From positions 1-38,390 of IMG/VR virus record IMGVR_UViG_3300042112_000092: 38,390 bases of DNA; one strand, written 5' to 3'. This DNA comes from a virus. Position 1 is the first letter of the stretch; every line of letters starts with the position of its first letter. Below the pieces are notes generated by a model. That model was not told the origin of the DNA. It saw nothing but the letters and a program-made list of their open reading frames with translations, and made no database searches. This document shows, one piece after another, positions 1-38,390 of the stretch. Made by a program: the position numbers and the translations under genes.

Positions 1-164
1 CAATGGCGCTATACCTAGCCGGAGAAACCGACCCTAAGAAGTTGGGCTACGCAGCACTCGCCGCAGTAGCGGCTCCTGCTATGAAGGCACTAGACAGAAG
101 CGCAAAAGAGTTCGGTCTAGGTTCTTCAGTCAAGACACGTAAGAAGGTTGCTAAGAAGAAGTAG
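1..164 (+). CDS. Holin-like protein, 3' part only (cut by window start)
   Basis: This is the C-terminal 53 or so codons of the gene seen whole at 37844-38068. The frame enters at base 3 and ends with TAG at 162-164. The text agrees with the full copy except near the C-terminus, where SVKTRKKVAKKK replaces SVTTRKKVVKKK. The product should be the same small inner-membrane, hole-forming lysis protein with a Lys/Arg-rich cytoplasmic tail. It is truncated only because the window begins inside it. Confidence 0.85.
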   Translation, partial: MALYLAGETDPKKLGYAALAAVAAPAMKALDRSAKEFGLGSSVKTRKKVAKKK

Positions 165-345
165 GTTCCTGCGAGGCAACTGAGGGCGTCCCTGTAATGG
201 GGGCGCCCTCTTTTTTTATTTCTACGACTTCATATCCTTCTTGTCCTAGATAATTGATAATAAAGTTCGCCATTACCATTGGCGGGTCAGGTAGTTCTTC
301 ACCGTATACTCGCCACAAAATGTTCGCAAGTGTGCTTAAACCCAC
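151..345 (-). CDS. Conserved small protein of unknown function, allele 1
   Basis: A 64-residue protein starting at GTG (345-343) behind a good Shine-Dalgarno GGGGAGG. It begins MGLSTLANILWRVYGEELPD, looks largely helical, and ends in a Ser/Thr/Pro tail. The second copy at 38055-38249 differs at about 8 of 64 residues although the DNA differs far more, so most changes are silent. That is good evidence that the frame is translated and selected. Its 3' end overlaps the holin gene by 14 bases and contains the late terminator hairpin, which encodes its EGAPITGTPS segment. It is divergent from the operon starting at 503, so a regulatory role is possible, but no DNA-binding motif is evident. Confidence 0.7.
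   Translation of the reverse strand: MGLSTLANILWRVYGEELPDPPMVMANFIINYLGQEGYEVVEIKKEGAPITGTPSVASQEPTSS
182..217 (+). terminator. Rho-independent terminator of the late operon (left copy)
   Basis: GAGGGCGTCCC (182-192) pairs with GGGGGCGCCCTC (199-210) across a TGTAAT loop and is followed by seven T. It lies 17 bases after the holin stop. The matching site at 38086-38121 has changed bases that keep the stem paired, which supports function. No T-run follows in the leftward direction, so the leftward gene that contains this hairpin should not be stopped by it. Confidence 0.9.
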
Positions 346-502
346 GGATACCCTCCCCTATAGGTGAGCCACCTCCAGTGGCTCCCCGCTACCCTTTACT
401 CGCTACGCTCGTATTATACACAGAACTGGATGCGACACGCCGGAGCGTGTCACATAATTGCCTATGTCACCCTCTGGATGTACCCTTACTCCTGGAGGAA
501 CA
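346..502. promoter_or_regulatory. Divergent leader with two perfect hairpins
   Basis: This non-coding gap separates the leftward gene (start 345) from the rightward operon (start 503). It holds a perfect stem GAGCCAC/GTGGCTC (366-384) and a perfect stem GACACGC/GCGTGTC with a CGGA loop (434-451). It also has a leftward TATAAT hexamer (413-418) without a convincing -35, and a leftward GTAAAGGGTA (390-399) resembling the leader motif of the 6.7-11.5 kb block. It is nearly identical in the second copy (38250-38390). It probably carries promoters for both directions, but I cannot define the rightward one. Confidence 0.5.
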
Positions 503-1477
503 ATGAACATTATTGAGGAGTTAATCACCGCTCTCCGGAACAAGGACGCGGGCAAAGCCCGCTCTCTACAGCCAGAGATAGGACCATCGGAACTGGGTTC
601 GTGCGCCCGGAAAGTGTACTACCGGCTCAATTCACAGCCGGTCACTAACCACGACGACCTGAAACTTAGCGCCATTATGGGTACTGCCATCCACACAGAG
701 ATAGAACGGGCTCTGACACTGGCTGACCCGGAAGGTGAGAAGTTTATGCTGGAGAGAGAGGTTGCCTACAATGGGATGAAAGCCCACGTAGACTGCTACA
801 TCCCAAGCATCAAGACTATTGTGGACTGGAAGACGGTCAAGGCCAGAACTCTGTCATACTTTCCTAGCAGGCAGCAAATCTGGCAGGTACAGGTCTACGG
901 GTACCTAATGACACACGGCCGGGGACTACCGGTAGAACACGTCGCATTGGTGGCTATCAGCCGCGATGGGGACGAACGAGATGTGATTATGCACAAGGAG
1001 CCATACGACGAGGCTATCGCCTTAGAGGCGCTCCAGTGGCTTGCAGACATCAAAGTATTGACGGAGCCACCGGCTCCAGAGAAAGACGCCGTATCGTACT
1101 GCAGTAACTTCTGCAAGTATTACGATGCCACCGGCGAGGTCGGATGCGTTGGTCTAAAAAAAGAGAACGCACCTACGGTCTTGATTAAGGAACTTACCGT
1201 AGCCGAACACTCGGAGAAATATCTACAAGTCGACAATGAAATTAAAATCTTGACAAAGGAAAAAGAATCGTTAAAGTCCCACCTTGAAGGATACACCGGA
1301 GTCACAGAGAAAGGTATCCAGATAACCTGGACACCAGTTGCTGGAAGACGTACAGTGGATTCCGATGAGGTGGAAAAACTACTAGGGTTTATTCCATACA
1401 AAGTAGGAAAAGAATCAATGCGGTTAGAAGTTAAATCAATCAACGAAAGCGGAGGAAATATAGATGGCAGCGAATGA
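503..1477 (+). CDS. Cas4/RecB-like PD-(D/E)XK exonuclease
   Basis: A 324-residue protein. I choose ATG 503 because GGAGG lies directly upstream; the longer frame from 458 has no such site. The layout is that of a Cas4/AddB-type iron-sulfur nuclease: an isolated Cys (SELGSCARKVYY, C34), His64, D97, an IVDWKT motif (D108, K110), a QxxxY-type region near 125-134, and a closing Cys trio at about 200, 204 and 215. Such phage enzymes make single-stranded DNA for recombination and repair. A coiled-coil-like C-terminal stretch (about 235-260) follows the nuclease domain. First gene of the rightward DNA-metabolism operon; the next gene starts 14 bases before its end. Confidence 0.85.
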   Translation: MNIIEELITALRNKDAGKARSLQPEIGPSELGSCARKVYYRLNSQPVTNHDDLKLSAIMGTAIHTEIERALTLADPEGEKFMLEREVAYNGMKAHVDCYIPSIKTIVDWKTVKARTLSYFPSRQQIWQVQVYGYLMTHGRGLPVEHVALVAISRDGDERDVIMHKEPYDEAIALEALQWLADIKVLTEPPAPEKDAVSYCSNFCKYYDATGEVGCVGLKKENAPTVLIKELTVAEHSEKYLQVDNEIKILTKEKESLKSHLEGYTGVTEKGIQITWTPVAGRRTVDSDEVEKLLGFIPYKVGKESMRLEVKSINESGGNIDGSE

Positions 1478-1871
1478 ATCGACCAAGATTCAGATTAACT
1501 TTAAGTGGGAGAAGGATGGCGATATGATTAACATATACGCTATCGATGAGGCGGATGCAGCAGCACAACTGCAAGGCTTGCAGAACATCATCCCGATTGT
1601 CGCACAAACATCACAGATGCTCCGTGGAGTAGCGCAAGTCAATCGTCCAAGCGTTCCGGTTCCAACCGAAGCAACAGCAACTGTCACTCCTATCAAGCCA
1701 GCAACACCTACTGCTACTGGAGTAGCACCAGTGTGTGCTCACGGAAATATGAATTGGCGTGAGTGGGATGACCGAGATAATCCAGGCACACGCAAAGGTG
1801 GATTCCTTTGCGCTGCACCCAAAGACTATACAGGGAGAAAGTGTAAGGCTGTTGGTGTTAAGAACGTATAA
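1464..1871 (+). CDS. Unknown protein with C-terminal Cys-containing region
   Basis: 135 residues, ATG 1464 with GGAGG eight bases upstream. The N-terminal half (KIQINFKWEKDGDMINIYAI) looks like a beta-strand/helix domain. A Pro/Thr/Ala linker (about 68-92) leads to a C-terminal module with C, H, C and C (VCAHGNMNWREW ... FLCAAPKDYTGRKC), which could bind zinc. Phage proteins with such tails often sit beside recombination nucleases and may bind DNA, but I do not recognise the family firmly. It overlaps the exonuclease gene and is followed at once by the WhiB gene. Confidence 0.75.
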   Translation: MAANESTKIQINFKWEKDGDMINIYAIDEADAAAQLQGLQNIIPIVAQTSQMLRGVAQVNRPSVPVPTEATATVTPIKPATPTATGVAPVCAHGNMNWREWDDRDNPGTRKGGFLCAAPKDYTGRKCKAVGVKNV

Positions 1872-1873
1872 AG

Positions 1874-2149
1874 GTGCGAGAGCCATCACAGTTCGAGGAC
1901 CCCGCGTGTAGAGGTCTCGACACAGAGATTTTTTATCCTGACCTATATGAGGCTTTTCAGTACTCAGACTATGCGTTAAGAACTATACGCAACATCTGCG
2001 GTGGCTGTGTTCATAGGTCTGAATGTCTGGAGTGGGCAATGCACCACGAAGGATTTGGTATCTGGGCAGGTACTACTGAGCGGCAACGTAGAGAACTACG
2101 CAAGCACGCAAAGATTACACTAAGACTTCCGGAGTACAACCTTGATTGA
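1874..2149 (+). CDS. WhiB-family iron-sulfur transcriptional regulator
   Basis: 91 residues, GTG start at 1874. It has the four cluster-binding cysteines of WhiB proteins (C12, C42, C45, C51 in the CxxCxxxxxC arrangement), the aromatic/Pro segment FYP, and the diagnostic GIWAGTTERQRR turn (62-73) before a basic tail. WhiB proteins are essentially restricted to Actinobacteria and their phages. They bind a 4Fe-4S cluster and act through the principal sigma factor. A phage copy may reprogramme host transcription or block host WhiB function. It overlaps the downstream helicase gene by 8 bases. Confidence 0.93.
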   Translation: MREPSQFEDPACRGLDTEIFYPDLYEAFQYSDYALRTIRNICGGCVHRSECLEWAMHHEGFGIWAGTTERQRRELRKHAKITLRLPEYNLD

Positions 2150-2975
2150 TTTACAAAGAGCGTGGCAAGGCACTCAGGCTAAGGCCGTTCCCTTACCTGA
2201 TGTCTGGAAAGCGCTCGCTGGTAATCAGATGAAGTTTCGTAGAGGACAAGTCTGTATGGTTGCAGCGCAACCAAATGCTGGTAAGTCAATGTTTGCTCTG
2301 GTCTACGCAGCAAAGGCCAACGTACCTACGTTGTTCTTCTCTGCTGATACTGACGCGACGACTGTGGCTCTGCGCTCTGCAGCGCACAAGACACAGCACA
2401 CACAGATAATGGTGGAAGAGAATCTAGAGTTAACTCCGGAGTTCTATCGCTACCAGTTATTGCAAATGAATCATATCCGTTGGGTCTTTGACCCATCACC
2501 TACACTGGATGATATTGAGTTAGAGGTAAAGGCTTACATCGAACTCTTTGGCTATCCTCCAGAACTGATTGTTGTGGATAACCTATCGAATGTCGTTGCT
2601 GAGCAAGAGAATGAATGGTCTGGTCTACGTGCGATTATGACTGAGTTTCACCACCTTGCTCGTACCACTGAGGCGTGCGTACTTGTGCTTCACCATACGT
2701 CGGAGCAAAGCGAGTTCGGGAAGGCGGATGCACCTCCACCCCGCCGGGCTATCCACGGCAAGATAAGTCAGTTACCTTCAATGATACTCACGTTGGGATT
2801 TAATTCTACTGAATCTATCTTGAAGGTTGCTGCAGTAAAGAACAGGTTTGGACCACACTCTGCCGATGGCACGATGTACTCAGAACTGTTTGTTAATTAT
2901 TCTACCTGCCAAATAGGAGACGCTGACGCACAAGGCAGGGCGTACAGAAACAGCGCCATAGCGGGAGTCGTATAA
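2142..2975 (+). CDS. RecA-fold ATPase, probable replicative helicase (RepA/DnaB-like)
   Basis: 277 residues. A TTG start at 2142 is supported by GGAG at 2131-2134. Walker A is AAQPNAGKS (K48, S49), Walker B is ELIVVDNL (D146), and an LHHTSE motif (about 183-188) matches the sensor region of RepA/RadA-type hexameric ATPases. It lacks an N-terminal primase-interaction domain, so it is a compact helicase like plasmid RepA. With the primase genes downstream it would form the phage replication core. It overlaps both neighbours. Confidence 0.82.
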   Translation: MIDLQRAWQGTQAKAVPLPDVWKALAGNQMKFRRGQVCMVAAQPNAGKSMFALVYAAKANVPTLFFSADTDATTVALRSAAHKTQHTQIMVEENLELTPEFYRYQLLQMNHIRWVFDPSPTLDDIELEVKAYIELFGYPPELIVVDNLSNVVAEQENEWSGLRAIMTEFHHLARTTEACVLVLHHTSEQSEFGKADAPPPRRAIHGKISQLPSMILTLGFNSTESILKVAAVKNRFGPHSADGTMYSELFVNYSTCQIGDADAQGRAYRNSAIAGVV

Positions 2976-3124
2976 TGAATTGGGAAATCTTTTGGACAGG
3001 CATTGCTGTCCTAGCAGTCTATGAAGGAATCAAGTGGGCGGTCAATTCTTTTAGTTATTGGCAACTCAAGAAGGACTACGGTTCTATTGAGAATATCCTC
3101 GACCGAATCAACAAAGAGGACTAA
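2975..3124 (+). CDS. Small single-pass membrane protein
   Basis: A 49-residue frame, ATG 2975, overlapping the helicase stop (TAATG) and the next ATG in the same way. GGGAG lies upstream. It begins MNWEIFWTGIAVLAVYEGIK, with one hydrophobic segment (about 5-25), then a charged tail ending RINKED. The tight coupling on both sides supports translation. Function unknown. Confidence 0.7.
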   Translation: MNWEIFWTGIAVLAVYEGIKWAVNSFSYWQLKKDYGSIENILDRINKED

Positions 3125-3603
3125 TGATTGTCGAACTTAGTCAGGAGGAAGTGCGGGTCTGCACGATGTTGGCTACCGAAAGATGGTTGACAAAGTTTCA
3201 GTCTGTTGACCGACCTAACTATGCCAAAGGAAAGGCAGAGGGTAGATTGGAGCACGAACTCCTGGCTAACATTCGAGCCAACGTATCGGAGTGGGCAGTA
3301 GCAAGGGCTTACTCTCTATCGTGGAATGTACCGTGGTACCCCAACGAACTACATCCACTACGTAAAGAGATTCCTGATGTGGGTAACTATGAAGTGCGGA
3401 CTGTTCGTACTGCTACTGCTATCCCCTTCTGGAACAAAGACTTGAAGAGAAGAATCTATGGTACCAAGATACTTGATGATGAGTATTACTCCCAGGTCGA
3501 AGTGTATGGATACTTTGAGCCGGAGGAAATACTAGAACTTGCCCACCGTGACGAGTCCATCAACGGATGGCGTATGCCATTGGAGCATCTGAGAAATGAC
3601 TAA
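3124..3603 (+). CDS. Putative PD-(D/E)XK-fold nuclease
   Basis: 159 residues, ATG 3124. A helical N-terminus contains E56 (NVSEWAVARAYSL). It is followed by PWYPNELHPL and PDVGNYEVRTVR, which reads as the D85 ... E90-x-R92 core of a restriction-endonuclease-like fold with Arg in place of the usual Lys. Many small phage nucleases of unknown target look like this. It overlaps the next gene, also nuclease-like, by 8 bases. The Lys-to-Arg exchange means activity cannot be assumed. Confidence 0.6.
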   Translation: MIVELSQEEVRVCTMLATERWLTKFQSVDRPNYAKGKAEGRLEHELLANIRANVSEWAVARAYSLSWNVPWYPNELHPLRKEIPDVGNYEVRTVRTATAIPFWNKDLKRRIYGTKILDDEYYSQVEVYGYFEPEEILELAHRDESINGWRMPLEHLRND

Positions 3604-3946
3604 CAAGAACGGACGTAAAGGTAGTCTCTTCGAGACTGGCGTAATGAAATGGTTACGCGATAAAGGTGTTATTGCTGAGCGTCTGACCAAAGCCGGGGCT
3701 AAAGATGAAGGAGATTTGTACTGCATTGTTGCAGGTCAGACCTACATTCTGGAATTAAAGAACCGGAAGAAAATAGATTTGCCTGCGTTCTGGGATGAAG
3801 CCATAACGGAGGCGAAGAACTATGCGAAGGCAAGAGGACTGGGGGAAGTTCCCCCTGCCTTTGTTGTAGTAAAGAGACGTAACCACGGGATAGATAAGTC
3901 GTGGGTCATTCAAGATTTAGAATCTTGGTTAAGAGAGAGGAACTGA
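3596..3946 (+). CDS. Holliday-junction-resolvase-like nuclease
   Basis: 116 residues, ATG 3596. The order GSLFETGVMKWLRDKG ... AERLTKAGAKDEGDL ... TYILELKNRKK matches an Hjc/VRR-NUC-like PD-(D/E)XK nuclease, with E13, D40, E53 and K55 as the catalytic set. A role resolving branched DNA before packaging is likely for a phage without its own polymerase. It follows the previous nuclease gene with an 8-base overlap. Confidence 0.72.
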   Translation: MTNKNGRKGSLFETGVMKWLRDKGVIAERLTKAGAKDEGDLYCIVAGQTYILELKNRKKIDLPAFWDEAITEAKNYAKARGLGEVPPAFVVVKRRNHGIDKSWVIQDLESWLRERN

Positions 3947-3947
3947 T

Positions 3948-4088
3948 ATGCCAGTACCACAAGGTGAGATAACAACAACAGAAACGATGAGCGGGTTAGT
4001 GCCAGAGCAGGAGGCGAAGAAAGATGATAAGCAGGTACCAAGTAGTGGGCAAGGAGAGAGTGGCGTACAAAGCGATAGTGTGGGCTAA
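3948..4088 (+). CDS. Possible small Ser/Gly/Glu-rich protein
   Basis: A 46-residue frame, ATG 3948, one base after the resolvase stop and behind a purine-rich AGAGAGGAA. It starts MPVPQGEITTTETMSGLVPE and is polar and probably disordered. It overlaps the next gene (4024) in another frame for 65 bases. The start context is good, but the composition gives little support, so it could be chance. Confidence 0.35.
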   Translation: MPVPQGEITTTETMSGLVPEQEAKKDDKQVPSSGQGESGVQSDSVG

Positions 4089-4209
4089 CTCACCGGAAGA
4101 AGCAGAGCAAAAGTTCCTAGGTGCCCTCAAGGTAGGAGACCATAAGTCTTATGATATGTACGTATCTGGAATAGAGATTGAAGTGGAACCAATAGAAGAA
4201 GAGGCGTGA
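4024..4209 (+). CDS. Small conserved-type protein, unknown
   Basis: 61 residues, ATG 4024 with GGAGGCGAAGAAAG upstream. The text RYQVVGKERVAYKAIVWANS then PEEAEQKFLGAL is the strand-strand-helix pattern common in tiny phage proteins of the DpnD/PcfM-like kind, and the C-terminus is very acidic. Its TGA overlaps the primase ATG. No function assigned. Confidence 0.65.
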   Translation: MISRYQVVGKERVAYKAIVWANSPEEAEQKFLGALKVGDHKSYDMYVSGIEIEVEPIEEEA

Positions 4210-4577
4210 TGAGCGAGGGATTTCGTAGGGCCAGAGGTAAGGGTAAGTCCGATGCCGGGTCGCTACAGATAATCCCTATCGTTAGCCATTACGGCGGAGA
4301 GATACGAGAAGGCAGGAACGTGAGCGTGCGTTGCTTCCTTCATCCGGACAAGAGACGAAGCGCTGTGATAGATACTATCAATCAGGTTTTTTATTGCCAT
4401 ACCTGCGCTCAGGGTGGCAATGCTATCAATATCGTGATGATTAAAGAGGGAGTAGATAAGCGTGATGCCTACAAAATCGCAACAGGAATTATTGAAAGGG
4501 CTGGCCTCACGTTACCACGCGGCGCTGCAGGAAAATCCCGAAGCAATAGCGTATCTCGTAGGACGTGGACTATCTAA
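4209..4577 (+). CDS. DnaG-type primase, zinc-finger (CHC2) part
   Basis: 122 residues from ATG 4209, which overlaps the previous TGA. It carries a CHC2 zinc finger: C42, H45 in RCFLHPDKRR, then FYCHTCAQGGNAINI with C63 and C66. This is the template-binding module of DnaG primases. The frame ends 43 residues after the finger in an unconserved-looking tail, while the remaining primase text continues in the +1 frame (4465-5109). It is either a separate zinc subunit or the upstream half of a frameshifted primase. Confidence 0.85.
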   Translation: MSEGFRRARGKGKSDAGSLQIIPIVSHYGGEIREGRNVSVRCFLHPDKRRSAVIDTINQVFYCHTCAQGGNAINIVMIKEGVDKRDAYKIATGIIERAGLTLPRGAAGKSRSNSVSRRTWTI

Positions 4578-5109
4578 AGAAGCGGTCGAGCACGCACAGA
4601 TAGGCGTCATTACCACTGAGTATGGGCCACACGAATCCTACGCTGGATGGATTTCTATTCCGTATATTGTCCTATCAGGCGGAGTGGTGGGCTGGAAGTT
4701 CCGGAGATTGCACGAAGGCAATCCAAAGTACGGTTCCCCTGTAGGGCAGAAGTCGCACCTGTATAACGTAAGAGATTTAGATGTTGAGTCAGATGTTCTG
4801 GTCATTTGTGAGGGGGAGTTCGATACTCTCATCATCTCTCAGATGTTACAGATACCTGCGGTAGGTTGCCCTGGTGTAGCCAGTTGGAAAGAACACTTCC
4901 CTCGTTTAGTGCAAGGCAGAGAGCGTGTGTTGATTGTCGGGGACAATGACGACAAGACAGATGGCTCCAATCCTGGACAAGACTTCGCTCGGCGTGTCGC
5001 ACAGGAGGTACCTAACGCACAAATAGTACAATTACCATCTGGTATGGACATAACGGACTGTTACCTAGCGGAGGGACCGGAGAAACTACGTGAACGATTG
5101 GCCCTCTAA
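4465..5109 (+). CDS. DnaG-type primase, catalytic TOPRIM part
   Basis: 214 residues from ATG 4465, with a GTG alternative at 4462 and GAGGGAG about 12 bases upstream. The N-terminus QELLKGLASRYHAALQENPE then YLVGRGLSKEAVEHAQIG is the DnaG helical linker. The TOPRIM motifs are EGEFD (117-121) and VGDNDDKTDG (D160, D162, D163). It makes RNA primers. It overlaps the zinc-finger gene by 113 bases in the +1 frame, so the two halves of a normal primase are encoded in different frames. Confidence 0.87.
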   Translation: MPTKSQQELLKGLASRYHAALQENPEAIAYLVGRGLSKEAVEHAQIGVITTEYGPHESYAGWISIPYIVLSGGVVGWKFRRLHEGNPKYGSPVGQKSHLYNVRDLDVESDVLVICEGEFDTLIISQMLQIPAVGCPGVASWKEHFPRLVQGRERVLIVGDNDDKTDGSNPGQDFARRVAQEVPNAQIVQLPSGMDITDCYLAEGPEKLRERLAL

Positions 5110-5228
5110 TGGAAAGAGAAACGATGGACAGCGTGATTTATACCTTGAATGGGTTAGGGTTTCGTGTAGTGGAGATAGATATGGAGCGTGGGAGACTATG
5201 GATAGAGATACCACCCGTACGCCACTAG
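5109..5228 (+). CDS. Possible small protein after primase
   Basis: A 39-residue frame whose ATG overlaps the primase stop (TAATG). The segment VIYTLNGLGFRVVEIDMERG alternates hydrophobic and polar residues like a small beta protein and looks more natural than the competing frame, which is Cys/Trp/Arg-rich here. No clear Shine-Dalgarno, so translation would depend on coupling. Confidence 0.45.
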   Translation: MERETMDSVIYTLNGLGFRVVEIDMERGRLWIEIPPVRH

Positions 5229-5512
5229 CAGACCACCCGGCTGTTATGGCTTACCGCAAGGGCGTAAGCACTGAGGACTTAGTATCCTTTATAGAATCTT
5301 TTGCCTCCCTCCGAGCCAGCCGTGTGCGTGGTGTGGGTGCGACACAGTACGCACACGCAACTGGCCAGAGGTTTGAGCAATACTCTTTAGATGACACCAT
5401 CCGGGAGTTGGTTGAAGAGTTGGCAGATGCCAGTAATTACCTGGACTTTCTTGCTATCAGAGTATTGAGCCTATCTCCTACCATCAAGGAGTCGATTATA
5501 GATTGTGACTAA
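5198..5512 (+). CDS. MazG-like nucleotide pyrophosphohydrolase family protein (tentative)
   Basis: 104 residues from ATG 5198. The frame is open back to 5090, but the upstream part is unlikely protein and overlaps the small frame at 5109. The C-terminal half has YSLDDTIRELVEELADASNY, an E-x-x-E-E-x-x-D-x-x-N arrangement like the metal-binding helix of all-alpha NTP pyrophosphatases (MazG/dUTPase-2-like). Such enzymes cleanse nucleotide pools or lower alarmones in phage infection. Only one of the two usual helices is obvious, so the call is tentative. Confidence 0.5.
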   Translation: MDRDTTRTPLADHPAVMAYRKGVSTEDLVSFIESFASLRASRVRGVGATQYAHATGQRFEQYSLDDTIRELVEELADASNYLDFLAIRVLSLSPTIKESIIDCD

Positions 5513-6161
5513 TAATCTTCCAGATGGCGTCGGCGAGTTGGTGAAAGAGAGAGTGGCGGTAGTTCATAGAAACTATAGCCGTTGGGTGGAGAGGGAAGAC
5601 TTAGTACAAGAGGGTTTACTCTGGTGTGTAGCCAGGGCTGATGTAATTACCGATGCTTTCGATGAGCCAGATGATGAGTTGCGTAAGTATAAACTCAAAC
5701 GGATAGGCTGGCAGATACTCAGAACGTGCGAGCGATATGCTCGCCGGGAGAAGTCTATTAAATCCGGATACCTAGTAGGAGATGAATACTTCTACGAGAT
5801 AAGCACCATCTCACAGATGTTGCCGCACATCCTCACCAATATCTTTGATGATGTATTACTGGAGCAGGCACAGCAGTTGGTTGATGATGGTATGCCTCGT
5901 CGCACTAGCGCACCAGCAGAGGGACGCAACCTCTTGGCTATGCTCATAGACATCAAGCGTGGCTATCAGTTACTAGAGAAGTACGATATTGATAATGAGA
6001 CTGAACATACGAAGTACATCAAGGCACGCTACTACTATGAGATGACGCTACAGAAGATAGCAGATGAGTATGGTTGCTCAGTCTCTACTGCCGACAGACG
6101 TTGTGAGAGCGCATTAAAAGCGCTCCAGCGCTTTGTCGGAGGGGATAGCCCGTGGAACTAG
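5505..6161 (+). CDS. Sigma-factor-like / HTH regulatory protein
   Basis: 218 residues, GTG 5505, overlapping the previous gene. The N-terminus has WVEREDLVQEGLLWCVARA, resembling sigma-70 region 2.1 (DLxQEG). The C-terminus has MTLQKIADEYGCSVSTADRR plus CESALKAL, a region-4-like helix-turn-helix. The middle (about 60-175) is helical and unlike an ordinary ECF factor. It may direct host RNA polymerase to the late operon. Together with WhiB it makes two transcription-related genes in one operon. Confidence 0.7.
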   Translation: MTNNLPDGVGELVKERVAVVHRNYSRWVEREDLVQEGLLWCVARADVITDAFDEPDDELRKYKLKRIGWQILRTCERYARREKSIKSGYLVGDEYFYEISTISQMLPHILTNIFDDVLLEQAQQLVDDGMPRRTSAPAEGRNLLAMLIDIKRGYQLLEKYDIDNETEHTKYIKARYYYEMTLQKIADEYGCSVSTADRRCESALKALQRFVGGDSPWN

Positions 6162-6568
6162 GCACACTACAGGAGGCACAGTTATTTGAATATCTCAAGA
6201 CCTACCACTACAACGACCTCATTAAATCCGGTAACACCTACGACACCTTTGATTGTGTGTCACAGAAAGCAGGAGTCTATGCCGAACTCAAATGTCGTCG
6301 AACGCACTATCCGGATTTGCTTATTGAAAAAAGTAAATGGGATAACTTGGTCCTCCACGCTCACAGTCAAGACCTCGATGCGTGGTACATCAACTCAACA
6401 CCAGAAGGTATCTGGGGTTTTCATTTACAGTATGAGTTCGAGCCACGATGGGAATCCAAACAGATGCCAGTTACCACAGATTTCTCAAACAATAACTGGG
6501 TGAGTAAAGTAGTCGGCTTCTTGCCGACCTCGTTAGGCAAGGTACTCTATGCCCCTGTATCCCTATAA
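6152..6568 (+). CDS. PD-(D/E)XK endonuclease-like protein
   Basis: 138 residues, GTG 6152. After a helical start, DTFDCVSQKAGVYAELKCRR gives the D34 ... E45-x-K47 nuclease core, and HYPDLLIEKSKWDNL follows as in many small phage endonucleases. Target unknown: host DNA degradation or packaging-related nicking are the usual roles. It overlaps the sigma-like gene by 10 bases and the zinc-ribbon gene by 20. Confidence 0.65.
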   Translation: MELGTLQEAQLFEYLKTYHYNDLIKSGNTYDTFDCVSQKAGVYAELKCRRTHYPDLLIEKSKWDNLVLHAHSQDLDAWYINSTPEGIWGFHLQYEFEPRWESKQMPVTTDFSNNNWVSKVVGFLPTSLGKVLYAPVSL

Positions 6569-6725
6569 GTGTGAGTTCTGCGCTAACTACCTAGAGGTAG
6601 AGCGTGGCGTGGATGAAGATAGACCGAACCCTTCGTGTAATTTCTGCGGTGTACAGATGACCCGCGTGTGGTCTGCCCCCTCGATACAGTTCAAGGGGAC
6701 AGGTTTCTACTCGACTGACGGATAG
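6549..6725 (+). CDS. FmdB-family zinc-ribbon protein
   Basis: A 58-residue frame from ATG 6549. MPLYPYKCEFCANYLEVERG and PSCNFCGVQMTRVWSAPSIQ supply two CxxC pairs, and the ending FKGTGFYSTDG is the FmdB signature (FKGxGFYxTD). FmdB-type ribbons are putative regulators, common in actinobacteria and their phages. It closes the rightward operon. Its stop is two bases from the stop of the leftward gene at 6728. Confidence 0.82.
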   Translation: MPLYPYKCEFCANYLEVERGVDEDRPNPSCNFCGVQMTRVWSAPSIQFKGTGFYSTDG

Positions 6726-6734
6726 TTTTATCCG
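6719..6734. terminator. Short dyad between convergent genes
   Basis: CGGATA (6719-6724) and TATCCG (6729-6734) form a 6-bp stem around GTTT exactly where the rightward and leftward operons meet stop to stop. There is no long T-run, so it is at best a weak bidirectional terminator. Confidence 0.3.
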
Positions 6735-6934
6735 AGTATTATTTTGGCCAGGTGAGCACGCGCCTCTTTCAACGAATGAAAGTCTTTGACGTGTTCCCAC
6801 CCCAATCCTTCTCTTCTAGAGATACTCCAGTTACACATACCTGGATTACAGTTATCTCCAATCCATCGGTAGATGTGGTAATCATCTCCGTATGAATAAG
6901 AGCCTGGGTTTTCGCGTGTCAATTTTATTTTCAT
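6728..6934 (-). CDS. Small unknown protein under its own consensus promoter
   Basis: 68 residues. I choose the second ATG (6934) because GAAAGGGGTAAAA sits directly upstream; the first ATG is at 6949. It begins MKIKLTRENPGSYSYGDDYH and ends with a helix (SLKEARAHLAKIILG). It is Trp/Tyr-rich with two Cys (C33, C38). Not recognised. It has a strong promoter (6979-7007) and a leader hairpin of its own, so it is expressed separately from the rest of the leftward block. Confidence 0.65.
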   Translation of the reverse strand: MKIKLTRENPGSYSYGDDYHIYRWIGDNCNPGMCNWSISRREGLGWEHVKDFHSLKEARAHLAKIILG

Positions 6935-6948
6935 TTTTACCCCTTTCA

Positions 6949-6971
6949 TTGAGCGTACCCTTTACACTCAA
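6949..6971 (-). promoter_or_regulatory. 5'-leader hairpin with AAAGGGTA loop
   Basis: Read leftward, TTGAGTG and CGCTCAA pair (one G-U) around the loop TAAAGGGTA. It begins at about the predicted transcription start and ends immediately before the ribosome-binding site. The loop repeats the AAAGGGTA core and is an 8-base complement of the loop of the terminator hairpin at 7031-7060. The rightward strand would have an A-C mismatch, so the fold favours the leftward transcript. Confidence 0.55.
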
Positions 6972-6978
6972 TAAAACC

Positions 6979-7007
6979 ATTATAGCACAACACTTTTTGT
7001 TTGTCAA
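6979..7007 (-). promoter_or_regulatory. Consensus sigma-70 promoter, leftward
   Basis: Leftward TTGACA (7007-7002), a 17-base spacer, and TATAAT (6984-6979): both hexamers match the consensus exactly. It would start transcription near 6972, just upstream of the leader hairpin and the gene ending at 6728. Confidence 0.85.
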
Positions 7008-7030
7008 GCATCGGTGTTTTGACAATTAGA

Positions 7031-7060
7031 AAGCCCCGTCCGAAAGGGTAGACGGGGCTT
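7031..7060 (-). terminator. Terminator-like hairpin with anti-RBS loop
   Basis: AAGCCCCGTC (7031-7040) and GACGGGGCTT (7051-7060) form a perfect 10-bp stem. Read leftward, the loop is TACCCTTTCG and the stem is followed by TTTCTAATTG, a weak T-rich tail, so it probably ends the leftward block. The loop is complementary to the GAAAGGGTA of the ribosome-binding sites in that same block. Confidence 0.65.
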
Positions 7061-7063
7061 AGA

Positions 7064-7104
7064 TGTAGCGGAGCGGAAAGGGTAAGAATACGCTCGACGC
7101 TACA
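7064..7104 (-). ncRNA. Hairpin exposing a 13-base complement of the block's RBS leader
   Basis: TGTAGCG/CGCTACA (7064-7070 with 7098-7104) and GAGCG/CGCTC (7071-7075 with 7091-7095) form a 12-bp stem with a 2-base bulge. Read leftward, the 15-base loop TATTCTTACCCTTTC is the complement of GAAAGGGTAAGAATA and so pairs perfectly with 13 bases of the leader GAAAGGGTAAGAAATG found before several upstream genes. It lies in the 3' UTR, 3 bases past the stop at 7108. Confidence 0.5.
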
Positions 7105-7107
7105 CGT

Positions 7108-7290
7108 TTATTGTAACAGAACTAGGACACTCACGCAAGGGTCTCCGCCCTCATCCCATTCTGCTTGACTCTCCTCACTCTCGAACTCATACGTTCCTTC
7201 GTGAGTAGCACAGACTGGATGGCTTATCCATCCCTTCTTCATACCGAAACTTATCCACAAACCAAACAATTTATTATCTATTAGTACCAC
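7108..7290 (-). CDS. Small actinophage-type protein, unknown
   Basis: 60 residues from GTG 7290, overlapping the end of the transglycosylase gene by 10 bases. It contains GMKKGWISHPVCATHEG and EWDEGGDPCVSVLVLLQ, a pattern I know from short uncharacterised actinophage genes. Two cysteines and a conserved His might bind a metal. Last gene of the leftward block before the 3' hairpins. Confidence 0.65.
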   Translation of the reverse strand: MVLIDNKLFGLWISFGMKKGWISHPVCATHEGTYEFESEESQAEWDEGGDPCVSVLVLLQ

Positions 7291-7727
7291 GGATTACCTC
7301 TCGCCTTCTCCCTCTTCCACTTTGCCAACGCTCGGCAGGGACTTGAATAACGATGTTTGATGTATCGCAATCCTTTGAGGATTTGGATAGCGGGGTCGGT
7401 GCTTGTCTCTTTGAGTAGTTGTGCAATACCAAAGGCACTACTACGAGGGTTGTTCGCCTTACTATCAAACCTACTCTCACTGGTCCAAAGAGTTCGCAAA
7501 CATTTCCACTCGCTCCCTTGCCATCCAAAGCCAGCCTGAGCGTACGCCTTAGCCATCTTCGCATTAGCCCTCTTCTCCTTTATTGTGTCGTGCTTTGCTT
7601 GTATTACAGGTATCTCTTGAGGAGGGACGAACTTCGCCCTCTCCCACTCTTGCGCGTGGGGAAGAATGATTAAGGCTAGTACCGGCACCAGCAAGGTAGC
7701 CAGCACTAGCCTACGCTTATGGTTCAC
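7281..7727 (-). CDS. Secreted lytic-transglycosylase-like protein
   Basis: 148 residues, GTG 7727. The N-terminus MNHKRRLVLATLLVPVLALI is a signal peptide or anchor. A charged linker follows. Then comes the catalytic-type domain: WKCLRTLWTSESRFDSKANN with E84 as the likely acid, SSAFGIAQLL (96-105), and RYSSPCRALAKWKRE. This is the compact transglycosylase fold of actinobacterial secreted proteins. It would cut peptidoglycan outside the membrane. It is not in the late lysis cassette, so it may act early (wall remodelling, superinfection) or assist lysis. The two cysteines (C76, C132) could form a disulfide. Confidence 0.75.
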   Translation of the reverse strand: MNHKRRLVLATLLVPVLALIILPHAQEWERAKFVPPQEIPVIQAKHDTIKEKRANAKMAKAYAQAGFGWQGSEWKCLRTLWTSESRFDSKANNPRSSAFGIAQLLKETSTDPAIQILKGLRYIKHRYSSPCRALAKWKREKARGNPWY

Positions 7728-7807
7728 CTATTAATCTTCTCCTCTATCACCATTATTAACCACGCTATTGCTATCGCAACCAGCGCACAGATAACTACCT
7801 CTCTCAT
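7724..7807 (-). CDS. 27-residue transmembrane peptide
   Basis: ATG 7807 behind GGGGGAGAGG. MREVVICALVAIAIAWLIMV followed by IEEKINR is a single hydrophobic helix with a charged end. Its TGA overlaps the GTG of the transglycosylase gene, so the two are translationally coupled. A partner role (pinholin-like or export helper) is inference. Confidence 0.65.
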   Translation of the reverse strand: MREVVICALVAIAIAWLIMVIEEKINR

Positions 7808-8022
7808 CCTCTCCCCCTTCCTTGTGCTATCGCCTTTCGGATAATCTCTGTAATATCTAATCGCTCCGTTGGTGGGGACTTCTCATCATTCTCGTACCAC
7901 CCACGAATGAAGAGCCTGGAACCAGGCACAGCGAGGAATCTTTTTATCGCGCTCTCTTCCACATTGGTAAAGACTTTAGACTTGTTTGGCGTTACTATCT
8001 CATACTGTGTGGAGAAAGTCAT
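7804..8022 (-). CDS. Small unknown protein
   Basis: 72 residues from ATG 8022, chosen for GAAGGGAGAGAA directly upstream; a further in-frame ATG lies at 8037. It has a strand-rich N-terminus (FSTQYEIVTPNKSKVFTNV), GSRLFIRGWYEND, and a helical basic C-terminus ending GRGRG. Overlaps both neighbours. Not recognised. Confidence 0.6.
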   Translation of the reverse strand: MTFSTQYEIVTPNKSKVFTNVEESAIKRFLAVPGSRLFIRGWYENDEKSPPTERLDITEIIRKAIAQGRGRG

Positions 8023-8278
8023 TTCTCTCCCTTCCACATTTCAGACAATCTTCTAGTGGGGCGCTGTCAGAATCCCACTCGTAGAAACCACACCCAGGGC
8101 AGGGAGTCTCGCTCTCCTGCCGTTGCTTGGCCATACCTAACTCCAGATAGTGAACCATAGACATTAGTTCGTTCACTACCTCCTGCCCGTTGAGGGCAGG
8201 GGAAGCCAGGAGTTTCTCCGCGTTGCGCTTATGTAACATACTGCGTTCATACAGATACGTTGCCGTTGGGTCGCTCAT
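8000..8278 (-). CDS. Small protein with C-terminal zinc ribbon
   Basis: 92 residues, ATG 8278. A helical N-terminal half (YLYERSMLHKRNAEKLL, EVVNELMSMVHYLE) is followed by PCPGCGFYEW and DCLKCGR, two CxxC pairs that should bind zinc. It overlaps the next gene by 23 bases. The family is unknown; a protein or nucleic-acid adaptor is plausible. Confidence 0.68.
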   Translation of the reverse strand: MSDPTATYLYERSMLHKRNAEKLLASPALNGQEVVNELMSMVHYLELGMAKQRQESETPCPGCGFYEWDSDSAPLEDCLKCGRERNDFLHTV

Positions 8279-8502
8279 ATCCTCGCCCTCTCATTCTCTC
8301 GTTTGTACTTTTCTTTGCCTAGTTGTTTGGCGTACTCGATTTCCTCATCGGGCGCGGTAGAACCTAGCGCCCGATAGTATTCCTCCATCTCGTCCACTTC
8401 CCCCTGGATAAGTAGACACAGATAGGAACAGAGAGGCGCGGGGTTTTTCCCGTTGCGCCAGTAGTCAGAAGGTATCTCCTTCCCGCATTGGTTACACTTC
8501 AC
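8275..8502 (-). CDS. Small Cys-rich zinc-binding protein
   Basis: 75 residues from GTG 8502, behind GGGGGAGAGG; an upstream in-frame start at 8532 lies inside the preceding gene. It begins MKCNQCGKEIPSDYWRNGKN and continues with PLCSYLCLL, giving CxxC plus CxxxC, then a charged helix (EVDEMEEYYRALGS ... KYKRENERARI). Its stop overlaps the next ATG. Unknown role. Confidence 0.62.
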   Translation of the reverse strand: MKCNQCGKEIPSDYWRNGKNPAPLCSYLCLLIQGEVDEMEEYYRALGSTAPDEEIEYAKQLGKEKYKRENERARI

Positions 8503-8689
8503 CCTCTCCCCCTTCCTTTTCTGGTAGGTCAATTTTCTTTATCGCCTTCTCAACTGCCTTACGCCAATCGCGGGCGTACCCTTCCGCTACTGGTAGCCGG
8601 TTAGGGTCGGGGTCTGCCAGGTCGTAGAAATCTACCAGCCAGCCGAACTCATCGCCCTTTAGCGACATTACTAAGACGTGTTCACTCAT
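8492..8689 (-). CDS. Small unknown protein
   Basis: 65 residues from ATG 8689, with GAAAGGGTGGAG upstream, a variant of the block's leader motif. MSEHVLVMSLKGDEFGWLVD, then YARDWRKAVEKAIKKIDLPE, reads as strands followed by a helix. Its start overlaps the stop of the 36-residue zinc-ribbon gene (TAATG). Confidence 0.6.
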   Translation of the reverse strand: MSEHVLVMSLKGDEFGWLVDFYDLADPDPNRLPVAEGYARDWRKAVEKAIKKIDLPEKEGGEGEV

Positions 8690-8799
8690 TACTCCACCCT
8701 TTCTAAGGTTGGTTGTCCGCAACGCTGGCAATTCCAGCGCTCGCCATCAGCGCTAGAGGTGTAGTCCACAGCGCACCCGCATTTCATACACTTACTCAT
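8689..8799 (-). CDS. 36-residue zinc-ribbon microprotein
   Basis: ATG 8799. MSKCMKCGCAVDYTSSADGE then RWNCQRCGQPTLERVE contains two CxxC pairs about 20 residues apart and little else. It is coupled to both neighbours by TAATG overlaps. Metal binding is likely; function unknown. Confidence 0.6.
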   Translation of the reverse strand: MSKCMKCGCAVDYTSSADGERWNCQRCGQPTLERVE

Positions 8800-8903
8800 T
8801 ACGCTAAGTCCTTTCCATCGTGGATACATTGACGACACATAAACCAACCCTCTCCCTCTTTGATAAAGGAGGCAGGCTCTTCACAGATATAACACTCGTT
8901 CAT
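8799..8903 (-). CDS. 34-residue zinc-ribbon microprotein
   Basis: ATG 8903. MNECYICEEPASFIKEGEGW then FMCRQCIHDGKDLA: again two CxxC pairs and a short spacer, like a reduced treble-clef or ribbon. The start is read through the junction GAGGTGGACGCGTAATG shared with other genes of the block. Confidence 0.6.
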   Translation of the reverse strand: MNECYICEEPASFIKEGEGWFMCRQCIHDGKDLA

Positions 8904-9058
8904 TACGCGTCCACCTCTTCCTTCTTCATCTGACGAAGTACCCACTTCAGAGCCTCTTCCCATCCCACGAGGAGGGAAAGACTGCTATTTCCATCCTGCT
9001 CAGCGCGATTCATCTCGTCGCGCAACTTGCTGAGTTCTTCTCGTATGACCTTCTCCAT
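8903..9058 (-). CDS. Small helical protein, paralogue of 9297-9440
   Basis: 51 residues from ATG 9058 (the frame is open to 9097, but the junction GAGGTGAGCGCGTAATG marks the start). MEKVIREELSKLRDEMNRAE and LLVGWEEALKWVLRQMKKEE align with the 47-residue protein at 9297-9440. Helical, charged, unknown function. Confidence 0.62.
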   Translation of the reverse strand: MEKVIREELSKLRDEMNRAEQDGNSSLSLLVGWEEALKWVLRQMKKEEVDA

Positions 9059-9297
9059 TACGCGCTCACCTCTCCCAGTAGTGCGGTGTCCAGCCATTGA
9101 CTAGCAAGGAATAAAGTAATCTCCCTGCCCGCCTCCTCCATCGCTTTCATTAAGGTAGGCGCCACTCCTGCCTGCTCCAGGATAACCTCGCCCTCATTGG
9201 TGAGTAGGTCTATAACCCACGCTCGCCCGCTTACGCTTTCAGGGTCGTAGTTCTCGATTACTTCTAACTTAAAATAGGATTTACTTAACTCGTTCAT
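9058..9297 (-). CDS. Small unknown protein
   Basis: 79 residues, ATG 9297. MNELSKSYFKLEVIENYDPE, a strand-rich middle (GRAWVIDLLTNEGEVILEQ), then helices ending LLGEVSA. The final EVSA codons are the GAGGTGAGCGCG that serves as ribosome-binding site for the next gene. Not recognised. Confidence 0.62.
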   Translation of the reverse strand: MNELSKSYFKLEVIENYDPESVSGRAWVIDLLTNEGEVILEQAGVAPTLMKAMEEAGREITLFLASQWLDTALLGEVSA

Positions 9298-9440
9298 TAC
9301 GCGCTCACCTCCTCGTTAGATAAGACCCACTCCAACGCCTCAACCCAACCGGCGAGAACGTCATCTGTCCCATCAGTAATAGAGGAAATATCCTCACGAA
9401 TTGCCTCTAACTCTTGCTTGATTACTGTTATATCTTTCAT
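9297..9440 (-). CDS. Small helical protein, paralogue of 8903-9058
   Basis: 47 residues, ATG 9440, with the leader GAAAGGGTAAGAAATG. MKDITVIKQELEAIREDISS and LAGWVEALEWVLSNEEVSA match the 51-residue neighbour (I.(Q/E)EL..(I/L)R.(D/E) and (A/V)GW.EAL.WVL). The pair indicates a local duplication. Unknown function. Confidence 0.65.
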   Translation of the reverse strand: MKDITVIKQELEAIREDISSITDGTDDVLAGWVEALEWVLSNEEVSA

Positions 9441-9565
9441 TTCTTACCCTTTCGTACTCGTTCTAGTCCTCTTTTGTGAAACTCTCCCGCCATATCTGCC
9501 AGCGATAGCGCCCCCAGTATCGAGAGCGTAGTAACTACCGCCCATAGTCCTAGTACCCAGTCCAT
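9437..9565 (-). CDS. 42-residue membrane protein
   Basis: ATG 9565, after GAGAGGCTCTGAT. MDWVLGLWAVVTTLSILGAL then SLADMAGEFHKRGLERVRKGKK: one transmembrane helix and a basic tail. The last codons (RKGKK) are the GAAAGGGTAAGAAA leader of the next gene. Its own role is unknown. Confidence 0.6.
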   Translation of the reverse strand: MDWVLGLWAVVTTLSILGALSLADMAGEFHKRGLERVRKGKK

Positions 9566-9566
9566 A

Positions 9567-9914
9567 TCAGAGCCTCTCATATCGGAGAGCATTACGCCCC
9601 TCTAGTCCAAAGAGAGCAAACGATAGGCTCTCGACGGTGTGAAAGCCCATATCCATACCCGTACCCTCCACCCGTAGCGAGCGGTGGCCGTCTTTCTCCA
9701 CTAGGCGCCAACCTAGAGCGTGCGCCGTGTAGTAGGTAATCTCCTCTATCTTGCCATTATTGACGGTGAAGAGGTTGAGGCTACGCGACATACCGGAGGA
9801 AGATACGCTATGTTGTAACACGTAGACAGTCTGCCCCTCCTTCAGATAGTAGGAGAGTAGTCTCTCCTTCGCGTACTGTTTCTCCTGCTCTTTCTCTTTC
9901 TTCGTAAGTGTCAT
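9567..9914 (-). CDS. Conserved phage protein of unknown function (SSSGMSR ... GMDMGFH type)
   Basis: 115 residues, ATG 9914. The motifs YVLQHSVSSSGMSRSLNLFT and EGTGMDMGFHTVESLSFALF are those of a small, widely distributed phage protein family that I recognise by sight but cannot name functionally. The core is a compact alpha/beta domain with an N-terminal charged helix. The best conserved member of the leftward block. Confidence 0.72.
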   Translation of the reverse strand: MTLTKKEKEQEKQYAKERLLSYYLKEGQTVYVLQHSVSSSGMSRSLNLFTVNNGKIEEITYYTAHALGWRLVEKDGHRSLRVEGTGMDMGFHTVESLSFALFGLEGRNALRYERL

Positions 9915-10102
9915 TTTTTACCCCAAGAGTTTTGTTCTGTATATGGCTCGGCTACGTACTCAGCCCATTTTATTACATCACGGGGAAACTCAGAGAGAGC
10001 CTTTTGTTCCCCTATCTCTAACGCTTGCTCCTCAGTTTCTGCTTCCACTTCATAATAGATATTACTATTTTCTGAGTAATACCCACGAACTATCCACTTC
10101 AT
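9911..10102 (-). CDS. Small unknown protein, DpnD/PcfM-like pattern
   Basis: 63 residues, ATG 10102 with the full leader GAAAGGGTAAGAAATG. MKWIVRGYYSENSNIYYEVE then AETEEQALEIGEQKALSEFP is the strand-strand-helix arrangement of small DpnD/PcfM-like proteins; compare the 61-residue protein at 4024-4209. Overlaps the downstream gene by 4 bases. Confidence 0.65.
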   Translation of the reverse strand: MKWIVRGYYSENSNIYYEVEAETEEQALEIGEQKALSEFPRDVIKWAEYVAEPYTEQNSWGKK

Positions 10103-10120
10103 TTCTTACCCTTTCCCGTT

Positions 10121-10175
10121 CTAGGACGTTCGCCTAGTATCCGGCTACCGAGGAGGGTACTCTCGCCCCTCCCCG
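10121..10175 (-). promoter_or_regulatory. Intergenic hairpins upstream of 10102
   Basis: CTAGG/CCTAG (10121-10137) and a longer stem, about 9 bp with one mismatch, around 10149-10175, whose leftward core reads GAGGGGCGAGAGTACCCTC. They stand between the gene ending at 10187 and the RBS of 10102. A closely similar hairpin occurs at 10582-10607. No T-run, so processing, stability or attenuation seem likelier than simple termination. Confidence 0.5.
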
Positions 10176-10186
10176 ATAGTCAAGCA

Positions 10187-10375
10187 CTACGCGCTAGGAA
10201 ACTTTAGCCGTGTCGCATTGACCCAAGCCTCACCCTCGCCCCCTTCCGGGGTTACGAGGTAGCGAGGCTCCCCGTAGGACATCTTCCCCTCTAGTATCCT
10301 CACCGGTACCCGAAACGCCTCAGTTCGTAAATATCCGACTTGTCCGATTCGTTGCGCTAACTCTGATACCTTCAC
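10187..10375 (-). CDS. Small unknown protein
   Basis: 62 residues, GTG 10375, overlapping the previous stop. MKVSELAQRIGQVGYLRTEA has a helix-turn look. RYLVTPEGGEGEAWVNATRL resembles a small beta-barrel strand pattern. The gene start follows GAGGTGGGAGCGTGA, a variant of the block's junction motif. Not recognised. Confidence 0.6.
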   Translation of the reverse strand: MKVSELAQRIGQVGYLRTEAFRVPVRILEGKMSYGEPRYLVTPEGGEGEAWVNATRLKFPSA

Positions 10376-10545
10376 GCTCCCACCTCCTCAATCCACAGAT
10401 AGGGATAATCCCTCTCACTCTTCCATTCTTCGAGCAACTTCTCCGCCTCTTCTCGCGTATCGTAATCCAAACGCGAGGAAAATCTCGCGTAACTCCTTGC
10501 CCGCTTGGGATTCTCGTACGCCCCGTGTACTGTGTATTTCTTCAT
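10372..10545 (-). CDS. Small unknown protein
   Basis: 57 residues, ATG 10545 with GAAAGGGTAAGAAATG. MKKYTVHGAYENPKRARSYA, then DTREEAEKLLEEWKSERDYP and LWIEEVGA. The pattern is strand-helix-strand, as in other tiny phage proteins that handle a single ligand or partner. Unknown. Confidence 0.6.
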   Translation of the reverse strand: MKKYTVHGAYENPKRARSYARFSSRLDYDTREEAEKLLEEWKSERDYPYLWIEEVGA

Positions 10546-10560
10546 TTCTTACCCTTTCTT

Positions 10561-10607
10561 AGAGCGCCTTTCGCTCTCCACCTCTGAGGGTACTACGCCC
10601 CTCAGAG
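10561..10607 (-). promoter_or_regulatory. Tandem hairpins upstream of 10545
   Basis: AGAGCG/CGCTCT (10561-10577, leftward loop AAAGG) and CTCTGAGGG/CCCTCAGAG (10582-10607, leftward core GAGGGGCGTAGTACCCTC) sit directly before the RBS. The second is close in sequence to the hairpin at 10149-10175. Confidence 0.55.
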
Positions 10608-10642
10608 ATAGGCAACGCCTTGCGCGATATATCCTCTTATTC

Positions 10643-10909
10643 TTATTCTTCGGAATTGTCCGAATTGTCCTCCTCCTCTTCGCATTCGTGGCTGTCCTCT
10701 TCGATGTCCTCCTCGCCACATTCAGCGCAATCGGTTTGCTCATCTTCAATCGTAACCTCTTCAATGCTCGCCTTGCTGGAGTTATCGTAAAACTCTTTCC
10801 AGGCCATCTCCTCAATCTCTTCTGAGGAGAGTTCCTCGCCGTCTTCTAGTTCAATATAGGCGATATATTCGGCAACTACTTTTACTTCATACTTTTTTAC
10901 TACGTCCAT
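10643..10909 (-). CDS. Strongly acidic small protein
   Basis: 88 residues, ATG 10909 with GAAAGGGTAAAGAAATG. An N-terminal strand region (KKYEVKVVAEYIAYIELEDG), a helix (SSEEIEEMAWKEFYDN), then a Cys-bearing acidic tail (CAECGEEDIEEDSHEC) ending in Glu/Asp/Ser. The acidic tail could mimic DNA or chelate metal. Unknown. Confidence 0.62.
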   Translation of the reverse strand: MDVVKKYEVKVVAEYIAYIELEDGEELSSEEIEEMAWKEFYDNSSKASIEEVTIEDEQTDCAECGEEDIEEDSHECEEEEDNSDNSEE

Positions 10910-10937
10910 TTCTTTACCCTTTCATTAGTGGGGTCTA

Positions 10938-10984
10938 GTTGCCCCCTACCCCTGCCCCGCTCTCGCGGGGCAAGGATAGGCAAC
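10938..10984 (-). promoter_or_regulatory. Long intergenic hairpin upstream of 10909
   Basis: A perfect 8-bp stem TGCCCCGC/GCGGGGCA with TCTC loop (10953-10972) is nested in an outer GTTGCC/GGCAAC pairing (10938-10943 with 10979-10984). It lies between the gene ending at 10987 and the RBS of 10909. Confidence 0.5.
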
Positions 10985-10986
10985 CG

Positions 10987-11232
10987 CTAGGCCGTAACGC
11001 CTTCGATTATCGTTTCTGCCTTCTCCTTGTCGTAGAGTTCGCAATACGCCCGCGCCTTCTTCGCGGTAGTGAAAGATTCGGCAAGGAAATCAATCTCCCG
11101 CCCTAGCGTGTAGCGCCCCGCTCTCCACTTACCCGCGCTCTCTTCCCAGATATAGAGATAGCGAAAAGCCTTACTTTCGCCCTCTCCAGTGCGTTGATAG
11201 ACTGCGTTAGTGTCTGCCCCTGCCCATTTCAT
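10987..11232 (-). CDS. Small unknown protein
   Basis: 81 residues, ATG 11232 with GAAAGGGTACAAAT. RYLYIWEESAGKWRAGRYTL and FTTAKKARAYCELYDKEKAE suggest beta strands followed by a helix, like many single-domain early phage proteins. Not recognised. Confidence 0.62.
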   Translation of the reverse strand: MKWAGADTNAVYQRTGEGESKAFRYLYIWEESAGKWRAGRYTLGREIDFLAESFTTAKKARAYCELYDKEKAETIIEGVTA

Positions 11233-11256
11233 ATTTGTACCCTTTCTCTATCTAAC

Positions 11257-11310
11257 GGCCTCGTCAGTACCCGCCCTACGGGTAGACACCCCTTGCGGGG
11301 TGTTTCGGCC
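11257..11310 (-). promoter_or_regulatory. Hairpin cluster upstream of 11232
   Basis: ACCCG/CGGGT (11269-11283) and a perfect 7-bp stem ACACCCC/GGGGTGT with TTGC loop (11286-11303), enclosed by GGCC repeats at 11257-11260 and 11307-11310. Same position relative to the RBS as the other intergenic hairpins of the block. Confidence 0.5.
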
Positions 11311-11522
11311 TAGTTGTGGAGAGATTCTGTCGCGGTCATCCAAATATTATCATTGAAACGGGGGTTATTCTCGAAAAACTTACCGGAGAGAATCACCGAC
11401 AATTCATAGAGAGCACAATTAGCGCCCGACATAATCTCTTCGCGGTTTCCTGATTCAAGCGCAACTTTTGCGCGTGCCTCGCGGATAGCCCCTGCGATGA
11501 GTTCATAATCTTTACGTGTCAT
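11310..11522 (-). CDS. Small early phage protein, first gene of the leftward operon
   Basis: 70 residues, ATG 11522 with GAAAGGGTAAAGAAATG. MTRKDYELIAGAIREARAKV and CALYELSVILSGKFFENNPR are typical of a short helical protein that is frequent in phages (MTRKDYxLIA). Function unknown. It lies 43 bases downstream of a consensus promoter, so it should be the first and most expressed gene of the block. Confidence 0.7.
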   Translation of the reverse strand: MTRKDYELIAGAIREARAKVALESGNREEIMSGANCALYELSVILSGKFFENNPRFNDNIWMTATESLHN

Positions 11523-11564
11523 TTCTTTACCCTTTCAGTTAGTAGATTATTTAGTTATAGGAGA

Positions 11565-11593
11565 AGATTACCGCCTATAGGCCATAGTGTCAA
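11565..11593 (-). promoter_or_regulatory. Consensus promoter of the leftward operon
   Basis: Leftward TTGACA (11593-11588), a 17-base spacer and TAATCT (11570-11565). The spacer holds the near-palindrome CTATGGCCTATAG, a possible operator. It drives the genes from 11522 down to 7108. Confidence 0.8.
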
Positions 11594-11631
11594 GCGTTAT
11601 TTCGGTCTTTTTGGTCATAGATTTTGGTGTC

Positions 11632-11680
11632 GATATGTCGACAATTTTAGGGCGCTATTCGAACAGGTGTTCGATAGGCT
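11632..11680. promoter_or_regulatory. Two dyads upstream of the leftward promoter
   Basis: TGTCGATATGTCGACA and TCGAACAGGTGTTCGA are both inverted repeats of operator type (6-bp arms with a 4-base spacer) within 50 bases of each other, between the leftward promoter and the iterons. They may bind a regulator or replication protein. Confidence 0.4.
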
Positions 11681-11741
11681 AAGTTACTGAAGAGGTGAAA
11701 CGAGTAACTTACTAACGGGTAACTTACTGGCGGGTAACTTA
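11680..11741. repeat. Iteron-like repeats (GTAACTTA)
   Basis: GTAACTTA occurs at 11704-11711, 11719-11726 and 11734-11741 with exact 15-base periodicity. An inverted copy TAAGTTAC lies at 11680-11687. Such spaced repeats are usual binding sites of an initiator or regulator. They lie just left of the DnaA boxes. Confidence 0.65.
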
Positions 11742-11766
11742 GGGAAGGGGTCGCCCTGACTCTGCC

Positions 11767-11787
11767 GGAGGGGTAGTCCGCCCCTCC
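11767..11787. other. Perfect hairpin between iterons and DnaA boxes
   Basis: GGAGGGG (11767-11773) and CCCCTCC (11781-11787) form a 7-bp stem. The leftward text GGAGGGGCGGACTACCCCTC resembles the hairpin cores at 10149-10175 and 10582-10607. Confidence 0.45.
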
Positions 11788-11804
11788 AAATCCAATAACA
11801 AAAC

Positions 11805-11855
11805 TTATCCACAGGCTGTGGAAAAACTGGGGATAACTTTACGAGGTTATCCACA
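11805..11855. other. Putative replication origin: cluster of DnaA-box-like sites
   Basis: TTATCCACA at 11805-11813 and 11847-11855 match the strong DnaA box exactly. TGTGGAAAA (11817-11825) and TGGGGATAA (11828-11836) are reverse-oriented one-mismatch forms. Four sites in 51 bases, next to iterons and in an 850-base gene-free region, strongly suggest an origin that recruits host DnaA. This fits a phage with helicase and primase but no polymerase. Confidence 0.72.
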
Positions 11856-12039
11856 GGGCACGCCCCCGCGCTCGCCGTGCCCGCCTCCCGCTACGTTACT
11901 AACCAGGCAAACGCGCCCCCTTGCCCAAAGCCCGCAAAGTCAGGAAACCAACCCGGGGGTAGTGAAATGCGCGGGCATACCATTAGTACTCCCCAACTAA
12001 AAATCTCCACTAAATTCAAGGGTTGTAGCGATATGACTA

Positions 12040-12055
12040 TGTGACGTTCATCACA
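12040..12055. promoter_or_regulatory. CRP/GlxR-type palindrome
   Basis: TGTGACGTTCATCACA has the TGTGA-N6-TCACA form bound by CRP-family proteins, including actinobacterial GlxR. It lies in an AT-rich stretch (12000-12120) upstream of the late operon. Whether the host has such a regulator is not visible here. Confidence 0.45.
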
Positions 12056-12116
12056 TTTGTAAAATATTTTTCCGAAAAACAGAAAATACACCCTTTTTCC
12101 CGCCTTATATATAGTA

Positions 12117-12300
12117 GGGGGATAAAATCCCCGGAGCACTCTGTGCGGAGGGGATTGGGGGTCGTAAGGCTCCTACGGCGAAGCCTCCGGAGCCACCTAG
12201 GCGGAGGAGGCTAACGCCCCCTAACGTACCGACGCGGTGAGCGTCGGCCCACTCGATGAAGGAGAGGTCTGTCTTTTTCTAAAAGACCTTCTCTCCGGAT
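12117..12300. other. Hairpin-rich region before the terminase: candidate late leader or packaging site
   Basis: CCCC-GGA-GCAC/GTGC-GGA-GGGG (12129-12153), GGCTCC/GGAGCC (12168-12194), a perfect CCGACGC/GCGTCGG with GGTGA loop (12229-12247), and a longer imperfect stem (12261-12297) follow each other without a gene. A TATATATAG stretch precedes them (12107-12115). Its position just upstream of terminase is where pac or cos sites and late promoters often lie; I cannot tell which. Confidence 0.4.
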
Positions 12301-12371
12301 AAATTTTCCTCTCTGGATGAAAAATCTTATCCGCGCCATTGTCGATAAATCTATTTTTCCATTGGAGTCTA

Positions 12372-14228
12372 ATGGCTGAGAATACAGCCGATATCGCAAA
12401 ACGTGTCATTCTCTCCTGCGTAGCAGAAGGAATGACCATAGAGCAGGCCTGCAAGTCTGCAGGCAAGTCCATTAAGTCCTACGAGTACTACCGTCGGACC
12501 GATAAGGTCTTCGCAGACAAAATGGACCGCACCCGGCTAGGATTACAGAAGAAGAACTTTACCTCCAATGATGTCTCCGACATCGATTTCGTGCAGTTCC
12601 GGGAACGCTTCTTGCACAGCAAGACTTTCCCTCACCAACAGAACTTGGTTGATGTCATCGAAGGCCGCGAGCCTGGATGGCTTCATCCCAATATGAAGTA
12701 CGAACCGGGTCAGGCCAATCGGTTGCTGATTAACATTCCACCGAACCACGCCAAGTCAATGACGATTACGGTGGACTATGCCACCTATCGCCTCTGTATG
12801 GACCCCAACTTCCGGATTCTCATAGTATCCCAGACTCAACGTCTGGCTGGTGACTTCCTCTACGCAATTAAGCAACGTCTGACTCACCCCAATTACGAAG
12901 AACTACAGAGCGCTTATGCGGCAGGGGTCGGCTTTAATAGCAAAACCGCCTCCTGGCAGGCTACCCGCGTCACTTTCGGTGATGAACTCCGGGATTCCAG
13001 TGAGAAAGACCCAAATATCGAGGCCGTAGGTATTGGTGGTCAGATTTACGGTAAGCGTGCCGATATGATTATTATTGATGACGCGGTGACTTTGGCTAAT
13101 GCCAATGACTTCGAGCGGCAAATCAAGTGGCTTAACCAGGATGTCCGTTCCCGTCTGAATCCAACAGGTAAATTGATTATCATTGGTACCCGCGTAGCCC
13201 CAGTAGACCTCTATCGAGAACTACGGAACCCGGATAGATACCCAGGCGGTATTGTTCCGTGGACATATCTTGCGATGCCAGCACTTCTGGACACGGCAGA
13301 TAAGCCTGAAGAGTGGGTAACGCTCTGGCCGTGGTCCGACCAGGCCTTTGATGGACAGCCAGAAGAAGAAAAGAACGAAGAAGGCTTATACCCCCGTTGG
13401 TCTGGTAAGTATCTGTTCAACGAACGCCAGCAGATGGATACCTCCACCTGGGCTTTGGTCTATCAACAGCAAGATGTTTCTGATGATGCCATCTTCGACC
13501 CGGTATGTGTTCGTGGCTCAGTAGATGGGATGCGTAAATCCGGCAGATTAACTCCCGGCTCTCCGCAACACCCAGTAAACCTCAATGGCTTTATTACTAT
13601 CTGTGGTCTCGACCCGGCGATGGTTGGTGATACTGCGGTGGTCTGTTATGCAATAGACCCTACCTCGCATAAACGATTTATTGTAGACGCACATAAAGTG
13701 ACCCGCCCCACACCGGCGATGATTCGCCAGTTGATATTTGACTGGACAAGTTTGTACCAGCCGAGTGAGTGGATAGTCGAGAAGAACGCCTTTCAATCCT
13801 TCCTTACACAAGACGAAGGTATCAGACAACACCTAGCAAATCGTGGCGTCATCTTACGTGAGCACCATACAGGCGCTAACAAATGGGACTCCGGATTCGG
13901 TGTGGCTTCTATGTCCACCCTATTCGGTACGAAACAAGCCGATGGCAAACACCATCGGGATAACTTAATACATCTGCCATCTGACCAGACAGAGAACGTC
14001 AAGTCGCTCATTGAGCAACTGGTGACCTGGTCTCCAACCACCAAGGGTAAAACCGATATGGTGATGGCGCTCTGGTTCTGCGAGATTAGAGCACGCGAAA
14101 TTCTTAACCGTGGTCAATATCAAGCGCACCATCTAAAAAACCCTTTCCTCTCTCGCGCCGAACGTGGCAAGAGATTGGTGGTAAACATTGACCAACTTCT
14201 CGAAGAACAACAGAGAACATTTATTTAG
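12372..14228 (+). CDS. Terminase large subunit with N-terminal HTH-like region
   Basis: 618 residues from ATG 12372 (TGGAG upstream); the frame is open from 12339, but those residues are not protein-like. Residues 1-60 (AKRVILSCVAEGMTIEQACK ...) look like the DNA-binding helix-turn-helix of small terminases. Then come the ATPase, with Walker A IPPNHAKSMT (K128, S129) and Walker B DMIIIDD (about 231-238), and an RNase-H-like nuclease beginning ICGLDPAMVGDTAVV (D about 414) with WIVEKNAF later. It cuts concatemers and pumps DNA through the portal. No separate small terminase gene is apparent. First gene of the late operon. Confidence 0.92.
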   Translation: MAENTADIAKRVILSCVAEGMTIEQACKSAGKSIKSYEYYRRTDKVFADKMDRTRLGLQKKNFTSNDVSDIDFVQFRERFLHSKTFPHQQNLVDVIEGREPGWLHPNMKYEPGQANRLLINIPPNHAKSMTITVDYATYRLCMDPNFRILIVSQTQRLAGDFLYAIKQRLTHPNYEELQSAYAAGVGFNSKTASWQATRVTFGDELRDSSEKDPNIEAVGIGGQIYGKRADMIIIDDAVTLANANDFERQIKWLNQDVRSRLNPTGKLIIIGTRVAPVDLYRELRNPDRYPGGIVPWTYLAMPALLDTADKPEEWVTLWPWSDQAFDGQPEEEKNEEGLYPRWSGKYLFNERQQMDTSTWALVYQQQDVSDDAIFDPVCVRGSVDGMRKSGRLTPGSPQHPVNLNGFITICGLDPAMVGDTAVVCYAIDPTSHKRFIVDAHKVTRPTPAMIRQLIFDWTSLYQPSEWIVEKNAFQSFLTQDEGIRQHLANRGVILREHHTGANKWDSGFGVASMSTLFGTKQADGKHHRDNLIHLPSDQTENVKSLIEQLVTWSPTTKGKTDMVMALWFCEIRAREILNRGQYQAHHLKNPFLSRAERGKRLVVNIDQLLEEQQRTFI

Positions 14229-14236
14229 GAGACATT

Positions 14237-14407
14237 ATGCCAATGCCAAAGAAAAAAGGTTTAGACGATTTCCTCAAAAAGGGCAAGACCCCACCTACTA
14301 AAGGCAAGAAGGCTCCACCAGATTACGATGTGATTACTCCGGATATGGGCTACACCAAGCCAACAAAGAACAAACCACCAAAGAAGATTAAGACAGTTAA
14401 AAAGTAA
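14237..14407 (+). CDS. Small Lys/Pro-rich protein
   Basis: A 56-residue frame from ATG 14237 behind AGGAGA. MPMPKKKGLDDFLKKGKTPP, PDYDVITPDMGYTKP, then a KKIKTVKK tail. Very basic, probably disordered, of the kind found next to structural genes and possibly packaged with DNA. The spacing to both neighbours is tight. Confidence 0.6.
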   Translation: MPMPKKKGLDDFLKKGKTPPTKGKKAPPDYDVITPDMGYTKPTKNKPPKKIKTVKK

Positions 14408-14416
14408 GGAACTTCA

Positions 14417-16153
14417 TTGTTAACAGTCAAAGAGTTAGCGGCTAAGATATCGCGCCTACAGACGCGCTATGCTGCCCGCGACCAACGGATGCGAGATGTT
14501 CTCTCCGTTCGTCAAGGGGACATTGGCAAGGTGTATCCAACAATGTTCTCCGAGGATTACCCCAAGCCTCTCGTCGCTAACTTTATTGACGTTGCCGCAC
14601 GTGACCTTGCTGAGGCTATGGCACCACTGCCATCGTTTAACTGCTCGGCTACCAATATGGTATCTGACTCAGCACGTAAGCAGGCTGATACCCGCACCCG
14701 TATTGCTAACTACTACTCCACATCATCTGAGTTGCAAATCCAGATGTATGCAGGAGCAGACTGGTTCAATACCTACGGTATGTTGCCTGGCATTGTAGAG
14801 ATTGATTACGAGACCAACACACCAAAGATTCGTCTCCTTAATCCTTTTGGTACTTATCCTGAGATTGACCGTTTTGGTCGTTGCATTTCCCTAACTCAAG
14901 TCATTACTACTGATGCAGAATCTCTTGCATCACAGTACCCAGAGTTCTATGACCAAATTGTCGGTAAGACTCAGTTTACTTCCGGCTCACCATACATCGA
15001 TATGGTGCGTTATCACGACAAATATCAGGACGTTCTCTTCCTGCCTAATCGTGGTAATCTCGTTCTTAGTCGTACACCCAACCCAGTAGGTAAGTGTATG
15101 GCACGCATTGCCACACGTTACTCTATTGATGGTGAGGCACGTGGTCAATTTGATGATGTTCTAGCGGTACAACTTGCACGTGCTCGCTTTGCTATCCTCC
15201 AAATCCAAGCCGCAGAAAAAAGCATCCAGGCTCCTATCGCCATTCCACAGGATGTACAAGAGTTGGCTCTTGGTCCAGACTCCATTCTGCGTTCTGCTAA
15301 TCCCCAAGCGATTCGTCGTGTACCGCTAGAATTACCAGGCAATGTCTTTGCAGAATCTGGCGTTCTTGAGCGTGAACTTCGTATGGGTGCTCGTTACCCA
15401 GAAGTACGTAGCGGTAACATCGACGCATCTGTCGTGACTGGACGTGGCGTACAAGCGCTACAAGCAGGATTCGATACGCAGATTAAATCTGCACAAGCAC
15501 AGTTTGCCCGCCTCTTTACTGAACTTCTTGGTATCTGCTTTGAAGCAGACGAGAAAATCTTTGGCGATATGCAAAAAACTATTCGCGGAATTGATGATGG
15601 CACACCATACATCTTGAAGTATGTTCCATCCCGCGACATTAAGAGTGATTATGCTATTGATGTTCGTTACGGCATTATGTCCGGAATGGACCCCAATCGT
15701 GCAGTGATTGCATTGCTACAAATGCGTAGCGATAAACTGGTTTCCCGCGACTATGCTCGTCGGGAACTTCCCATCGACATCAACGTTACCCAAGAGGAGC
15801 AACGAATTGACATCGAGGAAATGCGTGACTCGCTTAGAGTCGCAGTGGCGCAATACGCCCAAGCAATCCCTTCACTGGCGGCAAATGGTCAAGACCCATC
15901 TGAGGTTATCAATCGCATTGCATCCGTGATTCAAGGCCGCCAGAAGGGTCAACAATTAGAGACAATCGTTGAGAAGGCGTTTGCGCCTGCACCTCAACCA
16001 GCACAGCCAATGGCTCCCGAAGTTTCAGCAGCAGGCGCGGCCCCCGCGACTGCCTCGCAGGTTCCTCCAACTCCACAAGAAGGTGCGGCCCCTGCTGCTG
16101 AACAACGTCCCGATATAGCACAGTTACTAGCCGCCATTGGCGGAGCAGCGTAG
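14417..16153 (+). CDS. Portal protein
   Basis: 578 residues, TTG 14417 after AAGGA. Its position after the terminase, its length, the sequence YPKPLVANFIDVAARDLAEA near the N-terminus, the alpha/beta core with NPFGTYPEID, and the long helical C-terminal half all fit a portal. The end (about 515-578) is Ala/Pro/Gln-rich. It forms the dodecameric DNA channel at one capsid vertex. Confidence 0.85.
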   Translation: MLTVKELAAKISRLQTRYAARDQRMRDVLSVRQGDIGKVYPTMFSEDYPKPLVANFIDVAARDLAEAMAPLPSFNCSATNMVSDSARKQADTRTRIANYYSTSSELQIQMYAGADWFNTYGMLPGIVEIDYETNTPKIRLLNPFGTYPEIDRFGRCISLTQVITTDAESLASQYPEFYDQIVGKTQFTSGSPYIDMVRYHDKYQDVLFLPNRGNLVLSRTPNPVGKCMARIATRYSIDGEARGQFDDVLAVQLARARFAILQIQAAEKSIQAPIAIPQDVQELALGPDSILRSANPQAIRRVPLELPGNVFAESGVLERELRMGARYPEVRSGNIDASVVTGRGVQALQAGFDTQIKSAQAQFARLFTELLGICFEADEKIFGDMQKTIRGIDDGTPYILKYVPSRDIKSDYAIDVRYGIMSGMDPNRAVIALLQMRSDKLVSRDYARRELPIDINVTQEEQRIDIEEMRDSLRVAVAQYAQAIPSLAANGQDPSEVINRIASVIQGRQKGQQLETIVEKAFAPAPQPAQPMAPEVSAAGAAPATASQVPPTPQEGAAPAAEQRPDIAQLLAAIGGAA

Positions 16154-16164
16154 GAGGTGTAAAG

Positions 16165-16296
16165 ATGAACAAAGGTGGACGCGCAGCAGCGATGGTATCC
16201 AAGCCTGTAGAAGGGCCAAAGAACGCCCCGATGCCACAAGGCGGAAAGGTCGAATTTGGTTACGCACCAGCAGGCCGTAAAGGCAAGAAGGCTTAA
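16165..16296 (+). CDS. Small basic protein
   Basis: A 43-residue frame, ATG 16165 behind AGGAGGTG. MNKGGRAAAMVSKPVEGPKN ... GYAPAGRKGKKA is a low-complexity basic peptide like the other Lys-rich virion-region proteins of this genome. A strong Shine-Dalgarno supports it. Confidence 0.6.
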   Translation: MNKGGRAAAMVSKPVEGPKNAPMPQGGKVEFGYAPAGRKGKKA

Positions 16297-16331
16297 ATGA
16301 TTATCCGACTAGAGCGTACAGGAAGGCACAA

Positions 16332-16529
16332 ATGAGTCAACCTGTACGCCCTATTCACGTAGCACTAACGTTTGTTATTTTCTTGTATAACTTAATTATG
16401 TCTGTCGCGGTATTCTTCAAAGAGATTGCATACCTGCTGACTAACCACGCTAATTATGAATTTGATTTACATTCCCGTATAGATGAACTACACGAAGACT
16501 TTGAGAAATTATTAGAGGAGGACTTATGA
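16332..16529 (+). CDS. Small membrane protein with acidic helix
   Basis: 65 residues, ATG 16332 with AGGAAGG. VALTFVIFLYNLIMSVAVFF is a transmembrane helix (about 10-30), followed by an acidic helix (RIDELHEDFEKLLEEDL). It sits among head genes, so a membrane role in assembly or DNA entry is possible. Its stop overlaps the next ATG. Confidence 0.65.
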   Translation: MSQPVRPIHVALTFVIFLYNLIMSVAVFFKEIAYLLTNHANYEFDLHSRIDELHEDFEKLLEEDL

Positions 16530-16921
16530 GCCAGCCTATGAATCCACGCGCTGGAGTCGCAGGTCCGGGAAAGTTCTCAAAGAGAACAGATACACTTCCT
16601 TCTGCATACTATGGCGAAGGTGTAGAGACTGCTGCTATCAATAGCGGTGCTGCTAAAGCAAAGACTCGCGGTATCGCAGATAACGTTGGTGGACGTCCTG
16701 CAAATCCACTAGGAGCAGTCACTCCACTATACGCACCAACAGAGCGACCAAGTGAACCTATTACCGCTGGTATTGATATGGGTGAAGGTCCTGGTTCTTC
16801 TGCTCTTGGTATGCAACGAGGTCAAGCAAAACTTTCCGATACTCTAGAGAAGATGCTTCCCTATGATACAACGGGGGAGATTGCTGTTCTTTATCAACAG
16901 GCTCTTGCAAAAGGTAACTAA
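16526..16921 (+). CDS. Unknown head-region protein
   Basis: 131 residues, ATG 16526, GAGGAG upstream. Gly/Pro/Ala-rich and probably largely unfolded (MNPRAGVAGPGKFSKR, ADNVGGRPANPLGAVTPL), with a helical C-terminus (LSDTLEKMLPYDTTGEIAVL). It shares the MSQP start with the preceding gene. It is coupled to the giant gene by TAATG. Possibly a minor head or cargo protein. Confidence 0.65.
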   Translation: MSQPMNPRAGVAGPGKFSKRTDTLPSAYYGEGVETAAINSGAAKAKTRGIADNVGGRPANPLGAVTPLYAPTERPSEPITAGIDMGEGPGSSALGMQRGQAKLSDTLEKMLPYDTTGEIAVLYQQALAKGN

Positions 16922-19900
16922 TGTCAGAAAACCTTAAAGCGGCAGCCTTCGCTGCCAATCTTTCTGGGAACGAAAGAGAGCAAGTAGACGCGCTCTCCAA
17001 AGTCCTTGATATGCACAAGACTCTCTTGTCTATGCCATCTGATGCTGCAAGCAAAGTCTACCAAGGTTTACCACAAGGACAGAAAGAAACCTTACTTAAT
17101 ACTGTAGGTAGCGAAGACCCAAATACCAACCCAAATCGTGGTTGGTTAGGCACAGCCTGGCACTACACCGGTGGCCAAGCACTTCGACTGCTTACTGCAC
17201 CATCTGACTTCGTTACCCGTATTGCCCGTACTGGACTTATCGCAGCAGGAGAAGGGTTAAGTCTGGGAGAAGCCTGGACCGAATCAGGCAAAGACGGCGA
17301 AAAGAAGTTTAATCCAGGTCGTATTGAGACCGCTCGTAAGAAATATGGTTCTGCAGCGGTTAATGTTGCTATGCGTATTGCTGGTGGCGAAACTCCTGAA
17401 TCTATTATGCGTACTGCTACCGAAGAGGAGAAGTATTACCTTCAGATAGCAGATAAAACCAACAAGGTAGTTACTGGCCTTCCTGATGAGAAGGCTGTAA
17501 TGGCAGCCAGAGACCTCTTTGATGACACTATTGCAGCAGTAGATGCTGCTAAATACTCACCCGGTCGTGCTCTTGCGAATCTTGTTGATGCAGTAATACC
17601 TGGTGATTTTTATGAAAAAGGATTCTTTTACAAAGCAGTATCTGGTGTAACAGATGCTATATGGCGTCTTCGTACTGACCCATTACTCCTTGCTAGTAAA
17701 GCAAAGAAGTTATATGACATCAATAAGTATTCTCTTGATGTTATCACTGGCTCTGCCAGGGCAGACGGTGTAGCATTTAATAATTACTTTGACCAAGAGA
17801 AAACCATCAACTTCTGGAACCAATATGGTCAAGGAATTAAGCGTATTAAAGACGCTCGCAAAGCAGATAAGATGGACGAAGCCGCTGCTGCTAGACGTGA
17901 ACTAGAGCGTTTAGCGCCAGAGTTTGGTCCTGCTGCTATCAAGAACTTTGAAAAGGCTGACGTTACTGACGCTAATTCTGCCAAGGCTTTCTTTCTTAAC
18001 AACGATGAAGCCTTTAAGATTATGGATGGCAAGCCAGGACGTCAACGTCTTATACTCCCACGCCTGACTCCAGGGCGTAGGGCTAGAGTAAACTTCCTTA
18101 CTGGTGCCAACAGAGTATTTAATATGGACGAAGTTGGTCCAGAACTTGTCGATAATATGTACTTTGGTGCGCCAACTACAGTTGACGGAATCCTTAAAAA
18201 GACTTTTGACGGTAGTGAAGAAATTGCCAAAAGCCTTAAAGACCTTAACAAGCGCACGCTAAGATTCTCTACTGCCCAAATTGCTCGTCGTATTGACAAT
18301 GCTAAGCGTAAGTTTACTGCTATTCCATTGTTTAAGAATGACCAATTTGACGTAACAGAAGCGGATGCAGGCAAGAAGATATATCGACTTGCTGCAGTTA
18401 TTATGCCTACCCGTGAAGCACGCCTTCTTGCTGAGGTATTTGAAGGAACTGAGGAAATAGGTAAGCGTAAAGAAATCTTCTATGGTCTCTGGAAGTCTAT
18501 TGCAGATTATCGTGGTATTAATGCCACAGAATCCGGACAACTTATCGTTCGTCGTCTTACTGGTAAAGGTGATGTAAAGTTCACCACATCACGTGTAGAT
18601 GACTATAGCGAATACCCAGTTCTTCCATCAGAAATGAATACCACTGCTTCTGCGCCTAGTTTGGTTGATATTGACAGAGCATCCGCACGTTCTGGATTTA
18701 TTAGCAGAGCCGTAGGCTTAGGCAATAAAGAGTGGGTCGACAAGATGACTGGAGCCTGGTCATTTCTTACGCTTGCTGGCCCACGTTACGCTATCCGTAA
18801 CTCAGCAGAAGACTTAATGGTTAATCTTGCACTAGGTAAAAGCGTGTGGGGTTTGGCAACTGACCGCTATCTTGCGACTCGTCTAAACACCGCTATTAGT
18901 AAGGCACCGGGATTAACTACCAGTGAAAAGATAGCAGCAAACCCCTTGGGTATTATGATGCGTATGATTAACCGCAAAGACGCTGCTAAATATGAGTCAG
19001 AAATAGCGGGATTAGAAAAACAAATTTTAGCACGTAAAGAACAACTTAATACTTTATACAAAGATTTACGTTTAGCCAAAACCGCTGAACAAAAAGATGC
19101 TATCCAAACATCTATCAATGATATTATTTCTAAACCTGAATTAGACCTTGTCCAAGAAACAAGAAAGATTCTTGCTCGTTCTCTCAGCGAGGGTAGAGTA
19201 AATAGGGTTCTTGCAAAAATGGGTCTTGACCCATTGGCTAAAGAATCTGTTGATATTCTTAGCGAACAAATTGTTTATGGAAATATAGAAAACTTTTTGG
19301 CCGTAGTATCTGAAGGCGGATTTAACTTTGCTTCCGGCTCAACCTACATAGACGCATCTTACAATTTAGCAAAAAACACCGGCGTTAAGATGGCAGAACT
19401 ACGTCTTGACCTAGAGGGAGCACGCACTAAATATGCTCCATCAGCAGGAAGTCGTGGATTTAAGGTTATTGGTCTTACTGACCAAAATGAAGCGTCGCTA
19501 GTTTCTTGGTTGCTTCGCATCTCTTTCTATGGCAATGATGAATTAGGCGCACTTGCAATATCTAACCTTTCTGATAATGCTGCAGTCAAGGCTGAGGGAA
19601 TCAATAAGATTCGCTCCTATCTACAAACAGATGCTGGAAAGAAGTTGATGAAAGAGGCTCGCCTCACATCTGGTAAAGATATGGACGAGTTGGAGTATGC
19701 ACAACTTGTATACAATCGTGCAGCCGAGATATTCACTAAGCGTGGCGATGGCAAACTTAACCTTGAGTTACTTGACAAGATTCGTCAAGTGGACGATTTT
19801 ACTGGTGAATACAAAGTCACTGGCAAACTTAGCCTTGATGATGTAGATATTGACATTAACGATATGCCTGAAAGCATCGTTGGCCCTGAGTTAGTACCAG

Positions 19901-21774
19901 TATCAGATACCAGTAACTACACCAGTCCGTTGATGGAAAAGGGTTGGGTGTGGCTAGGTCTATCCACAGCCCGTATGTCACGTCAACCTATTGCTCTTTA
20001 TGAAATGGTTGATATACGTAAGTCAATGCGTGAGAGTGGGTTTGAAAAGGCTTTCCTTGATAACTTCATTAAGGGTATTGACCCAGTGAATATCAAGGCT
20101 ATTGAGAAGGCTACTGAGGTTGGTAAACGTGAACTTGCTACCCTGGTTGAAGAGCGTGCAACGGCAAATATCCTAGCCTACGTGGATAACCCACTCATTA
20201 GAAGCCAAGTCGCTTTTGGATTGCGTAACTTCTCTCGTTTCTATCGCGCACAGGAAGACTTCTATCGTCGCGTCTATCGTTTAGTGCGGTATAACCCAGA
20301 TGCCATTCAACGTATTGCGTTGACTGCAGACGGTGTAGCGCACAATGGCTGGATTCAACGAGATGACAGAGGCGAATTGTACTTTGTCTATCCTCACTTT
20401 ACCCCTGGATACAAGGTTATTCAAGGAGTACTTACCGCACTCGGCGTAGAACAAGACTTTAAGGTTCCATTCCCGGTTCAGTTTGGTGGAGCAGTAAAGA
20501 TGCTCACACCATCAATAAACCCAGATTCAATTCTGCCATCCTTTGCAGGACCAGCAGCGGCATTGCCACTGAGCCTAGTGGAGAACCTGGTAAACGTCTT
20601 CAGCCCAGGTAATGGTGACACTCTTACTCGTTACACACTGGGTAAGTATGCAGTAGACCAACCACTTGTTTCTCGTCTAATGCCATCTCACGTTAATCGC
20701 TTTCTTAATACGATGGACCAAGATGAGCGTAACTCTCAGTATGCTTCTGCATACCGCAAGGCGGTAACATATCTAGAGGCTTCCGGAAATGGAATACCTA
20801 AGAAGTACGATACCGACGGAAATCTTATTCCTCCATCAGCGGAAGAACTGGAAGAGTACCGACAGAAAGTCCGTAGCACTACTATTGGAGTCCTCGCCAC
20901 TCGGTTCGCCTTTGGATTCTTTGCACCTGCTTCACCATCTGTTCAACTCAAGAGTGATATGGCAGACTGGATTGAGGATGCAGGACGCGCTAACTGGAAA
21001 CAGGCTTACAATAAATTACGTGAAGAGTACGGCGGAGACTACGACGCCGCTATGCGTAAGTGGGTAGAACTCTATCCAAACCAGGTTCCTTACACCATCA
21101 CAGAATCTGAGCGTAAGACTGTCGCAGCCTTTGGCTATGCAGAAGAATCAGGAAAGTTTGTCGAAGAGAACAAGGCGCTTTTCAAATCCTTCCCAGAGGG
21201 TGCAGCGTTCCTTATCCCACACAATGGCGGGTTCTCCTTTGATGCTTACCGCACGATGGCACAGATGGGCCTACGTAGCAACAAGCGCGTAGAGGATTAC
21301 TTACGTGATGTGCAGACCGCTTCTGACCTACAAGTTTATTATGACAAAAAAGATTCTTACGAGAGGGAGTTGGAGTTATCTCCAAGTCCATTTTCTAAGA
21401 CTTTGGCTCGTCAGCAATTTAATGACTGGAAGGCACGCTTCCTAGCCGGAAGACCTCTGGTGCAAGAAGAACTTGCACAGGGTGGGCAGAAGGCAATTAA
21501 CCGCCGAAATGCTTTGAGCGACCTACAGAATCTTCTATCCTCTCCAGAGTTTAGAAATGTACGTCCAGATGTACAGAAGGCTCTTGCTGAAATGGTTAAT
21601 ACCTACCAGCAATACCAGACACAAAGAGACATCTTTGATGTCGCTGGTGGGGACGCAGAACTTATGCGTTCTATAAAAGAATCAACAATCTCAGCAATCA
21701 AACAATTAGCAACATATAATGAAAACACGCAGGCAGCATACGATGTGCTCTTTGCAAGTCTATTGGGAGAATAA
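16921..21774 (+). CDS. Giant internal virion (ejection-type) protein
   Basis: 1617 residues. No standard enzyme motif that I can see. The protein is mostly helical, with a coiled-coil-like segment at about 688-740 (YESEIAGLEKQILARKEQLN) and hydrophobic stretches near 1200-1260. It lies between the portal and scaffold genes, where short-tailed phages encode large internal core proteins that are ejected with the DNA; a tape measure would be expected among tail genes instead. The next gene, also helical and large, overlaps it by one base. Role inferred from size and position. Confidence 0.6.
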   Translation: MSENLKAAAFAANLSGNEREQVDALSKVLDMHKTLLSMPSDAASKVYQGLPQGQKETLLNTVGSEDPNTNPNRGWLGTAWHYTGGQALRLLTAPSDFVTRIARTGLIAAGEGLSLGEAWTESGKDGEKKFNPGRIETARKKYGSAAVNVAMRIAGGETPESIMRTATEEEKYYLQIADKTNKVVTGLPDEKAVMAARDLFDDTIAAVDAAKYSPGRALANLVDAVIPGDFYEKGFFYKAVSGVTDAIWRLRTDPLLLASKAKKLYDINKYSLDVITGSARADGVAFNNYFDQEKTINFWNQYGQGIKRIKDARKADKMDEAAAARRELERLAPEFGPAAIKNFEKADVTDANSAKAFFLNNDEAFKIMDGKPGRQRLILPRLTPGRRARVNFLTGANRVFNMDEVGPELVDNMYFGAPTTVDGILKKTFDGSEEIAKSLKDLNKRTLRFSTAQIARRIDNAKRKFTAIPLFKNDQFDVTEADAGKKIYRLAAVIMPTREARLLAEVFEGTEEIGKRKEIFYGLWKSIADYRGINATESGQLIVRRLTGKGDVKFTTSRVDDYSEYPVLPSEMNTTASAPSLVDIDRASARSGFISRAVGLGNKEWVDKMTGAWSFLTLAGPRYAIRNSAEDLMVNLALGKSVWGLATDRYLATRLNTAISKAPGLTTSEKIAANPLGIMMRMINRKDAAKYESEIAGLEKQILARKEQLNTLYKDLRLAKTAEQKDAIQTSINDIISKPELDLVQETRKILARSLSEGRVNRVLAKMGLDPLAKESVDILSEQIVYGNIENFLAVVSEGGFNFASGSTYIDASYNLAKNTGVKMAELRLDLEGARTKYAPSAGSRGFKVIGLTDQNEASLVSWLLRISFYGNDELGALAISNLSDNAAVKAEGINKIRSYLQTDAGKKLMKEARLTSGKDMDELEYAQLVYNRAAEIFTKRGDGKLNLELLDKIRQVDDFTGEYKVTGKLSLDDVDIDINDMPESIVGPELVPVSDTSNYTSPLMEKGWVWLGLSTARMSRQPIALYEMVDIRKSMRESGFEKAFLDNFIKGIDPVNIKAIEKATEVGKRELATLVEERATANILAYVDNPLIRSQVAFGLRNFSRFYRAQEDFYRRVYRLVRYNPDAIQRIALTADGVAHNGWIQRDDRGELYFVYPHFTPGYKVIQGVLTALGVEQDFKVPFPVQFGGAVKMLTPSINPDSILPSFAGPAAALPLSLVENLVNVFSPGNGDTLTRYTLGKYAVDQPLVSRLMPSHVNRFLNTMDQDERNSQYASAYRKAVTYLEASGNGIPKKYDTDGNLIPPSAEELEEYRQKVRSTTIGVLATRFAFGFFAPASPSVQLKSDMADWIEDAGRANWKQAYNKLREEYGGDYDAAMRKWVELYPNQVPYTITESERKTVAAFGYAEESGKFVEENKALFKSFPEGAAFLIPHNGGFSFDAYRTMAQMGLRSNKRVEDYLRDVQTASDLQVYYDKKDSYERELELSPSPFSKTLARQQFNDWKARFLAGRPLVQEELAQGGQKAINRRNALSDLQNLLSSPEFRNVRPDVQKALAEMVNTYQQYQTQRDIFDVAGGDAELMRSIKESTISAIKQLATYNENTQAAYDVLFASLLGE

Positions 21775-23261
21775 TGGCAGAAGTTACTCTTGAAAGTTAT
21801 CTCAAGTCTGACCCTGCTGTTAAGGCTGCCCGTAAAAAGTTTCTCCAAGCAAGCGCAGCATTAGAGCGGTTATCAAATGTGGTCGTTCCTCCAGGGGCAG
21901 GAGCGACCACTAGTCAAGTAAACGCTAGACGAGATGCTCTAAAGGAAGAAGTAGAAGCAGCCCGTAATCAGTTAGCCCAAGTAGAAAGAACTGCCACTGA
22001 GTACTATGGCAGGAATCTTACAAAAATTCGTGAGCAGGCTGCAGCAAAAGAAAGTAAGACTCTCAAGACCAAACTAGACGATGCTATCCGCTATCGTCAA
22101 CAGTTGGTAGACCAGAATCTTCCTACGACTGTTTTAGATGCAGAAATCGCTGGACTTAACCAACAGATAAACAAGACTGGAAAGTACGCTCCAGAAAAGG
22201 CACGGACCGCAGAAGAGCGTCGTCCATCTCTTGCGCCAGAACCGTTTAACTACCAGGCTTTTGCAACAGAACTTAATCAGAAAATTTCTACTGCTGGCCA
22301 GTTTATTGCAGACTTACAGCCAGAAGAGAGACTACAACTTTCCCAGGCTCTTAAAGATGCAGGGTATAAGGTAGAGGTTAGCGCTACATATAACCCAACA
22401 GTTATCTCCGCCTATACCGATGCTCTGACACAAAGCCTTATCCGAAGCAGAGACTTCAATAGAGCGGTAGATGTTACAGAAGTACTGGCTCAACTAAAAG
22501 TTGAGAAGTCAGGACAGGGAGATGGTCAGCCTGACCTTATCTCCTTTAATATCTCAGACCCAACGCAGGCATCTGCCCTTATCAACTCTACTTTTAAGTC
22601 CTTGCTTGGAAGAGATGCTACTGCAAAAGAAATTACATCATTAACTAAAAAACTTAATGCAGAACAAAACAAGAATCCGTCAAAAACTATTTACGAAAAA
22701 GATGCTTCCGGCAATACAGTACAACGGACTATTGGTGGGTTTAATGCTGGAGAATTTCTTTCTCAAATAGTCAAAACTCTTCCAGAGTTTGAGCAGCGCA
22801 AGGTATCTGCACGTGGTCTCATTGAGCAAGATTTAGCGGCGAGCGCTCGAGCAAATGGACTAGACATTAAAAAAGATTTTGGCGCCAAGACGGTCAACGA
22901 TTGGATAACTCGCGTTGAGAACGGCGAGAAGATTGATATATTTACCAATCTTATTCGTCAGACTGCTAAAATTGGTTTGCCAGATAACGTTAAGAAGATG
23001 GTTGATGATGGTCTAGATTTGGAAACAATCTATGCTCCATACAAGCGTGTAATGGCTGGCACATTAGAGGTTGACCCAAACAGCATTAGCCTGGATGACC
23101 CAACCCTTCGTCAAGCAATTACTCCAGAAGGTGAAGTTCCAATCTATAACTTTCAGCGCTTAATTCGTAAAGACCCACGTTGGGAATACACAAACAATGC
23201 CAGAGAAGAGGTTGCACAAATTACTCAACGCATCCTCAAAGACTTCGGATTCCAGGGGTAA
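21774..23261 (+). CDS. Large helical internal virion protein
   Basis: 495 residues, ATG 21774. The N-terminal 140 residues are coiled-coil (RDALKEEVEAARNQLAQVER, AAKESKTLKTKLDDAIRYRQ), and an alpha-helical remainder includes FKSLLGRDATAKEITSLTKK, reminiscent of a DUF4214-type helical motif. It probably accompanies the 1617-residue protein in the capsid. No catalytic residues recognised. Confidence 0.6.
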   Translation: MAEVTLESYLKSDPAVKAARKKFLQASAALERLSNVVVPPGAGATTSQVNARRDALKEEVEAARNQLAQVERTATEYYGRNLTKIREQAAAKESKTLKTKLDDAIRYRQQLVDQNLPTTVLDAEIAGLNQQINKTGKYAPEKARTAEERRPSLAPEPFNYQAFATELNQKISTAGQFIADLQPEERLQLSQALKDAGYKVEVSATYNPTVISAYTDALTQSLIRSRDFNRAVDVTEVLAQLKVEKSGQGDGQPDLISFNISDPTQASALINSTFKSLLGRDATAKEITSLTKKLNAEQNKNPSKTIYEKDASGNTVQRTIGGFNAGEFLSQIVKTLPEFEQRKVSARGLIEQDLAASARANGLDIKKDFGAKTVNDWITRVENGEKIDIFTNLIRQTAKIGLPDNVKKMVDDGLDLETIYAPYKRVMAGTLEVDPNSISLDDPTLRQAITPEGEVPIYNFQRLIRKDPRWEYTNNAREEVAQITQRILKDFGFQG

Positions 23262-23264
23262 TAG

Positions 23265-24431
23265 ATGACATTCGACCCGATTCTACTTGGTGGCCAAAAG
23301 GTAATTCAGCCTGGCTCTAATAAGATAACAGACCCAAAAAGATTAGCAAGCAAGAAAAAATCATTTGCTGAATTAGAAAAACAGAATGTTTCTAAGGCTG
23401 AACAGCAAGCGACTGAAGACAGAATCCGCGCAGAGTTTGATGCTGCAAGAAAAGGAACCCCTACACCTGGTGGCGTATTAGTAGCATCAGATGGAACAAC
23501 CTTTACGGATAAAACTTCTCTTGATAAATATGAAGCATACGTGCGTCAAAAGAAATTTGACGAAGCAAATAATGTAGGAGACCGCAAATCTGCTTTTGCA
23601 ATCCTCAAAGAAGAGTTCGACCGTTATGGAATTGGCGAACTTGTGGGGGATGTAGAAACATTAGCACGCCAAGGAATCACACCTGCTGAATACGGTTTGG
23701 AATTACGTAAGATGCCAGCCTATAAAGACCGCTTTAAGGCAAACGAAGCCAGACTTAATGCTGGACTACGTGGCCTTACAGAGGCTGAGTATGTCAGCCT
23801 TGAAGACCAATATCAACAAGTAATGCGTCAGTACGGATTACCAAAGTCTTTCTATTCAACAGGTAAGTTGGGCCGTCAACCAGAACTTGAGAAGTTTATT
23901 GCTGGAGATGTCTCTCCAGTAGAACTTGAAGACCGGATTCAATTAGCAGTAGACAGAGTACAGAACGCAGCGCCTGAAGTTGTTGATGCCCTTACCAAAT
24001 ACTACGGTGGACCTGGAGGAATCAGCCAATCCAATCTTGTCGCCTATGTTCTTGACCCAGAGCGTGCTCTTCCAGAAATCAAACGTAAGATTCAAGCCGC
24101 TGAAATTGGTGGTGCAGCAGCGACATCTGGACTTGGTTTATCAAAACTTAGGGCAGAGGAACTCGCTGCGCGTGGCATTACCCAAGAGAAAGCACAAGCC
24201 GGATATGGAGTAATAGCCGGTGGTATAACCAGAGGTCAACAACTAGCAAAAATTTATGGTGCTGAACCCTATGACCAGGCTACCGCAGAACAAGAAATCT
24301 TTAATCTTTCCGGAGCAGAATCTGCTCGACGCAAGAGACTTAAACTTGCAAGAACAGAACAAGCACAATTTACAGGACAAACCGGATTAGCCGGAACCGC
24401 TTTAGAGCGTGGGCGCTCAGGCGCCTTTTAA
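23265..24431 (+). CDS. Helical virion-associated protein
   Basis: 388 residues, ATG 23265, three bases after the previous stop. MTFDPILLGGQKVIQPGSNK begins the protein; the body is helical, and the C-terminal third (GITQEKAQAGYGVIAGGITR, then GAESARRKRLKLARTEQAQF) is rich in Ala/Gly/Arg. Third in a row of likely internal proteins upstream of the scaffold gene. Unknown function. Confidence 0.6.
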   Translation: MTFDPILLGGQKVIQPGSNKITDPKRLASKKKSFAELEKQNVSKAEQQATEDRIRAEFDAARKGTPTPGGVLVASDGTTFTDKTSLDKYEAYVRQKKFDEANNVGDRKSAFAILKEEFDRYGIGELVGDVETLARQGITPAEYGLELRKMPAYKDRFKANEARLNAGLRGLTEAEYVSLEDQYQQVMRQYGLPKSFYSTGKLGRQPELEKFIAGDVSPVELEDRIQLAVDRVQNAAPEVVDALTKYYGGPGGISQSNLVAYVLDPERALPEIKRKIQAAEIGGAAATSGLGLSKLRAEELAARGITQEKAQAGYGVIAGGITRGQQLAKIYGAEPYDQATAEQEIFNLSGAESARRKRLKLARTEQAQFTGQTGLAGTALERGRSGAF

Positions 24432-24554
24432 CTAGACCTGCCACAGACCGACCGGCCCTGTGGAGCGTAAGAAGACCGGTAGATAGAGCCATACCGTTTC
24501 CCCGAACGACTATGAGGCTATCGCTAACTACGAGAAAATGGGAGAGGACTAACT
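24432..24554 (+). other. Gap before scaffold gene: hairpin and possible coding remnant
   Basis: CCACAG/CTGTGG (24441-24463) is a perfect 6-bp stem with further ACCGG/CCGGT pairing. The last 60 bases read as coding text without a start: NDYEAIANYEKMGED just before TAA, with an in-frame TAG upstream and a more natural continuation if one C of CCCC is removed. It may be a decayed small gene or only a leader. Confidence 0.3.
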
Positions 24555-25022
24555 ATGTCCAATCAATGGGATGACGACGACGATGACGATTTTACGCCAG
24601 AGCCGAATAATGACCTCGTTAAACAATTACGCAAGGCCAACAAGCAGAAAGAAAAAGAATTAGCCGAACTAAAGGCTAACTTTGAATCTCTTAACAAGGC
24701 TCAACGTGAGCGTGCAATCAAAGATGTTCTATCGTCCCGTGGGATTAATAGCAAAATTGCTGCCTTTGTCCCAGGTGATATTGAAGCGTCAGAAGACGCA
24801 GTATCACGATGGCTGGATGACTATGCCGATGTATTCGGTGTAGAACAGCCAAAACAAGCGACTCCGAATGTTGACCCCAATACTGCTAAGCAATATCAAA
24901 AAATGACACAGACTGTCGAGCAAGGTCTCTCACCAGAGGCTGGCGATGACATTATGCGTCGTTTGATGAACGCTAATAGCAAAGAAGAATTGGATGCAGT
25001 AATTCGTGAGTCCGGACTCTAA
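24555..25022 (+). CDS. Capsid scaffolding protein
   Basis: 155 residues, ATG 24555 with GGGAGAGG upstream. MSNQWDDDDDDDFTPEPNND, then a charged helix (LVKQLRKANKQKEKELAELK), VLSSRGINSKIAAFVPGDIE and WLDDYADVFGVEQ form the pattern of short actinophage scaffolds: acidic start, coiled coil, small C-terminal domain. It shapes the procapsid and leaves before packaging. Directly before the capsid gene. Confidence 0.83.
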   Translation: MSNQWDDDDDDDFTPEPNNDLVKQLRKANKQKEKELAELKANFESLNKAQRERAIKDVLSSRGINSKIAAFVPGDIEASEDAVSRWLDDYADVFGVEQPKQATPNVDPNTAKQYQKMTQTVEQGLSPEAGDDIMRRLMNANSKEELDAVIRESGL

Positions 25023-25049
25023 ACCGACCAAACGAAAGGCATAACGCTA

Positions 25050-26225
25050 ATGGCACTTCCAGGCGGGTCGATTACCTCGACCTCAACCATTACCTCGCTT
25101 GTGCAGACAGCGTACGACCAGTACGTAAGAATGGCGCTTCGCTCCATTCCTGTAATGCGAGCACTTGCAGATGTAAAGCCAGTACAGCAAGCAATGCCAG
25201 GTTCATCGGTAGTCTTCTCGATTTACTCTGATTTGGCACAAGCCACTTCAACTCTTTCAGAAGGCTCTGATGTATCCTCCATTGCCCTAGGCAATCCATC
25301 GCAAGTAACCGTAACTCTCAATGAGTACGGTTCAGCAGTAACCACAACCAAGAAGTTAAACCTAACTTCTTTCAATGATGTTGATTCAGCACTCGCTGAC
25401 ATCATCGCCTACAACGCAGCAGACAGCATCGACAACGTAGTTGGACAGGTCCTCTCCGCAGGAACCAACGTCATCTACGCAACCGGTGGAGCATCTGACC
25501 CATCGTCCTCAGCGACTGTTGAGCCAAGCGACGTCATCACTGTTGCAGACATCCGCAATGCGGTTGTCTCACTTCGTACCAACAAGGCTCTGCCTCGCTT
25601 GGGCGAACTATATGCTGCATATCTCCACCCACGTCAATCAGCGGACCTTCGCTCTGAGACTGGTACCGGTGGATTCCAAGAACTCACCAAGTATGTCGAG
25701 CGCACACCGTTCGTTGCTGGTGCAGTTGGTGCAATCGAAGGCGCATACATCGTTGAGACACCACGTGTTCTCAATGGTATGCCTCTTGCTGCTGGAATCA
25801 GCACAACTGTTTCCGTAACCAACAAGGCTCTCACATCCAACGTTGCTACCTTGACAACTTCTGTTGCTCACGGTCTTGGCGTCGGACAAGTCGTCACCGT
25901 ATCCGGTGTTGACTCAACCTTTAATGGTACCTTCACAATCACTGTTGTTGGTTCGAGCACAACATTCTCCTATGCTAAGACTGCATCTGATGTTGCATCT
26001 GCTGCAGCAACGGGAACTGTTACCTTCACCAACAACTACCGCGCAATCATTGCCGGTCGTGAAGCACTTGCTGAGGCTCTTGCCCAAGACATCTCCACCG
26101 TCATTGGTCCAGAAATTGACGCACTCCGTCGTTTCCGCACCATCGGTTGGTATATGTTCGGTGGCTGGAACCGCCTCCGCGAAGCAGCGCTCTATCGCAT
26201 CGAGTCTGCTGCATCAAACGGCTAA
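25050..26225 (+). CDS. Major capsid protein with inserted beta domain
   Basis: 391 residues, ATG 25050 behind ACGAAAGG. GSVVFSIYSDLAQATSTLSE, LSAGTNVIYATGG, LRTNKALPRLGELYAAYLHP and the ending FRTIGWYMFGGWNRLREAAL agree with a phage major capsid of the type found in actinophages. Residues about 255-327 (ALTSNVATLTTSVAHGLGVG ... AAATGTVTF) form a beta module common in phage surface proteins, inserted before the last helix region, probably a surface decoration. Main shell protein. Confidence 0.88.
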   Translation: MALPGGSITSTSTITSLVQTAYDQYVRMALRSIPVMRALADVKPVQQAMPGSSVVFSIYSDLAQATSTLSEGSDVSSIALGNPSQVTVTLNEYGSAVTTTKKLNLTSFNDVDSALADIIAYNAADSIDNVVGQVLSAGTNVIYATGGASDPSSSATVEPSDVITVADIRNAVVSLRTNKALPRLGELYAAYLHPRQSADLRSETGTGGFQELTKYVERTPFVAGAVGAIEGAYIVETPRVLNGMPLAAGISTTVSVTNKALTSNVATLTTSVAHGLGVGQVVTVSGVDSTFNGTFTITVVGSSTTFSYAKTASDVASAAATGTVTFTNNYRAIIAGREALAEALAQDISTVIGPEIDALRRFRTIGWYMFGGWNRLREAALYRIESAASNG

Positions 26226-26240
26226 TACTCCGTTACAGAC

Positions 26241-26264
26241 AGGTGGGGTCGCAAGGCCTCACCT
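26241..26264 (+). promoter_or_regulatory. Hairpin after the capsid gene
   Basis: AGGTGGGG (26241-26248) pairs with CCTCACCT (26257-26264), an 8-bp stem with one G-U. There is no T-run. It may stabilise the capsid mRNA or reduce readthrough. Confidence 0.45.
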
Positions 26265-26282
26265 GCTCTACGAAAGGAAACA

Positions 26283-26606
26283 ATGCCTTACATCTTAGAA
26301 GGACCTTGGCGTAATGAAACCTGGGGAGCACGTAACATCTATGACCCCTATGCCCGATTAGCCGGACGTAGACTAAATGGTGGCACTATAGATGGAAGTA
26401 TCCCAGTATCTATAACGGACATTGCACGCGGTATTGCATTGTTAGTTACAGGTTCTACTGTTGTAGAAAATCAATACCCTTCACAGGACGACTTGGCAAA
26501 CGCTGACTACTATTTTCTTGGTGGTCACGTCTACACCGTGTCTGATACGCAGGCTGCTATTCTTACTGCAGCAGGTTATGGCGACTATCTGACACCGGTG
26601 GTGTAA
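26283..26606 (+). CDS. Small structural-region protein
   Basis: 107 residues, ATG 26283 behind AAAGGAAA. MPYILEGPWRNETWGARNIY, then IPVSITDIARGIALLVTGST and YYFLGGHVYTVSDTQAAILT. It looks like a compact alpha/beta domain. Position after the capsid gene suggests a head-completion or decoration role; the family is not recognised. Confidence 0.62.
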   Translation: MPYILEGPWRNETWGARNIYDPYARLAGRRLNGGTIDGSIPVSITDIARGIALLVTGSTVVENQYPSQDDLANADYYFLGGHVYTVSDTQAAILTAAGYGDYLTPVV

Positions 26607-26896
26607 TGGAACGAAATCCACATTGCAAGACAAGTTGTCCCACACAGGACCACACTAGCGAGGCAGACTGTTGGCGTGAGAATATGCCAATGTTTATTGG
26701 TGTTAGTCCAACCAAATATGGTTGGGACCAGACAAAAGTAAAGAAAGATGAAAGGGAACTAGCGTCTTACTATGGCGCTATACGTCAAGGAATAGAACCT
26801 CGGTCTACACAGCAAAAAGATATAGATGCCGCCGTTAAATTATCTAACGACGCAGGCAAAGCATTTGACGGGACAACACTCAAGTTTAAGGATTGA
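26606..26896 (+). CDS. Small Cys-containing protein, unknown
   Basis: 96 residues, ATG 26606 overlapping the previous TAA. The N-terminus has three Cys and two His (NPHCKTSCPTQDHTSEADCW), a possible metal site, then VSPTKYGWDQTKVKKDEREL and a helical end. Unknown. Confidence 0.6.
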   Translation: MERNPHCKTSCPTQDHTSEADCWRENMPMFIGVSPTKYGWDQTKVKKDERELASYYGAIRQGIEPRSTQQKDIDAAVKLSNDAGKAFDGTTLKFKD

Positions 26897-26897
26897 T

Positions 26898-27176
26898 ATG
26901 ACTAAATCTCCAGCGTGGCAACGTGCAGCAGGCAAGAACCCCAAGGGCGGATTAAACGCCAAAGGTCGCGCTAGTGCTAAGGCACAAGGGATGAACCTTA
27001 AGCCTCCGGTAAAGAAGGCTGAAGCAAAAAAATCTCCCAAAGCCGCTGGACGTCGCAAGTCATTCTGTTCTAGAATGTGCGGTATGAAATCCAAACTGAC
27101 TTCCGCTAAAACAGCGAAAGACCCAAACTCCAGGATTAACAAATCCTTGCGAGCCTGGGATTGTAAGTGTTCCTAG
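26898..27176 (+). CDS. Small basic phage protein (DUF6321-like)
   Basis: 92 residues from ATG 26898; an upstream extension to 26826 overlaps the previous gene. MTKSPAWQRAAGKNPKGGLN, GRRKSFCSRMCGMKSKLTSA and RINKSLRAWDCKC match a short conserved phage family of unknown function that I recall as DUF6321. Very basic with five Cys. Possibly a DNA-binding virion protein. Confidence 0.72.
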   Translation: MTKSPAWQRAAGKNPKGGLNAKGRASAKAQGMNLKPPVKKAEAKKSPKAAGRRKSFCSRMCGMKSKLTSAKTAKDPNSRINKSLRAWDCKCS

Positions 27177-27188
27177 AAAGGTAGACCA

Positions 27189-27452
27189 ATGGCAGAATCA
27201 GATTTTGTGTTAATGGCGGAGCCATTGACGCCGATGCTTGCAATGGCACAAGAAGCGCACAAACTTTTAGAGTCATATATGAAAGCAGGCTTTACTCGTA
27301 AGGAAGCGTTTGACCTTACCGCCAGCCAAATCCCAGAGTGGGGATTTCCTGGACGAACCATTATTGAAGAAGATGAAGAAATAGAAGAAGACGAAGATTA
27401 TGAATTAGATGAAGAAGAAGTAGATGATGACGATATAGAGGAGGGATACTAA
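27189..27452 (+). CDS. Small protein with acidic tail
   Basis: 87 residues, ATG 27189 behind GAAAGG. A helical N-terminal domain (LTPMLAMAQEAHKLLESYMK, AGFTRKEAFDLTASQIPEWG) is followed by about 25 almost purely acidic residues. The very acidic tail contrasts with the basic proteins on either side and may bind them. Stop overlaps the next ATG. Confidence 0.65.
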   Translation: MAESDFVLMAEPLTPMLAMAQEAHKLLESYMKAGFTRKEAFDLTASQIPEWGFPGRTIIEEDEEIEEDEDYELDEEEVDDDDIEEGY

Positions 27453-27568
27453 TGAAAGAATACAAGAATGAGACCGGAGAATACATCGAGGCTTACGATA
27501 AATGTGGTGCGTTCGGTACATACGAAGCGCTACAAACCGGCGCTCCTGGAGCAAAGGTGAAGAAATGA
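27452..27568 (+). CDS. 38-residue protein, unknown
   Basis: ATG 27452 (TAATG overlap), GAGGAGG upstream. MKEYKNETGEYIEAYDKCGA then LQTGAPGAKVKK. Its TGA overlaps the next ATG, so it sits in a chain of coupled small genes. Confidence 0.58.
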   Translation: MKEYKNETGEYIEAYDKCGAFGTYEALQTGAPGAKVKK

Positions 27569-27738
27569 AAAACAAAGTACAAAAGGTAATGGGCGAATAC
27601 AAAAAAGGAACTCTTCATTCCGGTAAGGGTGGCCCAGTTGTCAAATCCAAGAAGCAGGCTATAGCAATCGCATTGAGCGAAGCCGGTAAAACCAAGAAAA
27701 AGGTTGCTAAAAAAATGGCAAAGAAAAAGAAGAAGTAA
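27565..27738 (+). CDS. Small Lys-rich protein (DUF6496-like)
   Basis: 57 residues from ATG 27565. MKNKVQKVMGEYKKGTLHSG then KSKKQAIAIALSEAGK is the DUF6496 pattern (KVM.E.K.G.L.SG ... KQA.AIALSEAG), with a poly-Lys tail. Small, basic, often near structural genes; function unknown, DNA binding plausible. Confidence 0.75.
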   Translation: MKNKVQKVMGEYKKGTLHSGKGGPVVKSKKQAIAIALSEAGKTKKKVAKKMAKKKKK

Positions 27739-28133
27739 TGGGCTATACCAACCCTGCCAAACGAGAAGCAATTAAAAATAGAATTATGGCTGGCAGTAAA
27801 GGTGGCAAGCCTGGTCAATGGTCTGCTCGAAAAGCGCAACTACTAGCACAGGCTTATGAAAAGGCTGGTGGTGGATACACCGGAGCAAAAACGGCAAAAC
27901 AAAAGTCTTTATCTAAATGGACTAAAGAAAAATGGGGAACTAAATCTGGCAAACCCAGCACTCAAGGCCCTAAAGCAACTGGTGAAAGATACTTGCCAGA
28001 AAAAGCAAGAAAGTCTTTGACGGCCGCAGAGTATGCAGCAACCAGTAAGGCAAAGCGTGAAGGAACCAAGGCCGGCAAACAGTTTGTTGCCCAACCAAAA
28101 AAGATTGCCAAGAAAACAGCAAAGTACAGATAG
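27738..28133 (+). CDS. Basic protein (DUF5872-like)
   Basis: 131 residues, ATG 27738 (TAATG overlap). RIMAGSKGGKPGQWSARKAQ, then LLAQAYEKAGGGYTGAKTAK, QKSLSKWTKEKWGT, ERYLPEKARKSLTAAEYAAT and GKQFVAQPKKIAKKTAKYR follow the DUF5872 layout known from phages and large DNA viruses. Strongly basic. It may be packaged with the genome; unproven. Confidence 0.75.
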   Translation: MGYTNPAKREAIKNRIMAGSKGGKPGQWSARKAQLLAQAYEKAGGGYTGAKTAKQKSLSKWTKEKWGTKSGKPSTQGPKATGERYLPEKARKSLTAAEYAATSKAKREGTKAGKQFVAQPKKIAKKTAKYR

Positions 28134-28142
28134 GAAACTACA

Positions 28143-28429
28143 GTGCCAACATACGGTGTAGCAGGTTCAACTTATGTAGACGAACTCAATCGTCTTGCCA
28201 ATGGTGGCGCTTCCTATCCTGCTCGGATTGATTATTTAGATGCAGGTTCAGCAGCACGAGCCTGGGCCGCAGCAAGAACAGTAACTTTAACTGTTACCGA
28301 TACCGTTGGTGTTATCAACGAAATTGCAGGACTTGCCCGTAGTAATTGGCGCGACCTTGCTGGGGTGTGTAACTATATTGCAGGCACAACCGGACTAGAC
28401 CCCGTAGCAGCGCTACGTGAGGTGGCTTC

Positions 28430-28433
<4 letters not shown>
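28143..28433 (+). CDS. Small unknown protein
   Basis: 96 residues, GTG 28143 behind AGGAAA. MPTYGVAGSTYVDELNRLAN, then ASYPARIDYLDAGSAARAWA and ARTVTLTVTDTVGVINEIAG. Similar short proteins precede fibre modules in actinophages. It overlaps the next GTG. Confidence 0.6.
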
Positions 28434-29730
<1,297 letters not shown>

Positions 29731-29743
29731 GTAAAGGAAACAA

Positions 29744-30460
29744 ATGACATCACGGTTACAAAATCGCAGAGATACTGCAGCGAATTGGACGTCTAACAAT
29801 CCAACGCTTGCTGCTGGAGAAATTGGTTATGAAACAGATACCGGCAAGTTAAAGATAGGTACTGGTTCAGCGTCGTGGACTTCTTTAGGTTACACCCAGA
29901 ACGGAACCGTTACCAGCATTACTGCTGGAACTGGACTTTCCGGAGGAACCATTACTTCTACTGGAACCGTTGCAATCGATTCTACGGTAGCCACCCTAAC
30001 GGGAACGCAAACCCTTACAAACAAAACCCTTACTAGCCCCACCATCAATACCGCAACTTTTGTTGACGGTGTAGTACGCGGTCTTGAAGAAGATGTCAAC
30101 GTTGTCGCGTCTGCTGCTACTGGAACAATTAACTTTGATGTTTCAACTGCCTCAGTTTGGTATTACACAACCAACGCTACCGCTAATCACACGCTGAACT
30201 TTAGATACAGTTCTTCTGTTTCTTTGAATACGGCTTTGGCAACAGGTGATGCGATTACACTTGTTTGGCTCAACACCAATGGTTCAACCGCTTACTATCC
30301 TAACGTGATTCAAATTGATGGCACGACAGTAACTCCTAAAGTTCCTGCTGCAATTAGCGCTGGTAACGCTTCAGCCATTGATGCTTACGCTTTTACTATT
30401 ATTAAGACCGCGGCAACACCCACCTATACGGTGCTTGAAACTCAAACGAAGTTTGCGTAA
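29744..30460 (+). CDS. Tail-fibre-like protein with Mtd-type N-terminus
   Basis: 238 residues, ATG 29744. SRLQNRRDTAANWTSNNPTL then AAGEIGYETDTGKLKIGTGS is the common N-terminal fibre-attachment motif (RRxTAxxWTxxNPTLxxGEIGxExDTGxxKxGDG). GTQTLTNKTLTSPTINTATF is the phage tail-fibre repeat. The C-terminal 110 residues match the end of the protein at 34296-35177 (GNASxxDAYxxxIxKTAATP). Probable fibre or spike. Confidence 0.78.
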   Translation: MTSRLQNRRDTAANWTSNNPTLAAGEIGYETDTGKLKIGTGSASWTSLGYTQNGTVTSITAGTGLSGGTITSTGTVAIDSTVATLTGTQTLTNKTLTSPTINTATFVDGVVRGLEEDVNVVASAATGTINFDVSTASVWYYTTNATANHTLNFRYSSSVSLNTALATGDAITLVWLNTNGSTAYYPNVIQIDGTTVTPKVPAAISAGNASAIDAYAFTIIKTAATPTYTVLETQTKFA

Positions 30461-30469
30461 GGAGAAATA

Positions 30470-31036
30470 ATGCCAATTCTTTCTACCAGGGCGGGTGCTT
30501 CTGCTACTGGATATGGTTGGGGTGCGCTGAGTGGTTCAACCACTTCATTTGAATCAATTTCAAGCGCAGTTGGAACTGGTTCATCTGGAACAATCACATT
30601 GAGTTCTATTCCTGGAACTTACAAACATTTACAATTGCGAATTGTTGTTGCAGCATCATCTGGTGATTGCGGAATTCGTGTGAATGGTGCTGCTGGAACA
30701 AGTTATGCACGACACGTTATGCGCGGTTCTGGTTCTGGAACTGGTAGTGCGTTTGGTGTGGCCTCAACAGATGTTGCCGCAAATCTTTTTCCTGGCGGTA
30801 TTTCTACAACACCAGCATCAGCAATTATTGATATTATGGACTACGCAAACGCACAAAAATTCAAAACTTTTAGAATTATTTCAGCACAAGAAAACAACAC
30901 AAGTGGATATGTTGAAGTTTGTAGTGGTCTCTACATATCAGGCAGTGCCATCACTTCAATTTCAGTTATCAATGTCGGAGCAAGTTGGAACACCAATACT
31001 TTTGTGAGTCTTTATGGAATAAAGGGGGCTGCATAA
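30470..31036 (+). CDS. Receptor-binding-like module 1 of 3
   Basis: 188 residues, ATG 30470 behind AAGGAG. SSGTITLSSIPGTYKHLQLR, then SAIIDIMDYANAQKFKTFRI and ITSISVINVGASWNTNTFVS LYGIKGA are shared in order with the next two proteins. These beta-rich modules look like the jelly-roll heads of phage fibres. The DNA is clearly more AT-rich than the flanking genes. Start of a tandem paralogue array. Confidence 0.65.
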   Translation: MPILSTRAGASATGYGWGALSGSTTSFESISSAVGTGSSGTITLSSIPGTYKHLQLRIVVAASSGDCGIRVNGAAGTSYARHVMRGSGSGTGSAFGVASTDVAANLFPGGISTTPASAIIDIMDYANAQKFKTFRIISAQENNTSGYVEVCSGLYISGSAITSISVINVGASWNTNTFVSLYGIKGAA

Positions 31037-31557
31037 TGCCAGCAACATTTGATTCAATTGCAACAACAACTTTGAGTTCTCCAGCAACAAACATCACTTT
31101 TAGTTCTATTACTTCAGCATATACTGATTTGAAACTTTTTGTTTTTGTTCGTTCTGATAGAGCATCATCAGTTGATTCAATGTATATGCAATGGAATGGT
31201 GATACTTCAACCAATTATTCAGATGGATATTTGTATGCTGATGGTGGTGGAAGTACGGCATCAGGAAGGGGAACAAATCAAAATCAAATTCTTTGTGGCT
31301 CAATTCCTGGAGCAACTGCAACATCAGGATTTTTTTCATCAATTATTGTTGATTTGATGAACTATTCTGCATCCGCAGCAATAAAAACTTGTTTGATAAA
31401 TACAGCATATGATTCAAATGGTGGTGGAAGAACTCAAATTGGAATTGGGATTCGAAGAGTTGCAGAGGCAATTACTTCAATCAAATTGTTTCCTGCATTT
31501 GGAACAAATTTTGAAACAGGTACAACAGCAGCACTATATGGAATACTGAAGGCATAA
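31036..31557 (+). CDS. Receptor-binding-like module 2 of 3
   Basis: 173 residues from ATG 31036, which overlaps the previous TAA and follows AAAGGGGG; the frame open back to 30985 is not protein-like. ATNITFSSITSAYTDLKLFV, SIIVDLMNYSASAAIKTCLI and AITSIKLFPAFGTN...LYGILKA align with its two neighbours. Lower GC than the genome average. Confidence 0.65.
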   Translation: MPATFDSIATTTLSSPATNITFSSITSAYTDLKLFVFVRSDRASSVDSMYMQWNGDTSTNYSDGYLYADGGGSTASGRGTNQNQILCGSIPGATATSGFFSSIIVDLMNYSASAAIKTCLINTAYDSNGGGRTQIGIGIRRVAEAITSIKLFPAFGTNFETGTTAALYGILKA

Positions 31558-31558
31558 A

Positions 31559-32095
31559 ATGGCACTAACATATGTTGCACTTGCAAAAGCAGAACTAACA
31601 ACAGCAACAAGTTCTGTCACATTTAGTTCTATCCCCGGAACATACACAGACCTAATTTTGAACATCAGCGCAAGATATAATGATGGCGGTGGTGATAGAA
31701 GTGGTCTAGTTCTTTTGATAAATAGTCAAACTACAAGTTCCAACACATCAAGTTTTCTTGGTTTGTATGGTTACAATTCAGCAATTGGTGGTGCTGGTGC
31801 TGCTGGAAATACATATTTTTCAAATGTTTATGATGTAAGCGGAAGTGCATCAACTTCAAACACATTTGGAAGCATTGAAGTAATTATCAGAAATTATGCA
31901 AGCAGCACCAATAAACCAATCAATTTTGTTGGAATGAGTGAAAACAATAGTACAACAAATGCTTTGACTGGAATTCAGGCTGGACAATTTCGTGACACAA
32001 CAGCAATCACAACATTGAAAATTGAATGCATTGGTGGAATTTCAAATTTTGCCGCATATAGCAGTTTCCATTTGTATGGAATAAAAAGAGCATAA
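31559..32095 (+). CDS. Receptor-binding-like module 3 of 3
   Basis: 178 residues, ATG 31559. SSVTFSSIPGTYTDLILNIS, EVIIRNYASSTNKPINFVGM and AITTLKIECIGG...SFHLYGIKRA repeat the plan of the two preceding proteins with a different loop-rich middle (Gly/Ser/Asn). The three genes appear to be diverged tandem copies, acquired or expanded recently. Confidence 0.65.
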   Translation: MALTYVALAKAELTTATSSVTFSSIPGTYTDLILNISARYNDGGGDRSGLVLLINSQTTSSNTSSFLGLYGYNSAIGGAGAAGNTYFSNVYDVSGSASTSNTFGSIEVIIRNYASSTNKPINFVGMSENNSTTNALTGIQAGQFRDTTAITTLKIECIGGISNFAAYSSFHLYGIKRA

Positions 32096-32101
32096 GGAGA
32101 A

Positions 32102-32335
32102 ATGATGGAAAGACCAAAAGAACTGATTGTTGATTGTTCAACAGGCGAACAATATGAGGTTGAATTGACCGATGAACAAATTTCGCAACTAGAAATTGAC
32201 CGCGCCAACTGGGAAGCGCAACGCGCAGCCGAAGAAGCCGCCGCCGCCGCCAAAGCGCAAGCGAAGGCATCGGCGCTGGCAAAGTTGGCAGCGCTTGGGC
32301 TGACGGAAGAAGAAGCCGCAGCAATCGCTGGCTAA
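32102..32335 (+). CDS. Small fibre-associated or assembly-like protein
   Basis: 77 residues, ATG 32102 (a second ATG at 32105) behind AAGGAG. RPKELIVDCSTGEQYEVELT, DEQISQLEIDRANWEAQRAA, then an Ala-rich helix ending LTEEEAAAIAG. Short proteins of this kind often follow fibre genes and act as chaperones or adaptors; unproven here. Its stop overlaps the glycosyltransferase ATG. Confidence 0.6.
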   Translation: MMERPKELIVDCSTGEQYEVELTDEQISQLEIDRANWEAQRAAEEAAAAAKAQAKASALAKLAALGLTEEEAAAIAG

Positions 32336-33387
32336 TGAGATTCCACGTAGTAGGACTGCCTCATACCCAAACAACCCTTGAGTATACCTCTTGCGCCTTT
32401 ACTGAAAAGGTAAGGCGCTTTTGCAAAATGATGACTGGCCTAGGTCACGAAGTCTATTTATATGCTGGAGAGTTTAATGAGGCTCCTGTTACTGGACATA
32501 TTATATGTATTACTGAGCAAGAAAGGTCGGAGGCGCTTGCCGGAAAACACTACACCCACGCCTCCTTTGACATCAGTCAACCCCACTGGAAACACTTTAT
32601 TGACAATGCTATCTCTGGCATCAAGGCTAGGGTCCAACCGCAAGATTTCCTCTGTTTCATCGGCGGGACTGCTCACAAACCTATTGCGGACGCTTTCCCG
32701 AATCAAGTATCAGTAGAGTTCGGTATTGGATACGGAGCAACCTTTGCGAAGTATCGGGTCTGGGAATCCTATAACTGGATGCACGCTAACTATGCTGGGT
32801 TCAAAGACCCCACCGCAGTAGATGGCAACTTCTATGATGAAGTAATTCCTGGCTATTTTGAGCCAGAGCAGTTTATCTACAAAGAAGACAAAGAGGACTA
32901 TTACCTCTATATCGGACGTATGATAGACCGTAAAGGTATTCACATAACCTCTCAGGTCTGTGAAGAGATGGGTAAAAAACTTATCCTGGCAGGACCAGGA
33001 GAGCCACCACCGTACGGTGAATACGTGGGTGTGGTAGGCCCAGAGCGGCGAGCGCAGTTGATGGCAGGTGCTACTGCCCTACTGGCTCCTACAATTTACC
33101 TAGAGCCTTTTGGAAACATTGTGCCAGAGGCACACTTCAGCGGTACCCCCACTATTACTACAGACTGGGGCGCTTTCGTAGAGACCAACATCCAGGGTGT
33201 CACCGGATACCGATGTCGGATGTTTGATGAGTTCTGCCAGGCGCTAGAAAATGTCAAGATGCTAGACCCAAAGGTCATTAGACAAACCGCAATGGAACGC
33301 TACTCACTGAATGTAATAGCACAAAAGTATGACAAGTATTTTAGAAGACTACAAACCCTATGGAAAAACGGCTGGTACGAAAGGTAA
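32335..33387 (+). CDS. GT-B glycosyltransferase (family 4-like)
   Basis: 350 residues, ATG 32335 (TAATG overlap). The C-terminal half has the GT-B donor-binding features: LYIGRMIDRKGIHITSQVCE, LILAGPGEPP, LLAPTIYLEPFGNIVPEAHF with the E-x7-E pair (E257, E265), and GTPTITTDWGAFVETN. The N-terminal acceptor domain is less typical. It would transfer a sugar from a nucleotide donor. Lying between fibre and tail genes, it could glycosylate a virion fibre such as the Ser/Thr-rich collagen-like protein, or modify host surface sugar. Confidence 0.83.
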   Translation: MRFHVVGLPHTQTTLEYTSCAFTEKVRRFCKMMTGLGHEVYLYAGEFNEAPVTGHIICITEQERSEALAGKHYTHASFDISQPHWKHFIDNAISGIKARVQPQDFLCFIGGTAHKPIADAFPNQVSVEFGIGYGATFAKYRVWESYNWMHANYAGFKDPTAVDGNFYDEVIPGYFEPEQFIYKEDKEDYYLYIGRMIDRKGIHITSQVCEEMGKKLILAGPGEPPPYGEYVGVVGPERRAQLMAGATALLAPTIYLEPFGNIVPEAHFSGTPTITTDWGAFVETNIQGVTGYRCRMFDEFCQALENVKMLDPKVIRQTAMERYSLNVIAQKYDKYFRRLQTLWKNGWYER

Positions 33388-33390
33388 CTA

Positions 33391-34287
33391 ATGGCAACGC
33401 TCTCTGATTTAATTGATGAAGTGCGCTCCTCACTAGCAGGATATACGCTACGTCAAGACCGTATCACTTATCTCAATGCTGCCATTAATACTACTGCTAC
33501 CGCTATCCAGGTAGGTAATAGCGCCAACCTTGCCAAAGGTATTATTGAAATTGACGATGAACTCATTTGGATTGATAACTTTAATAAGGCTAATAGCACG
33601 CTCAACGCGGCTCCTGGCTTTGGTCGTGGCTATCAAAACACCAGCCCTGCGCCACATTCACAATATGCACAAGTCGTACTAAGTCCGACATTTCCACGTA
33701 CAATGATTAAACAAGCCATTAACGATGCTATCAATAGTGTCTATCCGTCTCTCTTTGCTGTCTATAACACTACCTTTACTTTTAACGCAGCACAAACAAC
33801 ATACGCACTACCAGACGATTTAGAAGATGTTTTGTATATGTCCTGGCAGACAACTGGTTCTTCAGAGGAATGGTTGCCGATTAACCGCTGGAGATTAGAC
33901 CCAATGGCAGATGCTGCAACCTTTGATACGGTCAATACAGTTAATCTCTATGAGAATATTCAACCTGGACGTACCGTCAAGGTTTGGTATACTGCAGTAC
34001 CGGCAAACCTAACTTCTTCAACCGATGAATTTGCTGACATCTCCGGACTTCCTGCCACCTGTCGTGATGTTATTACACTAGGCGCTTCTTACAGACTTCT
34101 TTCTTTTGTTGATGCCGGTCGCATTAACTTGACCTCTGCTGAGGCAGACCTCAACGACACCAAGATTCCATCCACGGCAGGTGCAAGTTCATCCAGATAT
34201 ATCTATGCGCTTTACCAGCAACGCCTGCAAGAAGAAGCGCTCAAATTGCAAGACAAGTATCCAATCCGTCTCCACTACACAAAGTAA
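33391..34287 (+). CDS. Head-tail adaptor / tail-tubular-A-like protein
   Basis: 298 residues, ATG 33391. ATLSDLIDEVRSSLAGYTLR starts the protein; a beta insertion (AAINTTATAIQVGNSANLAK ... GFGRGYQNTSPAPHSQYAQV) follows; then the adaptor-type helices RTMIKQAINDAINSVYPSLF, LPDDLEDVLYMSW and a helical C-terminus. This resembles the gatekeeper/adaptor proteins of short-tailed phages. It joins the portal to the tail. Confidence 0.68.
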   Translation: MATLSDLIDEVRSSLAGYTLRQDRITYLNAAINTTATAIQVGNSANLAKGIIEIDDELIWIDNFNKANSTLNAAPGFGRGYQNTSPAPHSQYAQVVLSPTFPRTMIKQAINDAINSVYPSLFAVYNTTFTFNAAQTTYALPDDLEDVLYMSWQTTGSSEEWLPINRWRLDPMADAATFDTVNTVNLYENIQPGRTVKVWYTAVPANLTSSTDEFADISGLPATCRDVITLGASYRLLSFVDAGRINLTSAEADLNDTKIPSTAGASSSRYIYALYQQRLQEEALKLQDKYPIRLHYTK

Positions 34288-34295
34288 GGTAAACA

Positions 34296-35177
34296 ATGGT
34301 ACGTAAATACTCTACAATTAGCGTTGAGACCACGCTTGCTTCTAGCATCAACTCTAGCGTGGCTTCTATGGTTGTTGCTACCGGTACTGGCACAACCCTT
34401 ATGGGTGGAGTGTCTCTTACTGCTGGAGATACTTTTGCTGTTGCTATTGACCCAGAGACAGCATCCGAAGAGATTGTCTACATTACCGCTGTAGCCAGCG
34501 ATACATTCACTATTACCCGAGCACAGGCTGGGACTGCTGGAGTGGCCCACAATGCTGGTGCTACAGTGCAACACGTCTTTACTGGCAACGATGCTCAGCA
34601 CTTTGAAGACGTGGTTGATGTTGCCCTGACCACTACTAATACTAAAACAGTAACAAACAAAGATTTAAGTAGTGCTACCAATACATTCCCGTCATCTCTT
34701 GCTACATTAACTGGAACTCAAACTTTAACAAATAAGACTTTAACTTCACCAACAGTAAATAGTTCAACGGACAACTACCCCACATTAAAATCCCCACAAG
34801 AGATAATCACACTATCTGCTACGGCGGCAACCGGAACAATAGCATTTGATACAAAAACGCAATCTGTTCTTTTTTATCAAAACAATGCGTCTGCAAACTG
34901 GGCAGTAAATGTTCGTGGAGATTCTTCAACCACGCTTGCTTCATTGATGGATGTTGGTGATTGCATTACGGTAACATTTCTTGTTACACAAGGGGCAACC
35001 GCTTATTACAATACATCTTTACAAATTGATGGTTCTGCCGTCACTCCCAAGTGGCAGGGTGGAACAGCACCAAGTTCTGGCAATGCGTCTTCGGTTGATG
35101 CTTATACCTATGTAATTGCCAAGACTGCGGCAACACCAACATATTCTGTTTTTGCATCTCAAACAAAATTTGCATAA
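34296..35177 (+). CDS. Fibre-like virion protein, paralogue of 29744-30460
   Basis: 293 residues, ATG 34296. The N-terminal beta module (SSVASMVVATGTGTTLMGG ... ITRAQAGTAGVAHNAGATVQ) resembles the insertion of the adjacent adaptor. LTGTQTLTNKTLTSPTVNSS is the tail-fibre repeat. The last 110 residues match the C-terminus of the protein at 29744 and end identically in QTKFA. Probably a second fibre sharing an attachment domain. Confidence 0.72.
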   Translation: MVRKYSTISVETTLASSINSSVASMVVATGTGTTLMGGVSLTAGDTFAVAIDPETASEEIVYITAVASDTFTITRAQAGTAGVAHNAGATVQHVFTGNDAQHFEDVVDVALTTTNTKTVTNKDLSSATNTFPSSLATLTGTQTLTNKTLTSPTVNSSTDNYPTLKSPQEIITLSATAATGTIAFDTKTQSVLFYQNNASANWAVNVRGDSSTTLASLMDVGDCITVTFLVTQGATAYYNTSLQIDGSAVTPKWQGGTAPSSGNASSVDAYTYVIAKTAATPTYSVFASQTKFA

Positions 35178-35299
35178 TGTCTATATTAACTGGAAACTGC
35201 ACAACAGAAGACCTCCCATCTTGGGAGGATTGGGTTGACCCAATAGACGGACATAAGGAGAAGAATGGCCTACGGCAGCGACATTACCGAAGCCGGTGA
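35177..35299 (+). CDS. Possible 40-residue protein
   Basis: ATG 35177 overlaps the previous TAA. MSILTGNCTTEDLPSWEDWV then DPIDGHKEKN is plausible protein, but the last ten codons run into the next gene, and two perfect hairpins lie within the frame. Coding status uncertain. Confidence 0.4.
   Translation: MSILTGNCTTEDLPSWEDWVDPIDGHKEKNGLRQRHYRSR
35212..35244 (+). promoter_or_regulatory. Two abutting perfect hairpins before the tail gene
   Basis: CCTCCCA/TGGGAGG with TCT loop (35212-35228) is followed with no gap by ATTGGGT/ACCCAAT with TG loop (35229-35244), 20 bases before the start of the tail gene. The alternative pairing of TGGG with CCCA between them would allow a switch between folds. 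No T-run. Confidence 0.5.
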
Positions 35300-37193
35300 A
35301 TATAAGAACATAGCCTTTGCTCTGTCTAACCCAGTATCGGCATCTAGTTACACATTAACTGACTTCAACTATGACGTCTCCATCAACACAATGCCGTTCT
35401 TCTTGATGACTTCTGATAACTCTCCTTATCGTAGAGTAACCGCTCAATATCGCAAGGACCAGTACGACCAGACCCGTGAGGCTGGCGAGCAATCACTTAC
35501 TGGTTGGTGGTTTAGAAGCCAGTCATCTTTCCATTTAGGTCAAGGCATTAAATACTTTGAGCCAGCACAAGATGAATCGCTACGATTCCAGTACACAGAA
35601 TCTAAGGGTTGTGATGTCTGGACCAAGGGACAAGTCACCCTTCTAAACAGCACCGTACGCGCTCTATCTAGCGCCAACACTCCTATCATCATCGGTGCTA
35701 ATGATGGAACAAATGATTGTTTAGTTGTGGCAGATGGTACTGACCTGAAGAAAATTACAATGAGTAGCGATACTCCAACTTCTTCTACCTACACCCAAGC
35801 GGGAACTGCCTCTACAATCTTTGACCTTACCACTGACGGTACTCGTTATTGGTTTGTTAATACTTCTCACGTTCATCGAGGAAATATTGGCGGTAGTACA
35901 ACTGATACAGAAATCTACAACGCCTCTAGTACTACCAGCGCTCGTATCAGATATGTCAAACAACGCCTGATTGCTTCAATCAATAATACTTTAAGAGAAC
36001 TTGACCCAGCACATACTGGCGGCGGTGCGCTACCTGCTGCCTTCTATACGCACCCACAGACAGACTGGACCTGGACCACTATTGCTGAAGGTCCACAAGC
36101 AATCTATGTGGGTGGTTATAGCCGAAAGAACTCTTCCATCTATAAAATTACTTTAGATTTAACTAACTCAAACGCTCTTGGATTTCCAGAATTTAATATC
36201 CCAACGGTAGTAGTTGACCTCCCCGAAGGGGAAATCATCAACACCTTTGATACTTACCTTGGTACCTATGCAATTCTTTGTACCAACAAAGGCGTACGAG
36301 TAGGTGTGTTAGGAACTGACGGAGACCTTACTTACGGTCCGCTTCTCTTTGAGACAGAGTGTACCGATGTGGTATTTCGAGATAAGTTTGCTTATGTCTC
36401 TACCACTGTTGATGGGGAATCGGGATTGGTTCGCATCAATCTTGCTGAACCTGTCATTGCCAATAGCCTTGTCTTTGCCTATTCGTGGGATGTCTATGCT
36501 GCTAGCGAGACAACCACCAGTAATTCTACTGCGTTCCTTGGAGCGACCGATAGGGTCGCTTTCTGTGTTCCAGGAGATGGAGTATGGATTGAATCATACG
36601 GCGTAAAAGTAACTTCCGGGTATTTACAGACTGGATATGTCCGATACAACACGTTAGAAAATAAAATATTTAAGTTACTTAATCCGCGTGTGGATACCAC
36701 TAATGGTGCTATTGCGTTGCAATCTGTAGATTCAGACGGAGTAGAGTACGCCATTGGAGGTGCGGCACAAGGCACACCAGCGCAAGAAGTGGGTGTTCCT
36801 TACCCAGTAGGACCGCAAGAGTATCTTGCGTTTAAGTTTACTCTTAGCCGTTCTAGTTCAGACACCACCAAAGGTCCACTTTTTACTGGATACCAACTTA
36901 AATCTTTACCAGCAGTACCTCGACAAAGACTTATACAACTTCCTGTAGCCTGTTTTGACAGAGAGTCCGACTCAATGGGTAATGAAGTGGGTTACGACGG
37001 AAGAGCATACGACAGATTATCTCAACTAGAGACCATCGAAAGCGCTGGAGATACTGTACGTATCGAAGACTTTAGAACCGGAGAGGTTGTTATTGCTCTC
37101 ATTGAAGAAATGGATTTCCGCAACGTGGCACCAAGCGACAAACGCTTTACCGGTTACGGCGGATTATTAATAGTTACCGCACGTACCGTATAA
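35265..37193 (+). CDS. Tail nozzle / tail-tubular-B-like protein
   Basis: 642 residues, ATG 35265 behind AAGGAGAAG. Largely beta with blade-like repeats (STIFDLTTDGTRYWFVNTSH, IYVGGYSRKNSSIYKITLD, TYAILCTNKGVRVGVLGTDG), suggesting a propeller, then a C-terminal domain (RQRLIQLPVACFDRESDSMG). Size, position after the adaptor and composition fit the nozzle of a short-tailed phage. Could also be a receptor-contacting minor tail protein. Confidence 0.68.
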   Translation: MAYGSDITEAGEYKNIAFALSNPVSASSYTLTDFNYDVSINTMPFFLMTSDNSPYRRVTAQYRKDQYDQTREAGEQSLTGWWFRSQSSFHLGQGIKYFEPAQDESLRFQYTESKGCDVWTKGQVTLLNSTVRALSSANTPIIIGANDGTNDCLVVADGTDLKKITMSSDTPTSSTYTQAGTASTIFDLTTDGTRYWFVNTSHVHRGNIGGSTTDTEIYNASSTTSARIRYVKQRLIASINNTLRELDPAHTGGGALPAAFYTHPQTDWTWTTIAEGPQAIYVGGYSRKNSSIYKITLDLTNSNALGFPEFNIPTVVVDLPEGEIINTFDTYLGTYAILCTNKGVRVGVLGTDGDLTYGPLLFETECTDVVFRDKFAYVSTTVDGESGLVRINLAEPVIANSLVFAYSWDVYAASETTTSNSTAFLGATDRVAFCVPGDGVWIESYGVKVTSGYLQTGYVRYNTLENKIFKLLNPRVDTTNGAIALQSVDSDGVEYAIGGAAQGTPAQEVGVPYPVGPQEYLAFKFTLSRSSSDTTKGPLFTGYQLKSLPAVPRQRLIQLPVACFDRESDSMGNEVGYDGRAYDRLSQLETIESAGDTVRIEDFRTGEVVIALIEEMDFRNVAPSDKRFTGYGGLLIVTARTV

Positions 37194-37201
37194 GGAGAGT
37201 T

Positions 37202-37399
37202 ATGTCCCCTGCTGATTGGGCTGGATTAGCCGTATCTGTTACCACTCTTATTGCTGGATTTTCAATGGCAATTAAATGGTTGGTCAAACACTACTTATCA
37301 GAACTTCGTCCCAACGGGGGCACTAGCCTCAGAGATTCCGTAGACAGATTGGAACGACAAGTTGAAGAAATTTACCGAATACTCTTGGAGCGAAAATGA
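37202..37399 (+). CDS. Small membrane protein of the lysis cassette
   Basis: 65 residues, ATG 37202 behind AAGGAGAG. A transmembrane helix (LAVSVTTLIAGFSMAIKWLV, about 9-28) is followed by a coiled-coil-like tail (DSVDRLERQVEEIYRILLER). Such one-helix proteins occur beside actinophage endolysins and may act as holin or antiholin. Its stop overlaps the endolysin ATG. Confidence 0.68.
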   Translation: MSPADWAGLAVSVTTLIAGFSMAIKWLVKHYLSELRPNGGTSLRDSVDRLERQVEEIYRILLERK

Positions 37400-37851
37400 T
37401 TCCACTAGCGCGCGTTGCTCAGCCGGCCGCTATTGCTGTTCTCAGACAAGCGACAGCGTTGAGGCCGAAGAGGAAGAAGGCATCGGATGGGCTGCTCCCA
37501 TCTAAAGCGCACATCCATCAGAACCCAAACTCAGACCATAACTCCGGGTTTGCAGTAGACCTAACACACGACCCTGCGTGTGGCATTGACTGCCACGAAA
37601 TCTTTGATAAGTTAAAGGAAGATGGGCGGGTCAAGTATCTAATCTTCAGCGGAAAGATTTGGTCGCCAGATAAGGGAGAGCGTAAGTACGAGGGGTCCAA
37701 TGGACACTACAAGCACTTACATATCTCCATCAAAGATGCCTTCGGTGGTGATACCAGCCCTTGGTTTGCCTGGATGGGTAAGCCTAAGAAGGTGGCTGCT
37801 ATCAAAGCCAAGGTCAAGAAAGCACCAAAGAAAGAGATAAGTAATGACTAA
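37396..37851 (+). CDS. Endolysin, M15-type peptidase
   Basis: 151 residues, ATG 37396. SDHNSGFAVDLTHDP carries H48 and D55 (HxxxxxxD), and GHYKHLHISI carries H107/H109, the zinc ligands of M15 D-Ala-D-Ala-type peptidases. The C-terminus is Lys-rich (KKVAAIKAKVKKAPKKE) and there is no separate wall-binding domain. It would cleave peptide cross-links of peptidoglycan at lysis. No signal peptide, so release depends on the holin. Confidence 0.83.
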   Translation: MIPLARVAQPAAIAVLRQATALRPKRKKASDGLLPSKAHIHQNPNSDHNSGFAVDLTHDPACGIDCHEIFDKLKEDGRVKYLIFSGKIWSPDKGERKYEGSNGHYKHLHISIKDAFGGDTSPWFAWMGKPKKVAAIKAKVKKAPKKEISND

Positions 37852-38068
37852 AGAGAAAGCAATCCAGGTACTACATTCGTACCTACGAGCAGCAGTAGCG
37901 GCAGCAATGGCGCTATACCTAGCCGGAGAAACCGACCCTAAGAAGTTGGGCTACGCAGCACTCGCCGCAGTAGCGGCTCCTGCTATGAAGGCACTAGACA
38001 GAAGCGCAAAAGAGTTCGGTCTAGGTTCTTCGGTTACTACACGTAAGAAGGTTGTTAAGAAGAAGTAG
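37844..38068 (+). CDS. Holin
   Basis: 74 residues, ATG 37844, overlapping the endolysin end by 8 bases. Two short hydrophobic Ala-rich helices (YLRAAVAAAMALYLAGE and LGYAALAAVAAPAMKALDRS) and a charged C-terminus (TTRKKVVKKK) fit the r1t-type holins common in actinophages. It opens the membrane so that the endolysin reaches the wall. Last late gene; the terminator follows. Confidence 0.8.
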   Translation: MTKEKAIQVLHSYLRAAVAAAMALYLAGETDPKKLGYAALAAVAAPAMKALDRSAKEFGLGSSVTTRKKVVKKK

Positions 38069-38249
38069 GTTCCTGTGAGGCAACTGAGGGCGTTCCTGTA
38101 ATGGGGACGCCCTCTTTTTTTATTTTTACAATTTCGTATCCTTCTTGCTGTAAATAGTTGCTAATAAAATTAGCCATTCGCATTGGCGCGTCGGGCAACT
38201 CTTCGCCATATAAACGCCATAAAATGTTCGCAAGTGTGCTTAAACCCAC
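38055..38249 (-). CDS. Conserved small protein of unknown function, allele 2
   Basis: 64 residues, second version of 151-345: WRLYGEELPDAPMRMANFIS and LQQEGYEIVKIKKEGVPI against the WRVYGEELPDPPMVMANFII and LGQEGYEVVEIKKEGAPI of the first. Mostly conservative changes and many silent ones. Overlaps the holin gene and contains the terminator in the same way. Confidence 0.7.
   Translation of the reverse strand: MGLSTLANILWRLYGEELPDAPMRMANFISNYLQQEGYEIVKIKKEGVPITGTPSVASQEPTSS
38086..38121 (+). terminator. Rho-independent terminator of the late operon (right copy)
   Basis: GAGGGCGTTCC (38086-38096) pairs with GGGGACGCCCTC (38103-38114) and seven T follow. Compared with 182-217, one wobble pair became T-A and a neighbouring pair became a wobble, so the stem is preserved despite substitutions. 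Confidence 0.9.
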
Positions 38250-38390
38250 GGATACCTCCCCATAGGTGAGCCACCTCCAGTGGCTCCCCGTTACCCTTTA
38301 CTCGCTACGCTCGTATTATACACAGAACTGGATGCGACACGCCGGAGCGTGTCACATAATTGCCTATGTCACCCTCTGGATGTACCCTTA
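38250..38390. promoter_or_regulatory. Divergent leader, right copy (cut by window end)
   Basis: Carries the same two hairpins (GAGCCAC/GTGGCTC and GACACGC/GCGTGTC) and the same leftward TATAAT as 346-488. Nearly unchanged between copies, unlike the gene next to it, which supports regulatory constraint. Confidence 0.5.

What the first reader, a model, noticed from the sequence alone, without database searches (positions are those of the whole stretch)
7031..7104. 3' hairpins whose loops are perfect complements of the ribosome-binding leader used across the same operon
At least three leftward genes (starts 9440, 10102, 10545) have exactly GAAAGGGTAAGAAATG, and those at 10909, 11232 and 11522 have GAAAGGGTA plus a similar spacer. 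Downstream of the last gene, the leftward transcript folds into two strong hairpins. Hairpin 7064-7104 shows TATTCTTACCCTTTC in its loop (13-base perfect pairing to the leader), and hairpin 7031-7060 shows TACCCTTTCG (9-base pairing to GAAAGGGTA). Two independent loops with the same complement are unlikely by chance. The 3' end could be an autoinhibitory or stable antisense RNA that shuts down translation of the whole block. Alternative: read rightward, the loops display the ribosome-binding sequence itself and could titrate ribosomes, or they are relics of an inverted leader.
Basis: partly seen in the sequence, partly recalled or inferred. Interest (0 to 1): 0.75.

Follow-up and report, generated by a model that had tools for sequence, protein, structure and literature searches.

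The report
Phage operon ending in anti-leader hairpins
The last stretch of a phage's messenger RNA folds into hairpins whose loops are mirror-matches of the ribosome-binding sequence in front of many genes of the same operon, and across dozens of related phages the loops and the ribosome-binding sequences change together, so this is probably a built-in RNA brake on the operon.

Summary
Six leftward starts carry GAAAGGGTA (8 copies in the window, 0.34 expected), and the two 3' hairpins show its complement in their loops; the second hairpin is the operon's intrinsic terminator. Relatives with 75-95% DNA identity keep hairpin 1 and its 15-nt loop unchanged. More distant relatives use other leaders, and their loops follow: AAGGGGTA/TACCCCTT, AAGGAGG/CCTCCTT, GGAAGGG/CCCTTCC, GAAAGAG/CTCTTTC. 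Loops match their own genome's leaders far better than other genomes' leaders (permutation P<2e-5). Starting from leaders alone, 24 of 59 genomes hold the complement in their own 3' end, against 8.5 by permutation (maximum 19 of 100,000). Matches lie on the operon's strand at gene starts. So the pairing is under selection; that it acts as an autoinhibitory or antisense RNA on translation is the likeliest reading but is inferred. Many relatives match only one or two leaders, or none. Cluster K mycobacteriophages show a parallel: in subcluster K1 the only complement of their published start-associated sequence lies in a hairpin loop of a conserved, largely unannotated element. It works like C-rich-loop sRNAs (RNAIII, sX13) and like OppZ-type 3'-UTR autoregulation, but matches no Rfam family and appears undescribed in phages.

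The parts
7063..7105 (-). Hairpin 1: bulged stem, 15-nt loop TATTCTTACCCTTTC at 7076-7090, complementary to the operon's leaders
   Evidence: Fold; loop invariant in relatives down to 75% DNA identity; loop changes with the leaders in more distant relatives
7031..7060 (-). Hairpin 2: intrinsic terminator of the leftward operon, loop TACCCTTTCG at 7041-7050 also complementary to the leaders
   Evidence: Fold; tail TTTCTAATT; loop lost complementarity in L048 and L187 but matches a changed leader in L208
11528..11536 (-). Leader GAAAGGGTA of gene 11522-11310
11238..11246 (-). Leader GAAAGGGTA of gene 11232-10987
10915..10923 (-). Leader GAAAGGGTA of gene 10909-10643
10550..10558 (-). Leader GAAAGGGTAAGAA of gene 10545-10372
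   Evidence: duplex with loop 1 -19.1 kcal/mol
10107..10115 (-). Leader GAAAGGGTAAGAA of gene 10102-9911
   Evidence: duplex -18.9 kcal/mol
9445..9453 (-). Leader GAAAGGGTAAGAA of gene 9440-9297, which heads a run of mostly overlapping reading frames down to 7281
   Evidence: duplex -19.2 kcal/mol, best site in the operon
7281..11522 (-). Leftward operon of small genes ending in an SLT-type transglycosylase gene (7281-7727)
   Evidence: ORFs; Pfam SLT PF01464, PHROG transglycosylase
7108..7290 (-). Short ORF (60 aa) between the transglycosylase gene and hairpin 1; most relatives lack a homologue and the hairpin follows the transglycosylase gene directly
6956..6963 (-). AAAGGGTA in the loop of a 5' UTR hairpin (ATTGAGTG-TAAAGGGTA-CGCTCAAT) of the inserted gene 6949-6728; could kiss loops 1 and 2
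   Evidence: cassette absent from relatives outside the near-identical L055/L058
6979..7007 (-). TTGACA-17-TATAAT promoter-like site of the inserted cassette, just downstream of the terminator
   Evidence: 12 of 12 consensus positions
11250..11310 (-). Type II hammerhead ribozyme directly upstream of the leader of gene 11232
   Evidence: Rfam RF02276, 40.2 bits against cut-off 37

Best explanation
The 3' end of the leftward operon is an antisense element against the operon's own ribosome-binding leaders. Genes that start a new translation unit carry a common start-associated leader (here GAAAGGGTA plus a short spacer). When the operon has been transcribed to its end, hairpin 1 and the terminator hairpin present the complement of that leader in their loops. 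The loops pair with the leaders, in cis on the same mRNA or in trans as a processed 3' fragment, and mask the Shine-Dalgarno sequence and, with the long loop, the region up to the start codon. Initiation at all tagged genes, and at genes whose frames overlap downstream of them, is then lowered once the transcript is complete and abundant: a delayed negative feedback on the block. Shown: structure, complementarity, strand and start specificity, coupled change of loop and leader across relatives. Inferred: that the RNA is made, that the pairs form in the cell, and that the effect is inhibition.
For: Structure z = -7.3. Complements confined to the two hairpins and the leaders. Stem sequences of the hairpins are diverse in relatives while the hairpin and loop position stay. 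Loops match own leaders, not those of other genomes: 17 loop classes, 7-mers 87 vs 36.9 +- 8.1 permuted, none of 50,000 as high; holds without the window and without L208. Starting from leaders only: 24 of 59 own 3' ends hold the complement vs 8.5 +- 2.3, maximum 19 of 100,000; 20 of 55 vs 6.2 with one member of the window's clade. In 21 genomes of the TAACCCTTT class, 16 of 20 nine-base complements on the operon strand lie at starts (24% expected), 0 of 31 on the other strand. L208 has no GAAAGGGTA in its 40-kb record; its leader and terminator loop changed together. Leaders are among the strongest pairing sites in the operon, -14 to -19 kcal/mol. A parallel exists in cluster K1 phages.
Against: No expression data. 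35 of 59 genomes do not hold the complement of their most enriched leader, and in the TAACCCTTT class 7 of 21 genomes have no nine-base match at a start. In L048 and L187 the terminator loop has lost the complement, and in L208 hairpin 1 matches only one leader. Permutations control relatedness only in part. A 15-nt loop cannot form all 13 pairs without strain. The terminator sits between converging operons and may also end rightward transcripts.
Confidence: 0.62

Rival explanations
1. The loops are general anti-Shine-Dalgarno sequences (mimics of the 16S rRNA 3' tail) aimed at host or all mRNAs; they match the phage's leaders only because both resemble ribosome-binding sequence.
For: All loops are pyrimidine-rich; in L238/L247/L256/L228 the loop CCTCCTTTC looks like the 16S tail (the tail sequence is from general knowledge); many genomes have few leader matches.
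Against: Loops fit own leaders much better than other genomes' leaders. In the window the match extends through non-SD bases (GTAAGAA) towards the start codon. L208 shifted both sides by one G/C.
Confidence: 0.13
2. Pairing of the 3' loops with leaders has a positive or architectural role: it closes the mRNA into a loop, protects it from RNases, or keeps leaders open for ribosomes, rather than repressing.
For: Same sequence facts; hammerhead ribozymes upstream of leaders suggest the mRNA is cut into pieces whose ends might need protection.
Against: The paired segment is the SD itself, which a ribosome must bind; base pairing of SDs usually represses (general knowledge; the sX13 and OppZ precedents, repress).
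Confidence: 0.12
3. DNA-level sites: the 9-mer binds a regulator on double-stranded DNA at gene starts and, inverted, at the operon end, as mycobacteriophage stoperators do.
For: The repeats are asymmetric and repeated within one operon.
Against: In relative after relative the inverted copy lies in the loop of a strong RNA hairpin whose stem sequence varies but pairs; a DNA site needs no hairpin. Leaders sit at SD spacing from starts.
Confidence: 0.05
4. Ordinary terminator and stabilising hairpins whose loops match by chance or as a relic of an inverted leader.
For: Hairpin 2 is an ordinary terminator in form; some relatives lack matches.
Against: Two loops with the same complement; invariant 15-nt loop; coupled change across lineages.
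Confidence: 0.04

Closest known systems
C-rich-loop sRNAs: Xanthomonas sX13 (RF02232, PMC3771888) and Staphylococcus RNAIII hairpins H7/H13/H14 (general knowledge)
   Same: Stable stems with C-rich apical loops that pair with G-rich motifs near starts; in RNAIII one such hairpin is the terminator; sX13 works without Hfq
   Different: Those are free-standing bacterial sRNAs with generic C runs and many scattered targets; here the loops are longer, specific to one leader sequence shared within one phage operon, and lie at that operon's own 3' end. sX13 model scores 15 bits against a cut-off of 50
OppZ and CarZ, autoregulatory 3' UTR-derived sRNAs of Vibrio cholerae (PMC7398697)
   Same: RNA from the 3' end of an operon mRNA pairs with a translation initiation region of the same operon
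   Different: OppZ uses its 5' end, Hfq and RNase E against one cistron start; here hairpin loops and the terminator loop are complementary to up to six starts, in a phage
Start-Associated Sequences (SAS) of cluster K mycobacteriophages (PMC3203893)
   Same: A conserved sequence containing the SD core, repeated upstream of many phage starts; in subcluster K1 its only complement lies in a hairpin loop of a conserved element near the right end
   Different: Different sequence (GGGATAGGAGCCC), different phage group, 17-bp inverted repeats (ESAS) beside many sites, and the element is not at the tip of a convergent operon
6C RNA of Actinobacteria (PMC6582537)
   Same: Hairpins with two C-rich loops
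   Different: Host-encoded and highly conserved; no Rfam match here even at E up to 10

Membership tests
Intrinsic (Rho-independent) terminator | G+C-rich stem followed by a U-rich tail at the operon end | tested here: met
   7060-7031 with TTTCTAATT leftward; relatives keep a terminator there; leftward U bias is modest, 24 vs 12 of 42
3' UTR-derived autoregulatory sRNA (OppZ type) | Complementary to a translation initiation region of the same operon | tested here: met
   (sequence level)
3' UTR-derived autoregulatory sRNA (OppZ type) | Released by RNase from the mRNA as a stable RNA and represses its operon | not testable with these tools
   No RNA data; no 9-of-12 promoter-like site in the short ORF or transglycosylase gene upstream of hairpin 1, the nearest being at 7779-7752
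sX13 sRNA (RF02232) | Covariance model score at or above the Rfam cut-off | tested here: not met
   15 bits, cut-off 50, E = 1.6
sX13 sRNA (RF02232) | C-rich apical loops complementary to G-rich motifs at starts | tested here: met
   a way of working, not membership
6C RNA | Match to the Rfam model | tested here: not met
   No match up to E = 10 in 6900-7300
Cluster K Start-Associated Sequence | Repeated sequence with an SD core immediately upstream of many starts | tested here: met
   Six GAAAGGGTA leaders
Cluster K Start-Associated Sequence | Consensus GGGATAGGAGCCC | tested here: not met
   Leader is GAAAGGGTA
Cluster K Start-Associated Sequence | 17-bp inverted repeats (ESAS) upstream of about half the sites | tested here: inconclusive
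   Spacer hairpins and hammerheads lie upstream of several leaders, but no common 17-bp repeat was looked for

The most novel reading that the evidence does not exclude
A general phage strategy: start-associated sequences are address tags, and each genome also encodes an RNA hairpin bearing the complementary tag at an operon's 3' end or in a small RNA, so that all tagged genes can be silenced together. Tag and anti-tag co-evolve, in this environmental phage group and independently in cluster K mycobacteriophages.
Probability: 0.4. Interest if true: 0.85.

Novelty: new variant of a known kind. Interest (0 to 1): 0.7.

Why it matters
Start-associated sequences in phages have had no known function since they were described in 2011 (PMC3203893). 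If leaders and 3' loops are tag and anti-tag, that question becomes directly testable, and a one-sequence switch for a whole phage operon, co-evolving with its targets and needing no protein, would be a new layout for autoregulation. It also gives a genomic signature (leader repeats plus complementary loops) with which such systems can be searched for.

Tried and rejected
Rfam search of the element: no family at the gathering score, only chance-level hits. Named phages: no DNA match to 6000-12000; terminase relatives are at most about 45% identical. Host: a scan of species genomes gave one weak hit in a metagenome bin; host not determined. Exact scan with GAAAGGGTAAGAAATG brought 83 stretches, most of them probably chance. 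Distant relatives L097-L103 have the transglycosylase gene on the same strand as the zinc-ribbon gene, no comparable 3' hairpins, and another start-associated sequence, CTTAAGACAGGAG. ZoeJ's opposite-strand SAS is the ordinary leader of a leftward gene. In cluster K outside K1 the SAS stays while the loop changes to YTCCNNTCCC and Pixie, ZoeJ and Oscar show no such loop, so no coupled change could be shown there; the K1 region does not fold better than mononucleotide shuffles, and the support is the stem pairing pattern. Terminator direction from U tracts was only modestly asymmetric. Stem pairing percentages are canonical by construction and only show that arms differ between genomes.

Full report
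What is there. The window is a 38,390-base IMG/VR virus record. Rightward replication genes end with a zinc-ribbon (FmdB-like) gene at 6549-6725. A leftward operon of small genes runs from 11522 to an SLT-type transglycosylase gene at 7727-7281, and the rightward terminase starts at 12339. Six leftward starts carry GAAAGGGTA, three of them GAAAGGGTAAGAAATG. The tagged starts open new units: by the ORF list, most other genes overlap the end of the gene before them. Beyond the last gene the leftward strand folds into two hairpins, -36.8 kcal/mol, z = -7.3. Hairpin 1 has a 15-nt loop TATTCTTACCCTTTC; hairpin 2 is an intrinsic terminator in form, with the loop TACCCTTTCG and a U-rich tail leftward.

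Is it more than chance. The 9-mer occurs 8 times, 0.34 expected. Of 83 perfect-stem hairpins in the window, only the terminator hairpin carries the leader's complement; hairpin 1, with its bulge, is outside that list. Loops shuffled within their composition reach 9 complementary bases in 0.9% and 0.14% of cases.

Relatives. Near-identical contigs (L055, L058), 88-95% relatives (L094, L095, L096, L104) and 75% relatives (L048, L187) keep hairpin 1 with its loop unchanged, although the flanks diverge. In L048 and L187 the terminator stem is kept but its loop has lost the complement. Further out, protein-guided searches gave some 160 loci with the zinc-ribbon gene and 118 distinct 3' regions. Many of these carry one or two hairpins with pyrimidine-rich loops at the same place, on different stem sequences.

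Do loops and leaders change together. L208 has no GAAAGGGTA in 40 kb; it uses AAGGGGTA at six starts, and its terminator loop reads TTTACTACCCCTTT. Seventeen representatives of different loop classes were compared: matches of loops to own leaders are 87 (7-mers) against 36.9 +- 8.1 when operons are permuted, and 41 against 14.0 +- 4.8 (8-mers), none of 50,000 permutations as high. This holds without the window and without L208. The coupled pairs include AAGGAGG/CCTCCTT (L247), GGAAGGG/CCCTTCC (L226, L347, L341), GAAAGAG/CTCTTTC (L298, L393, L340) and GAAAGGG/CCCTTTC (L375). The representatives and some loops were picked by hand, so a second test started from leaders alone: 24 of 59 genomes hold the complement of their own enriched leader 7-mers in their own 3' end, against 8.5 +- 2.3 by permutation, maximum 19 of 100,000. 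The leader itself is found there in 0, its reverse in 2 and its unreversed complement in 7. In the most common class (loop TAACCCTTT), 16 of 20 nine-base complements on the operon strand lie at starts, where 24% is expected, and 0 of 31 on the other strand do. The tagged genes in that class are mostly unrelated to each other, so the leader behaves as a movable tag.

Mechanism. Simplest is antisense pairing of loops with leaders, masking the ribosome-binding site. Duplex energies at tagged starts are -14 to -19 kcal/mol with loop 1, among the best sites in the operon. Because the complement lies at the 3' end, it exists only once the operon is fully transcribed, which suggests delayed negative feedback. 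No promoter-like site was found in the short ORF or the transglycosylase gene just upstream, so a small RNA, if any, would come from processing. These last steps are inference. A type II hammerhead upstream of one leader, and in relatives upstream of others, suggests that the mRNA is also cut between genes.

Parallel in characterised phages. Cluster K mycobacteriophages carry the Start-Associated Sequence GGGATAGGAGCCC at many starts, function unknown (PMC3203893). In Anaya the only complementary-strand site in the stretch examined (two mismatches allowed) lies between genes 96 and 97, in the loop of a hairpin (CCTCCTATCC) in a conserved element found in 173 cluster K records, annotated in some of them as part of a hypothetical protein gene. 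Across nine phages 92.7% of stem cells pair, with three pairs changed on both sides. Outside K1 the loop is only similar. The 2011 paper mentions a single complementary-strand site in each of three K1 genomes but gives it no role in the passages read.

Limits. Relatedness is only partly controlled, 35 of 59 genomes show no match to their commonest leader, and nothing is known of expression. The link between the two ends is well supported; the sign and form of the regulation are not.

Noticed in passing
window 11250-11310 (-); L096 5461-5521; L048 8596-8657 and 8903-8963; L187 4024-4084 and 4286-4347: Type II hammerhead ribozymes lie directly upstream of tagged leaders in the same operon, one to two per genome; they would cut the operon mRNA just before a leader.
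   Followed up: partly
window 10915-10990, 10565-10640, 10120-10200 (-); same in L048, L090, L187, L192: Other spacers before tagged leaders hold long hairpins framed by CTATC...GGTAG, several copies per genome, with no Rfam match at the cut-off; possibly an undescribed RNA element.
   Followed up: no
window 6720-7020: Inserted cassette absent from relatives: consensus leftward promoter, 5' UTR hairpin with AAAGGGTA in its loop, orphan 73-aa gene led by GAAAGGGGTAAAAATG.
   Followed up: partly
window 1-439 and 37954-38390: A 92% identical repeat at both ends of the record, each copy with TATAAT upstream of GTAAAGGGTA on the minus strand and conserved small hairpins.
   Followed up: no
L097, L098, L099, L100, L101, L102, L103: Distant relatives carry a different start-associated sequence, CTTAAGACAGGAG, upstream of many genes, and CTTAAGACA also inside genes.
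   Followed up: partly
L424:32740-32960 (Anaya JF704106, 59739-59959): Conserved structured element of cluster K phages with a near-invariant TTTTAGACT upstream (possible -10 region) and an anti-SAS hairpin loop; may encode a small RNA.
   Followed up: partly
window 12126-12156 and 12182-12212: Two similar hairpins (GGAGCACTCTGTGCGGA and GGAGCCACCTAGGCGGA between 7-bp stems) upstream of the terminase gene.
   Followed up: no
window 5505-6161 (+): A sigma-factor-like protein by PHROG match (weak, E about 1e-6) in the rightward early operon.
   Followed up: no
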